Assembly: GCA_030527015.1 (NCBI GenBank)
Contig: JAUNBR010000010.1
Coordinates: forward strand, 1-64,000
Source: Planctomycetia bacterium
GTDB lineage: Bacteria; Planctomycetota; Planctomycetia; Pirellulales; Thermoguttaceae
Length of the DNA: 64,000 nucleotides
Reading direction: 5' to 3'
Shown here piece after piece: positions 1 through 64,000 of the stretch (position 1 is its first letter; each line of letters opens with the position of its first letter). Position numbers and translations under genes: made by a program. The notes beneath the pieces were generated by a model, which was not told the origin of the DNA, did no database searches, and saw only the letters and a program-made list of their open reading frames with translations.

Positions 1-115
1 TTGAAACCTCCGCGTTTTCCGAAACTTCCACGCTTTTTGAAACTTCAGCATCTTTTGAAACCCCTGCGTTTCCTGAGATCACAGAATTTTTCGAAATGCC
101 CGTATTCTCTGAAAT
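1..115. repeat. 18-bp degenerate tandem repeat inside the CcsA-like gene
   Basis: At least six 18-bp units run from base 1, each beginning with a variant of TTGAAAC (at 1, 19, 37, 55, 73, 91 and a partial at 109). The period is a multiple of three, so the array encodes a hexapeptide repeat of the type V-S-x-x-A/V-E/G on the minus strand. It continues past the window edge. Confidence 0.75.
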
Positions 116-1039
116 GATCACCAGGGATTCCGATTTCAGTAAAGGCATTTTAAATGGTTCTTCAGATGGTCTGCCCGAAAAATTTTCGGTTTCCACTCTT
201 TTGGGCGGCACTCCCTGGTTATGCCGGTGCATGGTAAAAAAGCCAAAAGTCAGAATTAAAAGAAGCGCAGCAAAACTTAAAATCGTTCGGTACGCCACTA
301 AATGTCCCTCCTGGGAAAATTTCCAAAAAAAAGAAATCGCATAAGATCCCAGATACCACACTAAAAGAAGTGTCGCGCCCAAAATAAACGGATCACTCAT
401 TCCCACAGACGGCATTCCCTGAGTTTTCGCGATTTCATTCAGCACCAGACCAGACAAAATTCCACCGGCAAGAAAAAAAGTAGAAAATTTCATCGCACCG
501 CAATTCGCGGAATGTAACCACTCCAGTGAAGGTAAATGATTTATAAATCTTGTGAAACGCGGATGCTTCAGTAACCATGCCTGCCATAAATACATGATTC
601 CGGAAAGAAATCCCGCCAGTACACTGACCGTCACCATCATCATGGCACCACCATGCACCGCGCCCCATGCTTCAGAAGCTGGTTTATACGCAAAAACCTG
701 ATCATCCGCCACCCATTTCGCTCCCGCCAGTAAAAATAAAATTCCAGGCAAAAAAAACATGCCAAAACTTTTTTCCTTATATGCGCTCTTTAAAAATAAA
801 GTCAGACACACAAGAACCCACGCGATTACGATTACCCAGTCTCTCTGACTGGAAAGTGGTAAACGTTCATATTCACACGTCCGATAATATAAAAAGGCCG
901 TATGTGCAAAAACGCCCGACCAAAGAGCGGCCCACTCCACACGAACACTCCATTTAGAGAAATATCTTAAACGCAAAAACTCCATAAAAGCCGCGATCAG
1001 ATAACATCCCCCAAAGCAGATTATTCCCACATTTTGCAT
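1..1039 (-). CDS. CcsA/HemX-like cytochrome c assembly membrane protein (partial, 3' end missing)
   Basis: The frame is open from an ATG at 1039 to the left edge, 346 codons with no stop. The N-terminus is MQNVGIICFGGCYLIAAFME. About eight hydrophobic segments are separated by short loops. The stretch EAWGAVHGGAMMMVTVSVLA has the WG..H loop placement of CcsA/HemX-type proteins, which handle haem in system II cytochrome c maturation at the cytoplasmic membrane. A GAAGAAGG-like ribosome site lies 4 bases before the ATG. After the last membrane span the protein becomes polar and enters a degenerate hexapeptide repeat (VSKDAE, VSKSVE, VSENAE) that reaches the edge. That tail is not usual for the family. 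The family call is by membrane pattern and this motif only; other CcsA/ResC relatives are possible. Confidence 0.6.
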   Translation of the reverse strand, partial: MQNVGIICFGGCYLIAAFMEFLRLRYFSKWSVRVEWAALWSGVFAHTAFLYYRTCEYERLPLSSQRDWVIVIAWVLVCLTLFLKSAYKEKSFGMFFLPGILFLLAGAKWVADDQVFAYKPASEAWGAVHGGAMMMVTVSVLAGFLSGIMYLWQAWLLKHPRFTRFINHLPSLEWLHSANCGAMKFSTFFLAGGILSGLVLNEIAKTQGMPSVGMSDPFILGATLLLVWYLGSYAISFFWKFSQEGHLVAYRTILSFAALLLILTFGFFTMHRHNQGVPPKRVETENFSGRPSEEPFKMPLLKSESLVIISENTGISKNSVISGNAGVSKDAEVSKSVEVSENAEVS

Positions 1040-1104
1040 ATAACCTTCTTCCCCACACTATTTATTTTCCAAATAATTATTTATTCCCCGATGCACCATC
1101 ATTC

Positions 1105-1180
1105 TTATACCCGATACACTATGAATTTCCGTCTTCCAGGCATTTTCTTCGCTGAAAATGGCGAAAAAGCGGAATTTTAT
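1105..1180 (-). repeat. TATAC element, short variant
   Basis: Starts with the right-end sequence TTATACCCGATACACTATG and has the central GGCATTTT..CTTCGCTGAAAATGG hairpin, but the other side is also right-end-like (AAGCGGAATTTTAT). It is a short near-symmetric copy. It lies in the gap 1040-1696, which holds only this copy, the copy at 1443 and a decayed copy at about 1556-1660. Confidence 0.7.
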
Positions 1181-1442
1181 AACACACTGTGCACAAAATT
1201 CATTTTAGAGTCAAAAAATAAATATTTTATGCGTCATGAAATGTCCAGAACGCAAAATTTATAGTACGTCGAGTACAAAAATTCCTTCCCTCTTTATCTT
1301 ATATATTTTCACATCACCTTATATTTTAGCGTATTTTATATGAAAATTCCAGTACTCATCAAAAAATCATAAATCGTTTCTTCTTATTTAACCGATTTCT
1401 CCTTTATAATTCTGTATTTTTATTATTCTCCATATATACTTA

Positions 1443-1548
1443 TATACTGGTTCCTCATTAAATTTCCGTTTCGCGCAGCTCTGAAAGCACATTTTTAGCG
1501 AAGTAAAATGCCGCAGAAGCGGAAATTTATAGTGTATCGGGTATAAAT
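1443..1548 (+). repeat. TATAC element
   Basis: Near-complete forward copy: TATACTGGTTCCTC at the left, AAATTTCCG and CGGAAATTT arms, and TATAGTGTATCGGGTATA at the right. A strongly decayed forward copy follows at about 1556-1660. Confidence 0.85.
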
Positions 1549-1696
1549 TATATGACTCCATTTAAATTTCTATTTTTAGGAATCACAAAATATGGCGTTT
1601 TCGGTTCAGACGGCAGCTGACAGAGAAAAACATTTACAGTACATCAGATATAAAAATTATACGTATTTAAAACTTTTGAGAAAAAATGCGTGAAAG

Positions 1697-2965
1697 GTGG
1701 TTTTAAAGGTGCGGACTCACATTCTATTTTTCCCTGTTTCATTTCTGTTTATTTTTTTATTTTCCGATATAATTATGTGCGAAAATTTTCCTCGTCAGAA
1801 TTTTCGTGCGCCAGCACCATTTCCTTTTTCTTATACCTTAACAAAAAAACCTGAAAATGGTGAGATTTCTGATTTTCATTATTCCACAAACAAATTTTCA
1901 CAAAATCCTTCCCATTTTACTAAAATTCCCTCAGAAACATATCCTCCTGTTTTTTCACCCTATAATTCTCCACATTCTGTGGAACATTCCCTCCCTGCGC
2001 CAGACAATTCGCGTCGTACACTTATCCCCGCGCAGGTACCTTCTGCTCCACGTTTTTTTCATGACATGCCCTCTGTTCCACCACGTGTTTCTCCGATTCC
2101 CCATAATTATGATAAACATATTTTGCATAAACCTTTTTTCAAAAATCCACCAGATTTATGGCGAATCGAAACGCTGGATTCTTCTCCTTCTGTACCCACC
2201 CCAGAAGAAAAAAATAAATGGCGCGTCCACCGCTGGACTCAAAATGGCTGGAAAATTTCGTCTCTGGAAGAATTCTTTCAAGATTTCCCACTAAAAAAAC
2301 CCATTTATATTTATGTCCACGGAAATCGTACCAGCACTCAGGATGCCTCCGAAGACGGAATCCACCTTTTGAATATTCTTCCTTGTGAAATACCCCCACG
2401 TTTTGTCATATGGAACTGGAACACAGACAGAGAAACACCCCGTATCCGTATGGAATACCGTGGAAAAGCATTTTGGGCTGACGTGCAGGGAGTTTATCTT
2501 GCCTATTTTTTGAAAGATCTTCCTCTTTCACAGAAAGTAACACTTTTAGGATACAGTTTTGGCGCGCGTTCTGTCCTTACCGCCTTACACCTCTGTGGTG
2601 GCGGAGATTATTACAATTATCGTATTTATAAGCCTGGTGTGAATATTCCAGACCACCTTTTTTATGCGATTTTAATCGCCACACCGGCCGCCAGTTATGA
2701 ACTTATGGAAAAAAATCGGTTTTCAAAAGTAACTTGGGGTGCACAAAAAATCATTTTTACCGTGAATCCATCAGATCCTGCATTACGATTTTATCCAAAA
2801 ATTGATGAAAATAAAGAAAAGGCTTTCGGAGTCACCGGAATACCACAAAACATATTCTCTTCTGGTGCTCCCGCCACTTTTTTACCGATTCTACTTAATC
2901 TAAAATCCCACAAATTTCGAGATTATTTAAAAGAGCCCGCCGTGCAGAAAATATTATGTCCATAA
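1697..2965 (+). CDS. secreted alpha/beta hydrolase with Pro-rich linker
   Basis: 422 residues from a GTG start; a second GTG at 1709 is also possible, and neither has a strong ribosome site. Residues 5-28 form a hydrophobic signal peptide or anchor. Residues 30-150 are a low-complexity Pro/Phe/Ser-rich linker. From about 200 there is an alpha/beta-hydrolase core. YIYVHGNRT (204-212) fits the oxyanion-hole strand. GYSFGA (285-290) is the nucleophile elbow with Ser287, and His407 near the C-terminus could complete the triad. The core resembles the DUF900-like serine hydrolases of unknown substrate. It is a single gene flanked by TATAC elements. The hydrolase fold is well supported; the substrate is not predictable. 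Confidence 0.7.
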   Translation: MVLKVRTHILFFPVSFLFIFLFSDIIMCENFPRQNFRAPAPFPFSYTLTKKPENGEISDFHYSTNKFSQNPSHFTKIPSETYPPVFSPYNSPHSVEHSLPAPDNSRRTLIPAQVPSAPRFFHDMPSVPPRVSPIPHNYDKHILHKPFFKNPPDLWRIETLDSSPSVPTPEEKNKWRVHRWTQNGWKISSLEEFFQDFPLKKPIYIYVHGNRTSTQDASEDGIHLLNILPCEIPPRFVIWNWNTDRETPRIRMEYRGKAFWADVQGVYLAYFLKDLPLSQKVTLLGYSFGARSVLTALHLCGGGDYYNYRIYKPGVNIPDHLFYAILIATPAASYELMEKNRFSKVTWGAQKIIFTVNPSDPALRFYPKIDENKEKAFGVTGIPQNIFSSGAPATFLPILLNLKSHKFRDYLKEPAVQKILCP

Positions 2966-3057
2966 AATCATTTTTATTAAAGTGTATTATTCATATATTT
3001 TTTAGCTCTGACCGGTATTACAAATTATTACTTTTCCCATATTTTATACCTGCATCT

Positions 3058-3160
3058 TATACCTGACGAATGATAAAATTTCACTTTCCCTGTCCACAGG
3101 CAGGTATTTCGCGACACATGAAATACCCGTACCAAGAATCCCGTAAAACGGAATTTTTCG
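3058..3160 (-). repeat. TATAC element, decayed, with cassette
   Basis: Reverse copy starting TTATACCTGACGAATGATAA with a CCTGTCCACAGGCAGG cassette just before the central hairpin. The arms are decayed. The gap 2966-3936 is filled almost entirely by TATAC copies; the rest shows nothing recognisable. Confidence 0.6.
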
Positions 3161-3239
3161 TTATATTCAGTGTATATTTCACCAAAATATCTGCTGACGC
3201 CGAGCTTATAAAACTTACACTTAACCGCGACAGACGCTC

Positions 3240-3347
3240 ATATTCCCGATGCACGATAAAATACCGCTTTTCCGGCATTTTGCTTCGCTAAAAATACCTG
3301 CTTCGAGAGCCGCACAAAATGGAAATTTAAACGAGAATCAGTATAAA
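3240..3347 (-). repeat. TATAC element
   Basis: Reverse copy with GGCATTTTGCTTCGCTAAAA centre, GCCGCACAAAATGGAAATTT arm and left end GAGAATCAGTATA. Confidence 0.85.
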
Positions 3348-3529
3348 TAGGATTTATGTCCGTATAAAAAGGAATATTTAAAAAAGAGCCAGTAATAGTT
3401 GCAAATTAAATTTATTTGTGTATAATTTAGAATATGGTATTTTATCCGACATTTTAAGAAGAGCATATATTCATACTCTCCTGGAACCATACCCACATTC
3501 CTTCCTCGGCTGGCGGCTCACGCTGCTTC

Positions 3530-3635
3530 TGCTTTCATTTTCCATTTTGTGCGGCTCTCGAAGCAGGTATTTTCAGCGACACAAAAATGCCAGAGAAACG
3601 GAATTTTTATATATAAATGTATCAGGTATAAAATA
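3530..3635 (+). repeat. TATAC element
   Basis: Forward copy with the TTTTGTGCGGCTCTCGAAGC arm, hairpin TATTTTCAGCG..AAAAATGCC and right end ATGTATCAGGTATA. The left terminus is degraded. Confidence 0.75.
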
Positions 3636-3674
3636 TTTACAAAACTTGTCATATAAAACACACTGGATGCATCT

Positions 3675-3798
3675 TATACTGGTTTCATTTTAAATTTCCA
3701 TTTTGTGCGGCTCTCGAAGCAGGTATTTTCAGCGAAGCAAAATGCCTGCCTGTCGGCGGACAGGAGAAGTGAAAATTTATAGTGTATCGGGTATAAAA
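3675..3798 (+). repeat. TATAC element with CCTGTC cassette
   Basis: Full forward copy TATACTGGTTTC...TATCGGGTATA. The palindrome CCTGTCGGCGGACAGG is inserted right after AAAATGCCTG. A decayed forward copy follows at about 3800-3906 and ends about 30 bases before the hsp70-like start codon. Confidence 0.9.
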
Positions 3799-3936
3799 TT
3801 CCCTCCATTCGGCGCCAGCCTGAAAAATATTTTCAGCCAACTCTCGAATGAAAAACGCAGTAAAATTTATAAAATATAAAAATTTTATCGTGTATCAGGA
3901 ACATAATTTATCATTTTTTAAAATTTAGTAACGATA

Positions 3937-5472
3937 ATGACTCTTAAAACACCGGCAGTAGGAATCGATTTAGGCACCACATTTTCCGCGATCGCGCATG
4001 TAGACGCCAGCGGGCGCCCTGTAACCCTTATGAACTCTGAGGGTGACCGCATTACTCCCAGCGTAACTTTTTTTGAGCAAAAAACTGCGATCGTCGGGAA
4101 AGAGGCTTTAAAAGCCATTTCGACAGATGCTTCTTGTATCGCCCTGTGCGCAAAACGTGACATGGGGCATAAGGTTTTTCACCAGATTCTCGGTGATAAA
4201 CAGTATCCGCCTGAGGTTATCGAAGCATTTATTCTGAATAAATTGCGTCTGGATGCGATTCAATTAATCGGGGATTTTTCAAAAGTCGTGATTACCGTAC
4301 CCGCTTATTTTGATGAAGTACGCAGGAAAGCCACGCAGGACGCAGGGTACATGGCAGGTTTTGAAGTTCTGGATATTATTAATGAGCCCACCGCGGCCGC
4401 GCTGGCTTTCGGATACCAGAGTGGAGTGCTGGGTCAGAACACAAAACAGGAAAATGTTCTTGTATATGATCTTGGCGGAGGAACTTTTGATGTAACCATC
4501 ATGCAGATCCGGGGAAATGAGTATGTTACTTTAGCCACGGACGGAGACGTTCAGCTGGGAGGTTTTGACTGGGATTTTCGATTACTAAATTTTGTCGCGG
4601 ATAAATTCGTCCAAGATTTTTATGTGGATCCTCGAGAAGACATCTGCGCAAGAGGAAAATTATGGCGAGAATGTGAGGATGCGAAAAGAACACTCTCTGC
4701 ACGGATGAAAACCACGATTACCTGTGATTTTAAGGGATTTTCTAAACGTGTCGAAATCACGAGAGAAGAATTTGAGCAGATCACACAAGATTTATTGGAC
4801 CGTACACGTTTTACCACCATGCAGACGCTCCGGGCTTCCGGTCTGGAATGGGACGACATTTCTCGCGTTTTGTTAGTCGGAGGTTCCAGTCGTATGCCCA
4901 TGGTGCGTAACATGTTATTTCAGGTGACTGGCCGTGAACCAGACGCCAGTGCAGCTGCGGATGAAGCTGTCGCGCTGGGTGCGGCCCTTCATGCCCAGCA
5001 CATTCTTTCTGTTTCAGAGGGAAATGCCCCAACTTTTTCGATCAAAAACGTAAACTCTCACTCTTTAGGGGTTATCGGAAAAGACCCGACGACTGGTCTG
5101 GCGCGCGTCGGTGTGCTGATTCCACGAAATACACACCTTCCCGTCAGAGTAAGTCGTACGTTTCGGACTCAAAAAAATAACCAGCGAAGTATTTTAGTTT
5201 CGATAGTTGAGGGAGAAAGCACATCTCCTGAGAACTGCACTTTTATCGGAAGCTGTGTCGTCCGGAATTTACCTCCAGGACTGCCTGCAGGAACTCAGAT
5301 TAATGTTACCTTTCAGTATACCTCGGATGGCCGACTTTACGTTAACGTAACGGTTCCCAGCACAAATACAGTCGTCGCGGAAGAGTTCACTCATGAAAAT
5401 AATCTCCCAAAACAGCTGCTGGATGGCTGGCGAGAATATATCTCTCAGGTACCTCCCACAGATTATCAGTAA
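3937..5472 (+). CDS. Hsp70-family protein without C-terminal lid
   Basis: 511 residues. The nucleotide-binding domain is complete: phosphate-1 motif GIDLGTTFSA (9-18), NEPTAAALAFGY (149-160), phosphate-2 motif VYDLGGGTFDVTI (176-188) and adenosine motif LLVGGSSRMPMVR (312-324). A shortened beta-type substrate-binding domain spans about 365-490. The protein stops at QVPPTDYQ without the alpha-helical lid of DnaK (about 640 residues). It is therefore an Hsp70/HscA-like paralogue, not the housekeeping DnaK, and no grpE or dnaJ lies nearby. The ATPase site looks intact. Clients are unknown. The ATG at 3937 gives the canonical N-terminus. Confidence 0.88.
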   Translation: MTLKTPAVGIDLGTTFSAIAHVDASGRPVTLMNSEGDRITPSVTFFEQKTAIVGKEALKAISTDASCIALCAKRDMGHKVFHQILGDKQYPPEVIEAFILNKLRLDAIQLIGDFSKVVITVPAYFDEVRRKATQDAGYMAGFEVLDIINEPTAAALAFGYQSGVLGQNTKQENVLVYDLGGGTFDVTIMQIRGNEYVTLATDGDVQLGGFDWDFRLLNFVADKFVQDFYVDPREDICARGKLWRECEDAKRTLSARMKTTITCDFKGFSKRVEITREEFEQITQDLLDRTRFTTMQTLRASGLEWDDISRVLLVGGSSRMPMVRNMLFQVTGREPDASAAADEAVALGAALHAQHILSVSEGNAPTFSIKNVNSHSLGVIGKDPTTGLARVGVLIPRNTHLPVRVSRTFRTQKNNQRSILVSIVEGESTSPENCTFIGSCVVRNLPPGLPAGTQINVTFQYTSDGRLYVNVTVPSTNTVVAEEFTHENNLPKQLLDGWREYISQVPPTDYQ

Positions 5473-5511
5473 TCGAGAATATATTTTGTGATACCTCTGA
5501 ATGTTTTATAT

Positions 5512-5619
5512 TTTATACCTGATGCACTATAAATTTCCGCTTTTTCGGCATTTTTGCTTCGCTAAAAATGTCTGCTTCAGAGCACATAAAACGGAAATTT
5601 AAAGGAGAATCAGTATAAT
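5512..5619 (-). repeat. TATAC element
   Basis: Reverse copy TTATACCTGATGCACTATAA to GAATCAGTATA with a GCTTCGC-containing apex. The gap 5473-6005 also holds a decayed forward copy at about 5640-5762. Confidence 0.85.
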
Positions 5620-5808
5620 AGAATTTTCAGAATATTCGTAATATACTCTGATTCTACTTTTTTTAATTTCCGTTTTGCACGGCCACGAAAGCTATTATTT
5701 TCAGCAAAAACATAATCCCCGTAAACAAAAATTTCTTGTGTTTCCCTGTAAAGGTATAAATACAGGGACCAGACAGCGCGAAAAATTAAAAATGCAGAGT
5801 TTTTTCAT

Positions 5809-5919
5809 ATATATACTGTTTCCATTTTAAATTTCCGTTTTGTGCGATTCTTAAAGCAGGCATTTTCAGCGAAACAAAAATGTCCCAGAAGTGGAAATTT
5901 ATAATGTATCGGGTAAAAA
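5809..5919 (+). repeat. TATAC element
   Basis: Forward copy from TATACTGTTTCCATTTTAAA to TATAATGTATCGGGTA, about 85 bases before the fabZ start. Confidence 0.85.
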
Positions 5920-6005
5920 GACATGAATTTATCACATCTCGGCAGAAGCCTTAAGCTCTGCTGATAATGTAAAAAACTGTTTAACTTTTTAAAATCAGGA
6001 ATATC

Positions 6006-6482
6006 ATGGCAGAAGACGCTATTTATCAGTCGATTCCTCATCGGGAACCATTTTTATTTGTCGACAAAATACTGGAATGTACCGACTCAAAAATTGTATG
6101 TCAAAAAACATTTACAGGCGAGGAAGGCTTTTTTCAGGGACATTATCCCGAAACGCCGATCGTTCCCGGTGTTATTTTATGTGAAGCGGCCATGCAGGCC
6201 GGTGCCATTATGCTTTCACGAAACATGCAGAAGGATGGCCGAGTCACAATCAAAAATGGTACCGCAGATGCTGGCGGAAAAGTACCCGTGGTCGTCAAAA
6301 TGAATGACGTGCGCTTCCGTCAGATTATTGAGCCTGGAGACACGATTCAGATTTCTGTCGTAACAGAAAATTCTGTACCACGCGCTCATAAAATGTCCGC
6401 CACGGTAACAAAAAATAATCTTTTGGCAGTGAAACTGAGTTTTGTCGTGATGATCGTGGAAAATCCACGTGAGGAAAACTGA
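6006..6482 (+). CDS. fabZ: 3-hydroxyacyl-ACP dehydratase FabZ
   Basis: 158 residues, normal length for FabZ. It dehydrates 3-hydroxyacyl-ACP in type II fatty acid synthesis in the cytosol. The catalytic His is His12 in IPHREPFLFVDKI, and the catalytic Glu is Glu60 in GVILCEAAMQAG. The hot-dog signature HYPETPIVPGV precedes it. AGGA lies 6 bases before the ATG. fabI follows downstream on the same strand, but the 595-base gap holds TATAC elements and a terminator-like hairpin, so the two are probably separate transcripts. A second dehydratase elsewhere cannot be excluded. Confidence 0.92.
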   Translation: MAEDAIYQSIPHREPFLFVDKILECTDSKIVCQKTFTGEEGFFQGHYPETPIVPGVILCEAAMQAGAIMLSRNMQKDGRVTIKNGTADAGGKVPVVVKMNDVRFRQIIEPGDTIQISVVTENSVPRAHKMSATVTKNNLLAVKLSFVVMIVENPREEN

Positions 6483-6504
6483 TATATCCTTCTCACCGAG
6501 AAAA

Positions 6505-6612
6505 TATACTGATAAACTTTAAATTTCCGTTTTATGCAGCTCTGAAATCCGGGCATTTTCAGCGAAGTAAAAATACCGAAGAAGCAGAAATTTATCGCGC
6601 ATCGGACCAAAA
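6505..6612 (+). repeat. TATAC element
   Basis: Forward copy starting ATATACTGATAAACTTTAAA with GGCATTTTCAGCGAAGTAAA centre. The right end is decayed (CGCGCATCGGAC). Confidence 0.8.
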
Positions 6613-6684
6613 ACACTTTTAACAAAAAATTACATAAGAATATATCCTTATACCTCAGACACACACATAAAACTGATTTTTTTT

Positions 6685-6719
6685 CCGGCATTTTGTGATT
6701 ATATGAAATGCCGGTTTTT
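6685..6719 (+). terminator. rho-independent terminator-like hairpin downstream of fabZ
   Basis: Perfect stem CCGGCATTT / AAATGCCGG with a 12-base loop, followed by TTTTT. It lies about 200 bases after fabZ. The stem resembles the central hairpin of a TATAC element and may derive from one. Confidence 0.6.
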
Positions 6720-6727
6720 ATGACACA

Positions 6728-6836
6728 CATACTGGTTCCACTTTAAATTTCCGTTTTGTGCGGTTCTGAAATCCAGCATTTTCAGCGAAGCAAAATGCCG
6801 TGGAAGCAGAAATTTATAGTGTACCGGGTATAAAAT
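6728..6836 (+). repeat. TATAC element
   Basis: Clean forward copy ATACTGGTTCCACTTTAAAT ... ATAGTGTACCGGGTATA. Its loop contains GCGAAGC. Confidence 0.9.
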
Positions 6837-6921
6837 CTAAATTTAGGAAAACAGCTATTTTTAAAGCATAAGAACTTTTTCTTTTTTACACTGTGATTCT
6901 GGATTTATTTTATGCCTGATT

Positions 6922-7038
6922 TTATACCTGATGCACTACAAGTTTCCATTTTTCCTGTCCGCCGACAGGCAGGCATTTTAGCGAAGTATGCCTGATTTCA
7001 GAGCCGTATAAAACGGAAATGTAAAATGGAAGTATATA
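6922..7038 (-). repeat. TATAC element with CCTGTC cassette
   Basis: Reverse copy TTATACCTGATGCACTACAA with cassette CCTGTCCGCCGACAGG before GCATTTTAGCGAAG. It ends about 40 bases before the fabI ATG. Confidence 0.85.
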
Positions 7039-7077
7039 ATTCTTCCCCCATTCCATGAACCATCAGAAAGAACCATC

Positions 7078-7905
7078 ATGAATGATTTTTTACAGTTAAA
7101 AGAAAAACAGTTTCTTATTTTTGGTGTGGCGAACAAAAAAAGTGTCGCGTATTTTATCACGCGAAATTTACTGGAGTGTGGCGCAAGATGTGTTCTGGTG
7201 GTTCTGAACGAAGAAATTCGTGAAAAGATACAGAAACTTTTCCCTGAAATTTCACCGGAAGACATACACCTGTGTAATGTGGAGCACTCCGAAGACATTC
7301 TCCGCCTGCGAGATGAGTGTCTTGAGCAGTATCCGAACACAAAATTTCACGGCCTGGTACACTCACTGGCTTTCGCAGATTATTCCCGCGGAATGCTTCC
7401 TTTCCACGAAACAGGGGAAAAAGAATTCCTTCAGGCCGTTAATATTTCATGTTTTTCTTTAACCGCTTTAGCTGGTGCTTTTAAGGACCTGCTGGCGCGA
7501 GATGCCTCCGTGGTCACGATTTCCATTTCCACCACACACATGGCCAGTGAAAGTTATGGTTACATGGGGCCCATTAAAGCTGCGCTGGACTCTTCGCTAG
7601 CTTTTTTGGCAAAATCTTTCAGTGAATTTTCTGAAATTCGCTTTAACGCAGTCGGCCCTGGCCTATTAAAAACCTCCGCCTCCGCAGGCATTCCCGGTTA
7701 TGTCGACTCTTACCTTTATGCAGAAGAAGTCATCCCACGCGGACGCGCCGTAAAAACAGAAGAAGCTGCGAACACCGCCATTTTTCTTTTAAGTCCACGT
7801 TCCAGCGGAATTAATGCCCAAAAAATTATCGTCGACGCAGGAATGTCCATCAATTATTTTGACCGTAAACTGATTCATCGAGAACCTTTTCACGAAAAAT
7901 CTTAA
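7078..7905 (+). CDS. fabI: enoyl-ACP reductase FabI
   Basis: 275 residues. It reduces trans-2-enoyl-ACP in the last step of each fatty acid elongation cycle. The FabI-type cofactor loop GVANKKSVA (16-24) and the Tyr160-x6-Lys167 active site (YGYMGPIK) separate it from ordinary SDR enzymes. HSLAFA near 95-100 and the C-terminal VDAGMSIN also fit. Length is slightly above E. coli FabI (262) because of a short C-terminal tail. The ribosome site is weak (GAAAGAACC before ATG). It should act with fabZ upstream and the fab cluster at 48.6-53.7 kb. Confidence 0.92.
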
Positions 7906-7926
7906 TTTATTCGAAAATTTTAACTT

Positions 7927-8035
7927 TAGTGATTCACGTTTAAATTTCCATTTCGTGTGGTTCTGAAAGCAGGCATTTTCACCGAAAGCAAAAATGTCGG
8001 GAACACGAAAATTCATAATACATCGGGTATAAAAT
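7927..8035 (+). repeat. TATAC element
   Basis: Forward copy with variant loop CACCGAAAGC instead of CAGCGAAGC and right end ACATCGGGTATA. The gap 7906-8780 is made up of four clear copies with this same loop variant, plus a decayed one near 8510-8600. Confidence 0.85.
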
Positions 8036-8097
8036 ACAGACGAAATGAAATTTTATATATTCATCAGATATATTTTCATCTCCCTGCGTTTATGCAT

Positions 8098-8210
8098 ATT
8101 TTACTGGTTCCACTCTAAATTTCCGTTTCGTGTGGTTCTGAAAGCAGGCATTTTCACCGAAAGCAAAAATGCCGGGGACACGAAAATTCATAATACATCG
8201 GGTATATAAA
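8098..8210 (+). repeat. TATAC element
   Basis: Forward copy very similar to the one at 7927 (shared CACCGAAAGC loop and CGAAAATTCATAATACATCG right arm). The two look like a recent local duplication. Confidence 0.9.
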
Positions 8211-8376
8211 ACACACACTTCACTAAAACTGTTTTTCCGTAACCTCCTCGGCGGTCTATTTTTGTGTGCGGTAAAATACATTTCACTGAAACCGATTAAA
8301 CGTGATTACACAAAACAGAATCACCGAATTCTGCCTCTTTTATTTTTGTTATTTATCACGATATACTGTAAGAATT

Positions 8377-8486
8377 TATACCTGGTTCTCATTTAAATTT
8401 CCGTTTTCCGCACATCTGAAAGAGCATTTTCACCGAAAGCAAAAATGTCGGGAAAAAGCGGAATTTTATAATGCATCGGATATAAA
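8377..8486 (+). repeat. TATAC element
   Basis: Forward copy TTATACCTGGTTCTCATTTA ... GCATCGGATATA with the CACCGAAAGC loop. Confidence 0.85.
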
Positions 8487-8635
8487 GCCTCCCAATTCTT
8501 TTTTCATTTTCTTCTTCTGGAGCGCCATGAAAGCTCTGGTATTTTTTCACCCCAGACAGAAATGTGGCAGAAGCAAAAATACAGGAAAATCGGAAATATT
8601 CAGAAACATACAAAAATGTATCGTACCACCAGGAA

Positions 8636-8760
8636 TATTCCTGGTTCTCGTTTAAATTTCCGTTTCATGCGGTTCTTAAAGCCGACATTTTCACCGAAAG
8701 CAAAAATGCCGGCCTGTCGGCGGACAGGGAAAACGGAAAATTTAGTGTATCGGGAAAAAA
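8636..8760 (+). repeat. TATAC element with CCTGTC cassette
   Basis: Forward copy with CCTGTCGGCGGACAGG at 8713-8728, directly after AAAATGCCGG, followed by the GAAAACGGAAAATTT arm. The final TATA is lost. Confidence 0.9.
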
Positions 8761-8780
8761 TCCAGAAATTTTAGAAGAAA

Positions 8781-9674
8781 TTATTTTCCTTTCCTGCGCA
8801 AAAGATATTCTGTCAGAGCCTTATCGAACTGTAAACTGGTGTCCAGCGGAAGATAATCCACTCCCATCACCGCACATTCCCGACGATAATTCTCTCTGAA
8901 ATGCCGCACCCCGTCCAGATATGCCTGCTGAAAACCATCCGCATCCACCGAAACCATATCCTGTGTTTCCGGATCTTTCATTTCCAGCATTCCACGAAAA
9001 GGAAATTTCACTTCTGCCTCATCCAAAATATGAAGCAGTAACACATCATGCCCTGCCCAGCGAAGTTTATGTAATGCTTCCAAAACAGGCTTCTGTTCCA
9101 TTAATAAATCGCTAAAGACCATTACCAGACTGCGGTGACGCAGCATGGCAGCCGTCTGTGTCAGAGCAGTCGCGATATTCGTCCTGCCTTCCGGTGTCAG
9201 ACGCGAAAGTGCCGACAAAATATCTGATAACTGCGTACGTCGAGAACGGGGCGGAATACTTTTTCTTAACTGGTCATCAAAAGTTAAAAGTCCCACCGGA
9301 TCCTGCTGATGAATCATAAGATACGCCAGAGCGGCTGCCAGACAAATCGCGTACTCAAATTTCGTTACTTCCTGCCGATATGTATAATTCATGGACGCGC
9401 TCTGATCCACCACCAGATAACCCGTGATATTCGTTTCCGACTCAAATTTTTTCACATAATATTTATCCGTTTTCGCATAAATCAGCCAGTCTATATCCTG
9501 TGGATCATCTCCCTGAGAGTAACGCCGATGTTCACTAAACTCCACCGAAAATCCCTGAAATGGACTGGAATGGAGTCCCTGTAAAAATCCCTTTACGATA
9601 AATTTTGCCCGTAAATCCAGACGTTTTATCCGTGTAATCACTTCTGGTTTTAAATACTGTTCCGCATTTCCCAT
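8781..9674 (-). CDS. DUF58 / von Willebrand-like protein
   Basis: 297 residues, soluble, no signal peptide. It opens with the DUF58 signature FSEHRRYSQGDDPQDIDWLI (about 46-65). A vWA-type MIDAS sequence DQSAS (90-94) lies at the end of strand LVVDQSASMNY. TFDDQLR and FSDLL in later strands match the vWA fold. DUF58 proteins usually sit beside MoxR AAA ATPases and BatA-like membrane proteins. Here no MoxR is adjacent, and two BatA/vWA genes are 50 kb away (58.8 and 61.4 kb). GGAA lies 6 bases before the ATG. The role, perhaps metal- or partner-dependent assembly at the membrane, is inferred from the family only. Confidence 0.85.
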   Translation of the reverse strand: MGNAEQYLKPEVITRIKRLDLRAKFIVKGFLQGLHSSPFQGFSVEFSEHRRYSQGDDPQDIDWLIYAKTDKYYVKKFESETNITGYLVVDQSASMNYTYRQEVTKFEYAICLAAALAYLMIHQQDPVGLLTFDDQLRKSIPPRSRRTQLSDILSALSRLTPEGRTNIATALTQTAAMLRHRSLVMVFSDLLMEQKPVLEALHKLRWAGHDVLLLHILDEAEVKFPFRGMLEMKDPETQDMVSVDADGFQQAYLDGVRHFRENYRRECAVMGVDYLPLDTSLQFDKALTEYLLRRKGK

Positions 9675-9877
9675 ACGTATTCCACATTCACTTCTTCTCG
9701 TTATATATTTTAAACTTAAATTTTATATATTTCTCTCTGTAAACCGTACTCCTTTAAATCTTTTCTTTTCGCATGCTCAAAAAACAGCGGAGGCGTTTTT
9801 TTACAGTGCATATGTGATAAAAATTGCCACCATCACCATCAGAAAAAATTTACATAAGCCCCGAACTTTCTCACCTT

Positions 9878-9982
9878 TTATCTCCCACACACTATGAATT
9901 TCCGCTTCTCCGGCATTTTTGCTTCGACGAAAATACCCGTTTTCCGCGCCACAAAATGGAAATTTAAATAAAAACCAGGATA
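9878..9982 (-). repeat. TATAC element
   Basis: Reverse copy with arms GAATTTCCGCTTCTCCGGCA and AAAATGGAAATTTAAA. The gap 9675-10587 otherwise holds a decayed reverse fragment at about 10403-10485 and AT-rich sequence in which I see no gene. Confidence 0.8.
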
Positions 9983-10587
9983 TTCTTTACTGAAAATACC
10001 TGGCATTCCGAACTGCGCAAAACAAAAATCTAAAGTAAAATCAGGTATATTAAAGTATAACGCTTACCCATTTTTTGTCAACAAAACCTGAAGTTTAAGA
10101 CCCCAGCACACATTTTTTCTTAATCCGAGACATGACAATTTTTGAGCATTTCAGACATTTCCATGCGCGTATTCCCCATTTCAGACCACATGCATTTTAA
10201 AAAACAAAAAAATCGTCCATATATCGCACGTAAAATATTTAAACTCCTGCTTTTTTATGAATCCTCCAAAAGTTCTCCTTCTCTATTTTACTTATTACCC
10301 CTAATCAGACTCTCACTTACAGAGAATTCCATAAAATCTTTATTAATAAGAAATACAGATGAATTCCACTGATCAGGAAAACCGAAAAAAATGATGTAAA
10401 TGTATATACCCGATACGCGTATTTTTCGTTATCGGAATTTATTCTGCTGAAAATACCTGGTCTTTTCACATAAAAAACAGGATTTTCATGGAAATCAGAG
10501 TATTATTTCGGAAGCGTCTGTTCAGGAAAATTTATTTTCCATTAACAGATTTTATTTCATTATAATGGATATATAAAGGAAACACAC

Positions 10588-11307
10588 ATGCGAAAAAATC
10601 ATTTTTCAGTTCCTGTAATTCGTCTGTTTCTGTTCTCATGTCTTATGTTTTTACCCTTTTCTCAGGGTTTTTCACAAGACACGGACGCAGATCTTTTATT
10701 AGAAGCCCTTTCAGATTCCCAAAATAATACGAATCTGGTAAGTACAGAAGAAATTCAGCTGCATCCAGACGAAGCAGCTGCGCTGGGAGGAGAAGGGCTT
10801 CAGCTCTCTGACCCTGTGCCGCAGCCCGTCAAAACATCATTACTTTTAGAATCGGCACCTGTGGAAGCGGCGGAACCGATCACGGAAACCGTAACACCGG
10901 TTTTACCCGTGCCTGCCGTTCCGGCGAACGTTACCTCTTCCGTCATGGAAACGAAACCCGTTCCCGCACCAGCGGCTAATTCCGCTGTACCCGCCCCCGG
11001 AAACACCGCTTTACCCGTACCTGCGGCCGCCCCAGTAACTCAGACAGTTCCCGGTGAACCAATAAATGTCTGTCGTGAATGTAATGGCATAAATTTTGGA
11101 ACCGGAGCCTGGAGAAACCGCATCGGAACACGTCCTGTTCCCGCCCCGATTTTTCATGCACCCGTGCACCGACCGGGCATCTTCGCCACACCTGACCGTG
11201 GTGGAAGATTCGGTGGTTTTCGCCGTCAGCCCATGATAGACCCCTATTACACACTCCGTGGCCCCCGGCATTTTAATGATCCGAATCCCCGTCCTGTGGG
11301 TCCCTGA
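10588..11307 (+). CDS. small secreted Pro/Ala-rich protein with C-terminal YYTLRGPRHF motif
   Basis: 239 residues. Residues 1-30 are a signal peptide ending near GFSQD. Residues 75-150 are low complexity in Pro, Val and Ala. Then comes VCRECNG, a Gly/Arg/Pro-rich stretch, and the end DPYYTLRGPRHFNDPNPRP. I associate endings of the type YYTxRGPRDF with planctomycete secreted proteins of unknown function; that is recollection, not a search. Start support is good: AAAGGA lies 7 bases before the ATG, and TATAAT is at 10561-10566 without a clear -35. A terminator hairpin lies at 11781. Function unknown. Confidence 0.75.
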   Translation: MRKNHFSVPVIRLFLFSCLMFLPFSQGFSQDTDADLLLEALSDSQNNTNLVSTEEIQLHPDEAAALGGEGLQLSDPVPQPVKTSLLLESAPVEAAEPITETVTPVLPVPAVPANVTSSVMETKPVPAPAANSAVPAPGNTALPVPAAAPVTQTVPGEPINVCRECNGINFGTGAWRNRIGTRPVPAPIFHAPVHRPGIFATPDRGGRFGGFRRQPMIDPYYTLRGPRHFNDPNPRPVGP

Positions 11308-11401
11308 CGCACATCATTCCGTGTATATAAACGTGAAGTAATTTCGATTTTATCTTTCTTTCATTCTGACTATACATTATACTGATTTACGCAAAAGAAT
11401 A

Positions 11402-11506
11402 TTATGGTTCCACTTTAAATTTCCGTTTTGTGCGGCTCTGAAAGCAGGTATTTTCAGCGAAGCAAAATGCCGTGGAAGCAGAAATTTATAGTATATCGGA
11501 AATAAT
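11402..11506 (+). repeat. TATAC element
   Basis: Forward copy ATGGTTCCACTTTAAATTTC with GCGAAGC loop and right end ATAGTATATCGG. The sequence from 11508 to 11780 shows only vague remnants. Confidence 0.88.
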
Positions 11507-11780
11507 ATATATCTGAAGGAAAGACACGGTTATATCCGAGACATAAATTTCCCGCACCGCCTGCCTTATCTGTCCACACTCGGACAGCTGGCAGGCCACG
11601 GGTTTTTATTTTCAGGAATATGCCGTCCACACAGACACTTCTGTCCATCTGATTCTCATTTTCGTTTTACCCAGTCACCTAAATAAGTATTTCACTCAGT
11701 GTAACTGCGAAACCGAATCTCGTAATACATCAGACATTACTTCACAAGATATTCACACGGCCAAAAAAACTTCCTGTCAC

Positions 11781-11817
11781 AAAAGCCATTTTCCTGTACA
11801 TGGAAAATGGCTTTTTT
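11781..11817 (+). terminator. strong rho-independent terminator hairpin
   Basis: AAAAGCCATTTTCC pairs with GGAAAATGGCTTTTTT around a 7-base loop. The T-run is on the plus strand, fitting the end of the secreted-protein transcript. The A-run on the left would also let it act on minus-strand transcription from the polysaccharide cluster. Confidence 0.8.
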
Positions 11818-11921
11818 ATGAGTCCACTTTAAATTTCCTTTTGGCTCGGTCACAGAATACAGTATTTATGCATCCGGAAATACAGAAAAGCATAAATTTA
11901 TAGGTACCTCCAGCATAAAAT
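11817..11921 (+). repeat. TATAC element, decayed
   Basis: Forward copy beginning directly after the terminator (AGTCCACTTTAAATTTCC). The centre is degraded and the right end is CCAGCATAAA. Confidence 0.6.
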
Positions 11922-11936
11922 ACAGGAAAAACAAAA

Positions 11937-12029
11937 ATTACTGGGGCCACTTTAAATTTTCGTTTTATGCGGCTCTAAAAGCAGGCTTTTTCAGCGAAGC
12001 GAAATTTTATAGTATATCGGGTATATAAT
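11937..12029 (+). repeat. TATAC element, internally deleted
   Basis: Forward copy in which the loop GCGAAGC runs straight into GAAATTTTATAGTATATCGG. The second half of the central hairpin is missing. Confidence 0.8.
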
Positions 12030-12084
12030 GTGTCAAGAAAAATTTTAAGTATAAAATCACGCAGGGAACAGACCCAAAACTTTT

Positions 12085-13200
12085 TTAGATATATTCCGGC
12101 AAAATAAATTCCAGACGGTGAAAATTCCACCACGTAAGCATTAAACCACCGACCGCGAATAAAAAAGAATATAAAAGATAATACGGGCTCCAGATCCGTA
12201 CGCCATCCACCTCAAAAGTCTTCAGCAGATTTATACCGACAGATTTTTCCTTAACAGAAGTTTCCGCACTTTCCGATTTTTTCGTCATAAGAATTTCTTC
12301 TCTCGACGCACTCTGTGTTTCCTTATTAACTTTCCGTACCTCTTCGGAAACATCGGAAACAGAAGCACGGGCGTTTTCTGATTTTTTCGCGATAAGATTT
12401 CCTTCTCCCGACACCCCTTCTGTTTTCGCCATCATCTGCTGCTCTAATCGAGATGGTCCGATCACCGAAAGCCGCATTCCTTCCATTATCGGTGTCAGCG
12501 GATTCAGCATCATCAGCTTACATCCAGCTCCCCCAAACATAATCGGCTCATAAAACACCGGGGTAAAAAATATCCCGAACGTTATTATAACCTGCACGAT
12601 GTATTTTATATCTCGATAAAACACATTCGCACAACTAATAAATAACGCTAAAGCCAGTGAAAGACATATCAAAATAAATACCAGAGGAATCAGCCAGAGA
12701 ATCGTCCAGGAAAAGGTAATATCAAAAAACAGGAACAGAAGCACCGACATTCCCAGTGCACCGATAAAAGAGTCAAAAACCTGTGTGAATACCGCCGCCA
12801 GCGGAAGCACCTCTCGTGGAAAATATATTTTGGTTACCAGATTAATATTTCCCGACAAAACATTACTTGAAAAAGTAATGCACCCTGCGAAAAATGCCCA
12901 GACCATGGCTTTTATGCCCATTCCCGCGATACTCGAAACATCCAGTGGCTGCTGTGACAGAAAAGACATGGCGAATTTCACCAAAACTCCACTGGCAATA
13001 ATCAGTAACGGCATAAAAATAGCCCACGCAAAACCTAAAGCCGCCTGTTTATACCGAATCCGAATATCACGCAGTATCAGCTGGAAAAGTAACTCACGTG
13101 CGTGAAAAACCTCCATAACCATTTCCACTCCACGATTAAACACACCTTTATATGGAGAACTTTCATCCCCCTGCAGTATCATGTTTTCCGTCTTTTCCAT
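12085..13200 (-). CDS. ABC-2 type polysaccharide export permease (Wzm-like) with acidic/basic insert
   Basis: Membrane subunit of an ABC exporter for lipid-linked polysaccharide. The family opening is recognisable: ELLFQLILRDIRIRYKQ, then ALGFAWAIFMPL and five to six membrane spans. YFPREVLPLAAV and LNPLTPIMEGMR are typical loops. Between the last two spans lies about 70 residues of charged low-complexity sequence absent from ordinary Wzm. It contains an imperfect internal duplication (LIAKKSENARASV / LMTKKSESAETSV). I chose the ATG at 13200; an upstream GTG at 13236 lies in sequence resembling a TATAC end. No ATPase (Wzt) gene is adjacent, so the partner must be elsewhere. It lies downstream of the polysaccharide operon, separated by one TATAC element. 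Confidence 0.82.
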   Translation of the reverse strand: MEKTENMILQGDESSPYKGVFNRGVEMVMEVFHARELLFQLILRDIRIRYKQAALGFAWAIFMPLLIIASGVLVKFAMSFLSQQPLDVSSIAGMGIKAMVWAFFAGCITFSSNVLSGNINLVTKIYFPREVLPLAAVFTQVFDSFIGALGMSVLLFLFFDITFSWTILWLIPLVFILICLSLALALFISCANVFYRDIKYIVQVIITFGIFFTPVFYEPIMFGGAGCKLMMLNPLTPIMEGMRLSVIGPSRLEQQMMAKTEGVSGEGNLIAKKSENARASVSDVSEEVRKVNKETQSASREEILMTKKSESAETSVKEKSVGINLLKTFEVDGVRIWSPYYLLYSFLFAVGGLMLTWWNFHRLEFILPEYI

Positions 13201-13299
13201 CTTACTTTTCTCGAATTCAGTTTTTATATCCGACACGCTTTATGCCCTAAATACTAAAAATTTCCACTCCTCGTGTCCGCCAACAGACAGTCCCGCATT

Positions 13300-13431
13300 T
13301 TTATATCCGACTCACACTATAAATTTCCGCTTCTCCGGCATTTTTGCTTCCCTGCCAGCAGCAGACTAAACTGAAAAGCCCTGCTTTAAGAACTGCACAA
13401 AACTTAAATTAAAAGTGGAACCAGATATAAA
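13300..13431 (-). repeat. TATAC element with CCTGCCAGC cassette
   Basis: Reverse copy. The apex GCTTC is extended by CCTGCCAGCAGCAG followed by a degraded ACTAAACTG. The left end GTGGAACCAGATATA is intact. It sits between the ligase-like gene and the permease gene. Confidence 0.85.
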
Positions 13432-13449
13432 TTCCATACCACTTTTACT

Positions 13450-14730
13450 TTATGCCTGAGCCACCTGCGCTTCTTCCTCTAATTCTTCTGAATAAAGAAA
13501 TGAAATTTTTAAACAGCATAATCCCACAAGACAAACATAATACACCACTTCCAAATAATACAGCGAAACAAATTGTGCGGCCGCCACATAACCACACATC
13601 GCGGCAATTACCATCTGTCCATAATATCTTAAACTGGGATCCGGTAAAGGTATCTTCGCAAAAGCGACTGCCAAAACCTTCCACATACACGCAAAAATAA
13701 AACTCGCCTGCAAAAGACCTCCAATAATCCCCGTTTCCGCCGCCGCCTGTAACCACGTCGAGTGTGCTTCCAAAAATATCCCAAAACGTGACCGCGCATA
13801 CCTCGCCCAGTTCTGAATTCCCACCCCCATGACAGGCTTTTCCTTAATCACCGTTATACAGTTCTTCCAGCTGGTCAGACGCGACTGAGCAGAACCATCT
13901 AAATCTTCCATATTCTCAAAACTCGAGAAAAAACGTTCTCGCACACTCGGACCAGCCAGCGCTAAACCGATAATCACCGCCACCAAAAATAAGGTAATAT
14001 TTCCCGGCGTTTTAGGTAATAACAGGAATGATACAGCACCTACGACACACAGGGCTAACATCCCTCCACGCGACATGGAAAATAGAACCGTATGTGCCTG
14101 CAGTACCGCTGAGAGAAATGCCAGAGCCTTCAAAACATAATTTTTTTCCGCCAGACCAGTAAAAAAAGAAACTGTCGCCCCCATAACCATCGCCACCGCG
14201 AAAAAATTATTATCCATTCCCGCAAAACCCACCATCTGCAGCCGATTAAACCCGCCAAAATATGACATATTCAGCTCATATGCCACAAAACCTGTTCCGA
14301 AAATAATCGTCCAGACCAGACACTTAAGTCCAAAAACCGAGTTACATAAAGTTAGCACGATAATCATCGCGGTCAAAAGGCGTACCAGCATGATCACCGT
14401 TTCCCAGCCCAGAGGAGTAATCTCCAAAATAAAAGAAGTTACGATCACCCATAATAGATAACACACTAAAATGGCCATGGGAAAGTACGCCCTCCCAATT
14501 CGCAAATTACCACAGGAATGCAGCACCCATCCTATAATCATCGGATATGCCACCATCTCTGAATATCCAAATCCTGAATTAAAAAATGTAGGAGGTAAAT
14601 TATAGTACCATAAGGCATTCGGCGACATGACAGCAAACAAAACATATACCAGCACCGCCACATACGGATAAAACAGAGAGCTGCCGATTCCTATTATCGT
14701 CATAAAATATACAAAAAGAGGTCCCTTCAT
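13450..14730 (-). CDS. O-antigen-ligase-like / exosortase-A-associated ligase
   Basis: 426 residues from the ATG at 14730, which overlaps the preceding gene's stop as ATGA. The longer reading to 14784 would overlap the glycosyltransferase by 58 bases. About ten membrane spans. SRLTSWKNCITVIKEKPVMGVGIQNW is followed by a periplasmic loop with EAHSTWLQAAAETGIIG, matching the Wzy/WaaL-type motif in which His and Glu are conserved. Neighbours and overall pattern fit the putative O-glycosylation ligases of exosortase-A loci (TIGR03097-like). It would transfer or polymerise lipid-linked glycan at the periplasmic face. It is the last gene of a tightly coupled four-gene run. Confidence 0.8.
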   Translation of the reverse strand: MKGPLFVYFMTIIGIGSSLFYPYVAVLVYVLFAVMSPNALWYYNLPPTFFNSGFGYSEMVAYPMIIGWVLHSCGNLRIGRAYFPMAILVCYLLWVIVTSFILEITPLGWETVIMLVRLLTAMIIVLTLCNSVFGLKCLVWTIIFGTGFVAYELNMSYFGGFNRLQMVGFAGMDNNFFAVAMVMGATVSFFTGLAEKNYVLKALAFLSAVLQAHTVLFSMSRGGMLALCVVGAVSFLLLPKTPGNITLFLVAVIIGLALAGPSVRERFFSSFENMEDLDGSAQSRLTSWKNCITVIKEKPVMGVGIQNWARYARSRFGIFLEAHSTWLQAAAETGIIGGLLQASFIFACMWKVLAVAFAKIPLPDPSLRYYGQMVIAAMCGYVAAAQFVSLYYLEVVYYVCLVGLCCLKISFLYSEELEEEAQVAQA

Positions 14731-15974
14731 GGTTCTTTTTCGTCCTTTTTTGGTACAAGTAAATTTCCAAAATTTTCCAGACACGCCGACCAGGCATAAC
14801 GCCTGATCACCAATTCACGTCCATGACTGCCCAATTTATAGCGTAAATTTTCATTTTTGAAAAGATCGGAAATCTTTTCTGTCCATTCCTCCGGAGAATC
14901 ACAGATAAATAAATCTTCCCCTGAAACTGCCTCGATTCCTTCCACCGACTGTGCGGATGCCGTGACCGCACACCCCATGGATAAACTTTCCAGTACCTTA
15001 TTCTGAATTCCCCGTGCCACACGTAACGGTATAACCGCCACCGCAGCACGCTTTAAATAGGGCCGAACATCCGGCACCGATCCGAGCACATTTACTCCCG
15101 GTGATTCCGCCGCCACTCGCACTAAATTCATCACAGGATTACTGCCCACGACATCAAATTCCGCCTCAGGAAACTTCTCCCTGACCTTCGGCCAAACCTC
15201 TTTTATAAACCACAGCACCCCATCAACATTCGCACGATAATCCATGGCTCCGACAAAAACACACCGAAACGGAATCCCTTCTGTCTGACGCAGCGCAGGT
15301 GCCTCCCGATCAAAAAACACCGTATCCACACCATTCGTTACCGGAAATATTTTCTTTGTCGGACAAAAACTCCTGTAAAGAGCCATCTCTTCCTGCGTCA
15401 CGACCATCATGGCCTCTGACTCCGACTCTATCTGGGTTTCCACCTGCCGCAGCCGCCTACCTTCCAGCTTAAACAGCCATTTTAACGGAATTTTCGCAAC
15501 TTTTGCATAATCATACCATTTTTGACTGTCCACATCCACCAGATCCACGATAACCCGTGGAAATTCTAAATTTCCATTTATTTTGCGCGCATGTTTTTTC
15601 AAAAATTTTACATACTGAAACATACTGGAACAAAAAACCACGATCACGTCAAAATCCTGTTCTCCCATTAAAGATAACAGCTGGGCACGTAACCACCGAT
15701 TATAAAAAAGCCCTTCCGTAACTGTTTTCCCAAACAAAAAAGAACAGCCTGCGTACCACCATTTTTTCCATCTCGGCCAAGAAAAAGCGAGAACATCCTG
15801 ACATAAGGAAGCCAGTACCTGACGAGATTCATCTGACGGCGGCTCATCAAAAAAAGTAACCAGCGTTACTTCTCCTCTCTCAGACATATATTCCAGTAAA
15901 TGAAATGAACGAATACGGTCACCCCGATTCGGGGGATGAGGATACCGGTGCGTTAAAAAAAGAATTTTCATCAT
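14727..15974 (-). CDS. glycosyltransferase, exosortase-A (XrtA/PEP-CTERM) type, GT4
   Basis: 415 residues, GT-B fold, no membrane span. The start MMKILFLTHRYPHPPNRGDR, the middle DVDSQKW and LEGRRLRQVE, and FVGAMDYRANVDGVLWF, VPDVRPYLKRAAV and IPLRVARGIQNKVLES are the signature blocks I know from the TIGR03087 family. That family is found almost only in exosortase-A exopolysaccharide loci. It would transfer a sugar from a nucleotide sugar to the growing lipid-linked glycan in the cytoplasm. It overlaps the deacetylase upstream (ATGATGA) and the ligase downstream (ATGA), so the three are almost surely translated together. Confidence 0.88.
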   Translation of the reverse strand: MMKILFLTHRYPHPPNRGDRIRSFHLLEYMSERGEVTLVTFFDEPPSDESRQVLASLCQDVLAFSWPRWKKWWYAGCSFLFGKTVTEGLFYNRWLRAQLLSLMGEQDFDVIVVFCSSMFQYVKFLKKHARKINGNLEFPRVIVDLVDVDSQKWYDYAKVAKIPLKWLFKLEGRRLRQVETQIESESEAMMVVTQEEMALYRSFCPTKKIFPVTNGVDTVFFDREAPALRQTEGIPFRCVFVGAMDYRANVDGVLWFIKEVWPKVREKFPEAEFDVVGSNPVMNLVRVAAESPGVNVLGSVPDVRPYLKRAAVAVIPLRVARGIQNKVLESLSMGCAVTASAQSVEGIEAVSGEDLFICDSPEEWTEKISDLFKNENLRYKLGSHGRELVIRRYAWSACLENFGNLLVPKKDEKEP

Positions 15975-16864
15975 GTCCCTTTCTGAAGTCCAAAATAAGC
16001 ATCCATCACATCCTGCATGCCAGAAAAACGAAAATCCTTTAGAAGACGCAACAATTTTCCTTCATTTCGAGATAATCCCACTCTGTGGCGAAACTGAGTA
16101 CTGCGCGAGCCAAAAGGTAAACGCGGCTGCTGTGGATCCACTTCCCACGGATGAATATAAAATATAAATGGCCTCCCAGCGCGAATATTTACATTTCTGA
16201 GACAAAAACGCGAAAATCGGTATGGATACAGACGAAAATATCCTCCTCCAGAAACAGGAAAATTCTTTCCCAAAAATTTCATTACGGACGGCGGAAATTC
16301 ATACAAAACACCAGAGGCGGTGGAAATCTCATGCATTTCCACCTTACCGCCGGGAATACCATAACGATCATGATAAATCGGAAAAATACTCGAATCGTAC
16401 CGAATTCCTTCTTCCACCAAGATTTCTAATGCCCACAAAGAACGCTGAGTTATCGAAAAACTCGGCGCACGAAAAGAATATACCGATTTTCCGAGTATAT
16501 CTTCTAAAATGACTTTCCCTTTACGTAAATCTTCACGGAATTCTTCCGGTGTCATTTCATAAATCAGCCGATGAGAATAACTGTGCAGGCCGATTTCATG
16601 ACCCCCGCGCTCTATTTCTCGTACAAGGAATGGATACTTCTGCGCCACCCAGCCAAGAATAAAAAAAGTAGCAGAAATCTGTGACTGTTCAAAAATTTCC
16701 AAGATTCGCCGAGTACTGTCTTCGATTCTCTGTGGATACTGACTCCAGTCATCACGTGAAATATATTTCTCGAAGGCAGAAACCTGATAAAAATCTTCCA
16801 CATCCACCGTCATGGCATTCCGCTGTGGAAAATTTCGCTCTTCCTTTCCTCTGTGATTCTCCAT
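15971..16864 (-). CDS. polysaccharide deacetylase, exosortase-A type (NodB domain plus DUF3473)
   Basis: 297 residues. The NodB domain begins with AMTVDVEDFYQVSAFE, where the paired Asp residues are metal/catalytic. GGHEIGLHSYSHRL carries the H-x3-H metal site, and FRAPSFSI is the next conserved block. The C-terminal DUF3473 region has GGGYFRLYPY and FYIHPWEVDPQQPR. This two-part arrangement is characteristic of XrtA-system deacetylases (TIGR03006), which deacetylate amino sugars of an exopolysaccharide. There is no signal peptide, as in that family. It starts 11 bases after the sugar transferase stop, with an AGGGCGGA ribosome site. Confidence 0.88.
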   Translation of the reverse strand: MENHRGKEERNFPQRNAMTVDVEDFYQVSAFEKYISRDDWSQYPQRIEDSTRRILEIFEQSQISATFFILGWVAQKYPFLVREIERGGHEIGLHSYSHRLIYEMTPEEFREDLRKGKVILEDILGKSVYSFRAPSFSITQRSLWALEILVEEGIRYDSSIFPIYHDRYGIPGGKVEMHEISTASGVLYEFPPSVMKFLGKNFPVSGGGYFRLYPYRFSRFCLRNVNIRAGRPFIFYIHPWEVDPQQPRLPFGSRSTQFRHRVGLSRNEGKLLRLLKDFRFSGMQDVMDAYFGLQKGT

Positions 16865-16875
16865 TTCCGCCCTAC

Positions 16876-17823
16876 TTACTCTACTTTTTCCAAAAACTCT
16901 GCGGAACCTCTATTTTTCTCCTTTAAAATCACTTCTTCATCATGCATTTTCCGTTCTTGATCGACAAAAGTCGCAGGCACCGTTTCTGTCGTTCCTTCTG
17001 TCTTTCTCATATAATCAGGAACATTCACCTCTCGTAAAACATGAGTCCATCTCAGACATACATCCCCACGAATACACAAAAGCCGTAAAAAAGTACAAAG
17101 AAAAAGCTGAAAGTCCAGCTTAAAATTCGCTGTCTGAATATATTCCAGGTCTAAAGTCAATTTACGGCGTACACTTTCCAGATCCGAGTCAGGAGGTAAA
17201 TTAACCTGAGCCAGACCTGTAACTCCCGGAATAATTAAGCTACGATTACTGTAACCCGGAATCTCTCTTTCCAGATGGCACGTAAACTCCGGACGTTCTG
17301 GACGCGGCCCAATTAACGCCATCTGTCCCATTAAAACATTAAACAGCTGAGGTAATTCATCTAAATGAGTCGGACGCAATAATTTCCCTAATTTCGTAAT
17401 CCGTGGGTCATTCACACTCGTCCACACAGGCCCTGTTTTCTTTTCCGCATCTCGAATCATCGTACGAAATTTCATTAACGGAAACACCTTCCCGCGAATT
17501 CCCACACGCCGCTGGCAGTACAAAATCGGACCATCTGATGTCAAAATAAGTAATGTCGCGACGACTGCCATGATCGGGAGACCAGGAATTAATAAAAGAA
17601 TCGCAAAAAATCTGTCCAGCCATATACGCCAAGAAAAATAACTTGACGGTTTAATTTCTGGCACTTCCACTCGTGACATTTCTTCCATCTCATATTCGGT
17701 ACCAAAATCATTCTGGACGACTTTCTCTTCCCATATCTCCGGATGCTGCCGCTTTTCTGATTTCTGAAAAGACTGAGACGAAACGAATAAACCTGGTTTC
17801 CTATTTAATATACTTTCTGACAT
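16876..17823 (-). CDS. undecaprenyl-phosphate sugar-1-phosphate transferase (short form)
   Basis: 315 residues from the ATG at 17823; the in-frame TTG two codons upstream is less likely. One hydrophobic re-entrant segment (about 65-95) is followed by the bacterial sugar transferase core: GPILYCQRRVGIRGKVF, KFRTMIRDAEKK, the DE-type motif THLDELPQLFNVLMGQMALIGPRPERPEF, and IPGVTGLAQVN. It starts glycan assembly by moving a hexose-1-phosphate to undecaprenyl phosphate. The N-terminal four-helix domain of WbaP/WcaJ is missing. A 60-residue polar N-terminus and a 50-residue charged C-terminal tail are extra. It is the first gene of the minus-strand polysaccharide operon. Confidence 0.88.
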   Translation of the reverse strand: MSESILNRKPGLFVSSQSFQKSEKRQHPEIWEEKVVQNDFGTEYEMEEMSRVEVPEIKPSSYFSWRIWLDRFFAILLLIPGLPIMAVVATLLILTSDGPILYCQRRVGIRGKVFPLMKFRTMIRDAEKKTGPVWTSVNDPRITKLGKLLRPTHLDELPQLFNVLMGQMALIGPRPERPEFTCHLEREIPGYSNRSLIIPGVTGLAQVNLPPDSDLESVRRKLTLDLEYIQTANFKLDFQLFLCTFLRLLCIRGDVCLRWTHVLREVNVPDYMRKTEGTTETVPATFVDQERKMHDEEVILKEKNRGSAEFLEKVE

Positions 17824-18393
17824 ACACAATTATAAATAAATAAAATAACAAAACTTGATAAAACATACGGGGGCCCTGACACACCCCAAATATATTTTAC
17901 CTTAATTTTCCCAAATTTTAAGTGGGAACACGGCGAAAATGGGCAAAATATTAACAATAATTTATATTTTTAATATTTTTTGTTAAAAATTCGGTTTTTG
18001 TAACTGTAAAATCAAGATTTTTCCTCTTCTCGAGATACCACAGGAACAGTAAAATTATAGTATACTAGACATAAATAATTCTATAATAATTCTATAAAAA
18101 ATACTTTCATCTCTTGTAATCAGCACATTTATAGTGTAAGATATTTATATACTGATTTTCTTTAAAATTTTGCTTTTCTTTGGTCTGTCTGTCATGAGCT
18201 GGCAAAAAGTAAGTAAGGCAGCGGGTAAAATCAAACATTTTAGCACAAAAACCATAAGGGCATAAAAACCTAAACTTCTTCGAAAATCAGTATATAATAT
18301 ATTTTTTAATTATGTTTTTATCGGCATGAACATTATTATCCCGTTAAACAGACTTTCAAAATCCATTTTTTCAATAAAATCATTAAATTCATC
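17824..18393. other. divergent intergenic region between polysaccharide operon and galU
   Basis: 570 AT-rich bases between divergent genes, so promoters for both sides must lie here. Remnants of TATAC ends are visible: ATTATAGTATACTAGACATA near 18055, TTTATAGTGTAAGATATTTA at 18129, and a decayed forward body at about 18149-18290. TATATAAT at 18294-18301 is a possible -10 for galU, with no convincing -35. I see no gene. Confidence 0.5.
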
Positions 18394-19287
18394 ATGACCA
18401 TTAAACTCGCCGTAATTCCCGTGGCCGGGAGAGGAACTCGATTACTGCCTCTGGCAAAAAGTCAGCCAAAAGAAATGCTGCCTGTCGGACGAAAGCCGAT
18501 CGTACAGTATGTCGTCGAAGAGCTTTATCACTGTGGACTGGAGAAAATGCTTTTTATTACTGGTCCAGGAAAAACAGCGATCGAAAATCATTTTGATTTG
18601 GATCCTGAGCTGACAGAACATTTGCGGCACACAGGAAAAGAGGAATTATTGGCCGAACTGGAATTTGAGCGGGAAAAAATCCAGTATTTTTATACACGGC
18701 AGCGAAAGCAGCTCGGCCTGGGACATGCCGTTTTATGCGCAGAACCCATGATCGGAAGAGAAAATTTTGTCGTCGCGCTGGGAGATTCTGTCCTCGGAAT
18801 TCATGCCGCGTCAAAAGTAGTACGCCAGATGATTACAGAATTCGAAAAAAAATCTGCTGCTGCCGTTATATCTTTTGAGAAAGTCCCGCTTCAGGATGTG
18901 CACCGTTATGGAATCGCCGCCCCGAAAGAAGGTGAAGAGGTTCAGGAAGGACACATTTTTCAATTATCGAATATCGTGGAAAAACCTTCGGCTGAAGAAG
19001 CTCCCAGCCAATTAGCCGTGGCGAGTCGTTATGTTTTTTCAGGAGAGATTTTCGACTACTTAAAAAAAACGAAACCTGGTAAAGGTGGTGAAATCCAGCT
19101 GACTGACGCCATCCAAGCCATGATTACAGATGGTAAAAAAGTGTATGGTCTGTCCATTTCTCACGCTGACCGCCGTTTTGATGTGGGAAATTTTGAAAGT
19201 TATTTTGAAGCTTTTCTGGAATTCGCGTTTAATGATCCAGATTATGGTCTTTCCATTCAGAAAAAAATGCGGGAACTGCTGAAATAA
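18394..19287 (+). CDS. galU: UTP-glucose-1-phosphate uridylyltransferase GalU
   Basis: 297 residues, normal length. It makes UDP-glucose from UTP and glucose-1-phosphate. The nucleotide-binding start AVIPVAGRGTRLLPLAKSQP and KEMLPVGRKPIVQYVVEEL are textbook for the family. VVALGDSVLG carries the metal Asp, and VEKPSAEEAPSQLA and ADRRFDVGNFESY complete the set. It has no clear Shine-Dalgarno. It faces away from the polysaccharide operon and precedes a glucuronokinase-like gene, consistent with supplying UDP-sugars for that glycan. Confidence 0.93.
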   Translation: MTIKLAVIPVAGRGTRLLPLAKSQPKEMLPVGRKPIVQYVVEELYHCGLEKMLFITGPGKTAIENHFDLDPELTEHLRHTGKEELLAELEFEREKIQYFYTRQRKQLGLGHAVLCAEPMIGRENFVVALGDSVLGIHAASKVVRQMITEFEKKSAAAVISFEKVPLQDVHRYGIAAPKEGEEVQEGHIFQLSNIVEKPSAEEAPSQLAVASRYVFSGEIFDYLKKTKPGKGGEIQLTDAIQAMITDGKKVYGLSISHADRRFDVGNFESYFEAFLEFAFNDPDYGLSIQKKMRELLK

Positions 19288-19472
19288 GTACTTTTTTATT
19301 TCCTTATGAAAAATTTTCGTATTTTGCCCTCATTTTAATTTTCACATCATTTCCATATCATTTCCACTCCACGGTTTTTTCGAAAAATAGATATTTTTGT
19401 TTTCTGTTACCGCATATTATGAAAAATTAAGGTAAATCACTGTAATCAAAATATCCTCAGACATATCACTTA

Positions 19473-19596
19473 TTTACTGGTTTCCCTTTTAATTTCTGCT
19501 TTATGCGGCTCTGAAAATCAGGATTTTCCACGAAGCAAAAATGCCGGCCTGTCGGCAGACAGGGGAAACGGATTTTTTTATAGTCATCGGGTGTAT
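19473..19596 (+). repeat. TATAC element with CCTGTC cassette
   Basis: Forward copy with CCTGTCGGCAGACAGG at 19548-19563 after AAAATGCCGG. Its right end GGGTGTATA shares the TATAC of the next copy. The gap 19288-19780 holds these two copies and otherwise nothing recognisable. Confidence 0.88.
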
Positions 19597-19703
19597 ACTG
19601 GTTTCATTTTAAATTTCCGTTTTGTGCGTCTCTGGAAGCAGGCATTATCGGCGAAGCAAAAATGCCGCAGAAGCGAAAATTTATAGTGTATCGGGTGTAA
19701 AAC
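19594..19703 (+). repeat. TATAC element
   Basis: Second copy in direct tandem: TATACTGGTTTCATTTTAAA ... TATCGGGTGTAAA, without cassette. Confidence 0.9.
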
Positions 19704-19780
19704 TCAGTTTTCAGTTCTATTTTTAAACTTCAAATTTTAAACTTCAAAATATATAAAAAATAATTTAAAGCGGGGTAAAT

Positions 19781-20812
19781 ATGGAAATCATCCGCCAAAA
19801 AGCATACGCTCGTGCCGGTTTAATAGGAAATCCCTCGGACGGTTATAACGGAAAAACCATTTCTGTTACCCTCCGTAATTTTTATGCCACGGTCACACTT
19901 TATGAATGGAATGAAATCGAAATTATCATGACGCAAAATGATAATTCCCGGTTCCGAAGTGTGGAAGATCTTGTGCTGGATGTTCAGCTTCATGGATATT
20001 ATGGCGGAATACGTCTGATAAAAGCCACGATTAAACGTTTTGTGGAATACTGTAAAAAAATGGGTTACCCCCTGCATGATCGAACATTTTCCATCCGTTA
20101 TGAGACAAATATTCCTCGCCAGGTGGGAATGGCAGGTTCCAGTGCAATTATCGTCGCCACACTGCGGTGTTTAATGGATTTTTATCATATTCAGATTCCA
20201 CAGCATTTACAGCCTTCACTGGTACTCTCTGTGGAAGAAGGAGAACTCGGCATCACGGCCGGACTGCAGGACAGAGTCATTCAGGTGTATGAAGGAATGG
20301 TTTATATGGATTTTACCTCCGAAAAAATGCAGGAAGAAAATGGCCTGCGTTATGGAAAATATGAATCTCTGCCCTCCAGCGAAACTCCTCCCATTTATGT
20401 GGCTTATAAATATGAAGCAGGGGAACCCACAGAAATCGTACATAATAACTTACGTCATTTATGGAATACCGGTGACGCAAAAGTTCATGCCGCCATGAAA
20501 CGTTTCGCTGAAATTACGGATGAGGCAAAAATCGCGCTCAAAAATCATGACTGGAAAACTCTCAGTCAATTAATGGACGACAATTTTTCTCTCCGCCGAT
20601 CCATCTGCCAGATTTCATCAAAACAGTTAGAAATGATAGAAGTGGCGAAAAGTATGGGGGTCAGTGCAAAATTCGTCGGAAGTGGTGGTGCCATTCTCGG
20701 TATTTGCCCACAAGACGAAACCTCTTTTCAAAATTTATGCCAGGCTCTGGAAAAAATTCACTGTAAAGTTTTTCGTCCGCAGATTTTCCCCCCTGCGCCC
20801 ATTCCCGAATAA
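19781..20812 (+). CDS. GHMP kinase, glucuronokinase-like
   Basis: 343 residues. It opens with AYARAGLIGNPSDGYNGKTI (9-28), the GHMP substrate loop. The ATP loop is IPRQVGMAGSSAIIVATLRC (111-130), and ELGITAGLQDRVIQVYEGMV follows. The third motif KFVGSGGAILGIC is near the C-terminus. These blocks, including HGYYGGIRLI and NIPRQ, closely resemble plant glucuronokinase, which makes glucuronate-1-phosphate for UDP-glucuronate salvage. Placement just after galU, whose family makes UDP-sugars, supports a sugar-1-kinase role. Other anomeric sugar kinases (galacturonate, heptose) are possible. GCGGGGT lies before the ATG. Confidence 0.78.
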   Translation: MEIIRQKAYARAGLIGNPSDGYNGKTISVTLRNFYATVTLYEWNEIEIIMTQNDNSRFRSVEDLVLDVQLHGYYGGIRLIKATIKRFVEYCKKMGYPLHDRTFSIRYETNIPRQVGMAGSSAIIVATLRCLMDFYHIQIPQHLQPSLVLSVEEGELGITAGLQDRVIQVYEGMVYMDFTSEKMQEENGLRYGKYESLPSSETPPIYVAYKYEAGEPTEIVHNNLRHLWNTGDAKVHAAMKRFAEITDEAKIALKNHDWKTLSQLMDDNFSLRRSICQISSKQLEMIEVAKSMGVSAKFVGSGGAILGICPQDETSFQNLCQALEKIHCKVFRPQIFPPAPIPE

Positions 20813-20870
20813 GAATAAACTTTTTCGATAATATTATTTTTTACATTTTTGCACCTTATTTTTATCGCAC

Positions 20871-20978
20871 ATACACCGGTTCCATTTTAAATTTTCGTTT
20901 TGTGCGGCTCTAAAAGCAGCATTTTCACCGAAGCAAAAATGCCGGTGAAGCGAAAATTTATAGTGTCGGATATAAAAT
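20871..20978 (+). repeat. TATAC element
   Basis: Forward copy ACCGGTTCCATTTTAAATTT ... ATAGTGTCGGATATA, with a short right-end echo (ATTTATAGTGCACCGGGTAT) at about 20995-21017. The gap 20813-21224 contains only this and the next copy. Confidence 0.88.
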
Positions 20979-21067
20979 ATTTTAGGTATAAAATATTTAT
21001 AGTGCACCGGGTATAAAATATTTTTTGCTCCTGTGGCATTTTATTTCCGTGCATTTTTAGTTTGTGC

Positions 21068-21188
21068 GGATTCTTATTTATATTTTCCATTTTGTGGGGA
21101 TCTGAAAGCAGCATTTTCAGTAAAATAATAATGCCTGCCGATCGGCGGACAGGGGAAACAGAAATTTATAGTGCATCGGATGCAAAAA
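21068..21188 (+). repeat. TATAC element with CCTGTC-like cassette
   Basis: Forward copy with TGCCGATCGGCGGACAGG cassette and right end ATAGTGCATCGGATGC. A GTG inside its tail opens the longest reading of the next gene, which is not the likely start. Confidence 0.82.
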
Positions 21189-21224
21189 TCAGATCGGAAA
21201 ACGATAACCGATGAAAGGTACAGT

Positions 21225-21803
21225 ATGAAATTTCTTTGTGAAATCATTACTTTTATTTTACTGCTGCCAATTTTTATTTTTTATTATTTTTTTTGCTGGA
21301 TTTTAGGCCACCGGAGAGCTTTTGCCGACTTTTCACAGATGATGAGCCTTATTCCCGGAATTTTTGGCGAATTTTTTCGTCGCGTATTTTACCGTACAGT
21401 TTTGCCGCGCTGTGAAAAGAATTCCTGTATCAGTTTCGGTGTTATTTTTTCTCATCCCACCGCGGAAATCGGAGAAAATGTTTATATCGGTCCGTACTGT
21501 ATTTTAGGAGATATTACGCTGGAAAAAGATGTTTTGCTGGCGAGTGGCGTTTCTGTCGCGAACGGTACAAAACAGCACGGGACACGGCGGCTGGACATTC
21601 CGATTCGTGAACAGCCGGGGGAATACCCACGAATTATTATCGGCGAGGATTCTTGGGTGGGAGAACGTGCGACCGTTCTTGCAAATATCGGAAAACACTG
21701 TATCATAGGAGCAGGTTCACTGGTCGTGGAACCGATTCCCGATTACGCGATCGCGGTGGGTGTTCCCGCAAAAGTGATAAAATTCCGAAATCAGGCAGAA
21801 TAA
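21225..21803 (+). CDS. membrane-anchored hexapeptide-repeat acyltransferase
   Basis: 192 residues from the ATG at 21225, supported by AAAGG 6 bases upstream. The longer frame begins inside a TATAC element. Residues 3-30 are hydrophobic (ITFILLLPIFIFYYFF). From about 75 come hexapeptide turns (HPTAEIGENVYIGPYCILGD, IGEDSWVGERATVLANIGKH) ending in IAVGVPAKVIKF, as in serine-acetyltransferase and WbbJ-like O-acetyltransferases. HGTRRLDIPIREQPG is a loop insertion. It probably O- or N-acetylates a surface glycan, given the neighbourhood. The substrate is unknown. Confidence 0.8.
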   Translation: MKFLCEIITFILLLPIFIFYYFFCWILGHRRAFADFSQMMSLIPGIFGEFFRRVFYRTVLPRCEKNSCISFGVIFSHPTAEIGENVYIGPYCILGDITLEKDVLLASGVSVANGTKQHGTRRLDIPIREQPGEYPRIIIGEDSWVGERATVLANIGKHCIIGAGSLVVEPIPDYAIAVGVPAKVIKFRNQAE

Positions 21804-21940
21804 ACCATGGATTTTCTCGCAAAATAAGTTATAATATAATAAAGTTATGATATGCCTGCTTATCCTTTTTATTTAAATTATGTTTTAATGGCGAACAAAT
21901 TTCATTTTTTAAAATGGCCTCCGCATATACCAAAATGCGA

Positions 21941-22188
21941 TTTTATACTCCACACACAATAAATTTCCACATTCCCTGCTCTGCAGACAGACATTTTATA
22001 CACCATGCACTATAATTCCGCTTCACCGGCATTTTGCTTCGGTGAAAATGCTGCTTTAAAAACCGCATAAAACGGAAATTTAAAATGGAAACAGTATATA
22101 TTTCCCTGCCAGTCAGGCTGGGCGAAAATTTCCTGTTTTCTGAACCGCATAAAACGGAAATTTAAAGAAGAATCGGCATAAACATATA
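21941..22188 (-). repeat. TATAC element array (one full reverse copy with flanking fragments)
   Basis: A fragment (21941-21995), a full reverse copy (about 21996-22100, GGCATTTTGCTTCGGTGAAA centre, left end GGAAACAGTATATA) and a third part-copy (about 22101-22188) lie head to tail. The rest of the gap 21804-22338 is AT-rich with a CATATAAACATATAAACATA mini-repeat and no gene. Confidence 0.8.
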
Positions 22189-22338
22189 AACATATAAACA
22201 TATAAAATACCACAGAAAATATCCGCTGCAAAATACGTTAAAAAATGACGGCGGTTCCATATTACCCAATTACTCAAAAATTATCTGTTACATCCTTAAT
22301 TATCCTGACCATTATTTTTAAGAAGATATTTCCCTGAA

Positions 22339-24324
22339 ATGAGCGCAATTCTCGGCACCATTTATCGCAATTCAAATCATGTCGTGGAGATTTCCAGATT
22401 ATCGGAAATGTTAAAAACCGTTTCTCATCGCGGTCCATGCGGCGAAGCGTTTTATGTCGCTCCGGGCATCAGTCTGGCTGTATGTTACTGGAATCCAGAA
22501 CAAATCATCTCAGCAGATATTCTCCATTCAGATTATGTCCCTCCTGACGATCAGTATCCCGGAAGTGTTCTGCGCACGATTAATGGAGACGGAACCGTGG
22601 CCGTTATCATGGATGGGGAAATCTATAATATCGACGTACTTCGCCGAGAGCTGGAAGCAGAAGACCACGACTTTTACACTACGGATGACGCGGAAGTCAT
22701 TCTTCATCTTTATGAACTGCTGGGACCAGATGAACTTTTTCCGAAATTACGCGGAAAATTTTCTGTCGCCATCTGGGATGCACGCCGGCAGCAGCTTCTT
22801 TTAGCGCGAGACAGAATCGGGCAGAAACCACTTTATGTTTATCAGGATGAGGAAAAATTAATTTTTGCTTCTGAATTAAAAGCTATTCTTGCGCACGGAA
22901 ACATCAAAAAAGAAATCTGTCCCACGGCGATCGAAGATTATTTTATCATGGAATGCGTGCCGGCACCACGTACCATTTATAAACATGTAAAGAAAATTCC
23001 CGCGGCTTCCTGGCAAATTTTCCAGCCGCTGTGGGGAAAGAACATTTCCGCCGGAAACGCATGGATTTCAGAGCATGAACCACGAAAATACTGGAGTTTT
23101 CAGATTACAGAAGATGAGTCGGACGAAGAGATCACCGAGGAACAGTGGAAAGAGATTATCATCGACACGCTGGAAGATACCGTAAATTATATGAAAGGCG
23201 GTTTTATTCCCGCGGGTGCATTTCTCAGTGGTGGTCTGGATTCCAGCATTATCGTCGCCATCCAGAGTCGCTGGGGCGGTGAATCCATTCCCACTTTTTC
23301 GATCGGTTTCGCAGAAGCTGAATTTAATGAACTGGAATACGCAGAAGCGGTTTCGGAACGTTTCGGAACGGATCATTATGAAGAAATCGTTACGCCGAAT
23401 GCCGCGGCAGAATTAAATACACTCGTCGAATGTTATGATGAGCCGTATGCAGATCCCGCAGCACTTCCAATGATGCTCGTCGCGCGCCTGGCCGCAAAAC
23501 ATGTAACTGCAGTTTTCTCTGGAGACGGCGGAGATGAAAGTTTCGCAGGATATGCACGCCACATTCATGATATGCGAGAAGATCATCTGCGGAGAATCCT
23601 CCCCATGTTTTTAAGACGCGGAATTTTGGGAAAATTAGGTGATATTTACCCCCGACTGGCTTTTCTGCCAAAATGCTTACGGTGGAAAACTGCTCTGACA
23701 AATATCGGTCTTTCGGCGGCCGAAGCATATGCGAATACCGCCAGTTACTGCCGGAATCCACTGCGAAAAAAATTACTCGCCCCTCTTTTCCGGACCCCAA
23801 ATTATACACATTCTGACATTTCACAGCAGTATATCACCGCCTTTCAGAAAGCGCCCGTGGGAAATACGCTGGCAGGAATGTTAATGGCAGAAGTGAATTT
23901 CGCTTTACCGGAAGCCATGGTAAAAGTGGACCGCGCCACGATGTACTGTGGCCTGGAAGTGCGTTCCCCTTTTTTGGATCATGAAATGCTGGCCGTGGCC
24001 GCCAGAGTTCCTTCTGATTTAAAAATTGATGATGGACTGGGAAAATGGATCCTCCGACAGAGTTTTGAGCCTCAGCTGCCATCCAAATTAAAAAATCGTC
24101 CGAAACAGGGTTTCGAAATTCCGATCGACGCATGGTTACGTGGCCCGCTGAAACAAATATTCATGACGGAAGTGTTTCATAAAGACAGCCGAATTTCAGA
24201 ATGGGTGGATATTCCCACGGTACGAAAACTTTATGAACATCACTGCGCGAAAGCCAGTCATGATGGCCGTTTTTTATGGTCTTTACTGATTTTAGCCAGC
24301 TGGATGAAACGCTGGGAAAAGTAA
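22339..24324 (+). CDS. asparagine-synthase-like amidotransferase lacking the N-terminal cysteine
   Basis: 661 residues. The C-terminal synthetase domain is intact: PP-loop AFLSGGLDSSIIVA (295-308), YDEPYADPAALP and FSGDGGDESFAGY. The N-terminal half still has the class II glutaminase fold (MDGEIYN at 91-97, DARRQQLLLARDRIGQKPLY). However, Met is followed by Ser-Ala, not the catalytic Cys-Gly, and the usual RGPD is RGPC (31-34). Glutamine hydrolysis is therefore probably lost and free ammonia, or another acceptor reaction, may be used. AsnB paralogues of this size occur in exosortase-A loci and may amidate glycan sugars. No upstream in-frame start restores a Cys. The ribosome site is weak. Confidence 0.85.
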   Translation: MSAILGTIYRNSNHVVEISRLSEMLKTVSHRGPCGEAFYVAPGISLAVCYWNPEQIISADILHSDYVPPDDQYPGSVLRTINGDGTVAVIMDGEIYNIDVLRRELEAEDHDFYTTDDAEVILHLYELLGPDELFPKLRGKFSVAIWDARRQQLLLARDRIGQKPLYVYQDEEKLIFASELKAILAHGNIKKEICPTAIEDYFIMECVPAPRTIYKHVKKIPAASWQIFQPLWGKNISAGNAWISEHEPRKYWSFQITEDESDEEITEEQWKEIIIDTLEDTVNYMKGGFIPAGAFLSGGLDSSIIVAIQSRWGGESIPTFSIGFAEAEFNELEYAEAVSERFGTDHYEEIVTPNAAAELNTLVECYDEPYADPAALPMMLVARLAAKHVTAVFSGDGGDESFAGYARHIHDMREDHLRRILPMFLRRGILGKLGDIYPRLAFLPKCLRWKTALTNIGLSAAEAYANTASYCRNPLRKKLLAPLFRTPNYTHSDISQQYITAFQKAPVGNTLAGMLMAEVNFALPEAMVKVDRATMYCGLEVRSPFLDHEMLAVAARVPSDLKIDDGLGKWILRQSFEPQLPSKLKNRPKQGFEIPIDAWLRGPLKQIFMTEVFHKDSRISEWVDIPTVRKLYEHHCAKASHDGRFLWSLLILASWMKRWEK

Positions 24325-24402
24325 ATCATACTTTTTTCCGCATATATCCGAATTCACTTTACAGTTTCATTATGTCTGGCCATAAAAACTAAAATTTTTG
24401 TT

Positions 24403-24513
24403 AAATATACCTGCTTCCACTTTAAATTTCCGTTTTGTGCAGCTCTAAAAGCAGGCATTTTCAGCGAAGCAAAATGCAAAAAAAACGGAAATTTATAGTG
24501 TATCGGGTATAAA
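24403..24513 (+). repeat. TATAC element
   Basis: Forward copy TATACCTGCTTCCACTTTAA ... TATCGGGTATA with GCGAAGC loop. A right-half fragment (GGCAGACAGGGGAAACGGAA, then TTTATCATTATACCGAGCAT) follows to about 24572. Confidence 0.9.
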
Positions 24514-24602
24514 TGCCCGTACGCCGGAGGCAGACAGGGGAAACGGAAATTTATCATTATACCGAGCATAAATTTACTCCCTCAAAAGAAGGATTATAAA
24601 AA

Positions 24603-26738
24603 ATGAAAAAAATATCTTCGTTTTTCACATTAACGTTTTTTTTATTTTTAATGGGTGCCGGAGTTTTACCGACTGTTATTTTCGCTCAAAACACAGACTC
24701 TGAGACTCCGCAGCCATCACCGAATCATTCTTTATCTTCCGCATCTCCATCTCCAGAGAATTCGGCACCATCCTCCCCAGATTCTCCCTCTCCAGAGAAT
24801 TCCACATCATCCTCCCCAGCTTCTTCAGACACAGAGAAACCTGCTTCCTCAAGAAACGAAATTTCAAAAGAAATCCAGCAGCTTATCCAAAAATTGGGAG
24901 ATCCGTCCTGGAAAATTCGAGACTTGGCGGCACGGCGTCTGGTGGAAATCGGAGCAGATGCTGAAAAAGCTCTTTTGGCTGCCACCGAAAATGATGACCC
25001 GACGATTTCCGCCGCCGCATCCTATTATCATTCCCTCATTACCGGAAATTTATCCCGATCCACGGATCCGCCAGAAATTAAACAATTACTCCACAATTAT
25101 TCCGTATCTTCTGTCGTCCAAAAATTGGAACTTCTGGAAGGCATCAGTCAGTTTCCGAAAAAAGAAGCCTCGGATCTTCTGCTGAGAATTATTACTTCAG
25201 ATCGCGAAGTGTGCTGCTGTGAATATGCAGTTCTGCTTTTATTATGGAATTTACCGGAAAATGTCACTTATCCTTCCATTACGGAACTGCGCCAAAAACA
25301 AATTTCCGTGAAGAAACTGACCTCTCAAAATTCCTCGGAACAGACGAGTACCGAAAAGACTGAAACGAATCTCGAGTACTGGAAAACCGTAAATGACTGG
25401 ATCAAAAAACGGCATGATTCCGTAACATCCCTCCTGGATCAGATCATGAATGATTTTCCGCAGAGAAATTCTTCTTTAAACCTACTCATAAATTATTTAA
25501 ATAAAGAACAAGACATTTTAAATCAGATCCTGCAAGATATTAAAACAGAAAAAAATGATACTTTCGCAGTTTCAGGAAAACAGCTGCGCAACACATTTTT
25601 CACTCTGATTCATACACAGGTAAATCATATTCCGCAAAAAAATCGTTCTTTAAATATCATTGTTCGAATCGGCTTCACGTATTATGTCGCAGATCTTCTG
25701 GCGCAGTTAGGTTACGAAACACAGGGGAATAATTTTTTAACAGAATGCCACTCCTTTCGACAGCTTTCTCATTCTTCCGTTCAGCATGAAAATGTGGTCG
25801 CACGTTTTCACAGTCTGAGCTTACGTCTTTCCTGGATCTCAAAACTCACTCAGCGCGGACGAATTTTATGGACAGTATCAGAAAGTGAACTGCTCTGGCA
25901 GAACTGTCCTGCTCCGGAAATTCCCCTCATCACATCTTTCATGGCAGAAATTTACCATACACTGGGAAATGATAAACGTGCCGCAGAATTACTGTCTGAT
26001 ATTCTGACTAATTCTATGAAACTGAAAGGATTTCTTTCCATCCGCCGTGAAGAATTAAAATTTGTATCCCCTCACAGATTAACTGACGCTCAGATCACAA
26101 ATGAACTTGCTGCCCAAGCTTTATTTTATAAAGCATGTCACGCAGGCCATGAAAAAGACCTGCTGCTACAAAAAAAATTGATTCTTGATTCTCTTGCGAA
26201 GGATCCTCTTAATGTGGACGCTTTAATTCTTGCGCATGAGATGAAATCTGTCTTACAGGATTCACAGTGGAACACACAAATTGACGAAAAATTACAAAAA
26301 GCATTTAATGAATTTAAACTTGAAAACGCTAAAGATTTTTCCGAAAGTTTAGAAGATATTCATCGGCGAAATCAGTATGCTTGGCTGGCAGCAAAAACCG
26401 ACCAAAATCTAATTACCGCCGCAAAATATGCAGAGCAAAATGTTAAGGTTAAGCCGGATAACAGCTCTTTACGAGATACGCTGGCACATGTTTATTTTGC
26501 CGCCGGACATATGGAAGCTGCCATTCTTCATCAAAAAAGAGCTATTTCTGATGCCCCGATTTCTCTTCCTCTGCGGTACCATTTAGAGATTTTTGAAGCA
26601 GAGAAAAAATGTCTGACCGACATACAGAATCCCTCCTCGGCGGAAACGCAGAGCATAAAAAATGAGGAAACTCTTCCGATAAAAAATGAAACGGACTCTC
26701 CTCAAAATGAAACCGTCTCGCTCACTTTTTGTCTCTAA
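24603..26738 (+). CDS. secreted HEAT/TPR-repeat protein
   Basis: 711 residues. The signal peptide (1-28) ends at VIFAQ. Residues 30-85 are Ser/Pro-rich with a 13-residue tandem repeat (SPSPENSAPSSPD / SPSPENSTSSSPA). A HEAT-like block follows at about 88-140 (LGDPSWKIRDLAARRLVEIG). The centre is helical without a known motif. Near 590-660 there are TPR-like helices (AAKYAEQNVKVKPDNSSLRD, LAHVYFAAGHMEAAILHQKR). Such scaffolds bind proteins in the cell envelope; the partner is unknown. AGAAGGA lies 9 bases before the ATG. A TATAC element occupies the upstream gap. Confidence 0.72.
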   Translation: MKKISSFFTLTFFLFLMGAGVLPTVIFAQNTDSETPQPSPNHSLSSASPSPENSAPSSPDSPSPENSTSSSPASSDTEKPASSRNEISKEIQQLIQKLGDPSWKIRDLAARRLVEIGADAEKALLAATENDDPTISAAASYYHSLITGNLSRSTDPPEIKQLLHNYSVSSVVQKLELLEGISQFPKKEASDLLLRIITSDREVCCCEYAVLLLLWNLPENVTYPSITELRQKQISVKKLTSQNSSEQTSTEKTETNLEYWKTVNDWIKKRHDSVTSLLDQIMNDFPQRNSSLNLLINYLNKEQDILNQILQDIKTEKNDTFAVSGKQLRNTFFTLIHTQVNHIPQKNRSLNIIVRIGFTYYVADLLAQLGYETQGNNFLTECHSFRQLSHSSVQHENVVARFHSLSLRLSWISKLTQRGRILWTVSESELLWQNCPAPEIPLITSFMAEIYHTLGNDKRAAELLSDILTNSMKLKGFLSIRREELKFVSPHRLTDAQITNELAAQALFYKACHAGHEKDLLLQKKLILDSLAKDPLNVDALILAHEMKSVLQDSQWNTQIDEKLQKAFNEFKLENAKDFSESLEDIHRRNQYAWLAAKTDQNLITAAKYAEQNVKVKPDNSSLRDTLAHVYFAAGHMEAAILHQKRAISDAPISLPLRYHLEIFEAEKKCLTDIQNPSSAETQSIKNEETLPIKNETDSPQNETVSLTFCL
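24745..24822 (+). repeat. 39-bp tandem repeat in coding sequence
   Basis: Two 39-bp units each containing CTCCAGAGAATTC (at 24751 and 24790) and CATCCTCCCCAG. They encode the duplicated 13-residue Ser/Pro linker of the secreted HEAT/TPR protein. Confidence 0.85.
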
Positions 26739-26777
26739 AGAATATTTTTGCAGACAAAAATTACTAGAACCAGAAGG

Positions 26778-26899
26778 TCATACCCGATACACGATAAATT
26801 TCCACTTTCCGGTGCGCCCGGACCGGCCGGTTTTTCTTCGCTGAAAATGCCCGCTTCCAGAACGACACAAAACGGAAATTTAAAGGAAAATCTGTGTAT
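26778..26899 (-). repeat. TATAC element with GC-rich insert
   Basis: Reverse copy CATACCCGATACACGATAAA with insert GCGCCCGGACCGGCCGG before the hairpin. The left end GGAAAATCTGTGTATG abuts the 3' end of fliQ. Confidence 0.85.
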
Positions 26900-26915
26900 G
26901 AAACCAAGAATTCCA

Positions 26916-27182
26916 TTAAAACCTTCCAGGTATTTCTGTAATCAGAGTCTGCATATACTCCACCATGTTTGTCAGAATGGAAGGTAAGAGAAGTCCCAAG
27001 ATAAATAAAACCACTAAAACTTTCGGCACGAAAACGAGCGACTGTTCCTGAATCTGAGTCATCGCCTGTAAAATACCCACGAAAAGTCCCACGGCCAGTG
27101 TGACAAGTAAAATTGGCAGGCCAAGATGTAAAACAAGATAAATCGCTTCTCGGCCAAGATCTGTCATCATGTTAATATCCAT
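26916..27182 (-). CDS. fliQ: flagellar export apparatus protein FliQ
   Basis: 88 residues from the ATG at 27182 (MDINMMTDLGREAIYLVLHL), the usual FliQ length. Two membrane spans, with the conserved loop QAMTQIQEQSLVFVPK between them. FliQ forms part of the FliPQR export gate of the flagellar type III system. A longer reading from an ATG at 27233 overlaps the fliP stop as ATGA and adds 17 charged residues; translational coupling makes it possible, but length and the AAGGG just before 27182 favour the shorter form. fliR does not follow, since a TATAC element and the opposite-strand gene come next. Confidence 0.9.
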   Translation of the reverse strand: MDINMMTDLGREAIYLVLHLGLPILLVTLAVGLFVGILQAMTQIQEQSLVFVPKVLVVLFILGLLLPSILTNMVEYMQTLITEIPGRF

Positions 27183-27229
27183 GAGCCCTTTCTCCCTTTT
27201 TCCTTCACACTCTTCCGCCACATCCCTTT

Positions 27230-28366
27230 TCATCCCATGAAGCTGCGCAAAAGCATTTCCACCACCAGACGCCAGCCATCCGCCATAACAAAAACCAGTA
27301 ACTTTAATGGTAAAGAAATCATCATCGGCGGTAACATGTACATTCCCAAGGAAACTAGAATCGTGGACACCAGCAGATCGATCACCAGCATGGGAAGCAG
27401 AAGCTGCACACCGATAAGAAATGCCGTCTTAAGCTCACTAAGCATAAAAGCTGGAATCAGCACCTGTAATGGAATGTCCTCCTGAGTATATTTTTCGGCT
27501 TTCGATTCATCTGGCGGTTCAGGTGAATAACTCCAAAAAAGCCATATATCATCCGTATTTTTTGTCCGGACGATCTGCTCAAACATAAATTCTCTTATCG
27601 GAACCGTCCCGCGCCGCCAGGCCTCCTGACCTGAAATCTGTTCTCCCTGATACGGAATAATCGCATTTTCATATACATCTTTTCCCACCGGATACATAAT
27701 AAAAAACGTCATGAAAAGTGCCAGAGCGGTTATAATCTGCGGAGAAGGTAACCCCTGTGCCGCCAGTCCCTGACGTAATATTCCCAGCACCACGACGATT
27801 CTTACAAAACATGTTACCATCAGTAACACCGCCGGGGCTAAACTTAATACCGTCAGAAGCAGTATCAGCTGAACGGATGTCCCGACATTCCCAGACGCGC
27901 CCGGAGAAAATATCTCGCGAAATGATTTTCCTGAAAAAAAATCTCCTGAATCTTTCGAATCTTCTGAAACCTCAGAATTTTTTTGCCGTAATGACTCCTC
28001 CTCAAAAAATCCCAGCGGTTCCAGATTTTTTGGAACTTCTTCCTGTTTTCCCGCCTCTTTTTCAGATATAAGACGCCCTTTTTCGGACGCCTGGATTTTT
28101 GATAAATCCAGGTTTTCACCAAAATTCCCGACTTCCGCACCTTTTCCTGAAATCGGCACGTCCTTCGGATCCGTACTCACGGCTTTTTTTAATGGAATCC
28201 CAGAGAATCCCTGAGCTTCTCCATTTTCCCTTTTATTTTCTGCGTCCAGACTTAACACTCGGGGTGTAATATTCACCGCTTTCTGTGCAGACGCGTCACT
28301 TCCACCACAGAACAAAAAACACAGCAGACCTACAAAAATAGTAAGAAATCTTAAAAAAACATTCAT
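27230..28366 (-). CDS. fliP: flagellar export apparatus protein FliP with long N-terminal extension
   Basis: 378 residues from the ATG at 28366; the frame opens at 28399. FliP is normally about 250 residues. A signal peptide (LRFLTIFVGLLCFLFCG) is followed by about 130 residues of charged low-complexity sequence before the core. The core is typical: LAPAVLLMVTCFVRIVVVLG, AALFMTFF-type ALALFMTFFIMYPVG, VLIPAFMLSELKTAF and MYMLPPMMISLPLKLLVFV. The extension includes NSEVSEDSKDSGDFF and EKEAGKQEEVPKN and should lie outside the membrane core. GGAGG sits 14 bases before this ATG, rather far. It overlaps or nearly abuts fliQ. Confidence 0.9.
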   Translation of the reverse strand: MNVFLRFLTIFVGLLCFLFCGGSDASAQKAVNITPRVLSLDAENKRENGEAQGFSGIPLKKAVSTDPKDVPISGKGAEVGNFGENLDLSKIQASEKGRLISEKEAGKQEEVPKNLEPLGFFEEESLRQKNSEVSEDSKDSGDFFSGKSFREIFSPGASGNVGTSVQLILLLTVLSLAPAVLLMVTCFVRIVVVLGILRQGLAAQGLPSPQIITALALFMTFFIMYPVGKDVYENAIIPYQGEQISGQEAWRRGTVPIREFMFEQIVRTKNTDDIWLFWSYSPEPPDESKAEKYTQEDIPLQVLIPAFMLSELKTAFLIGVQLLLPMLVIDLLVSTILVSLGMYMLPPMMISLPLKLLVFVMADGWRLVVEMLLRSFMG

Positions 28367-28481
28367 CCGTGAAATGATTTCCTCCAGAACGGCTTCCATG
28401 CCTGAACTCAGATCGGATACCTGATTTTATACCCGATACATTTTATACTCGACGCACGATAAATTTCCACTTCCCTGGGTT

Positions 28482-28590
28482 TTATACCCGACGCATTATG
28501 AAATTCCACTTCTCCGGTATTTTGCGGCGCTCAAAATGCCTGCTTTCAGAGCCACAGAGAAACGGAAATTTAAAGGAAAACCAGTGTAAA
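28482..28590 (-). repeat. TATAC element between fliO and fliP
   Basis: Reverse copy TTATACCCGACGCATTATGA ... AAACCAGTGTAAA. Short end fragments precede it from about 28428 (two repeats of TTATACYCGAYRCA). The gap 28367-28733 holds nothing else. Confidence 0.88.
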
Positions 28591-28733
28591 TTCTAGTTTT
28601 GTGCGGCCATAAAAAATTCCAGCTCTGCCTGACGCAGACAGAGAGCGAAAATACTGATCTAAGAACATTTTCTCTTTTCCGGTAAAATATCCTTTTCGTC
28701 CGTTCACAAATTTTCTCTGGAAACAGACATCAT

Positions 28734-29597
28734 TTACTGCATTCCACCGTGGCGATTAAGAACCTGATGGTAAATTTCGTCAAAAGACATTTTCTGCTTT
28801 TCCGACGAAAAATTTCCCGCAGGCGGTCCTTCCACCGACGACTTTTCTTCCGAACAAAATGCTTTCGCCCCATTCAGTTTTCCTCGCGGCGCACCCGGCA
28901 CGCCACTTCCCGCAGAGGTTCCGCCTTCCACCGACGTATTTTCCTGAAATCTCCGCAGTATCTGAAAAAGCTCCAGTCCCCGACTGTTTCCATGACACAT
29001 CTGAGTCAGTAACTCGACTTCTGCCAGATCTCGTATTTCACCGATTCTCTCCACTCCCTGAGCAGAAATCGCCACCAGAAAAATTGTTTTTCCGCAGCGT
29101 AATAAATACACCTGCTGATGAAATCCCAGATGCGTTTTTCCTAAAATTTCAAAAACTTCTCGCGAAAGTACCTGTGACCCGTCCTGACGAAATTTTCTTA
29201 AAAGGCAAAACACCACAAACATAATAACGGTCAGAATACCGAACATCCACAGTAAAGTATATATTTCCTGTGATTCCTTCGGTTTTCCTTCCTGCAAAAC
29301 TTTTCCCTGTGTCTCACCTTCTGCTTTCGTACCTAAAAATATTTTTTTATCCGTCGGCGGCGGCACCTCCCCATTCCGTTCTGCCAGATGCCCGCCCTCT
29401 GAAACCGTATCCGGAATATCCGCCGTCACTCGGGACACGTCCTCCAGTCCATTTTCGCCTGAAATACTTTCAGAAGGATTCCGCAATAATTGTCCCGCCG
29501 CACGATTCTCCTGCGCCACTCCAGAACGCAGAAAAAAAATTACCACCATCATCGGCAGGATGAACCATAATATATCAGAAACGATTTTTTTCTTCAT
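28734..29597 (-). CDS. fliO: flagellar biosynthesis protein FliO
   Basis: 287 residues from the ATG at 29597; an ATG at 29621 would add 8 residues. A signal-like segment (5-28) and a second membrane span (YTLLWMFGILTVIMFVVFCL) enclose a polar Gly/Glu-rich linker. The FliO core follows: EILGKTHLGFHQQVYLLRCG, KTIFLVAISAQGVERIGEI. A 70-residue low-complexity tail ends in FDEIYHQVLNRHGGMQ. FliO assists assembly of the FliP ring. Position between fliN and fliP is the classical order. The length is about twice that of enteric FliO because of the linkers. Confidence 0.82.
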   Translation of the reverse strand: MKKKIVSDILWFILPMMVVIFFLRSGVAQENRAAGQLLRNPSESISGENGLEDVSRVTADIPDTVSEGGHLAERNGEVPPPTDKKIFLGTKAEGETQGKVLQEGKPKESQEIYTLLWMFGILTVIMFVVFCLLRKFRQDGSQVLSREVFEILGKTHLGFHQQVYLLRCGKTIFLVAISAQGVERIGEIRDLAEVELLTQMCHGNSRGLELFQILRRFQENTSVEGGTSAGSGVPGAPRGKLNGAKAFCSEEKSSVEGPPAGNFSSEKQKMSFDEIYHQVLNRHGGMQ

Positions 29598-29666
29598 GGT
29601 CTCTCTGTTCCCAAAAATCATGTTCTATTACCGTATCATACGCAGAGGCCGCACCAAAACGACATT

Positions 29667-29790
29667 TTATACCCGATTCACAATAAATTTTCACTTCCTC
29701 AGCATTTTTGTCTTCCTGCCAGCAGCAGGTTCCACAAAAAATGATTTCCATGACCGCATTCACCAGAAATTTAAAGTAAAATCAGCATAT
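29667..29790 (-). repeat. TATAC element with CCTGCCAGC cassette between fliN and fliO
   Basis: Reverse copy TTATACCCGATTCACAATAA with CCTGCCAGCAGCAGG in place of the simple loop. The left end AGTAAAATCAGCATAT is decayed. Confidence 0.85.
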
Positions 29791-29851
29791 CATCCAGAGA
29801 GAAACTTCCTTTTTCCACAGCATTTTCTCCACGTGATTCTTCTGCAAAATT

Positions 29852-30235
29852 TCACACAAATTCTGTCAGCCGAACACTAAAATTCCCATCCACCACCAGT
29901 AACTCTCCCCGTGCGATCACACGACCATTCACCAGCACATCCACCGGTTCCCCCGCCAGCCGGTCCAGCACGACGACAGATCCCTGACGTAATCGCGCCA
30001 CATCCTCCAGATACATACTCGCCCGGCCTAATTCGATACTTATTTCCAGCTGAATATCTCCCAGCATGCCCAGCTGCCGACGAAAAAGCACAGAACTTTT
30101 TGCACGATCTGTCGCCGGAGGCGCATTTTTTGATTCGCGTGCCTGGGAAAATTCCACTTCCGGCAGCTCCGGCAATAATTGCTCTGCCTGATGTAAAATA
30201 TCCTCAATTTTTTGCTCCGTAATCGTCTTTTCCAT
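29852..30235 (-). CDS. fliN: flagellar motor switch protein FliN
   Basis: 127 residues. The C-terminal SPOA domain is clear: LGDIQLEISIELGRASM, GSVVVLDRLAGEPVDVLVNG and RVIARGELLVVDGNFSVRLT. FliN forms the lower C-ring and docks export cargo. The N-terminal 45 residues are an ordinary helical linker. AGGTCTT precedes the ATG. It is the first gene of the minus-strand fli series fliN-fliO-fliP-fliQ. Confidence 0.93.
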   Translation of the reverse strand: MEKTITEQKIEDILHQAEQLLPELPEVEFSQARESKNAPPATDRAKSSVLFRRQLGMLGDIQLEISIELGRASMYLEDVARLRQGSVVVLDRLAGEPVDVLVNGRVIARGELLVVDGNFSVRLTEFV

Positions 30236-30261
30236 AAGACCTGTCTTTCACTTTTCCTTAT

Positions 30262-30406
30262 CTATATTCCATGCACTACGAATTTCCGCTTCTGCTGCCC
30301 GCGACCGACCTGGGCATTTTTGTTTTCCTGCCCTCAGCAGGTGGGCTGAAAATGCCGACGTTCGTGACCGCACAAAACAGAAATTTAAACGAGAACCAGG
30401 ATATAC
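30262..30406 (-). repeat. TATAC element with two insertions
   Basis: Reverse copy of about 145 bases with a CGCGACCGACCTGGGC insert before the hairpin and CCTGCCCTCAGCAGG at the apex. The left end GAACCAGGATATACT runs into the next copy. Confidence 0.85.
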
Positions 30407-30493
30407 TGATTCCATTTTCACTTTCTGTTTTATGTAGCTCTGAAAACGAGGAAATCTTCGGGAAAGAATGTCGGAGAAGCTGAAATGATATAC
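30402..30493 (+). repeat. TATAC element, decayed
   Basis: Forward copy TATACTGATTCCATTTTCAC with a degraded centre. It shares its ends with the neighbouring copies. Confidence 0.65.
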
Positions 30494-30594
30494 TAGTTCC
30501 ATTTTAAATTTCCGTTTTGTACGGCTCTGGAAGAGGCATTTTCAGCGAAGCAAAAATGCCGGAAAAGCGGAAATTTATCGTGTATCGGATATGT
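30489..30594 (+). repeat. TATAC element
   Basis: Forward copy TATACTAGTTCCATTTTAAA ... CGTGTATCGGATATG, third in a row of three. Confidence 0.88.
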
Positions 30595-30729
30595 ATTATC
30601 TCGGGTAAAAAACCAGTTAAAAAATCGTTAAAAAAACTGAAAATTATAATATATCGGGCATAAAATAGTATCAGAGTACAGAAAAACAAAAATGCGAAAG
30701 TCAAAAAAAATCATACTGTATCCGGCATT

Positions 30730-31668
30730 TTAATCTTCCGGTGAATCATATTCGAAACCTTTCCAGATTAACGGTTTCCGATTCGAGGGTTCTATTCTTA
30801 ACACGACTTCTCCGTTCTGAAAAATACGCACCGTTCCATTCGTTTCGCTGACCGCGATCGCGATCGCTTTCGTCGAACGACTGGTCGCCGCCGCCGCCCA
30901 GTGACGGGAACCGAGTCCTTTCGAAAGCGTAATATTACTGGCTGGAGAATCCAAAATCCGGCAGGAGGCGGCCACCGTTCCGTCCTGTTCCACTATAATC
31001 GCTCCGTCCAGCTGTGCGATTTCCTTAATTCCCTCCCTCACCCGAGGATCCATTAAATTTCGCTCTGTCCGACTATAACCGCGCACCGGATCAAAACCCG
31101 CAGAACGACTTTCCGCCAAAACTTTTTTCGCGTCTCCCACCACGAACAGTGTGCCGACGGGTTTCCCTTCTCGCCCACTGCGCCCGATTTCGATCGCTAA
31201 ATTTACCACCGTCTTCAGCGTATCCAGAGGAACACTCGTTTCCAGCATCCGTAATTCACTGTTCGTTAACCGATCCAGATGCTCCTTAAGACTTATACAG
31301 CTAATCGTGTTAATCGTCTCTGTCTCAAAACCCCCGTAAAGCGCGATAATCTGACTTCCAGGTTTAATATAATCTTCCTCGATTCCCTGTAAAATCGCCT
31401 GCATCAGACATTCATAAACCGGATTATCCACCATCCCTTCCAGAACGATCGTTTTTATATCCGCCTCATCATCTATTTCCGCAAGATAATCTTCTCGCTC
31501 CGCCACGACTATAAAATTAGCATCTCCCACCAATTTTTTAACTCGCGCCCAGTCTCCCGGCCCGGGGGCTATTAATAAAATCGCTGCCGCTTCCTGCTCT
31601 TCATACATATTCACGGCATGCTCAATTAATAATCGGAATCTCTCTGTAATACGAAGATTACTTACCAC
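30730..31668 (-). CDS. diadenylate cyclase, DacZ-like (c-di-AMP synthase)
   Basis: 312 residues from a GTG at 31668 with GGGAG 6 bases upstream. The DAC (DisA_N) domain occupies about 140-290: GKPVGTLFVVGDAKKVL, QLDGAIIVEQDG with the DGA motif (221-223), and KGLGSRHWAAAATSRSTKAI with the Arg-His motif (255-256). The N-terminal 130 residues (ILLIAPGPGDWARVKKL) form a separate alpha/beta domain of the kind seen in archaeal DacZ, unlike membrane-bound CdaA or the DNA-scanning DisA. It joins two ATP to cyclic di-AMP, a second messenger for osmotic and envelope control. It is soluble and a single gene. No target protein is recognisable nearby. Confidence 0.85.
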   Translation of the reverse strand: MVSNLRITERFRLLIEHAVNMYEEQEAAAILLIAPGPGDWARVKKLVGDANFIVVAEREDYLAEIDDEADIKTIVLEGMVDNPVYECLMQAILQGIEEDYIKPGSQIIALYGGFETETINTISCISLKEHLDRLTNSELRMLETSVPLDTLKTVVNLAIEIGRSGREGKPVGTLFVVGDAKKVLAESRSAGFDPVRGYSRTERNLMDPRVREGIKEIAQLDGAIIVEQDGTVAASCRILDSPASNITLSKGLGSRHWAAAATSRSTKAIAIAVSETNGTVRIFQNGEVVLRIEPSNRKPLIWKGFEYDSPED

Positions 31669-31803
31669 AAAACACTCCCATTTTTTCCTAATATGCTTAA
31701 ATTTCGCGAAAAACTCTTATTTTTCCGTCCGTTTTACTTTTATACAGTCCACTTTCCGTTTCCGTTTTCACTCTTCTTCTGCAGACACCTTTTAGTGTAT
31801 CAT

Positions 31804-31913
31804 GAATATCCTGATTCTCATTTAATTTCCGTTTTGTGCGGCTCTAAACACAGGCATTTTCAGCGAAGCAAAAAGCCGACGAAGTGAAATTTTATAGTGT
31901 ATCGGAGATAAAA
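31804..31913 (+). repeat. TATAC element
   Basis: Forward copy ATATCCTGATTCTCATTTAA ... TAGTGTATCGGAGATA with GCGAAGC loop. A right-end echo follows near 31935-31960. The rest of the 31669-31991 gap is empty. Confidence 0.85.
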
Positions 31914-31991
31914 AACAAAAATACTGGTAAAACAGATATTATATAGTATCTCGGGGATAAAATAAACCGAAAAAAAGAAAAATCTGCCTTT

Positions 31992-32630
31992 TTACTTCTG
32001 ATTCCACGCTAAATGTTCTTCCGGATTCTCGATTTCTCCCTTACAGTACGCCAGCCACAGTTTCCGATCATCACACTCATAACCTGTCATTTTCTTTAAC
32101 GCAGCCATACTGTAATGCTGTAACGCGGGATCCGAGCTGCCTAAAGGCTCCGCCATGGCCGTAACCGCACGTTTATCTCCCATTTTCCCTAATATGTCGA
32201 TCACTTCCAGACGAATATCCAGATCCGTTTCTTTCGTAAGCATCTCCAGCAGGGCAGGAACAGACTGCTCACGATTATATGTCTGCCAGGCAGTGCATAC
32301 TGCCAGACGAATATCTTTATCGCTGTCTTCCATGGCGAATCGCAGTGCACGTTCTGTCGTCTCCCCAGGAAAATTCGCGATCGCCAGTACGGCTTCCCGA
32401 CGAATCAGGGGATCCGTCTGCTGACGAATCGTCTTTTCTAAAGATAACGCATATTTCTCTTGTCGCTGGGCCGTTAAATTCTGTGCATTTTCACCTAAAC
32501 TGCGTATCTCTGCCATACGCTCTGACGGAATGGGAACTCCGTCTATCGGAGCTGTACGATTTAATGATGCACATCCCAGGTGCAGCAACAAAAACAGAGA
32601 CAGCGTAATTTGAAAAAGTTTATCGAACAT
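31992..32630 (-). CDS. HEAT-repeat lipoprotein
   Basis: 212 residues. The signal peptide ends in a lipobox LHLGC (Cys20), so it should be lipid-anchored. Residues 55-180 form HEAT-like helical pairs: DPLIRREAVLAIANF, DSDKDIRLAVCTAW, ETDLDIRLEVIDILGKMGD and DPALQHYSMAALKKMTG. Family members act as envelope scaffolds; the partner here is unknown. AAGAAGAG precedes the ATG. Confidence 0.8.
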   Translation of the reverse strand: MFDKLFQITLSLFLLLHLGCASLNRTAPIDGVPIPSERMAEIRSLGENAQNLTAQRQEKYALSLEKTIRQQTDPLIRREAVLAIANFPGETTERALRFAMEDSDKDIRLAVCTAWQTYNREQSVPALLEMLTKETDLDIRLEVIDILGKMGDKRAVTAMAEPLGSSDPALQHYSMAALKKMTGYECDDRKLWLAYCKGEIENPEEHLAWNQK

Positions 32631-32835
32631 GGACTCTTCTTCTCAAAATGAATAAATTTAACTGGTCCTACTTTTAATCTTCACATCAGGCAGTTCAAAA
32701 TACAATTATTCTCTGCAGCTCAAAAATACTGTGAGAATTAAATCTTACACCGATTTCATTTTAGATTTTCGTTTTATACATAAACAAAAAATTTACGGAT
32801 ATTTTCGTGTACACAAATATCCAAAAACAAAAATT

Positions 32836-32939
32836 TTACTGGTTTCACTTTAAATTTCCGTTTTATACGGCTCTGAAACAGGCATTTTAGCGAAGCAGAA
32901 TGCCGGAAAAGCAGAAATTTATCGTGTATCGGGTATATT
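32836..32939 (+). repeat. TATAC element
   Basis: Forward copy TTACTGGTTTCACTTTAAAT ... CGTGTATCGGGTATA with GCGAAGC loop. A decayed forward copy precedes it at about 32750-32820. Confidence 0.88.
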
Positions 32940-33169
32940 ATATTTCGAATATAAAAAATAGTCTTTATTTTATTATATAAGACCAAAATTTAAACCTGCT
33001 CTGCTAATGAACTATACACGGCAACAAATAAAAATGCAAGACTAATTTTTTTATTTTTAAAAGATTATATTCCGTACACAGCACACTTTTTCTCTTTATT
33101 ATTTCGCACCATCTTTAATTATCATTTCGCACCATCTTTAAAAACTTAAGCAGGCATTATAAAAGACGG

Positions 33170-33303
33170 TATTTAAACCTGATACACTATAAAATCCGCT
33201 TCTCAGGTATTTTTGCTTCCCTGCCAGCAGAGCAGGCTGGGTGGATGGAAAATGCCTGCATTCAGAACCGCATAAAACGGAAATTTCAGGCGAAACCAGT
33301 GAA
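33170..33303 (-). repeat. TATAC element with CCTGCCAGC cassette
   Basis: Reverse copy AACCTGATACACTATAAAAT with apex CCTGCCAGCAGAGCAGG then CTGGGTGGATGG. The left end is AACCAGTGAAC. Confidence 0.85.
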
Positions 33304-33489
33304 CAAGATTCATAAATGTCCAGTGAAAAGTTTTATCGACTTTTCACACTTATTTTCTCTCGTGGCTCAAAAAGATCAAAAAAAGCACGTTTAACATAAG
33401 TCATTTTTGTAAGAGAGAATTCAGATAAAATTCACAGACGCCGCACCTGACCAGGGCTTATTTTCAGCACAATTAATATAATCAGACAT

Positions 33490-33600
33490 TTTGTTGAGTT
33501 TTCACAACATTTTTCTCGGAGACGTTTTATTTTTTTCGATAAAACATATTATTCCAGAGAAAAACGCAAAAATTTCAACAAAACTCAACAATTTTTTGTT
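33490..33600. other. AT-rich gap with a 12-bp inverted repeat
   Basis: TTGTTGAGTTTT near 33492 and AAAACTCAACAA near 33579 are perfect reverse complements about 80 bases apart. They lie in a 570-base AT-rich stretch (33304-33879) upstream of the pilin-like gene that carries no gene or TATAC element. A regulatory or structural role is possible but unproven. Confidence 0.4.
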
Positions 33601-33879
33601 TTTTTCTAAAGTTTTTGTGGTTTTTCAAAAACATTAAAAAAACTCACAAGAATCGCACGGCGCACCCTGAAAAATTTCATTACAGCACCCGGCAGGACAA
33701 AATATCGGGCGTACACATTTAATACTTTAGTAAAAAATTTATTTTTTTAAATTTTTTATTAAATTCACTTTTTTTGGAATACTTTATGCTCTACTATTCT
33801 TCCGGCATGTTATATTTTTCTCTGCGTAAAATGCGCTGGGAAGGAACCCATATTTCTTTACAACAAAAGGATGGTTGTT

Positions 33880-34314
33880 ATGAAAAAATTATGCTTACAT
33901 ATTCTGAAAGATGAGTCTGCGATTTTAACTTTTGAATGGATCTTATTAATTACGGTTTTAGTTATCGGCATCACCGGAGGTTTAACCGCTGTCCGAGACG
34001 CTCTAAACTGGGAGCTGGGCGGCGTTACCGGAGCGATCGTCTCTCTGGATCTGAGTTATCTCATTAAAACTCCCGTAAGATTAGACTGGGAAGTCGGTGA
34101 ATTTCCGCCAGGTGATGATCTTTACTGGAGTGGAATCGCGGCGGGTACAAATTATGAATATACACATCCGGACATTTATTATCGCCCACGAGGAGGAATG
34201 GAAATCGGAGGTGGACTGCTGAAACCCGGCGAAAATGGAATTACGTCGCCTGGAGTACCCCATCAGGAAATCACCGTAAATGTCCCGGCAGACACACCGA
34301 CTTATACATTTTAG
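33880..34314 (+). CDS. Flp/TadE-like small pilin-type membrane protein
   Basis: 144 residues from the ATG at 33880, set by AAAAGGA 8 bases upstream; the in-frame ATG at 33871 overlaps that site. The N-terminus KKLCLHILKDESAILTFEW leads into one hydrophobic helix ILLITVLVIGITGGLTAV. A Glu just before the hydrophobic helix is the type IVb pilin pattern. The remaining 100 residues are Gly/Pro/Tyr-rich and soluble. No tad secretion genes are nearby. Alternatively it is a single-pass exported protein of another kind. Confidence 0.55.
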   Translation: MKKLCLHILKDESAILTFEWILLITVLVIGITGGLTAVRDALNWELGGVTGAIVSLDLSYLIKTPVRLDWEVGEFPPGDDLYWSGIAAGTNYEYTHPDIYYRPRGGMEIGGGLLKPGENGITSPGVPHQEITVNVPADTPTYTF

Positions 34315-34380
34315 TTCATAAGAAAGATTATACCGAGATATATCTAGAAATATACATTCCGAAAAGCAAAACTCATGCCA

Positions 34381-34487
34381 TATACGGTTTCCACTTTAAA
34401 TTTCCGTTTTGTGCGGTTCTTAAAGCAGGCATTTTCAGCGAAACAAAATGCCCCAAAAGTGGAATTTCATATGCATCAGATATAAAA
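34381..34487 (+). repeat. TATAC element
   Basis: Forward copy TATACGGTTTCCACTTTAAA ... ATGCATCAGATATAAAAT, immediately before a terminator hairpin. Confidence 0.85.
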
Positions 34488-34490
34488 TTT

Positions 34491-34518
34491 AAGGAGGAAA
34501 TCCCTTTCCTCCTTTTTT
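34491..34518 (+). terminator. rho-independent terminator between convergent genes
   Basis: Perfect stem AAGGAGGAAA / TTTCCTCCTT, loop TCCC, then TTTT. It follows the pilin-like gene on the plus strand and the convergent topo VI B gene ends 76 bases on. The reverse strand has a weaker T-run. Confidence 0.85.
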
Positions 34519-34593
34519 CATTTACCCCTGATTCAAGTATCTTTTTTCACACGACAAAAAACCTGATAATCTGGTATCATTTTTCATCAAAAA

Positions 34594-36630
34594 TTATAAT
34601 TCGTCTTCCTCAAAAGTACTCTCATCCTCATTTTCTTCACATTCTTCATCTTCTTCATTAAAAGATGAATTACTTCGTACGATCAGCCGATCAGTTAATC
34701 CGTCCTCCACGACAAGAACATTCTCACCAAAATCGATTTCTTCTTCAATAATCGGATTTCCATTTTCATCTAATTTTAAATCGGCATCCGACGTACAGCG
34801 CTTGGCCACTTCCACCAGCTGGTCATAAATCGTTTTATAATCCGTGCCGTCTATCTGATGTATCGCGCTGGCGATTTCTCCCAGATAACGCATAAATTGT
34901 CCACGGCGATCCATCTGCGCCTTCACCCTCTGACGACGATTCAAAAAAAGACCTAATTTTCTTCCCACGGCCTGTAACGCCAGACGCAGTTCCGTCTGTA
35001 TTTCAGGATACGCGGCGATCGCTTCTTTCGATTCACTGGTAAACGGCACCCATACGCTGGCTAAATGCACGATAACGGTAATCGGTCCTCGGGGCAAAGA
35101 ACCTCGTGTCTGCTGAAGGCCGTAATTTCGCCAGTTAATTCCCGTCACCGTCTGAGTAATCGCACACGCAGATGGCTGAAACTGAAGCGGCACGCGATTC
35201 GCATACCGATACACATTCATCGACTGACCTTCTGAGATATTTACATTTTTCATCGCCTCATGAAGACCGAGTACATCTTTCGGCTTCATTTTCGTGGGAG
35301 ACTGCCGTGTGGAAAGCCGTGACTGTTTAATGATTTTATCGGCACCATCCGCACCGATTCCCGTAAAGGTATTCATTAAAAATTGGCGCAGTGTCCGTGC
35401 ATCCGTTTCTTCCAATAATTCACGCAAAAATTCCAGTGAAATGTTCTGGGTGACCGCGCCCCCTCCATAAGCCAGAGCCACTTCCACCTGAAATGGATTC
35501 CCACGATACACCGCCGGCGGGCGAGTAATGGAAGTATAAAATTCACCCGGAACCACCTGATGTAAACCGCGTAATAACAGATCTTCGCCGATCGGAGACA
35601 GACAGTCTGTCGGAGGTGCTGGTATTTTCGTCTGCTGAATCGCCTTATAAAGACACTCCACATCATCTCGGGCAAGACTCGCTGGCTGCGCACGCACACT
35701 AATTTTCGCCTTTTCGCACACCTGTTTAGAAATGGCGGGCGACATTCGAGAAAAACTCTCCCGAAAAAAATTGGTTAAACTGGTTTCTTTTGAATGACGC
35801 ATCATATCCGCCAGGCGTCCCAGTTCCACTCCATATGGATGTGGTTTAATCTCTGTCGGCTCCGGAGGTAAAATATCCGTGGAACGCTCATATATCCGTT
35901 CCTCTTCATCCTCCGGCCCCTGATAATGCAGACGGACATGCGGATTCGCGATCGCCGTCTGCTCCAAATATTCATCCACACTTCCACGCCCACGCTGATA
36001 TTTCGCTTCCAGCTCGATCGCCACGCGCGTCCCATGCCCCGTTTCCATCCAGGTAATACCATGTTCCTGAAGAAAAACTTGTCGCTCTTCACGATTCGCG
36101 GGAACCGTCAGGCCCTCTCCCTGTCCATTTAAAATCTCTGGGACATTTTTTTTCGTATTTATTCGAATTTCATAAAAATGAGTGCTCCGCGGTGAAACCT
36201 GAGAAATAATCCGCACAGGTTTCCCTGTGGTTAAAACGCCGTACATCCCTGCGGCACTTATGCCGATTCCCTGCTGCCCGCGGCTCATGCGCATACGATG
36301 AAATTTAGAACCATAAAGGAGTTTTCCAAAAATGAGCGGAATTTGGCGTTTCAAAATACCTGGACCATTATCTTGAATCGAAACTTTATACCGATTCGTG
36401 CCCGTTTCCTCTATTCTCACCCAGATCTCCGGCAGCATCTCCGCTTCTTCACAGGCATCTAAAGAATTATCCACCGCTTCTTTAACTGTCGTTAAAAGAG
36501 CTTTTCTGGGATTATCGAAACCTAATAAATGGCGGTTCTTGGCAAAAAATTCACTGACGGAAATATCCCGCTGGCTGGCAGCCATGGATTCCGCGGTAAC
36601 TTTACGTTTTCGGGGAGACTCTGTGGACAT
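34594..36630 (-). CDS. DNA topoisomerase VI subunit B (type IIB)
   Basis: 678 residues. The GHKL ATPase site is complete: [10 protein letters not shown] with Asn55 (N box), DNGPGI (87-92), [14 protein letters not shown] (118-131) and [12 protein letters not shown]. The H2TH region and transducer follow ([36 protein letters not shown]), then a 60-residue acidic tail ([13 protein letters not shown]). Topo VI decatenates and relaxes DNA with ATP as an A2B2 complex. The A subunit, which cuts DNA, is not adjacent or anywhere in this window, unlike the usual paired arrangement. The gene is mainly archaeal and plant, with scattered bacterial cases including planctomycetes. Confidence 0.92.
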
Positions 36631-36717
36631 TATTCTTTTTTTTGTTTATAATTTAAAATTAACCCATATAATCAGGATTTTACACCAGAATATACGATTA
36701 AAGCTGATTTTTACACT

Positions 36718-36820
36718 TTATTCCTGATTCACCACAAAATCAGCTTCTCTCGGAATTCTGTTTTCCTGCCAGCTGTAGGCTGGGCAAAATGCTTTTTCAG
36801 TAAAACGCACAATAAAATAA
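36718..36820 (-). repeat. TATAC element, decayed, with CCTGCCAGC cassette
   Basis: Reverse copy TTATTCCTGATTCACCACAA with CCTGCCAGCTGTAGG then CTGGGC at the apex. The gap 36631-37768 also has GGGGAGGAAATG at 36936-36947, opening only a 15-codon frame. The rest is decayed repeat. Confidence 0.55.
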
Positions 36821-37151
36821 GTTCCGCCATATTTTTTATGCCAGGAACAAAAATTACAGGCCACGCAAAAAACGAAAAAGGCCAGATTTTATAGTATACT
36901 ATTAATAATTATATCGTTTTATTTCACGTCGGGAAGGGGAGGAAATGACGACTTTCAAATTACGTTTCAATAATAGGTCCGTTTCCGCTTAACTTTTTAT
37001 TTTAGTTCGTCTTCACAGAAAACCTTTTCACGGAAATGATTCTCTCTGATACACACTAAGAAATTTTCATTTCCCTCGTCCACAGAAAAGTATTCGGTAT
37101 TTTCGAGTCTCGGCCGCAGGCCAGCAGGGGACCGGGCAAAAAATGCCTGCT

Positions 37152-37262
37152 TTTATACGGGCTCTACTTTAAATTTCCGTTTTGTGCGGCTCTGGAAGCA
37201 GGTATTTTCAGTAAAGTTAAATGCCCGGGGAAACGGAAATTTTTAGTGTATCGGGCATAAAA
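37152..37262 (+). repeat. TATAC element
   Basis: Forward copy TTATACGGGCTCTACTTTAA ... TAGTGTATCGGGCATA. A reverse half-copy with a GGCCGCAGGCCAGCAGGGG insert precedes it at about 37055-37151, forming a head-to-head pair. Confidence 0.85.
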
Positions 37263-37439
37263 TTTCGCAAAATAAGAATTTTGAAAAGACATATCCATAA
37301 TTTTAAGCGTAATATTCTATAAATTTTTCGCTTTTAGAGATATTTCACGATACATGAAGCGCTGAAAAGTGAAAACTTATAGGGTATCGGGGTTAAAAAC
37401 GCTCATTTTACAAAAATTACCATTCTATTTTTTATAAAA

Positions 37440-37482
37440 TAGCCCTCTTCTGTAAAATTTTTTTCGGCGGGGGCTTTTTTTT
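37440..37482 (+). terminator. possible terminator hairpin
   Basis: TAGCCCTC pairs imperfectly with GGGGGCT across a 25-base loop and is followed by TTTTTTTT. No plus-strand gene lies directly upstream, so its role is unclear. Confidence 0.35.
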
Positions 37483-37768
37483 CGGAAAAGGAACCGATAT
37501 GATAATAGAAAAAGAATTTTTTGTATGAACCGGTTCACTTTATGATTTTTGTTTTTGCAGCCACCTAAACAGGCTTTTTAAATTGCGAAATACAGAAAAA
37601 AGAATATTTATTGTACGCCGGAAATGCCATACAGCTTCCATTTTATTTTCATCTTTCACTTTCAGCCGACCTGCGGACAGGCCGGAAACTGAATATTACA
37701 GTACTTCTGATATATTACACCGTGCATCAGTATATCAGAAAATAAGACCTTTTTTAGGAAAATTTCTC

Positions 37769-38479
37769 ATGAGTGATAATTATAGAGATAACTCGACAGA
37801 TTTTGTATTAGGGATCGGGGACGATGATTTAAATCTGGACTCAGATAAATTATCGATTTTACGCCCACGCAAAGAATTTGATTGGGATGATTTTTACCGC
37901 CAGGGAACACCACCGTGGGACACCGGTTTAATTGAACCAGATTTAATCCGTCTGGTGGAAGAGAAATTAGTCTCACCCTGCTCCACTCTGGAAATCGGAT
38001 GCGGAAGCGGAGTGGACGCAATTTATTTAGCGAAAAAAGGTTTTGAGGTAACGGCGATCGATTCTTCTCCCATGGCGATCGACCGAGCACACTCACGCGC
38101 AAAAAACGATAATGTTTTACTGCGAATCGTGTATGATGACATTTTTAAATTCACCCCATCCGCGGGAACCTATGATTTTGTGTACGATATAGGATTTTAT
38201 CATTTTATTCGGAAAACCCATTTAACTCAATTTATGGACATTCTGTGGAAACTGACGAAACCAGGCTCCATGTATTTCACACTGGCTGGTGACGAAACGG
38301 ATGAATTCGAAGGTCCGCCAGAATATTTGCAGTTTTTACCCGGATTATCAAAAGATAAAATTTTTAATGAACTCGGCTGCCTTTTTGAGGAAATTAAAAT
38401 CTGGCCAGGTACGCTGTACTCACGGTTCCGTAAAGCACCACATAAAGCCTGGGCATGCCTTTTTAGACGTCCTTTTTAA
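37769..38479 (+). CDS. SAM-dependent methyltransferase (TPMT/TehB-like)
   Basis: 236 residues from the ATG at 37769, with TAGGAAA 8-9 bases upstream. A longer frame from 37583 runs back through decayed TATAC sequence. WDDFYRQGTPPWDTG resembles the substrate region of thiopurine-methyltransferase-like enzymes. Motif I is TLEIGCGSGVDAIYLA, followed by VTAIDSSPMAIDRA. YDFVYDIGFYHFI is the later motif. It should transfer a methyl group to a small molecule or oxyanion; the substrate cannot be read from sequence. A TATAC element separates it from acpS. Confidence 0.8.
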   Translation: MSDNYRDNSTDFVLGIGDDDLNLDSDKLSILRPRKEFDWDDFYRQGTPPWDTGLIEPDLIRLVEEKLVSPCSTLEIGCGSGVDAIYLAKKGFEVTAIDSSPMAIDRAHSRAKNDNVLLRIVYDDIFKFTPSAGTYDFVYDIGFYHFIRKTHLTQFMDILWKLTKPGSMYFTLAGDETDEFEGPPEYLQFLPGLSKDKIFNELGCLFEEIKIWPGTLYSRFRKAPHKAWACLFRRPF

Positions 38480-38571
38480 TGTTCAAAAAAGATTTTTCTT
38501 TTTTCTTTGGAGGGATATACATTCCGGCCCATTTTATCATTTTATTTTATACTTTCTCTGATATTTTGAGA

Positions 38572-38679
38572 TTTACTGGTTCCACTTTAAATTTCCGTTT
38601 TGTGCGGCTCTGAAAGCAGGCATTTTCAGAGAAGTAAAATGCCGGGGAAGCGAAAATTTATAGTGTATCGGGTATACAT
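38572..38679 (+). repeat. TATAC element (close to consensus)
   Basis: Forward copy TTACTGGTTCCACTTTAAAT, TTTTGTGCGGCTCTGAAAGC, AGGCATTTTCAGAGAAG, AAAATGCCGGGGAAGCG and ATAGTGTATCGGGTATA. It is one of the best-preserved copies. Confidence 0.92.
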
Positions 38680-38763
38680 AAAATTCTCATTTTTGTGATT
38701 ATAATAAAGAATGAACGTGGAGCCGGTAATCACGCAGCTTTTAGCAGAAAGTGAAAAGACCGC

Positions 38764-39183
38764 ATGCGGATTTACGGAATCGGAACAGATATTACTGAGT
38801 GTGCCAGGGTAAAACGAATTCTGGAGAAACATGGTGATTATTTTATCCATCATGTTTATTCTGACTGGGAGGCAGCATACTGCGGACAGCGAAAACAGGC
38901 GGTGGAAAGTTTTACAGGCAGATGGTGCGCAAAAGAAGCGATTTTAAAAGCAGTCGGAACCGGCTGGATTCGTGGAATTTCCTGGCGGGATATGGATATT
39001 CGGGCAGATATTTCCGGAAAACCTTTTGTTTTTTTAGGTGGTGGTGTTCTGGAAAAAGTTCAGAAAGAAGGCATTTCTGACATTCAGGTTTCCATTTCTC
39101 ACTGCCAGTCACACGCGACAGCCTTCGCGGTGGCCATCTGCGGAGAGAATTCCTTCCCGGAAGAACGCAGAATTACCCGATAA
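38764..39183 (+). CDS. acpS: holo-ACP synthase AcpS
   Basis: 139 residues, normal for AcpS. It attaches 4'-phosphopantetheine from CoA to acyl carrier protein. Metal/CoA residues are Asp9 in YGIGTDITE and Glu58 in GRWCAKEAILKAVG. SISHCQSHATAFAV is the C-terminal signature. The target ACP gene is at 50.5 kb. The tail after ICGE is short and probably disordered. The ribosome site is weak (GAAAAGA). Confidence 0.92.
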   Translation: MRIYGIGTDITECARVKRILEKHGDYFIHHVYSDWEAAYCGQRKQAVESFTGRWCAKEAILKAVGTGWIRGISWRDMDIRADISGKPFVFLGGGVLEKVQKEGISDIQVSISHCQSHATAFAVAICGENSFPEERRITR

Positions 39184-39242
39184 ATTTTTGTATACGATAA
39201 ATTTAATCTTCATCCTTAAATTTAATTTTCATCCTTCCAGCT

Positions 39243-39390
39243 TTTATACCCGATACACTATAAAATTCTGCTTCTCCTGTCCGCACCGAAAGGCAGACCG
39301 GCTTTTTGTTCCCCTGTCAGCATCAGGCTTTTCTGAAAATGCCTGCTTTCAGAGCCACATAAAATGAAAATTTAAAGTGGAGCCAGTATG
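39243..39390 (-). repeat. TATAC element with two insertions
   Basis: Reverse copy of about 148 bases: a CCTGTCCGCACCGAAAGGCA variant cassette and apex CCTGTCAGCATCAGG are both present. The left end GTGGAGCCAGTATG is intact. The gap 39184-39830 also has a decayed copy at about 39580-39652. Confidence 0.85.
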
Positions 39391-39652
39391 GTACAAGAAT
39401 ATCTGTATCCATGACCTGATAAAATATAAAACCTGGACATTTTTGTTTTTTGCCACACAATATTTCTCATTTTTTGAAATTATTCTTAAAATTTTCTTAT
39501 TTTCTTGAAAAAAACTTTCTTTTTTAGTAGTATTTTTGGATAAGTAAAGTAAAATAAAGAAATAAGTTTTTTTATGATGATGTCATTTTAAACTTCATTT
39601 TCGCACGGCCACAGAAACAGATTTCATAGCACAAAAGTTGCCGGCAAGAAAT

Positions 39653-39762
39653 TATCCTGGCTTTCATTTAAATTTTCATTTTATGCGGCTCTAAAAACAG
39701 ACATTTTCAGAAAAGCAAAAATGCAGGGAACGTGGAAATTTATAGTGCATGGGGTATAAAAT
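39653..39762 (+). repeat. TATAC element
   Basis: Forward copy ATCCTGGCTTTCATTTAAAT ... ATAGTGCATGGGGTATA, about 70 bases before the next gene. Confidence 0.85.
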
Positions 39763-39830
39763 GGATCAGACGATAAAATACACCCGTTAAGAACTTTTTT
39801 TGCTTTCTTTAATTTTTTACAGAGGATACC

Positions 39831-41912
39831 ATGACACCGAACTCCGATTTTCCTAAATTTCCTTTTGAGGATGACCCCTCTTCTAAAGATTCCTCCTCTT
39901 CTGAAGAAAATACTCCTGGATCGACGGAAGATTTCTTTTCTGATCTGGAAATGAACCAGCAGGAAAATGAAACTTCTTCTCCGGAATTTAGTGATATGTT
40001 TAGTCTTTCCGAAGAAGGAGAAATTTCCGAAAACGCACAGGATGATATTCTGCTGGAAGACACGCAGAATGATTCAGAAGAAGTACAAAAAGAGGAAGAA
40101 TTTCTGGAAGAGACCGACGATTTTTCTGGTGTTCCACAAGAAGAGACCGAAAAAGACGAAACGGCAGGCATTTCGGAAGAGGAAGATATTCTGGAAGATT
40201 CAGATCCTGAAACAGTCACTTCGTCCGTGGAACTGGGAGAAATGACGTTTTCCGTTTCCGAAAGCTCTGAAATGACAGGAAAAGTTCTTATCGGTGAAGC
40301 AGGAGATGAGGGAAGTTTTGTTTTGCACCATGCACTGGAACCGAATGAGCAGGTGGAAATTATTCATGTGGCACACGAAAATGCACCAGAAGAATTTATG
40401 CCCATGGAAGATGCATCCCCTGAACATGGTGGTATTTTTACATTATCTTCTGGTAATCATGCGTTACCGGAACCGGTGGAGGGCGGCTTTCGTTTTGATG
40501 GAAATATAAACGGAACGACAGATTCCTTAAAAGATTCAGAGAAACCACAGATTCATGATCGTCGGGTACGCTGTCCAGGATGTGAACAGGAATATTTGCT
40601 GAGTGAACTTATAGACGCAGAAACCGGAGAAGCACTAATTTTAACATCTCTTCTGCCACAAGAGGAAGTGCAAGAATACAGTCTGGCAGGAGATTTCACA
40701 TCAGGAGAAGGTTTTGGTGCAGCAGGCGGAATGGATTTTGGGGGAAGCGCAGCGACTTCTGGTAAAGTACGTACCCCTTTAAAGAAAGCTGCACCGAGAA
40801 AGAAACGAAGCGCGGTTAAAGAAATTATTAGTGTGGTTCTTGGTGGACTGCTGGCACTTCCGATCGTTCATGTGCTTCTTTTAGTGATTAAAGGAGACGA
40901 AAGAAATATTCCGAAAATGCCCACGCCATTTTTCCAGGAAACATATTATCATGTGAATGACGAATCCTGGAAATGGTTCCCCACTTTCCTTTTACCCTGG
41001 TATGATCCCGCCGTTCATACCTCTGCGGATTATAAGGCGAATCGAGACGCACAGACAGATATTCAGATGAATGAAGAACTGGCAGAAGAAGAACTTCCTG
41101 ACGCAGAGGGAATGGATGAAACACAGGAAAATCTGCCGAATGGAGGAGAAGAGCTCGTGCCTGAAGGAGCTGGCGCTGTTATGGAAGATAACATGGAAAC
41201 AGAAGAAGAGGATATTTCACTGGAACCAGGATCCGGTGGAACATGGGAAGAAGAACTCGAAGATACTCCCGATTCAGGAATGGAAATTTCAGAAGAAAGC
41301 GTGGAAAACGAGCAAAATATTTTACCTGACAGTGAAATACCCGCCGAAATTCCGTCTGACCAGGGAAACACTACTGAAAATACACAGGGAAACACCACCG
41401 AAAAAACTGGTATTACCCAGCGCATTTATCATGAAAAAGAACTGGAAAAAGCAGTAAAAACGATTCCTGAAAGACTTACCCTGAAAACGGTGGACCAGCT
41501 AAATGTTTTGGCAGAAGCTCTTACATTTTACCAGTCTGTCCCTGGAGGAAATCCCTCTGAAAAAGCGAGTACCGATTTTTTCAAAAAAATTCTTGCTTCA
41601 GGTAAAACTCGAGAAGCATTAAATAATATTACTCTCGAAAAACTGGCACCTGAACATAACGGACTGGGCGTATTTTTTGCTGGTACCATTAAAAGTAAAG
41701 AATTATTGCCCTCTGGAGAACTTCTGCGTGTGGAGATCTCTGGAAAAGAGGCAAAAACGGTAACCGTCTTTCATAAAGAAAATTCAGGACTTAAAGAAGG
41801 AAATCTTTATCTCTTTACGGGAGTAATCGTGGATCCGAGTCAGGAAACGTTTTCCGAGGATTTATCAGAACCTGTGATTATTTGGCGAGGAGTGGCCGAA
41901 GAAATTAAATAA
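39831..41912 (+). CDS. acidic zinc-ribbon membrane protein of unknown function
   Basis: 693 residues. Residues 1-135 are extremely acidic and Ser-rich. VRCPGCEQEYLLSELID (about 243-260) is half of a zinc-ribbon-like site with one C-x2-C; a second pair is not evident. A basic patch KKAAPRKKRS precedes a single membrane span EIISVVLGGLLALPIVHVLL (about 335-355). After WYDPAVH there is a second acidic stretch (about 405-530), then a folded C-terminus VFFAGTIKSKELL...VTVFHKENSG...LYLFTGVIVD that could be an OB-like beta domain. AGAGGA sits 4 bases before the ATG. It is a single gene. I cannot assign a function; zinc-ribbon plus membrane span suggests an envelope-associated cytoplasmic sensor or scaffold. 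Confidence 0.7.
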   Translation: MTPNSDFPKFPFEDDPSSKDSSSSEENTPGSTEDFFSDLEMNQQENETSSPEFSDMFSLSEEGEISENAQDDILLEDTQNDSEEVQKEEEFLEETDDFSGVPQEETEKDETAGISEEEDILEDSDPETVTSSVELGEMTFSVSESSEMTGKVLIGEAGDEGSFVLHHALEPNEQVEIIHVAHENAPEEFMPMEDASPEHGGIFTLSSGNHALPEPVEGGFRFDGNINGTTDSLKDSEKPQIHDRRVRCPGCEQEYLLSELIDAETGEALILTSLLPQEEVQEYSLAGDFTSGEGFGAAGGMDFGGSAATSGKVRTPLKKAAPRKKRSAVKEIISVVLGGLLALPIVHVLLLVIKGDERNIPKMPTPFFQETYYHVNDESWKWFPTFLLPWYDPAVHTSADYKANRDAQTDIQMNEELAEEELPDAEGMDETQENLPNGGEELVPEGAGAVMEDNMETEEEDISLEPGSGGTWEEELEDTPDSGMEISEESVENEQNILPDSEIPAEIPSDQGNTTENTQGNTTEKTGITQRIYHEKELEKAVKTIPERLTLKTVDQLNVLAEALTFYQSVPGGNPSEKASTDFFKKILASGKTREALNNITLEKLAPEHNGLGVFFAGTIKSKELLPSGELLRVEISGKEAKTVTVFHKENSGLKEGNLYLFTGVIVDPSQETFSEDLSEPVIIWRGVAEEIK

Positions 41913-41956
41913 AAAAACCTTTTTTACAGACCTAAAATCCGTGGATTTCCTTTAAT

Positions 41957-42083
41957 TTTATACCCGATGTACTACAAAATTCTGCTTCTCCGGCATTTTT
42001 GCTTCCTGCCCGCAGCAGGCTGGGCTGAAAATGCCGGGTTTCAGAGACGTACAAAACGGAAATTTAAACGAAAATCCATATAA
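41957..42083 (-). repeat. TATAC element with CCTGCCCGC cassette
   Basis: Reverse copy TTATACCCGATGTACTACAA with apex CCTGCCCGCAGCAGGCTGGG then CTGAAAATGCC. Left end ACGAAAATCCATATAAA. Confidence 0.88.
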
Positions 42084-42199
42084 ATTTTCCACGACCGAAA
42101 AAGCAGAATTTCGCACATCACGGAATACGGAAGTCCTTTCTGAATAACAGACGGACAAAATTCATTCATACGAAGCATCAGAAAAAAAGAATTACCTAT

Positions 42200-42261
42200 T
42201 TTTTTAGAAAACGAAAGTTTTTTATCCTGCTTTTTTCAGAAAACGAGAGGTTTTTACCCTG
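42200..42261 (+). repeat. 31-bp direct tandem repeat upstream of tRNA-Leu
   Basis: Two similar units, each AGAAAACGA(A/G)AG followed by TTTTT and A(T/C)CCTGC. They lie about 90 bases before the tRNA. No function is evident. Confidence 0.6.
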
Positions 42262-42287
42262 CCACATAAAAAATTTCTCCTCCCCTC

Positions 42288-42315
42288 TTGTGGAAAATAA
42301 AAAAAACGTTATATT
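42288..42315 (+). promoter_or_regulatory. probable sigma70-type promoter of tRNA-Leu
   Basis: TTGTGG at 42288-42293 and TATATT at 42310-42315, with a 16-base spacer, 36 bases before the mature tRNA. Confidence 0.5.
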
Positions 42316-42351
42316 TATATTTAATCTCTCAGGATTTATGAGGGATTTCAT

Positions 42352-42437
42352 GCTGAAATGGCGGAATTGGCAGACGCGCTAGGTTCAGGTCCTAGTCCAA
42401 GTTAAATTGGGTGGAGGTTCGAGTCCTCTTTTCAGCA
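42352..42437 (+). tRNA. tRNA-Leu (anticodon CAG)
   Basis: 86 nt, class II tRNA. The acceptor GCTGAAA pairs with TTTCAGC, and discriminator A is at 42437. The anticodon stem is CTAGG/CCTAG with loop TTCAGGT, so the anticodon is CAG (42386-42388), reading CUG. A long variable arm follows (CCAAGTTAAATTGG), then a T arm with TTCGAGT. No CCA is encoded. A terminator follows 12 bases later, so it is a single-gene transcript. Confidence 0.96.
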
Positions 42438-42448
42438 TTTTTCATGAG

Positions 42449-42485
42449 AGTCAGCGATATTTTCTCTTTATCGCTGGCTTTTTTT
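42449..42485 (+). terminator. rho-independent terminator of tRNA-Leu
   Basis: Stem AGTCAGCGATA / TATCGCTGGCT (one G-T pair), 9-base loop and seven T. Confidence 0.88.
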
Positions 42486-42496
42486 ATATCGACTTT

Positions 42497-42590
42497 TTAT
42501 ACCCGATACACTATAAAATTCCGCATCTCCGGCATTTTGCTTCGCTGAAAATGCTGGGAAAATGAAAAGTTATCGTGCCTGGAGTATCAT
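42497..42590 (-). repeat. TATAC element, symmetric chimera
   Basis: Both ends are of the right-end type: TTATACCCGATACACTATAA on one side and AGTTATCGTGCCTGGAGTAT on the other, around GGCATTTTGCTTCGCTGAAA. The TGTGCGGCTCTGAAAG arm is missing. Confidence 0.82.
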
Positions 42591-42677
42591 CTATTTTTAA
42601 TAAAGTTTTTTTGTGCGGAAGAATAATAACTTTTTTGGCACATTACGTTTTGTAATTATACAGGAGGTTTCCCTGAT

Positions 42678-43676
42678 ATGTTCGTGGACGAAGTGGAAAT
42701 TTTTGTAAAAGGCGGACGCGGAGGGGACGGATGCGTCAGTTTTTTACGCGAAAAGTATATTCCGAAAGGTGGGCCGGACGGAGGAGATGGTGGAAATGGA
42801 GGAAGTATCATTCTGGAAGCGAAAGCTGGAGTGGACAGCCTTTCTTCTTTCGCGATGAAAAAGCACTGGACAGGAAACCGCGGAGTACATGGACAGGGAA
42901 GTCAGAGACACGGCGCCTCCGCCCAAGATACGGTGCTTTATGTACCGCCAGGAACGCTGGTTTTTGATGCGAAACAGGGATTTTTAATGAAAGATCTTGC
43001 GCATCCCGGAGATCGGGTTCATGTCGCACGGGGAGGAGTCGGCGGAAAAGGAAATCTGCGGTTTAAATCTTCCAGGAACCGTGCGCCGCGGGAACACACA
43101 CCTGGAACGGAGGGAGAGGAACGTCTCCTGCGTTTAGAACTGAAAGTAATCGCGGATGTAGGCCTGGTCGGGAAGCCGAACGCCGGGAAAAGTACGCTTT
43201 TAAGCCGGCTTTCTCGTGCACGGCCAGAAATCGCCGCGTACCCTTTTACCACAAAATATCCGCATCTGGGGCGTATTCAGATCGACATGGATCACTCTAT
43301 TATTATGGCGGACATTCCTGGTTTAATTGAAGGTGCTCATCGTGGAACAGGCCTGGGGCATGAATTTTTACGGCACATTCAGCGTGCGGGAATTCTTGTG
43401 CATCTCGTGGAACCTCTGCCCATGGACGGAACAGACCCCATCACAAATTACCAGACGATTCGTCAAGAACTGGAAAAATATGATCCTCTGCTGGTTAAAA
43501 GACCTGAAATTATCGTCGTATCTAAAGGTGAAATTCCAGAAGCAGAGTCTGTTCGTGCTGAAATGGAAAAACTTACGGGGCAGGAGGTTCTGGTTATTTC
43601 GGCGGTGACCGGGCTTCATTTAAATAAGTTACTGGCAAGAATTTTACAGCATCTGGAAAAGGATGATTCAGAATGA
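42678..43676 (+). CDS. obg: Obg/CgtA family GTPase
   Basis: 332 residues. The Gly-rich Obg fold (1-158) is followed by the G domain: G1 GLVGKPNAGKST, switch PFTTKYPHLG and G3 DIPGLIEGA. The C-terminal OCT domain of some relatives is absent. Obg binds ribosomal large subunits and controls growth. The G4 motif NKxD appears as SKGE in VVSKGEIPEA, so the guanine-specificity Asp is replaced by Glu. AGGAGGT lies 9 bases before the ATG, one of the strongest ribosome sites in the window. It overlaps coaX by ATGA, so the two are co-translated. Confidence 0.93.
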   Translation: MFVDEVEIFVKGGRGGDGCVSFLREKYIPKGGPDGGDGGNGGSIILEAKAGVDSLSSFAMKKHWTGNRGVHGQGSQRHGASAQDTVLYVPPGTLVFDAKQGFLMKDLAHPGDRVHVARGGVGGKGNLRFKSSRNRAPREHTPGTEGEERLLRLELKVIADVGLVGKPNAGKSTLLSRLSRARPEIAAYPFTTKYPHLGRIQIDMDHSIIMADIPGLIEGAHRGTGLGHEFLRHIQRAGILVHLVEPLPMDGTDPITNYQTIRQELEKYDPLLVKRPEIIVVSKGEIPEAESVRAEMEKLTGQEVLVISAVTGLHLNKLLARILQHLEKDDSE

Positions 43677-44467
43677 AACATATCGCGGCGGATATAGGAA
43701 ATTCGCGGTTTAAACTGCGGTTTAAGGATGAGATTTTTTCCATATTTTCACATCCTGATATGTCTGCCCGTCTGCATTCTGTAATGGATACGATTCAAAA
43801 AAATTTTTCAGATTCAGATTTTTCAGATACATTTTGCTGGTGGATTTCCTGCGTTCACCGGCCCACGCTGGCACGACTTCAGGAATGGCTTCAGGAAGCG
43901 CGGCCGCAAGATAAAATTCAGATATTAAATTACACGGACCTTCCTCTTTTTGTGGACGTCAGGACGCCTCAGGCCGTGGGAATGGACCGGCTCTTGGCGG
44001 CGGTGGCTGCGAATAAATACCGCCAGAAAGATCGGGCAGCGATTATCGTGGATATGGGAACGGCCATCACCACGGACCTTCTTCAAGAATCTGGAACATT
44101 TTGTGGCGGCGCGATTTTACCTGGCATAAATATTTCAGCTGAAGCTCTCCACCATTACACAGACGCCCTGCCGCGGGTGTCTTTTGAAAACGATTCCCTT
44201 CCCACAGTTATCGGAAAGGACACCCCGTCTGCACTAAAATCTGGCATTTACTGGGGAACGGTGGGAATGATCCGAGAATTAACCCGAAAAATAAGCCAGA
44301 ATTTTGTAACGCCCCCTCATGTTTTCCTTACTGGCGGATATGCAAAATTTATTGCACAGGGATTATCTTCAGATATTTTTCAGGATGAGAAACTGTTTCA
44401 TTATGAAATTGTCCCAGAAATGGTCCTGGAAGGAATTATTGAGGTAATAAAAAGAAAAAATCCTTGA
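43673..44467 (+). CDS. coaX: type III pantothenate kinase CoaX
   Basis: 264 residues. It phosphorylates pantothenate, the first step of CoA synthesis. AADIGNSRFKLRF is the phosphate loop with Asp7. GMDRLLAAVAAN is the substrate/dimer motif, and IIVDMGTAITTDLL is the second ATP-site motif. GGAILPGINISAEALH and LTGGYAKF follow. Slightly divergent but complete. The ATG overlaps the obg stop. CoA made here also supplies the AcpS reaction. Confidence 0.9.
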   Translation: MKHIAADIGNSRFKLRFKDEIFSIFSHPDMSARLHSVMDTIQKNFSDSDFSDTFCWWISCVHRPTLARLQEWLQEARPQDKIQILNYTDLPLFVDVRTPQAVGMDRLLAAVAANKYRQKDRAAIIVDMGTAITTDLLQESGTFCGGAILPGINISAEALHHYTDALPRVSFENDSLPTVIGKDTPSALKSGIYWGTVGMIRELTRKISQNFVTPPHVFLTGGYAKFIAQGLSSDIFQDEKLFHYEIVPEMVLEGIIEVIKRKNP

Positions 44468-44491
44468 CAAAATTTTTGACAGATGTAAAAT
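44464..44491 (+). promoter_or_regulatory. promoter-like sequence at the end of coaX
   Basis: TTGACA at 44464-44469 and TAAAAT at 44486-44491, spacer 16. A second TTGACA lies at 44476. It overlaps the coaX stop and leads into a TATAC element 380 bases before htrA. It could drive htrA-holB with a repeat-rich leader, but this is unproven. Confidence 0.4.
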
Positions 44492-44492
44492 A

Positions 44493-44621
44493 TATATACT
44501 GGTTTTCCCTTAATTTTCCGCTTTATATGGTTCTGAAAACAGACACACTCGGCGAACAAAATACCGGCCTGCCTGTGTCGGCGGACAGGGAAAGTGAAAA
44601 TTTACAGTACATCAGGTATAA
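44493..44621 (+). repeat. TATAC element with CCTGTGTC cassette
   Basis: Forward copy TATACTGGTTTTCCCTTAAT with cassette CCTGTGTCGGCGGACAGG at 44572-44589. Right end ACAGTACATCAGGTATA. Decayed reverse sequence follows to 44694. The gap 44468-44868 holds nothing else. Confidence 0.85.
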
Positions 44622-44694
44622 CTCTTCTAAAATTTTCACTTCTCTGAAATTTTGTTTTCCGGCCAGTAGCAGACTGAACTGAAAATGTTCGTTT

Positions 44695-44801
44695 TTATAC
44701 CCGATACACTATAAATTTCCGCTTCTCTGGCATTTTTATTCCGCCGAGAGTGCCTGCTTTCAGAGCCGCACAAAACGGAAAGTTAAAGTGGAACCAGTAT
44801 A
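44695..44801 (-). repeat. TATAC element
   Basis: Well-kept reverse copy TTATACCCGATACACTATAA ... AGTGGAACCAGTATA. The apex is changed to TTATTCCGCCGAGAG. Confidence 0.9.
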
Positions 44802-44868
44802 AGATTTCCATTTTTTATCATATGAAATTTCATTATTTCGTGAAAATTTCAAGAAAAGGATAAAAACC

Positions 44869-46032
44869 ATGAATAAAAGTACGCTCATTTTTTGCTGTTT
44901 CACGGCGGTGGCTGCCTCTTTAGTTACCAGTATTTTTCTGGAGAGACTTCATTTCGACACATTTCTTGGCGCCTCTCAAAATGCGAGACGCAGTACACCC
45001 GTCCATCTGGCACATACAAAAATTGATAACGCCGCATATCTGAAAGGTTTTACACCAGAAGAACAGCTAAATATCCAGGTTTATGATCAGACCAGTCGGA
45101 GTGTGGTGTATATTAATACCGAAAGCCGCCGGGAATTCTTTTTTCGTGAAGCAGTCGCTCAGGGTGAAGGCAGCGGTTCCATCCTGGATAAAGACGGGCA
45201 TATTTTAACAAATTTTCATGTCGTAAATGGCGCGAACGCGGTTCAGGTAACTCTTTTTAATGGTAATTCATACTCTGCCACACTCGTGGGAGCAGATGTC
45301 GCGAATGACTGCGCGATTCTCAAAATAAACGCGCCGGAAGATGAACTTTTTCCTGTGTGTTTTGGAGATTCCTCCCGATTAAAAGTCGGTCAAAAAGTAT
45401 ACGCGATCGGAAATCCATTCGGGCTGGAGCTTACCCTTTCGACAGGAATCGTATCCAGTTTAAATCGTTCCCTTCCCAGTCAGGCACGCTTCCGTATGAT
45501 TCGGCAGGTAATTCAGATAGATGCATCCATAAATCCTGGAAATTCTGGAGGCCCTCTTCTGGACAGTCACGGAGAAGTGATCGGCATGAACGTGGCGATC
45601 GCCAGTCGCTCCGGAGACAGCGCAGGTGTGGGTTTCGCCATTCCCGCGAATACTCTGACACGGATCATTCCGCAGCTGATTCAGCACGGAAAAGTACTGC
45701 GTCCGAATTTAGGAATCGAGCAGGTTACGCACACAGATTCTGGTCTGCTCATTACCCGCCTGCAGCCGGGGGGGCCTGCAGAAAAAGCAGGGCTTTCCAG
45801 TCCAAAAGTGGTTACAAAAAAACGCCAGCAGGGACCATATGTTTATGAATATCAGACTTTAGATCGCGCCACGGCAGATTTTATTGTCGGAATTAACGGA
45901 CAGGATGTGAAAACCGTGGATGATCTTTTAACGATTATCGAAACCCTTTCTCCTGGAGATACGGTTCAGCTGGTCATCATGAGAAATAAAAAGACGTTTA
46001 ATGTACCGATCATTCTCGGAGAAAGTGAATAA
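44869..46032 (+). CDS. htrA: HtrA/DegP-type serine protease (trypsin-like plus PDZ)
   Basis: 387 residues. An N-terminal anchor (5-25) places it in the envelope. The S1C triad is complete: His117 in TNFHVVNG, Asp147 in VANDCAILK and Ser226 in NPGNSGGPLL. One PDZ domain spans about 278-380, with TADFIVGINGQDVKTVDDLL. It has a single PDZ domain, as in DegS and many bacterial HtrA. It degrades or senses misfolded envelope proteins. AAAAGGA lies 8 bases before the ATG. holB starts 6 bases after its stop. Confidence 0.92.
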   Translation: MNKSTLIFCCFTAVAASLVTSIFLERLHFDTFLGASQNARRSTPVHLAHTKIDNAAYLKGFTPEEQLNIQVYDQTSRSVVYINTESRREFFFREAVAQGEGSGSILDKDGHILTNFHVVNGANAVQVTLFNGNSYSATLVGADVANDCAILKINAPEDELFPVCFGDSSRLKVGQKVYAIGNPFGLELTLSTGIVSSLNRSLPSQARFRMIRQVIQIDASINPGNSGGPLLDSHGEVIGMNVAIASRSGDSAGVGFAIPANTLTRIIPQLIQHGKVLRPNLGIEQVTHTDSGLLITRLQPGGPAEKAGLSSPKVVTKKRQQGPYVYEYQTLDRATADFIVGINGQDVKTVDDLLTIIETLSPGDTVQLVIMRNKKTFNVPIILGESE

Positions 46033-46038
46033 ATACAT

Positions 46039-47184
46039 ATGGCCTGGGACACCATTCAGGGACACGATCAAAATGTGGAAATATTTCGTCGTGCTTTAAT
46101 AAGAAACAGACTGGCTTCCACTTTTTTATTTGCGGGTCCACCGGGAATCGGAAAAAAACTTTTTGCGCAAAAGCTCGCGCAGACGCTTCTCTGCGGAGTA
46201 AATCCTCCGGAAAAAATGACTCCCTGTGGCACGTGTAATGACTGTCGTCTGGCCCTGACAGGCAGTCATCCTGATATTCATTATATCCAAAAACCTGAAG
46301 ACCGAGCTTTCATTCCTCTGGAACTTTTAACTGGCAGTAAGGAAAATCGGCAGTCTGGATTATGCGCTGAAATTTCCATGACGCCATTTCATGGAAAGCG
46401 AAAAATTGCGATTATAGATGATGCGGATTATCTAAATCTGGAAGGCGCGAATGCACTTTTAAAAACACTGGAAGAGCCGCCGGAAAATGCCGTGATTATT
46501 TTAATTGGCACCAGTGTTTCCCGACAATTACCCACCATCCGGTCTCGGTGCCAGATTATTCGTTTTTCTCCACTTCCTCCTGACATTTTGGAAGAGCTTT
46601 TTTTAAAAAAACTTGCAGAGGAATCTCCCCTTAAAGGAGCGGCCAAAGAAAAAAAACAGGCGCTTCTTCCACAGCAAATTTCGGAAATCATTCACAGCGC
46701 AGACGGAAGTCTGCATAAAGCTCTGGAAATGGCAGATCCTGTTTTTTGGGAATTTCGCAAAAGTTTTTTGGAACAGCTCGCAGAAAAAGATGTGGACCGA
46801 TTCATATTAGCCGCGGAAATCGAAAAACTATTAAACGCTGGCAGTAAAAAAGTTCCTGCTCTTCAGAGAAATCGTATCCGTCTTATTATGGAATGTACAG
46901 CAAATTTTTATGCTCGCCTGGCACGATTTTTGTCTGGAAGCACGACCTTTTCTGATTTTCCGGAAACGCAGAATTCTGAAGCTCTCCATTCACAGAAAAA
47001 ACTTATGGAAAAAGCCGCTAAAAACTGGAATCATGGCCCCGAAATGGCCGCAGTCGCCGCGACAAGAACTTTAGATAAAATCGAATTACTTCAGAGAAAT
47101 GTTCACCAGCAGACTCTGCTGGAGGCCTGGCTGGACGAGCTAATACTCATCCGAGAAGACGGTTTCTGTAAATTTCCAGAATGA
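46039..47184 (+). CDS. holB: DNA polymerase III delta' subunit (HolB)
   Basis: 381 residues. An AAA+ clamp-loader subunit: Walker A GPPGIGKK (33-40), zinc module Cys52, Cys63, Cys66, Cys69 (CGTCNDC), Walker B-like IAIIDDADYLN, LLKTLEEPP and RSRCQIIRF (SRC motif). The N-terminus WDTIQGHDQNVEIFRRA is typical. With an intact P-loop it could be read as DnaX/gamma, but it lacks the long tail, so delta' is preferred. It sits 6 bases behind htrA and is presumably co-transcribed. Confidence 0.85.
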   Translation: MAWDTIQGHDQNVEIFRRALIRNRLASTFLFAGPPGIGKKLFAQKLAQTLLCGVNPPEKMTPCGTCNDCRLALTGSHPDIHYIQKPEDRAFIPLELLTGSKENRQSGLCAEISMTPFHGKRKIAIIDDADYLNLEGANALLKTLEEPPENAVIILIGTSVSRQLPTIRSRCQIIRFSPLPPDILEELFLKKLAEESPLKGAAKEKKQALLPQQISEIIHSADGSLHKALEMADPVFWEFRKSFLEQLAEKDVDRFILAAEIEKLLNAGSKKVPALQRNRIRLIMECTANFYARLARFLSGSTTFSDFPETQNSEALHSQKKLMEKAAKNWNHGPEMAAVAATRTLDKIELLQRNVHQQTLLEAWLDELILIREDGFCKFPE

Positions 47185-47375
47185 CACTTTTATTTCTCCT
47201 CCGTCTACATTTCACTTCACTCACTCCATAAATACTGAACACACCGAAACCGAAAAATACTCTTTCGGTGCACCTTAAATTTCTGTTTTATATGGCCATG
47301 AGAAACGTTTTTTCCGGATGAAAACTCAGGGAAATAAAAAATTTATAACTTATCAGATATATACTGACTCTCCTT

Positions 47376-47485
47376 TATACTGGTTCCACTTTAAATTTCC
47401 GTTTTCTGCGGCTCTGAAGTCACATGTATTTTAGTGAAGCAAAAATCCCGAGGAAGCGGAAATTTATCGCGCATCGGGGATAAAT
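47376..47485 (+). repeat. TATAC element
   Basis: Forward copy TTATACTGGTTCCACTTTAA ... CGCGCATCGGGGATAAA, about 50 bases before mutY. A decayed forward copy lies directly upstream at about 47262-47366. Together they fill the gap 47185-47536. Confidence 0.87.
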
Positions 47486-47536
47486 ACAGAAAAAATTATT
47501 CGTCAGACATAAACCTTATACAAAAAATAGAAATTC

Positions 47537-48664
47537 ATGCCACACAAAAAACTCCTCACCTGGTTTTCTCATTCCGCCCGAAAGCTCCCATGGAGGGAAA
47601 CGACAGACCCTTATGCCATCTGGGTCAGTGAAATTATGCTTCAGCAGACACAGGTTACCACGGTTATAAATTATTTTCCACGTTTTATGGAGGCATTTCC
47701 CACGATTTCTGCTCTGGCCAGTGCGCCGGAAGATGCCGTTTTAAGACTCTGGGAAGGCCTGGGATATTATCGTCGGGCACGTCAGTTACATGCCGCGGCA
47801 AAAATGATTCAGCAAGAATACGCAGGGGAATTTCCCACGGATTATACTTCTGTCATAAAACTCCCAGGAATCGGAAGGTATACCGCCGGGGCCATTCTTT
47901 CCATTTCCCAGAATCAGCATGTCCCGATTTTAGAAGCGAACACCGCCCGACTTTTCGCTCGCCTGAATGCGCTGGAATTACCCACAGACAGCGCAGCAGC
48001 ACAAAAAATCCTCTGGCAGTATGCGCAAAAACTGGTCTCCACCACAAAATATCCTCCCGGCCAAATTAACCAGGCTCTCATGGAAGTCGGCAGCCTGATC
48101 TGTACTCCCCAAAAACCTGCCTGCACAAAATGTCCTTTACAAAAATTCTGTGCAGCTTATGACCATCACTGTGTGGAAAAGATTCCCGTCACGTCACGTA
48201 AATTACAGTATGAAAACCGCCATGAAGCCGCCGTAATTATTCGCCGCCCCACGCCCAAGAAAAAATCTAAAAAAAATGTTTTTGAATACTGCCTTCTGCA
48301 TTACGCTCCCCAAAAACGCTGGGGAGGGTTATGGGACTTTCCCCGCACCGAAATTCCTCCACATGCCACACCCGATACTTTTCTGCCCGACTTTATTCAC
48401 ACGACCACCGGTCTAAAAATCCATTTAGGCCACATGCTGCACACATTCCGACACAGTGTAACAAAATACCGGATCACACTTCACTGTTATGAAGGAATCC
48501 TGCATTCAAAATACACCACACTCCATAAAAAAACGCCAGACGGCGAAGAAATTCGCTGGGTGGCATTCTCTGATCTTTCCGATTATCCATTAAATGTTAC
48601 CGGAAGAAAAATTACAAAATTTCTGTCAAAATATCAGGAATTACTCGTATTTCCCGATAATTAA
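47537..48664 (+). CDS. mutY: adenine DNA glycosylase MutY
   Basis: 375 residues. It removes adenine mispaired with 8-oxoguanine. PWRETTDPYAIWVSEIMLQQ carries Glu32 of the active site. The helix-hairpin-helix is LPGIGRYTAGAI (109-120). The iron-sulfur cluster ligands are Cys189, Cys196, Cys199 and Cys205 (C-x6-C-x2-C-x5-C). The C-terminal NUDIX-like domain starts near 225. The catalytic Asp after the hairpin (usually LDGNV) is Glu133 in PILEANTARL. The ribosome site is weak. Its last 24 bases overlap the convergent fabF end. Confidence 0.9.
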   Translation: MPHKKLLTWFSHSARKLPWRETTDPYAIWVSEIMLQQTQVTTVINYFPRFMEAFPTISALASAPEDAVLRLWEGLGYYRRARQLHAAAKMIQQEYAGEFPTDYTSVIKLPGIGRYTAGAILSISQNQHVPILEANTARLFARLNALELPTDSAAAQKILWQYAQKLVSTTKYPPGQINQALMEVGSLICTPQKPACTKCPLQKFCAAYDHHCVEKIPVTSRKLQYENRHEAAVIIRRPTPKKKSKKNVFEYCLLHYAPQKRWGGLWDFPRTEIPPHATPDTFLPDFIHTTTGLKIHLGHMLHTFRHSVTKYRITLHCYEGILHSKYTTLHKKTPDGEEIRWVAFSDLSDYPLNVTGRKITKFLSKYQELLVFPDN

Positions 48665-49882
48665 GGTATTATTATGACCGCCGAAACCAAAACTGTTCGA
48701 TAACGCATATCGGCACTCTCTCTGCTGCGCTACATTCGGCGTATAATTTAAATCACACTCCGGATCCGGATTTTCCAGATTTATCGTGGGAGGAATCACA
48801 CCATGCAGAAGTGTCTGAACACAAAAGATTAACTCCAGTGCTCCGCTGGCTCCCAGCGCATGACCGATATGCCCTTTCGTGCTGGAAATATTAATTTTAT
48901 ACGCATCTTCACCAAAAACGAGCTTTATCGCTTTCGTTTCAGCCAAATCACCTAAAATCGTACTCGTACCGTGCGCATTTATATAACTGATCTGCTCTGG
49001 ATTAAGTTTTGCATCTTTCAGTGCTTCACTCATCGCCCGAGCCGCGCCCCTTCCCTCCGGTTCCGGCTGCGCGATATGAAATGCATCTGACGTGGAACCA
49101 TAACCTAAAACTTCCGCATATATTTTCGCTCCACGGCGTTTTGCATGTTCCAGCTCTTCCAAAACCAAAATACCAGCACCTTCACTAATCAAAAAACCGT
49201 CTCGGTCTTTATCAAAAGGCCGGCTGGCACGCTGCGGATCCTCATTACGCTCCGTAAGAGCGTGCATCGCGGAAAATGCAGAAACCGTTACCTTATTTAT
49301 CGTGGACTCCACTCCACCTGTAACTCCCACATCTACTTTCCCCAGCCGAATGGCATCTATAAGACAGGATATGGCATGACTCGCGCTGGCACACGCTGAG
49401 GTCACACAAAAACTCGGCCCTTCCATTCCATATATAATAGAAACCTGCCCTGCCACACCATTCGGAATCATTCGTGGAATGGTAAACGGAGATACCTTCG
49501 ACGGTCCTCGCTCCCACAGACGTTCCATCTGCTCCTCAAAAGTCGTAAGACCTCCGATTCCGCTGCCTATCATACTGGCACACCGAGTCAGATCCACTTT
49601 CGAAAAATCCAGACCAGAATCCCTTACCGCGTCCATGGCCGCGACGATTCCAAAATGTTCACATCTGTCTAAATGCTTAACTTCTTTATGCTCTAAATAT
49701 CCTTCTGTCGTAAAATCAGAATCCACATAAGCGCATATTTTAGATCGGTATAACGCCGGATCAAAATGCGTAATCATACTTCCACAGCTTTTACCATTAC
49801 ACAGCTGCTGCCAGGCACGCTCCACCTTACAGCCTAATGGCGAAACTATTCCCATTCCGGTAATGACTATCCGCCGTTCCAT
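48641..49882 (-). CDS. fabF: beta-ketoacyl-ACP synthase II (FabF)
   Basis: 413 residues from the ATG at 49882 (MERRIVITGMGIVSPLG), with GGAGG 11 bases upstream; the frame continues to 49927. It elongates acyl chains with malonyl-ACP. Active-site Cys164 in VTSACASASHA. The two His motifs are NAHGTSTILGD and STKGHIGHALGASGA. NSFGFGGHNN is at the C-terminus. It is the last gene of the rpmF-fabD-fabG-acp-fabF series, 660 bases after acp because of TATAC insertions. Confidence 0.94.
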   Translation of the reverse strand: MERRIVITGMGIVSPLGCKVERAWQQLCNGKSCGSMITHFDPALYRSKICAYVDSDFTTEGYLEHKEVKHLDRCEHFGIVAAMDAVRDSGLDFSKVDLTRCASMIGSGIGGLTTFEEQMERLWERGPSKVSPFTIPRMIPNGVAGQVSIIYGMEGPSFCVTSACASASHAISCLIDAIRLGKVDVGVTGGVESTINKVTVSAFSAMHALTERNEDPQRASRPFDKDRDGFLISEGAGILVLEELEHAKRRGAKIYAEVLGYGSTSDAFHIAQPEPEGRGAARAMSEALKDAKLNPEQISYINAHGTSTILGDLAETKAIKLVFGEDAYKINISSTKGHIGHALGASGALELIFCVQTLLHGVIPPTINLENPDPECDLNYTPNVAQQRECRYALSNSFGFGGHNNTLIIGKYE

Positions 49883-50156
49883 ACCAAATTGCGCCTCCGC
49901 TCGCACATATAAAAATGAATCTCTCAAAATCCCATCAAAACAGAAAAGTACAGAAAATCAAATAAAAACAGAACCTTTTTTCCATAAAAATTTATGACAT
50001 TTCCTATTATTCTTGATTCTGATCCCATTTTCCTGATTCTGCGCTAAATTCCACGTATATCACCGTATCCTGCGCTAAATTTCACGTATATCACCGTCCG
50101 TTCTTCATTTCCTGCTTCTATAAAATTTCTGCCAGGAAAACCAGACGCCACAGTAT

Positions 50157-50301
50157 TTTACACCAGGCGCTATAAATTTCCGCTTCACCTGTCCGCCACA
50201 GGCAGGCCGGCATTTTTGTTTCTCTGCCAGCAGCAGGCTGCGCTGAAAATGTCTGCTTTCAGAACCGCACAAAACGGAAATTTAAATGAGAATCAGTATA
50301 C
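50157..50301 (-). repeat. TATAC element carrying both cassettes
   Basis: Reverse copy with CCTGTCCGCCACAGGCAGG before GGCATTTTTG and apex CTGCCAGCAGCAGGCTG. The left end is GAGAATCAGTATA. Sequence from 49928 to 50156 shows only a direct repeat of TTCTGCGCTAAATT/TCCTGCGCTAAATT with CACGTATATCACCG (about 50037-50098). Confidence 0.88.
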
Positions 50302-50337
50302 ACAGGGGAAAATATATCACCGCGCATAAAACAGATT

Positions 50338-50432
50338 TATACCCGATACACACTATAAAATTCCTTTTCCCCGGCATTTCATTTCGCTGAAAATACCCAA
50401 GAAATGGAAGTTTATAGTACATCAGGTATAAA
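50338..50432 (-). repeat. TATAC element, symmetric chimera
   Basis: TTATACCCGATACACACTAT on one side and TTTATAGTACATCAGGTATA on the other, around GGCATTTCATTTCGCTGAAA. Both ends are right-end type, as at 42497. Confidence 0.82.
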
Positions 50433-50540
50433 TAACACATATCTTTATGTCCATTTCGTCAGACAAAACAGCAGTTTCGTCCTTCAGAAAATCTCCGGAA
50501 AATGAATTTTATCGTGTTCCCGATGAAAAAGATTACGTCT

Positions 50541-50792
50541 TTAATTATTACCATTCATGGCCGTATCTATATAATCGATCACATCTCCCACAGTACGTGC
50601 TTTATCCGCATCTTCTTCAGGAATCGTGATGCCGAATTCATCCTCTAATTCCATTACCAGCTCCACGATATCCAGAGAATCCGCGCCAAGATCTTTAATA
50701 AAATCCTTTTCCGGAGTTAAATCTTCCTTATTCACGCCAAGCTGATCACTGATAATTGTCGCGACTCGATCTGCTACACTTTCTGAACCCAC
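50541..50792 (-). CDS. acpP: acyl carrier protein
   Basis: 83 residues from a GTG at 50792; AGGAGA 6 bases upstream decides the start. An acidic helical protein with the phosphopantetheine site Ser39 in [20 protein letters not shown]. AcpS at 38.8 kb should modify it. It lies between fabG and fabF, the usual place, but each gap has been widened by TATAC copies. Confidence 0.95.
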
Positions 50793-51028
50793 TTTTTATC
50801 TCCTGTTTCTATATTTTATTCTTCATTTCCAAATTACATTTTCTTCAGATTATTTTGAGCACCGCTCTTACCCATACTCACACCTGACTTAATACTTCAG
50901 CTCCAGAATTATCTGCCCATAAATGATGCAAAATCCCATCAGCGGACGGAAAAAATGAAAATTTATCACATTTCCGATGCACAAATCAGATCTTAAATCT
51001 TCACTTTTTATATCCCTGACATCCGCAT

Positions 51029-51140
51029 TTTATACAGGTTCCACTTTAAATTTCCGTTTCGCACGGCTCTAAATGCCAGGCATTTCAGCGAAGCAAAAAT
51101 ACCAGGAAAACGGAATTTTATAGTGTATCGAGCATAAAAT
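51029..51140 (+). repeat. TATAC element
   Basis: Forward copy TTATACAGGTTCCACTTTAA ... ATAGTGTATCGAGCATAAAA with GCGAAGC loop. A right-end echo (AAAATATATAGTGTGTCAGG) follows near 51155. The gap 50793-51473 otherwise shows nothing. Confidence 0.88.
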
Positions 51141-51473
51141 ACCGAAAAGCAAAAATATAAAATATATAGTGTGTCAGGCATAAAACCACATTCGTGTTTA
51201 CACCGAGTAAAAGCATATACCTCTTATAATTCAGAAGTTTACCAAATCATTTCATTTTATGCAAGAGAAATTTTCACATCAAATAAAAATTTCTCCATAA
51301 ATATGTATGATTACTCCCCCTAAAATCCCTCTTCGTCCTGTCACACGGCCAGGCACTTTCGTAAAACACCCATCTTCCTTTTTAAATTTTCATATCATAC
51401 GACTCTAAACACCACCCATTTTATCCCTAAACTCCCCAATTTACCAAGTTTCGTATAACACCCTATAAAAATT

Positions 51474-52241
51474 TTATGCCGTCATTCCGCCATCCACGGG
51501 AATAACCTGCCCTGTAATATAACTCGCGGCTTCACTGGCCAAAAATAATACCGCATCCGCGATATCTCCCGGCTCTCCCACACGATTCAGCGGAATCCGT
51601 TTTTTTGCTTCCGTTAAAATCATTTCATTCAGAACCGCCGTCATATCCGTGGAAATAAACCCAGGAGCCACGACATTCGCCGTGATTTTCCGTTTCGCAT
51701 ATTCACGCGCGACCGTATTCGTAAAACCGATCACACCAGCTTTTGAAGCAGAGTAATTCGCCTGCCCCGGATTCCCGATTAAGCCAGACACGCTGGAAAC
51801 ATTCACGATTCGTCCATACCGTTTCTGCATCATCGGAACGATACACGCCCGCGTAAAGAGAAAAACACCGCGAAGATTCGTCTGAATCACCGCATCCCAG
51901 TCTTCATCTTTCATCGTGGCAAGCATCGTGTCACGTGTAATTCCCGCATTATTCACAAGAATATCCACTTTACCCCATTTCTCAATTACCGTCTCCACCA
52001 CCGACTGCACCTCCGCGGTAACCCCCACATTACACGCGAAAGGCTCCGCCTCCGCTCCCAGTGCCCGTATTTCTTCCACCGTTCCCACTAAACGTTCTTG
52101 TGAAGTCGCCACACATGCAACTTTTGCACCGTTTTCCGCCAGAGCCAGGGCCACCGCCTTACCGATTCCCCGTGACGCGCCCGTAACGATCGCCACTCTT
52201 CCACTCAGATCCACGGATAATCGCGAATATTTATTTTCCAT
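51474..52241 (-). CDS. fabG: 3-oxoacyl-ACP reductase FabG
   Basis: 255 residues from the ATG at 52241, chosen because GGAG lies 6 bases before it; an ATG four codons upstream is also in frame. An NADPH-dependent SDR: TGASRGIG cofactor loop, NNAG, then the Ser150, Tyr163, Lys167 catalytic set (NVSSVSG, NYSASKAG). APGFISTDMT and the C-terminal ITGQVIPVDGGMTA match FabG. It reduces 3-oxoacyl-ACP in fatty acid synthesis. It lies between fabD and acp. Confidence 0.94.
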   Translation of the reverse strand: MENKYSRLSVDLSGRVAIVTGASRGIGKAVALALAENGAKVACVATSQERLVGTVEEIRALGAEAEPFACNVGVTAEVQSVVETVIEKWGKVDILVNNAGITRDTMLATMKDEDWDAVIQTNLRGVFLFTRACIVPMMQKRYGRIVNVSSVSGLIGNPGQANYSASKAGVIGFTNTVAREYAKRKITANVVAPGFISTDMTAVLNEMILTEAKKRIPLNRVGEPGDIADAVLFLASEAASYITGQVIPVDGGMTA

Positions 52242-52310
52242 TTTTTTCTCCATAAATCAAATTTTCATTTTCCCGGTTTCACTTCCCGTTCCCGTTTTAT
52301 ATCCGGAATA

Positions 52311-52420
52311 TTATATATCCGATACACTATAAATTTCCGCTTCTTCGGCATTTTGCTTCGCTGAAAATACCTGCTTTAAAAACAGCACAAAACGGAAATT
52401 TAAAGTAAAAACAGTATATA
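52311..52420 (-). repeat. TATAC element
   Basis: Reverse copy TATATATCCGATACACTATA ... AAAACAGTATATA with GCTTCGC apex, first of three in the fabD-fabG gap (52242-52782). Confidence 0.9.
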
Positions 52421-52515
52421 CGCTCCACCACGAAAAAATCAACAAAAATTCAAAAATGCCCGTAAAACAAAATTCACTGTGCGTCAAAATAAAATCTGGA
52501 ACACCATATTATTTT

Positions 52516-52643
52516 ATATACAGGTTCTCCTTTAAAATTCCATTTTGTGCGGTTCCGGAAGCAGACATTTTTAGCGAAACAAAAATACCGGTCTGGTGTC
52601 GGCGGACAGGGAACGCGAAAATTTATAATGCATCGGGTACATA
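52516..52643 (+). repeat. TATAC element with CTGGTGTC cassette
   Basis: Forward copy TATACAGGTTCTCCTTTAAA with TCTGGTGTCGGCGGACAGGG cassette. Right end TGCATCGGGTACATAA. Confidence 0.86.
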
Positions 52644-52750
52644 ATACTGGTTCTCGTTTAAATTTCCGTTTTATGTGGCTCTAAACGCAGGCATTTTCAG
52701 CAAAACAAAAATACCAAAAAAACCGCATTTTATCGTGCATCGGGCATAAT
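52642..52750 (+). repeat. TATAC element
   Basis: Forward copy TAATACTGGTTCTCGTTTAA ... CGTGCATCGGGCATA, in direct tandem with the preceding copy. Confidence 0.86.
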
Positions 52751-52782
52751 ATATAATAGATAACTCGCCTGTCCAGTTTTTC

Positions 52783-53691
52783 TTATACTTCCACATTCTG
52801 AACCGGCATTTTTCGGTCTATTCGCTTCAGCAGTCCTCGTAACACTCGGCCCGGCCCGATTTCATAAAAACAGTTATAGCCTTCCGACATTAAATTTCGG
52901 ACAGAATCTTCCCACATAACCGGTGACAGAACCTGACGAACCAGAACTTTACGAATTTCGTCCGGATCCATATGTGCTTTCGCGTCAACATTCGACACGA
53001 CAGGAATTCGCGGCGTACGGAAAGACACTTCTCGTAACGCTTCCTCCAGCACTTGATCCGCCGGCTTCATAATCTCCGTATGAAACGCACCCGCCACGGC
53101 CAGAGGAACAGCCCGTGCAGAACCGGAATTCTCAGCTTCCTCCACTAAACGTTCACACGCCGTTTTTGTTCCAGAAACCACGTTATTTCCAGGACATAAA
53201 AGATTCGCCAGTTCCAGAATATCTGCTCCGCGCACTTTTTCACACATTTCGCGAACACCTGATTCATCCAGTCCCAGTAAACTCACCATACCGCCGGCCG
53301 TCACATCCGCCGCCGCCTGCATGGCCTGCCCACGTTTCTGAACCACACGCAGCGCATCAGCGAATTCCATTACTCCCGCGAAAGTCAGCGCAGTATACTC
53401 CCCCAGACTTAAACCTGCCGCCGCACCACAGTTCGCCACCACTTCCGGCCGAGATTCCTTTAAACACTCCAGCGCAGCAAGACTCGTAACAAAAATCGCC
53501 GGCTGACTCACCACCGTGGAATTTAACTCTTCTTCTGGCCCCTCAAAACATATCTTGGACAGCGAAAAACCAAGTAATGCATCCGCCTCATCAAAAAGTT
53601 CTTTCACCGCCGGAAGAGTATCATATAACCCACGCCCCATTCCCACAAACTGAGCACCCTGACCAGGAAATAAAAAAGCAATTTTTTCCAT
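52783..53691 (-). CDS. fabD: malonyl-CoA:ACP transacylase FabD
   Basis: 302 residues. It loads malonyl groups onto ACP. FPGQGAQFVGMG at the N-terminus, nucleophile Ser95 in AGLSLGEYTAL, catalytic His204 in AGAFHTEIM, and QPAIFVTSLA and PVVSNVDA as further family blocks. GAGGA lies 5 bases before the ATG. It follows rpmF by 286 bases containing one TATAC copy; plsX and fabH, common between these two genes, are absent. Confidence 0.94.
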   Translation of the reverse strand: MEKIAFLFPGQGAQFVGMGRGLYDTLPAVKELFDEADALLGFSLSKICFEGPEEELNSTVVSQPAIFVTSLAALECLKESRPEVVANCGAAAGLSLGEYTALTFAGVMEFADALRVVQKRGQAMQAAADVTAGGMVSLLGLDESGVREMCEKVRGADILELANLLCPGNNVVSGTKTACERLVEEAENSGSARAVPLAVAGAFHTEIMKPADQVLEEALREVSFRTPRIPVVSNVDAKAHMDPDEIRKVLVRQVLSPVMWEDSVRNLMSEGYNCFYEIGPGRVLRGLLKRIDRKMPVQNVEV

Positions 53692-53776
53692 AAAATTCCT
53701 CGAATTTCAGATTTTATTCCATTTTTACAGATAACTCAGAAAGTATCTGGACGAAAAAACAGCATAAAAATTTATC

Positions 53777-53884
53777 CAGAGACTTCACCGTAAATTTCCG
53801 TTTTGTGCAGCCACAGAAGCAGGTATTTCAGACAGCGCAAAATGCCAGAAAACAGAAACTTTAGCGCGCCCAATAAAAATTATA
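53777..53884 (+). repeat. TATAC element, decayed
   Basis: Forward copy with TAAATTTCCGTTTTGTGCAG, AGGTATTTCAGACAGCGCAA and ACAGAAACTTTAGCGCG. Both ends are degraded. Confidence 0.7.
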
Positions 53885-53977
53885 TCTTGGTACCCGACAA
53901 AAGTCCTCTCCCTTTATAAAAATAGTGACGTACCGCACAAATACAGAACGTCACACTTTTACTTCAAGAACATTTTA

Positions 53978-54157
53978 TTATTTCTCGACTTCCACCACTT
54001 TACGTCCCATATAACTCCCACATGTCGGACATACCACATGCGTCGGAACTGCGGAGTGACAAGTTGAGCAATAAGAAATCTGTTTCGCTTTTTTTGCGTC
54101 GTGTGCGCGGCGTGAACCGGTACGCGCATTCGAGTGTTTACGTTTTGGAACGGCCAT
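53978..54157 (-). CDS. rpmF: 50S ribosomal protein bL32
   Basis: 59 residues: MAVPKRKHSNARTGSRRAHD at the N-terminus, then a zinc site C-x2-C (YCSTCHS) and C-x2-C (VCPTCGSY). Normal length. GGTGA lies 3 bases before the ATG, and AAAAAGG extends it. A clear sigma70-like promoter lies upstream at 54267-54294. It heads the fab gene series, the arrangement known from many bacteria. Confidence 0.95.
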   Translation of the reverse strand: MAVPKRKHSNARTGSRRAHDAKKAKQISYCSTCHSAVPTHVVCPTCGSYMGRKVVEVEK

Positions 54158-54266
54158 GACTCACCTTTTTCTTCATCTTACATTTCCAGCATGACATACG
54201 TTATAAATCAAAAATGACCATTTACATATACATGCCACTTACAAAACAAAATAAATACAACATGCG

Positions 54267-54294
54267 ATTATAACAAGAATAGAATGCTTGTCAA
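54267..54294 (-). promoter_or_regulatory. sigma70-type promoter of rpmF and the fab series
   Basis: On the minus strand TTGACA (54294-54289) and TATAAT (54272-54267) are both perfect consensus with a 16-base spacer, about 110 bases before the rpmF ATG. It is the clearest promoter in the window. Confidence 0.78.
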
Positions 54295-54419
54295 GAGCCC
54301 GGCGCTCCATTTCCCTATTCTTATACCAGATTCTATTTTAATTTTCTTCCTGTCTTCAGAAAAAATGATGTAAGAAATTAAAATTATAATGTACTATAAT
54401 TTTAAAATTCACAAAAGAA

Positions 54420-55988
54420 TTATTCGCCCATAATGGCAGCACGCCAGTGATTACGCCATGACGTACGGCGCACAGATCCAGATGAGGGTTTCTCCACTGA
54501 CAGTTCCGCGTTTTCAGACGCTTCTTTTCCAGAAGTATTATATTTATATATTAATTCACGTTCCAGTGAATCCAAAAATGCAACAATTTTCCCGGTTTCC
54601 TGCTTTTTTTTCCTTATATCTCGTTTACGAATCTGATAAAGCGGTGATTTTCGCTCTTTCTGGGAATCATTCTCTTCCATGTCTTTTGTCGCAAAAGGCG
54701 GCACCTGTTCTAAATAAGTTTCCTCCGAACGATCCAGATTTTTATATCTTTCCGGGCGAGAATCAAAACGAAATACTCCCTCTGTTTTCTCTTCAAAATT
54801 CGTTTCCGAACTTTCTTTTGCCTGATTTTCTGCCTGCTCTGCTTCTTCCTCCGACACATTCTGTTTTACCAGCTCTCGATTTCGATTTCTCTGCAATAAT
54901 CGATCACGAAAACGAATAAAATCCCCTGATTCCTGATATACTCCGGAAATTTTAGACTCTCCCGATTTTTTATTCGTAAGATTTAGTGTAAACTGTAACG
55001 TTTTAGGTGCCTCGGCAGCAGTCCGCGATGATACAGAAGGCCGAAAAATAGAACCTCGGGCAAAACGAACAGAATTTTTACACTGTAAATCATTCTGAAA
55101 ATCCTCTTCATGTAATCCGAAATCTATTAATTCTCCCGAAGAAACTTGTAACAGGTTTCCATCCGCATCCATTTCTCGTGAAACACGAGAAACCACACCG
55201 CCCGGTATTTCCCCTGACGAAACCAGCACCGAATTTACCGTCCGCGAAGAAAAAGTAGTGTCAATTTTTGTTTGAAACCCTTTAAATATTTTTCCGAACA
55301 GCGCAATTTGGCAATTAAGTTTCGTCACCTCCAGACGTGTTAATTCCTCCATTTCACCTGTCTGCATGTTTTGAATCCGAACCTCTTTCTTAAAAATGTA
55401 TGGAAATAAAGAACGATTAACCCAGATCCGAACATTTTTCTTAACTTTTTCGTCTGTATGTGAAAAACAGACCACCTCACATGTTACAGGAACTCCCCCG
55501 ACACATAAACTTTCCGATTTCTGCACCTGATAACTTTTAAATTCTGATTTTTCCAGACCATGAAAACCCTGAATCCGCGTTTTCGGATCCATTTTAACTT
55601 TTTTTCCTGCCAGATTTACAAAAGACTCCACCACACATGTAACTTCATCATTTTCCAGACTCTGCAGCGTGGTATACACATCCGTGCACGTAATTCGGTC
55701 TGCCTCCTTATTTTTCTCATAAGTTTCCACACACATTTTCGTAAGACGCCAGGCTCCTGGATGAAACTGTCCCCACGGATGCATTTTCGCAGAAAAAATT
55801 AAATTTTCAGATAAAACAGATTTTAGAGATTCCGTTTTTACTTCAGATTTAGCATGTTTTACCGAAGCATCAAAAATAATAGAGGGATCTTTCTGCTCAC
55901 TCTCTGAGTATTCTGACGAAAAAACCTGCGAAATAAAAATGCCATAACTTAAAAATAAAAACGTACCGAGAGTGAGTGTCGTCAGCAT
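54420..55988 (-). CDS. membrane-anchored or secreted protein of unknown function
   Basis: 522 residues from the ATG at 55988 (CAGG 6 bases upstream); a GTG at 56075 would add 29 residues. Residues 1-27 are hydrophobic. The folded part (about 60-320) has many short beta-type strands, e.g. HPWGQFHPGAWRLTKMCVET, GVPVTCEVVCFSHTDEKV and RIWVNRSLFPYIFKKEVR. The last 200 residues are charged and low in complexity (EEEAEQAENQAKESSET), ending in RRTSWRNHWRAAIMGE. I recognise no domain. It is a single gene with a TATAC element upstream. Confidence 0.65.
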   Translation of the reverse strand: MLTTLTLGTFLFLSYGIFISQVFSSEYSESEQKDPSIIFDASVKHAKSEVKTESLKSVLSENLIFSAKMHPWGQFHPGAWRLTKMCVETYEKNKEADRITCTDVYTTLQSLENDEVTCVVESFVNLAGKKVKMDPKTRIQGFHGLEKSEFKSYQVQKSESLCVGGVPVTCEVVCFSHTDEKVKKNVRIWVNRSLFPYIFKKEVRIQNMQTGEMEELTRLEVTKLNCQIALFGKIFKGFQTKIDTTFSSRTVNSVLVSSGEIPGGVVSRVSREMDADGNLLQVSSGELIDFGLHEEDFQNDLQCKNSVRFARGSIFRPSVSSRTAAEAPKTLQFTLNLTNKKSGESKISGVYQESGDFIRFRDRLLQRNRNRELVKQNVSEEEAEQAENQAKESSETNFEEKTEGVFRFDSRPERYKNLDRSEETYLEQVPPFATKDMEENDSQKERKSPLYQIRKRDIRKKKQETGKIVAFLDSLERELIYKYNTSGKEASENAELSVEKPSSGSVRRTSWRNHWRAAIMGE

Positions 55989-56130
55989 AAAAAGCCTGAT
56001 GACATGAAGAAAGTCGCTGACTCCAGCATTTTTGCATATTTTATATTTATCTTTTGCAAAAATCACACAGCTCACCCATATCTTGTAAACCAGAAAATAA
56101 ATTCAAAATACGAATTTATTCAGAAAAATA

Positions 56131-56235
56131 ATATACCCGATACACTAAAAATTCCGCTTTTCCGGTATTTTGCTTCACTGAAAATGCCTGTTTCAGAGCC
56201 TCACAAAACGGAAATTTAAAGTGGAACCAGGATAA
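56131..56235 (-). repeat. TATAC element
   Basis: Reverse copy ATATACCCGATACACTAAAA ... AGTGGAACCAGGATA. Between 56236 and 56669 the sequence is very AT-rich with no gene or repeat that I can recognise. Confidence 0.9.
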
Positions 56236-56669
56236 AACAAACAAAATCCTTTTTTTAAAAAACAATAAATAATATTTCCACATTACTCATTTAATTTTAC
56301 TCATAAAATCCAAAATTTCAAGTAAACTTCAAAAGATTTTTCGATTTTATGGAAATTTCCAGCCTTTTTCCGTGGAATTTATTAAAAATCAGTATATTTT
56401 TAATTATATTAATTATGTCGACTTTTTTTCAGTTTTTCTAAACACGTAAATTGCAATTATATTTTTTATCATATCTCGCACAAAAATAATTTTTGCAGAA
56501 AAATTGCAAAATTTTTCATAATTATGAGTACAAAATTATCCTTCACTAAATAAATTTAAATTTTACTTTCTTTAGGTAATGACAGAGCGTTTCCAGTACA
56601 GTATTTTTTAGAACATTTACAGACATAATTAAATAAAATTCAAAAAACCGAACAAAAAAATATTTTGTA

Positions 56670-56776
56670 TCTGCGATGCACGATATAATTCTTCCCCTGT
56701 CCGCCGACAGGCCGGCATTTTTACTTCCCCCAAAATGCCAGGGAAACAGAAATTTATAGTGCATCGAGCATAAAAA
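56670..56776. repeat. TATAC element, symmetric chimera with CCTGTC cassette
   Basis: CGATGCACGATATAATTC on the left and AATTTATAGTGCATCGAGCA on the right are both right-end type. CCTGTCCGCCGACAGG stands before GGCATTTTTACTTC. Confidence 0.82.
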
Positions 56777-56830
56777 ATATTATCCTTTTTCAGGGGGTGG
56801 TTTTTCTCGCAAAAAAAGTTATACTTTAAT

Positions 56831-56989
56831 TTATACTGATTCTCTTTTAAATTTCCGTTTTGTGCGGCTCTGAAAGCAGGTGAAAGCACCGGTATTTTTA
56901 CCCAGCCTGTCTGGCAGGGAAGCAAAAAATGTCAGCCTGTCTCTCAGCGGACAGGAAAATCGGATTTTTATCGTGCATCGGGTATAAAA
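56831..56989 (+). repeat. TATAC element, expanded to about 160 bp
   Basis: Forward copy TTATACTGATTCTCTTTTAA with an apex insert CCCAGCCTGTCTGGCAGGG and a second CCTGTCTCTCAGCGGACAGG cassette. Right end CGTGCATCGGGTATA. A decayed reverse copy follows to about 57070. The gap to the PP2C gene holds nothing else. Confidence 0.87.
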
Positions 56990-57135
56990 ATACCTTTTCT
57001 GGCATTTCGAGATGTTCGAAACGTCTGTTTCCGTGACCGCATAAAATTTAAATTTACTGTGGCATCCGTACATATTTTTTATTTTTGTATTCTTCCCTTT
57101 TTCGTTTTTTATTATATTTTTATCCAAAACATAAA

Positions 57136-58452
57136 ATGAAATCCCACGAAAACATCTGGAAAAACTGTCTGGAATACTGCACCATAAGTAATCTCGGACT
57201 TCGGCGTTCTAATAATCAGGACGCTCATGCTGAGATTTTAGCCCGTGATCAGTTTCAGTGGAATCAGCGCGGGCACCTTTTTATTGTCGCAGATGGAATG
57301 GGTGCCCACGCCTCCGGAGAGTTGGCCAGTAAACTCGCGACAGATTTAATTCCACTTTCTTATTTTAAGAAAACCGCAGTTCCGCCGGCAGAATCTCTTC
57401 GTACGTCTATCGAAGAGGCGAATCATCAGATACATATCCGTGGAAATGCAGACAGCGGTCACCGTGGTATGGGTACCACCTGTGATGCACTTCTGATTTT
57501 ACCGGAAGGAGCGGTTATCGGGCATGTCGGCGACAGTCGGGTTTATCGTTTACGGGGAACACGTTTTGAGCAGATGACTTTTGACCACAGCCTTCTTTGG
57601 GAAGCTCAGGCTAGCGGGAAAAAACCTGACGGAACGATTCAAAAAAATATCATCACTCGGTGCCTGGGAGTAAATCCCACAGTACAGGTCGCGCTGGAGG
57701 GACCATGGGAATTATTACCGGGCGACATTTATTTACTGTGTAGTGACGGGCTTTCTGGCCAATTCGAGAATCATGATGATGAAATGGGGAAAATTCTTCA
57801 TTCTCTTCCTTTACCGGAAGCCACTCAGGTTCTGGTGGATCTCGCGAATTTACGTGGCGGACCAGATAATATTACCATAACGACTGTAAAATATTTAGGC
57901 ACTCAAAAAATGGAAAAAGAAACTCCCGCTGAACTTTCTCCAAAAAATACACATTCTCCCACACAAAAAAATCATAACTTAAAACAAGAAGAAACGGTAA
58001 CCTCCACGATAATTGATCCTTCCCCCATCCCCGTATGGGCATGGACGACTCTCGGCATCCTGGGCTCTTTCACCATTTTACTGTTTCTTTTTTCCTTCCA
58101 AAATATTTTCATCGGAATCGGTGCGTTATTATTACTGCTGATAACCCTCATTTTTATAGTGCTTATGTTAAATATGCGCCGGGCACCAGAGGCCTTTTCT
58201 CTGCGTCCTTTAGGAAAAGGTCCGTACCGTGTTTTTTCTGCCGCATGTGATGAAAAAATAACAGAAGTACTTTACGAGATTTATAAAGAATTACGCACCA
58301 GTGTGGGAAACCAGCATACACTGAAATTATCAGAAGCCGATCATTTTGCGCATCTGGGAAAAACGGCCACGACAAATCGCCATTATACAGAAGGATGTGC
58401 CGCTTTTTGCCGCGCCATTTCATCCATATGGGCACAGCTGGAAAACAGATAA
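57136..58452 (+). CDS. PP2C-family protein phosphatase with C-terminal membrane segments
   Basis: 438 residues from the ATG at 57136; the frame extends upstream to a TTG. Motifs of the PPM catalytic domain (about 10-255): RSNNQDAHAE, VADGMGAHASGELAS, GMGTTCDALLI, GHVGDSRVYRLRG, LLCSDGLSG and GGPDNITI, with the metal-binding Asp residues present. After a polar linker, two membrane spans (TTLGILGSFTILLFLFSF and GIGALLLLLITLIFIVLML) lead to a 90-residue cytosolic tail. It removes phosphate from Ser/Thr of proteins; no partner kinase is adjacent. No clear ribosome site. Confidence 0.88.
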   Translation: MKSHENIWKNCLEYCTISNLGLRRSNNQDAHAEILARDQFQWNQRGHLFIVADGMGAHASGELASKLATDLIPLSYFKKTAVPPAESLRTSIEEANHQIHIRGNADSGHRGMGTTCDALLILPEGAVIGHVGDSRVYRLRGTRFEQMTFDHSLLWEAQASGKKPDGTIQKNIITRCLGVNPTVQVALEGPWELLPGDIYLLCSDGLSGQFENHDDEMGKILHSLPLPEATQVLVDLANLRGGPDNITITTVKYLGTQKMEKETPAELSPKNTHSPTQKNHNLKQEETVTSTIIDPSPIPVWAWTTLGILGSFTILLFLFSFQNIFIGIGALLLLLITLIFIVLMLNMRRAPEAFSLRPLGKGPYRVFSAACDEKITEVLYEIYKELRTSVGNQHTLKLSEADHFAHLGKTATTNRHYTEGCAAFCRAISSIWAQLENR

Positions 58453-58466
58453 TTTTATTCCGGATA

Positions 58467-58573
58467 CATTTATACTCGATACACTATAAAATTCCGCTTC
58501 ACTGGCATTTAGATTTTCAGAAAATACCTGCTTTCAGAACCGCACAAAACTGAAAAGTGGAACCAGTATATAC
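58467..58573 (-). repeat. TATAC element, followed by decayed copies
   Basis: Reverse copy TTATACTCGATACACTATAA ... AGTGGAACCAGTATATA. A longer decayed reverse copy (58573-58717, with apex TTCCTGTATCCCGACTG) and a left-half fragment (58719-58776, ending GAGCCAGTATAATA) follow head to tail. They fill the gap 58453-58792. Confidence 0.85.
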
Positions 58574-58792
58574 CTGGACACACTATAATTTTCAGCTTCC
58601 CTCAAAAATTTCAGTTTCCCTGGTATTTTTGCTTTCCTTCCTGTATCCCGACTGAACAGAAAATATGGTTTTTGTGACCACACAAAACAGATATTTAACA
58701 TAAATCCGGTATATTTTCATCTAAATGTGCTCGCGTGGTCACGCAAAACGTAAATTTAAAATAGAGCCAGTATAATAAAAAAGATTTTCATT

Positions 58793-61165
58793 ATGCTTTT
58801 TGTGAATCCATTTTTTTTGATCTTTACTGCGCTGATCGGCGTTCCGATTCTGCTGCACCTGTGGATGCGCCAAAAACCGCAAAAAATCATTTTCCCTGCC
58901 ATTCTTTTTTTGAAATCACAGGAAAAACCGCAGAAACGTACACTGCTTCTGCGGCATCTTTTTCTGCTTTTTTTGCGTGTTTTTCTCATTTTATTACTGA
59001 TACTTATTTTTTCACGTCCGAGTTTACATTCTTCCAGATACACTCCCGGCGGAGATTCTCCCACCGCCGTCATTTTACTTTTTGATACTTCCGTAAGGAT
59101 GGAGTACCGTTATGAAAATATTTCCCGACTTCAGGCCGCACAGGAAATCGGAAAAAAATTATTATTACAGTTTCCCCGAAACAGTGAATTCGCGGTTATT
59201 TCCACAAAACCCGGGATACGTGGTTTTATCCCAGATCGGGGAGAAGCCGCACGCCAACTTTCCCGGCTTCAGACTTCCAGTACAGGAAAATCTCTGCTGG
59301 AGACACTTTATGAAATTTTACCATTATATGAAAACTCCACACTTCCGCGCCGCGAAATGTTTATTTTTACAGACATGTCCGAAATGCCCTGGAATTCCGG
59401 TCTAAAGACAGAATTTCAGGCGTTCATGAAAAAATATTCAGATGTGGCGGTATATATTATAGATGTGGGAGCAGATTTCATTATAAATGACACACTGGAC
59501 ATCCCGATACTTCCCAAAACACGTTTCGTGGAAGGGGGAGCTTTACACATTAAAACACGTTTACTTTCACAAAATGGCACTCTCACAGCACCGTCCAAAA
59601 TAATTCCTGAAGAAAAAAAAGAAGACCCCACCTCTGAAAGTTCTTCTCTTCCTCTTCAGCGAAATGAAAATGTCTCACAGAAAACGGTTTCCGTTTATAT
59701 GCTGGACGCAGAGGGGGTTCCACAAAAAAGAGACGAACATTCTGTTTTTATTCGTCATGGGGAAACGGTGGAAATGGATTTTTTTGTCGGAGATCTGGAA
59801 ACAGGACCGAATCAGGGATTTTTGGAAATCACAGGCACCGACGCACTTCCTTCCGATAATCGTCGTTTTTTCACAGCAGAAGTAATGCCCTCCATTCCCA
59901 TTTTACTCGTGGCACCGGAACCCGCAGAAACGCTTACTTTTTTTGTAAAACAGGCCCTGGCACCGACATTTCATCTGCAGCAGGAACATTCACGTTTTGT
60001 GTGTGACGTCATTTCACAAAAAGAATTTATGGATATTTTAAATGCCGATTTACCTCCGCATGTTTCCACTCCGATAAAAACAGAAAAAAAGCCGGATTCC
60101 CCCACAAAACCCACGAAAATACCTTTTTCCTCAGACACTAATTTTCTGGATGCATACGCAGCTTTTATGTTAATAGACCCCACGGAACTTTCCGGAAGTG
60201 TGTGGCAAAAAATTTTTGATCAGGTAAATGCGGGAAAAGGTCTCGGACTATTTTTAGGCCCGAACGCTCATAATATTACTTCCTTTAACGCAGCAGAAGC
60301 ACAGCAGCTGATGCCTGCGAAACTGGAATTTCAGTCACGCAGACCGGAAGGTGTCTGGCTGGCGCCCACACGTGCCACACAGCACCCCGTTATGCGAGAT
60401 TTAACCGTACCAGGACTTTCTATTCCCTGGGCACAAATTCCCATCTTCCGTTACTGGCAGCTGGGGAAATGGAATTCCGGCGTACAAAACATCCTTTCAT
60501 TCACCGGTGGAGATCCCGCGATCATGGAACGTACCGTGGGCACAGGAAAAGTATTATTCATGAGCACACCGCCCTATAATACACAGATTCATGATCATAA
60601 AAAACCTTTATGGAATTTACTTCCTCAAAACGGATCCTGGGTTTTCGTCATCCTCATGAATCGCATGGCGCAGTGGCTGACAGGCGAAACCGATAATTCC
60701 GCGAATACCCTGGCCGGCATACCTTTCACCATTTCCCTGACAGGAACACGCCATGATCGTTATTCCATTTTCCCATTTCCAAGAACGGCGCAGGATACTC
60801 CGATTACTTTTTCTGCTGACACCCGAGAACATCTTTTAGATATTTCCGCGGTGGAAAAGCCTGGCAATTATCGTGTATCTCCTTTCTCGGAAACGAACAC
60901 TCTGACAGAAAATGATTTCATTCGTGGTTTTAGCGTAAATACTTCTCTGGAACAGACACTCCAGACAAAAATTTCACCTTCCCAGTTAAGAATAATTTTT
61001 GGTGAACACCCGATTCGTTTTGCCAAGAATTTCACACAAATTGAGCGGGAAGTTACCGCCGGAAGAATCGGTTTCGAGCTTTATACTCCTCTCGTCATCC
61101 TATTTTTAATCTGTATGATTCTGGAAATATGGCTTTCAAATAATTTTTATCGGACCGCAAAATAA
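58793..61165 (+). CDS. BatA-like membrane protein with degenerate vWA domain
   Basis: 790 residues. The N-terminal BatA domain (1-75) is typical: two membrane spans around HLWMRQKPQKIIFPAILFLK and TLLLRHLFLLFLRVFLILLL. A vWA-like domain follows (LLFDTSVRME, 95-104); its MIDAS is DTSVR, missing the second Ser, so metal binding is doubtful. The middle is beta-rich and extracytoplasmic. A glutamine-amidotransferase-like segment near 450-600 (LGLFLGPNAHN) and a final membrane span (LYTPLVILFLICMILEIWL) complete it. Such genes pair with DUF58 and MoxR proteins. No ribosome site is seen. Confidence 0.8.
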   Translation: MLFVNPFFLIFTALIGVPILLHLWMRQKPQKIIFPAILFLKSQEKPQKRTLLLRHLFLLFLRVFLILLLILIFSRPSLHSSRYTPGGDSPTAVILLFDTSVRMEYRYENISRLQAAQEIGKKLLLQFPRNSEFAVISTKPGIRGFIPDRGEAARQLSRLQTSSTGKSLLETLYEILPLYENSTLPRREMFIFTDMSEMPWNSGLKTEFQAFMKKYSDVAVYIIDVGADFIINDTLDIPILPKTRFVEGGALHIKTRLLSQNGTLTAPSKIIPEEKKEDPTSESSSLPLQRNENVSQKTVSVYMLDAEGVPQKRDEHSVFIRHGETVEMDFFVGDLETGPNQGFLEITGTDALPSDNRRFFTAEVMPSIPILLVAPEPAETLTFFVKQALAPTFHLQQEHSRFVCDVISQKEFMDILNADLPPHVSTPIKTEKKPDSPTKPTKIPFSSDTNFLDAYAAFMLIDPTELSGSVWQKIFDQVNAGKGLGLFLGPNAHNITSFNAAEAQQLMPAKLEFQSRRPEGVWLAPTRATQHPVMRDLTVPGLSIPWAQIPIFRYWQLGKWNSGVQNILSFTGGDPAIMERTVGTGKVLFMSTPPYNTQIHDHKKPLWNLLPQNGSWVFVILMNRMAQWLTGETDNSANTLAGIPFTISLTGTRHDRYSIFPFPRTAQDTPITFSADTREHLLDISAVEKPGNYRVSPFSETNTLTENDFIRGFSVNTSLEQTLQTKISPSQLRIIFGEHPIRFAKNFTQIEREVTAGRIGFELYTPLVILFLICMILEIWLSNNFYRTAK

Positions 61166-61264
61166 TATACGGAGTTCATTTTAATTTTCCATTTTCAGCA
61201 GTTACCGAAACTGATTTTTTTGTATCACCAGCTGAAAAAACAAAAAACTTATCGTGCGCCGGAT

Positions 61265-61373
61265 ATATCCTGGCTCTCCTTTTAAATTTCGTTTTTACGG
61301 CTCCGAAAGCCAGGTATTTTCACGAAGCAAAATGCCAGAGAAGCAGAAATTCATAGTGCATCAGGTATAAAAT
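61265..61373 (+). repeat. TATAC element abutting a start codon
   Basis: Forward copy ATCCTGGCTCTCCTTTTAAA ... ATAGTGCATCAGGTATAAAA. Its last base is 61373 and the next gene's ATG is at 61374. A decayed forward copy precedes it at about 61180-61262. Confidence 0.87.
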
Positions 61374-63719
61374 ATGTTTTTTTCACCTATTTTTAACAGT
61401 TATGCTTTCGCCATCATAACACCTTTACTTTTAGGTGTTTTTGTATGGTACACGCTCCCCACACGGCAGCGGTGGATACTGGCAGGACTGCGCACGATCA
61501 TGCTTTTTTTGCTGATTCTTGTTTTATTACGCCCCACCATACGTACATGGGATATTCAGCAGACCTCTGGAAGTGTCATTATTCTCACAGACACCTCTCG
61601 CAGTATGTCTGTAACAGACAGTCAGTTACTTTCTTCCCCTGAAGAAAATTCTTCTGCGAATCACGCCTCGGATCATGGCACTTCCCGGTATGACGAAATG
61701 CGCCGTGCGTTAAGTCTTTCTCAGAAAGAACTAAACCTCATGTCTGAAAACATTCGTCCTTACATCTGGCAGTTTAACGCAGGTATTTCTCCTCTTAAAT
61801 TCGAAAACGGAAGCATCTCCTTACCGAACATACCTTCCGGAGATCAGTCTGCTCTCGGCTGGGCCATACAAAATTCTCTGACACACATTTCTGGTCAAAG
61901 AATCCTTGGCGTCATTCTGCTCAGTGATGGAGCACAGCGCAGCGTTCCTCCTTACGATTTATTCCCTCAGACCGCCGTAAACACGTTAAAACACCAGGAA
62001 ATTCCCCTTTATACTGTATGTTTTGGTCATCCGGAACAAGAAAGCCGAAATCATGATCTGGCCGTGGACGACTTACTGGCGGATCAGCGCGTTTTTGTTG
62101 GAAATGAATTAACCGTTTCAGGAAGAATTCGTGTGGAGGGCTTTCCTGGACAAGATATTCCGGTGGAGTTACATGCGGAAAATCATAGAGGAGAAATGGA
62201 AATGGTCGCACGAACCACCGTCCGAACAGAGAAGGCCCATGACTCCATTCCCGTTACACTTTCCTGGATTCCACGCCAGCCAGGAGAAGTAAAACTTTCT
62301 TTACGCGTTCCCCACATGAAAGAAGAACTTTCAGCTTCCAATAATTCCCTGGAAGCTTTCGTAAATGTCATAAAAGGCGGCATTTCTGTTCTTTACCTGG
62401 AAGGTGCTTTTCGTCCGGAGATGAGTTTTCTAAAACGTTCTCTGGGTCACTCTGCCGACATTCAGCTGGATGTAATTCGTCTGGACGCGCGCGCACCACA
62501 AAACAGGCCGGCGGACTTACTTCAGAAACTTTCGCAGGGTTATGCCGTATATATATTAGGGGATGTGGACGCTTCTTCATTCACGGCTGCCGAAATGACG
62601 AAACTGGCGGAATCCGTTTCCCGAGGTGCGGGTCTCTTAACTCTTGGCGGTTTCCAGACTTACGGCTCAGGCGGATACGCCACCACTCCTCTGGCCCCTT
62701 TATTTCCCCTCACCATGAACCGCTTACAGCGCCTGAACCCACGAGATCCTGTCGCGCCCGACATGCACTGGGACGTCCCGATTTCCATGATGCCCTCTGA
62801 AGAAGGAAACGCTCATTTCGTCATGTCCCTGAACCGTGATCCACAAAAGTCGCTGGAGATGTGGAGAAAACTTCCCCCGCTTCATGGCGCGAACCGATTT
62901 CACTCCCTGAAGCCCGCAGCGATTACTCTGGCTTACGCACAGATTCAGCAGGAAGATGGCACTCTGACAGACGTGCCCCTTTTAGTCGAACAGGCTTACG
63001 GAAAAGGCCGTGTCATATCTTTTGCCGCGGACAGCACCTGGAGGTGGTGGATGCACGGACATGAAGAAAGCCATAAACGTTTCTGGCGTCAGCTCACCCT
63101 CTGGCTGGCACAAAAAGATGAAACGCTGGAAGGAAATGTCTGGATTTCACTAAATCAGAGACGCTTCACCCGCGAGCAAAAAATTTCATTTCAGGTCGGC
63201 GCGAGACTCTCCACCGGCGAAATTCTCCTGCAGGATTCCATGCCCGATTCTTCTCAAAATACCGACCAAAATGCGAAAACAAAATGGAATGTATCTCTTG
63301 AACTTCCCTCCGGACAGCACATTCCCATCCGTCTTTCTCGCGGAACAGAATCCATGGTCGGATCACTGGCTTCCTCATTACCTGAAGGCGATTACACCAT
63401 CCATGCGTCTGTCACTCATCTCGGACAGGTGATCGGTGAAACACGCTGCCGATTTAATGTTTATCATGTGGATATGGAACTGGATAACGCCCAGGCTGAC
63501 CCTGCGCTGATGGAATCTCTGGCCGTTTCCACCGGTGGCCGAGCCGTTTCTCCAGAGGAACTTCCTGAATTATGGAAGCAGTTTACCGCGGAAAAAGAAA
63601 ACCTTCAGATACGCCGAGAAGTATTTACGCCTCTGTGGGACAAAAGCTGGATTCTGATGCTTATGCTCACCCTTTTATGCGTGGAATGGTTCCTGCGGAA
63701 ACGCAGCGGAATGGTATGA
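61374..63719 (+). CDS. von Willebrand factor A / glutamine-amidotransferase-like membrane protein
   Basis: 781 residues. Two N-terminal membrane spans (12-28, 36-53), then a vWA domain with intact MIDAS DTSRS (73-77) in IILTDTSRSMSV. Later strands VILLSDGAQRS and YTVCFGH fit. A beta domain (VSGRIRVEGFPGQDIPVELH) and a class I amidotransferase-like fold (VLYLEGAFRPEMSFLKRSL, LGGFQTYGSGGYATTPL, RVISFAADSTWRWWMHG) follow. A C-terminal span precedes KRSGMV. It partners the BatA-like gene upstream (208-base gap). The start codon directly follows a TATAC element, whose AGG 8 bases upstream is the only ribosome-site candidate. Confidence 0.83.
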   Translation: MFFSPIFNSYAFAIITPLLLGVFVWYTLPTRQRWILAGLRTIMLFLLILVLLRPTIRTWDIQQTSGSVIILTDTSRSMSVTDSQLLSSPEENSSANHASDHGTSRYDEMRRALSLSQKELNLMSENIRPYIWQFNAGISPLKFENGSISLPNIPSGDQSALGWAIQNSLTHISGQRILGVILLSDGAQRSVPPYDLFPQTAVNTLKHQEIPLYTVCFGHPEQESRNHDLAVDDLLADQRVFVGNELTVSGRIRVEGFPGQDIPVELHAENHRGEMEMVARTTVRTEKAHDSIPVTLSWIPRQPGEVKLSLRVPHMKEELSASNNSLEAFVNVIKGGISVLYLEGAFRPEMSFLKRSLGHSADIQLDVIRLDARAPQNRPADLLQKLSQGYAVYILGDVDASSFTAAEMTKLAESVSRGAGLLTLGGFQTYGSGGYATTPLAPLFPLTMNRLQRLNPRDPVAPDMHWDVPISMMPSEEGNAHFVMSLNRDPQKSLEMWRKLPPLHGANRFHSLKPAAITLAYAQIQQEDGTLTDVPLLVEQAYGKGRVISFAADSTWRWWMHGHEESHKRFWRQLTLWLAQKDETLEGNVWISLNQRRFTREQKISFQVGARLSTGEILLQDSMPDSSQNTDQNAKTKWNVSLELPSGQHIPIRLSRGTESMVGSLASSLPEGDYTIHASVTHLGQVIGETRCRFNVYHVDMELDNAQADPALMESLAVSTGGRAVSPEELPELWKQFTAEKENLQIRREVFTPLWDKSWILMLMLTLLCVEWFLRKRSGMV

Positions 63720-63767
63720 CCTCCAGAAAATCACCTCCACGGAATCATAAACCCAAAACAGACATCA

Positions 63768-63879
63768 TTTTATACTCATCTGGCTTTCCTTTCCATTTCC
63801 GCTTTATGCGGCTCTGAATCCAGCATTTTCAGTGAAGCTGAATGCTTCTTTCAGAACAGCATAAAATGAAAATTTAAAT
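63768..63879 (+). repeat. TATAC element, symmetric chimera (left ends on both sides)
   Basis: TTTCCGCTTTATGCGGCTCT on one side and GAACAGCATAAAATGAAAAT on the other are both left-arm type, around AGCATTTTCAGTGAAGCTGA. It lies exactly between two convergent genes. Confidence 0.8.
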
Positions 63880-64000
63880 TTATAAACTAGGAAATTTCCA
63901 CAGGCCAAAACAGAACGCCAGCTCCAAAAGGAAAATACCACAAAACACCAGCCATATCAGGCTTTTAAACATAATATTCAGGAATGTCAGAAAACTGTGG
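63880..64000 (-). CDS. C-terminal end of a membrane protein (partial)
   Basis: Open frame from the right edge to a TAA at 63882-63880; the 5' part lies outside. The visible 39 residues end in one membrane helix: MFKSLIWLVFCGIFLLELAF, then CFGLWKFPSL. No family can be named. It converges on the vWA gene. Confidence 0.55.
   Translation of the reverse strand, partial: HSFLTFLNIMFKSLIWLVFCGIFLLELAFCFGLWKFPSL

Follow-up and report, generated by a model that had tools for sequence, protein, structure and literature searches.

Optional hairpin cassettes at two fixed points of an abundant intergenic MITE, probably of IS630/Tc1-mariner type

Introduction

The Correia elements (NEMIS/CREE) of Neisseria occur in two length classes, ~107 and ~155 bp, the difference being a single internal stretch of 50 bp (PMC2229807), and more than 120 copies have been reported (PMC10969869). 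The element described here resembles them as a short palindromic intergenic MITE with TA ends and length classes, a likeness that is architectural only. Unlike Correia elements, it carries two separate optional hairpins and is estimated at ~4,000 copies. For an optional internal segment, Correia elements are arguably the nearest parallel. RUP of Streptococcus pneumoniae is 107 bp long, uses a TA target, has ends in common with IS630-Spn1 and is found within transposase genes (PMC2229807). It offers a parallel for the mobilisation model proposed below: here too the target is TA, the ends resemble those of an IS630-family element and copies lie inside a transposon. However, RUP is described as a simple element without optional cassettes, with 108 copies reported.

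The ERIC elements of enterobacteria are 127-bp intergenic palindromic MITEs, also with TA ends; their count of 711 in Photorhabdus is the highest in a 2024 review, which, in contrast to the element studied here, cites no IS630 partner for them (PMC10969869). BOX of Streptococcus pneumoniae is a modular short repeat in which the internal boxB may be absent or repeated (PMC3049150). The modularity is shared, but BOX modules vary in tandem number, whereas each cassette of the present element is found once or not at all in a given copy. The REP/RAYT system consists of a palindrome of 20-40 bp moved by a Y1 (RAYT) transposase; the size and TA duplication of the present element fit IS630 instead.

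According to the same review, nothing near the 8-10% MITE share of plants has been observed in prokaryotes (PMC10969869). One MITE family taking up roughly a tenth of the genome of a bacterium would go beyond what that review records, a comparison drawn from the open-access literature, in which a larger case may exist. Candidate copies in congeners range from none to over a hundred, making the genus a natural test of bacterial tolerance to a transposon burst. The optional hairpins could serve as a ready internal marker for tracing copy waves and exchange among copies.

A copy with both cassettes at the fab locus

An earlier note had described a copy at 50157-50301 of the window (the whole 64-kb stretch of DNA that was analysed) as bearing two palindromic cassettes, A and B, and its sequence bears this out. 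The copy sits in the spacer between acpP and fabF, with the following features:

50159..50298, + strand: MITE copy with both cassettes (TACACC...TCAGTA); sequence, and profile match 50156-50303 at 90.8 bits
50299..50300, + strand: flanking TA, target dinucleotide of this copy; sequence, with the TA rule taken from nested copies
50173..50182, + strand: outer stem, left arm, TAAATTTCCG; inverted repeat I7 and DNA fold
50275..50284, + strand: outer stem, right arm, CGGAAATTTA; inverted repeat I7 and DNA fold
50188..50208, + strand: cassette A, CCTGTCCGCCACAGGCAGGCC, side hairpin of the L arm, insert proper 50190-50208; profile insert at model position 38
50209..50218, + strand: inner stem, left side, GGCATTTTTG; alignment and fold
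50223..50241, + strand: cassette B, TCTGCCAGCAGCAGGCTGC, apex extension; profile insert at model position 48, exact ends alignment-dependent
50245..50253, + strand: inner stem, right side, GAAAATGTC; alignment
50335..50433, + strand: neighbouring copy, symmetric L-L, without the R-arm insert; profile match of 56.4 bits and alignment
50541..50792, - strand: acpP (acyl carrier protein)
48641..49927, - strand: fabF (beta-ketoacyl synthase); Pfam

The left flank of the copy is TT, not TA, and its TA duplication has either decayed or was never perfect. Seven congeners conserve the gene order fabD-fabG-acpP-fabF, and their spacers are 56-378 bp long; in this genome the spacers measure 532, 696 and 640 bp and contain MITE copies, the copy above among them. 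The insertions at this locus are recent relative to the genus, across which the orthologous proteins are only 61-82% identical. Just outside the element, window 50036-50097 holds a 31-bp repeat, ATTCTGCGCTAAATTCCACGTATATCACCGT, as two tandem units 94% alike.

The host element, its number and its target site

The host element is a non-coding imperfect palindrome of ~102-105 bp, TACCCGATRCACTATAAATTTCCG...CGGAAATTTAAAGTGGAACCAGTA, for which the aligned copies give the consensus TACCCGATACACTATAAATTTCCGCTTCTCCGGCATTTTTGCTTCGCTGAAAATGCCTGCTTTCAGAGCCGCACAAAACGGAAATTTAAAGTGGAACCAGTA. In the flank composition of the copies, conservation drops sharply near TATAC and GTATA. The element is a MITE: short, non-coding, with terminal inverted repeats and many dispersed copies. 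A profile built from window copies identified 70 non-overlapping copies of clear orientation in the window, and the profile search identified 960 across 789 kb of this genome, compared with 0 in the reversed control, so that the copies are not due to chance. The contigs of the 789 kb had been picked partly for good matches, and a second set was therefore taken by contig number. These unselected contigs contain 188 copies in 178 kb, i.e. 1.06 per kb and 10.4% of bases. Extrapolated from the sampled stretches to 3.84 Mb, the genome would hold about 4,000 copies including fragments, or 0.4 Mb. Nearly all copies are intergenic, the midpoints of 15 of 735 well-scoring copies falling inside an ORF of at least 150 aa, compared with 481 expected.

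Some copies depart from this form or arrangement. Symmetric L-L copies, which lack the R-arm insert and have the left arm repeated in reverse as their right half, lie at window 1100-1205, 42492-42598, 50332-50440 and 56662-56782. Copies abutting head to tail with a common terminal TATA are found at window 19467-19703, 52512-52751, 58468-58717 and 61161-61373; they look as if the ends of old copies had been targets for new ones. Elsewhere in the genome, locus L017:13-812 is a cluster of copies spaced ~210 bp apart, in which the apex hairpin differs (CGGACTGTCGTCAG).

The target site was judged from clear nested insertions rather than scored copy by copy. Nine nested pairs were found, and the clear ones, read by eye, give the structure host...TTTTA|TACCCGAT...CCAGTA|TACTT...host, in which an element of the form TAC...GTA is flanked on both sides by the duplicated TA. 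Clear cases are L032:9391-9606, L030:15267-15485, L018:3951-4164 and L024:8769-8988. A TA target is a mark of the IS630/Tc1-mariner group, and the host element therefore points to that group.

This genome and two congeners contain IS630-family transposons with DDE_3 and HTH_33 domains; their ends agree with the R end of the MITE at 18-21 of 26 bases. At locus L080, the IS ends TATACTCATGCCATTTTAAAATTCAG and, inverted, TATACTCATTCCATTTTAAAATTTCG flank transposase remnants, the whole being bounded by TATAC...GTATA, and two MITE copies lie within this transposon. Of 26 bases, its ends have 20-21 in common with the R end of the MITE and 17-18 with the L end, compared with a best control match of 16 of 26 in the reversed 64 kb; the IS630-type and MITE ends are thus similar, not identical. 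DDE_3 matches number six in this genome, all fragmentary or interrupted, 16 in congener G004 and seven in congener G005. The assembly yielded no intact transposase, only broken copies, several of them at contig ends. From these sequence comparisons, the most likely agent of MITE movement is an IS630/Tc1-mariner-type transposase that acts in trans and belongs to a transposon with similar ends, the MITE inserting at TA and duplicating it. Congener G004 also contains a second MITE family of ~106 bp, TATAATACTTCTCGTTGAAATTTCC...GGGAATTTTAAAGGAGAACGAGTATA (loci L101, L102, L105 etc.), whose ends likewise resemble IS630-type ends.

Positions and combinations of the cassettes

Across 782 aligned copies in the 789 kb, inserts of at least 8 nt are nearly confined to two places, with 122 at model position 38 (cassette A, CTTCTCC|GGCATTTT) and 40 at position 48 (cassette B), compared with at most three at any other model boundary; judged by length, 122 copies carry A and 46 carry B. 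The fixed insertion points reported earlier thus hold throughout the alignment. Cassette A has the form CC[TGTCCGCCGACAGGCMGGCC]GGCA, chiefly in 12-, 16- and 20-nt versions, and cassette B is mostly CTGCCAGCAGCAGGCTGG-like, alongside other apex variants. Allowing two mismatches, the core of cassette A has 76 sites, compared with one in a Markov-1 control.

In the window, cassette A (CCTGTCGGCGGACAGG and variants) is present at every place previously listed, namely 3749, 8713, 19548, 44574 and 52595 on the + strand, 6954 and 56696 in reverse, and as a variant at 50188-50208; cassette B was likewise recovered at 13.3, 29.7, 33.2, 42.0 and 50.2 kb. Further copies of A lie at ~3.1, 21.1, 26.8, 30.3, 39.3 and 56.9 kb, and of B at ~30.3, 36.8, 39.3 and 56.9 kb. 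The elements concerned include the following, the first eight called by motif, profile and alignment and the last three by profile, alignment and inserts:

3669..3799, - strand: MITE copy with cassette A
8636..8761, - strand: MITE copy with cassette A
6919..7039, + strand: MITE copy with cassette A
19467..19596, - strand: MITE copy with cassette A, adjoining a second copy at 19592-19703
44490..44622, - strand: MITE copy with cassette A
52512..52645, - strand: MITE copy with cassette A, between fabG and fabD
56664..56777, + strand: symmetric L-L copy with cassette A
41955..42087, + strand: MITE copy with cassette B only
39242..39391, + strand: MITE copy with both cassettes
30260..30408, + strand: MITE copy with both cassettes
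56826..56990, - strand: MITE copy with both cassettes

The right arm next to which A had been placed corresponds, on the opposite strand, to the L arm (the TATACCCGAT end). Cassette B had been said to replace the apex; it extends it instead.

By motif, A occurs in 93 copies and B in 35. Under the strict motif, 602 near-full copies have neither cassette, 82 have A only, 24 B only and nine both; the motif definition was drawn up after the inserts had been seen, and these counts are descriptive. By length, 15 copies have both cassettes compared with 7.2 expected (odds ratio 2.8, p 0.003). With cassettes at fixed internal points and in all four combinations, the proposal of a modular family is supported. 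The four combinations also exclude a single nested gain of each cassette without recombination or recurrence, provided that the motif calls are right; unless they are wrong, at least one cassette needs one or the other.

Gain, loss and age of the cassettes

The history that we regard as likely is that an IS630/Tc1-mariner-type MITE expanded to ~4,000 copies and that the cassettes are lineage-specific gains in a few source copies, spread by transposition. Cassette A would have arisen as an extra hairpin on the L-arm flank and B as an extra hairpin at the apex, both away from the element ends, so that they need not affect transposition. Each would then have spread with its source copies as a single unit, with partial shuffling among copies by recombination or by recurrent gain and loss. 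The cassettes would belong mostly to an older wave, which the plain form now outnumbers; we favour gain early in this lineage followed by amplification of plain sources.

Gain rather than loss is what we infer, as the more probable of the two. Neither cassette occurs in 25 full copies from congener G007 or in 23 full copies from G004, samples in which some loci were fetched with a query bearing both cassettes. The G007 copies are diverse, but some loci were the same place fetched twice, leaving fewer than 25 distinct copies; the G004 copies are near identical (one burst) and therefore amount to about one outgroup observation. With A at its frequency by length of ~16%, the probability of finding none in 25 G007 copies is ~1%, a figure flattered by taking the copies as independent and distinct. 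The second G004 family is closer in alignment to the plain form (59 compared with 49). Homology of cassette A to the GTCCGCC segment of that family was considered and rejected, as a shuffled cassette scored equally in 17% of trials; the plain form, moreover, aligned better. Some G007 copies, e.g. L056:1501-1604, have an R-arm side hairpin, AAAGGACCGCCCTTT, which is also palindromic and unlike the R arm here in sequence.

In the opposite direction, an ancestor with both hairpins could have given rise to the plain form by precise deletion, e.g. replication slippage across the palindromes, perhaps many times. Short direct repeats suitable for this flank the cassettes (CC...CC around A, CTG...CTG around B), and the 12-, 16- and 20-nt steps of A look like slippage of a GGCM unit. 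Furthermore, copies with A or with B are on average more diverged from the plain-form consensus than plain copies (0.21 compared with 0.17), as would be expected whether they represent an older wave or the ancestral state. However, the sampled G004 and G007 copies are all plain, the related 106-bp family fits the plain form better, and partial remnants are few, the lengths of the A region forming a bimodal distribution, for the most part either 3 nt or clearly over 12 nt. Taken together, we consider such a history unlikely, though deserving of some weight.

The single clade per cassette that the earlier note had set against repeated modular exchange is not seen on a FastTree of the arms, which at 105 bp are short and nearly star-like, so that the test has little power. 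On this tree, A requires 80 label changes for 91 copies bearing it (shuffled 86.3 +/- 2.1) and B 29 changes for 33 copies (shuffled 32.6 +/- 0.6). Nearest neighbours sharing A show no excess (eight compared with 11.5 by chance), and those sharing B number seven compared with 1.5, partly via local tandem copies. That the hairpins were gained repeatedly at the same points through the folded (cruciform) form of the MITE, as recurrent structural mutations rather than a few inherited insertions, is in our view improbable.

Function and autonomy of the hairpins

The hairpins could instead be functional modules, i.e. protein- or RNase-binding sites maintained by selection acting on RNA or DNA. The core of A is somewhat more conserved than the arms of the copies bearing it, at 0.12-0.16 from its own consensus compared with 0.21. 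On the other hand, the cassette is absent from most copies and the bases of the A hairpin do not covary (90.6% paired, compared with 90.7% when shuffled), so that this test gives no sign of selection after insertion. In plain copies, double changes are slightly in excess (394 compared with 322 +/- 15), for which shared subfamily ancestry could be responsible. A selected function is accordingly very improbable.

The cassettes are small optional hairpins internal to the element, in a minority of older copies, and not separate mobile elements. The core of A has 70 sites inside MITE copies and six outside, most of the latter, read by eye, lying beside recognisable arm sequence and resembling decayed copies, and neither a TA nor any other target duplication was seen around cassette A. 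Copies with A form the inner element of two nested pairs (L032:8300-8430 and L046:14662-14790); cassette and arms therefore move together as a unit. The suggestion of small elements inserting into a preferred site of a larger one, although A and B are both palindromic and lie at constant points, is thus scarcely credible, with A essentially absent away from the element arms, no target duplication and transposition of whole cassette-bearing elements.

A 16S search of this assembly gave no match, and window proteins brought up no relative in a collection of named genomes. An initial assignment to the Firmicutes gave way to a probable one to the Planctomycetota once FliP, BatA-like and topoisomerase VI subunit B genes had been identified; the last of these, at window 34594-36630 on the - strand (665 bits), is unusual in bacteria.
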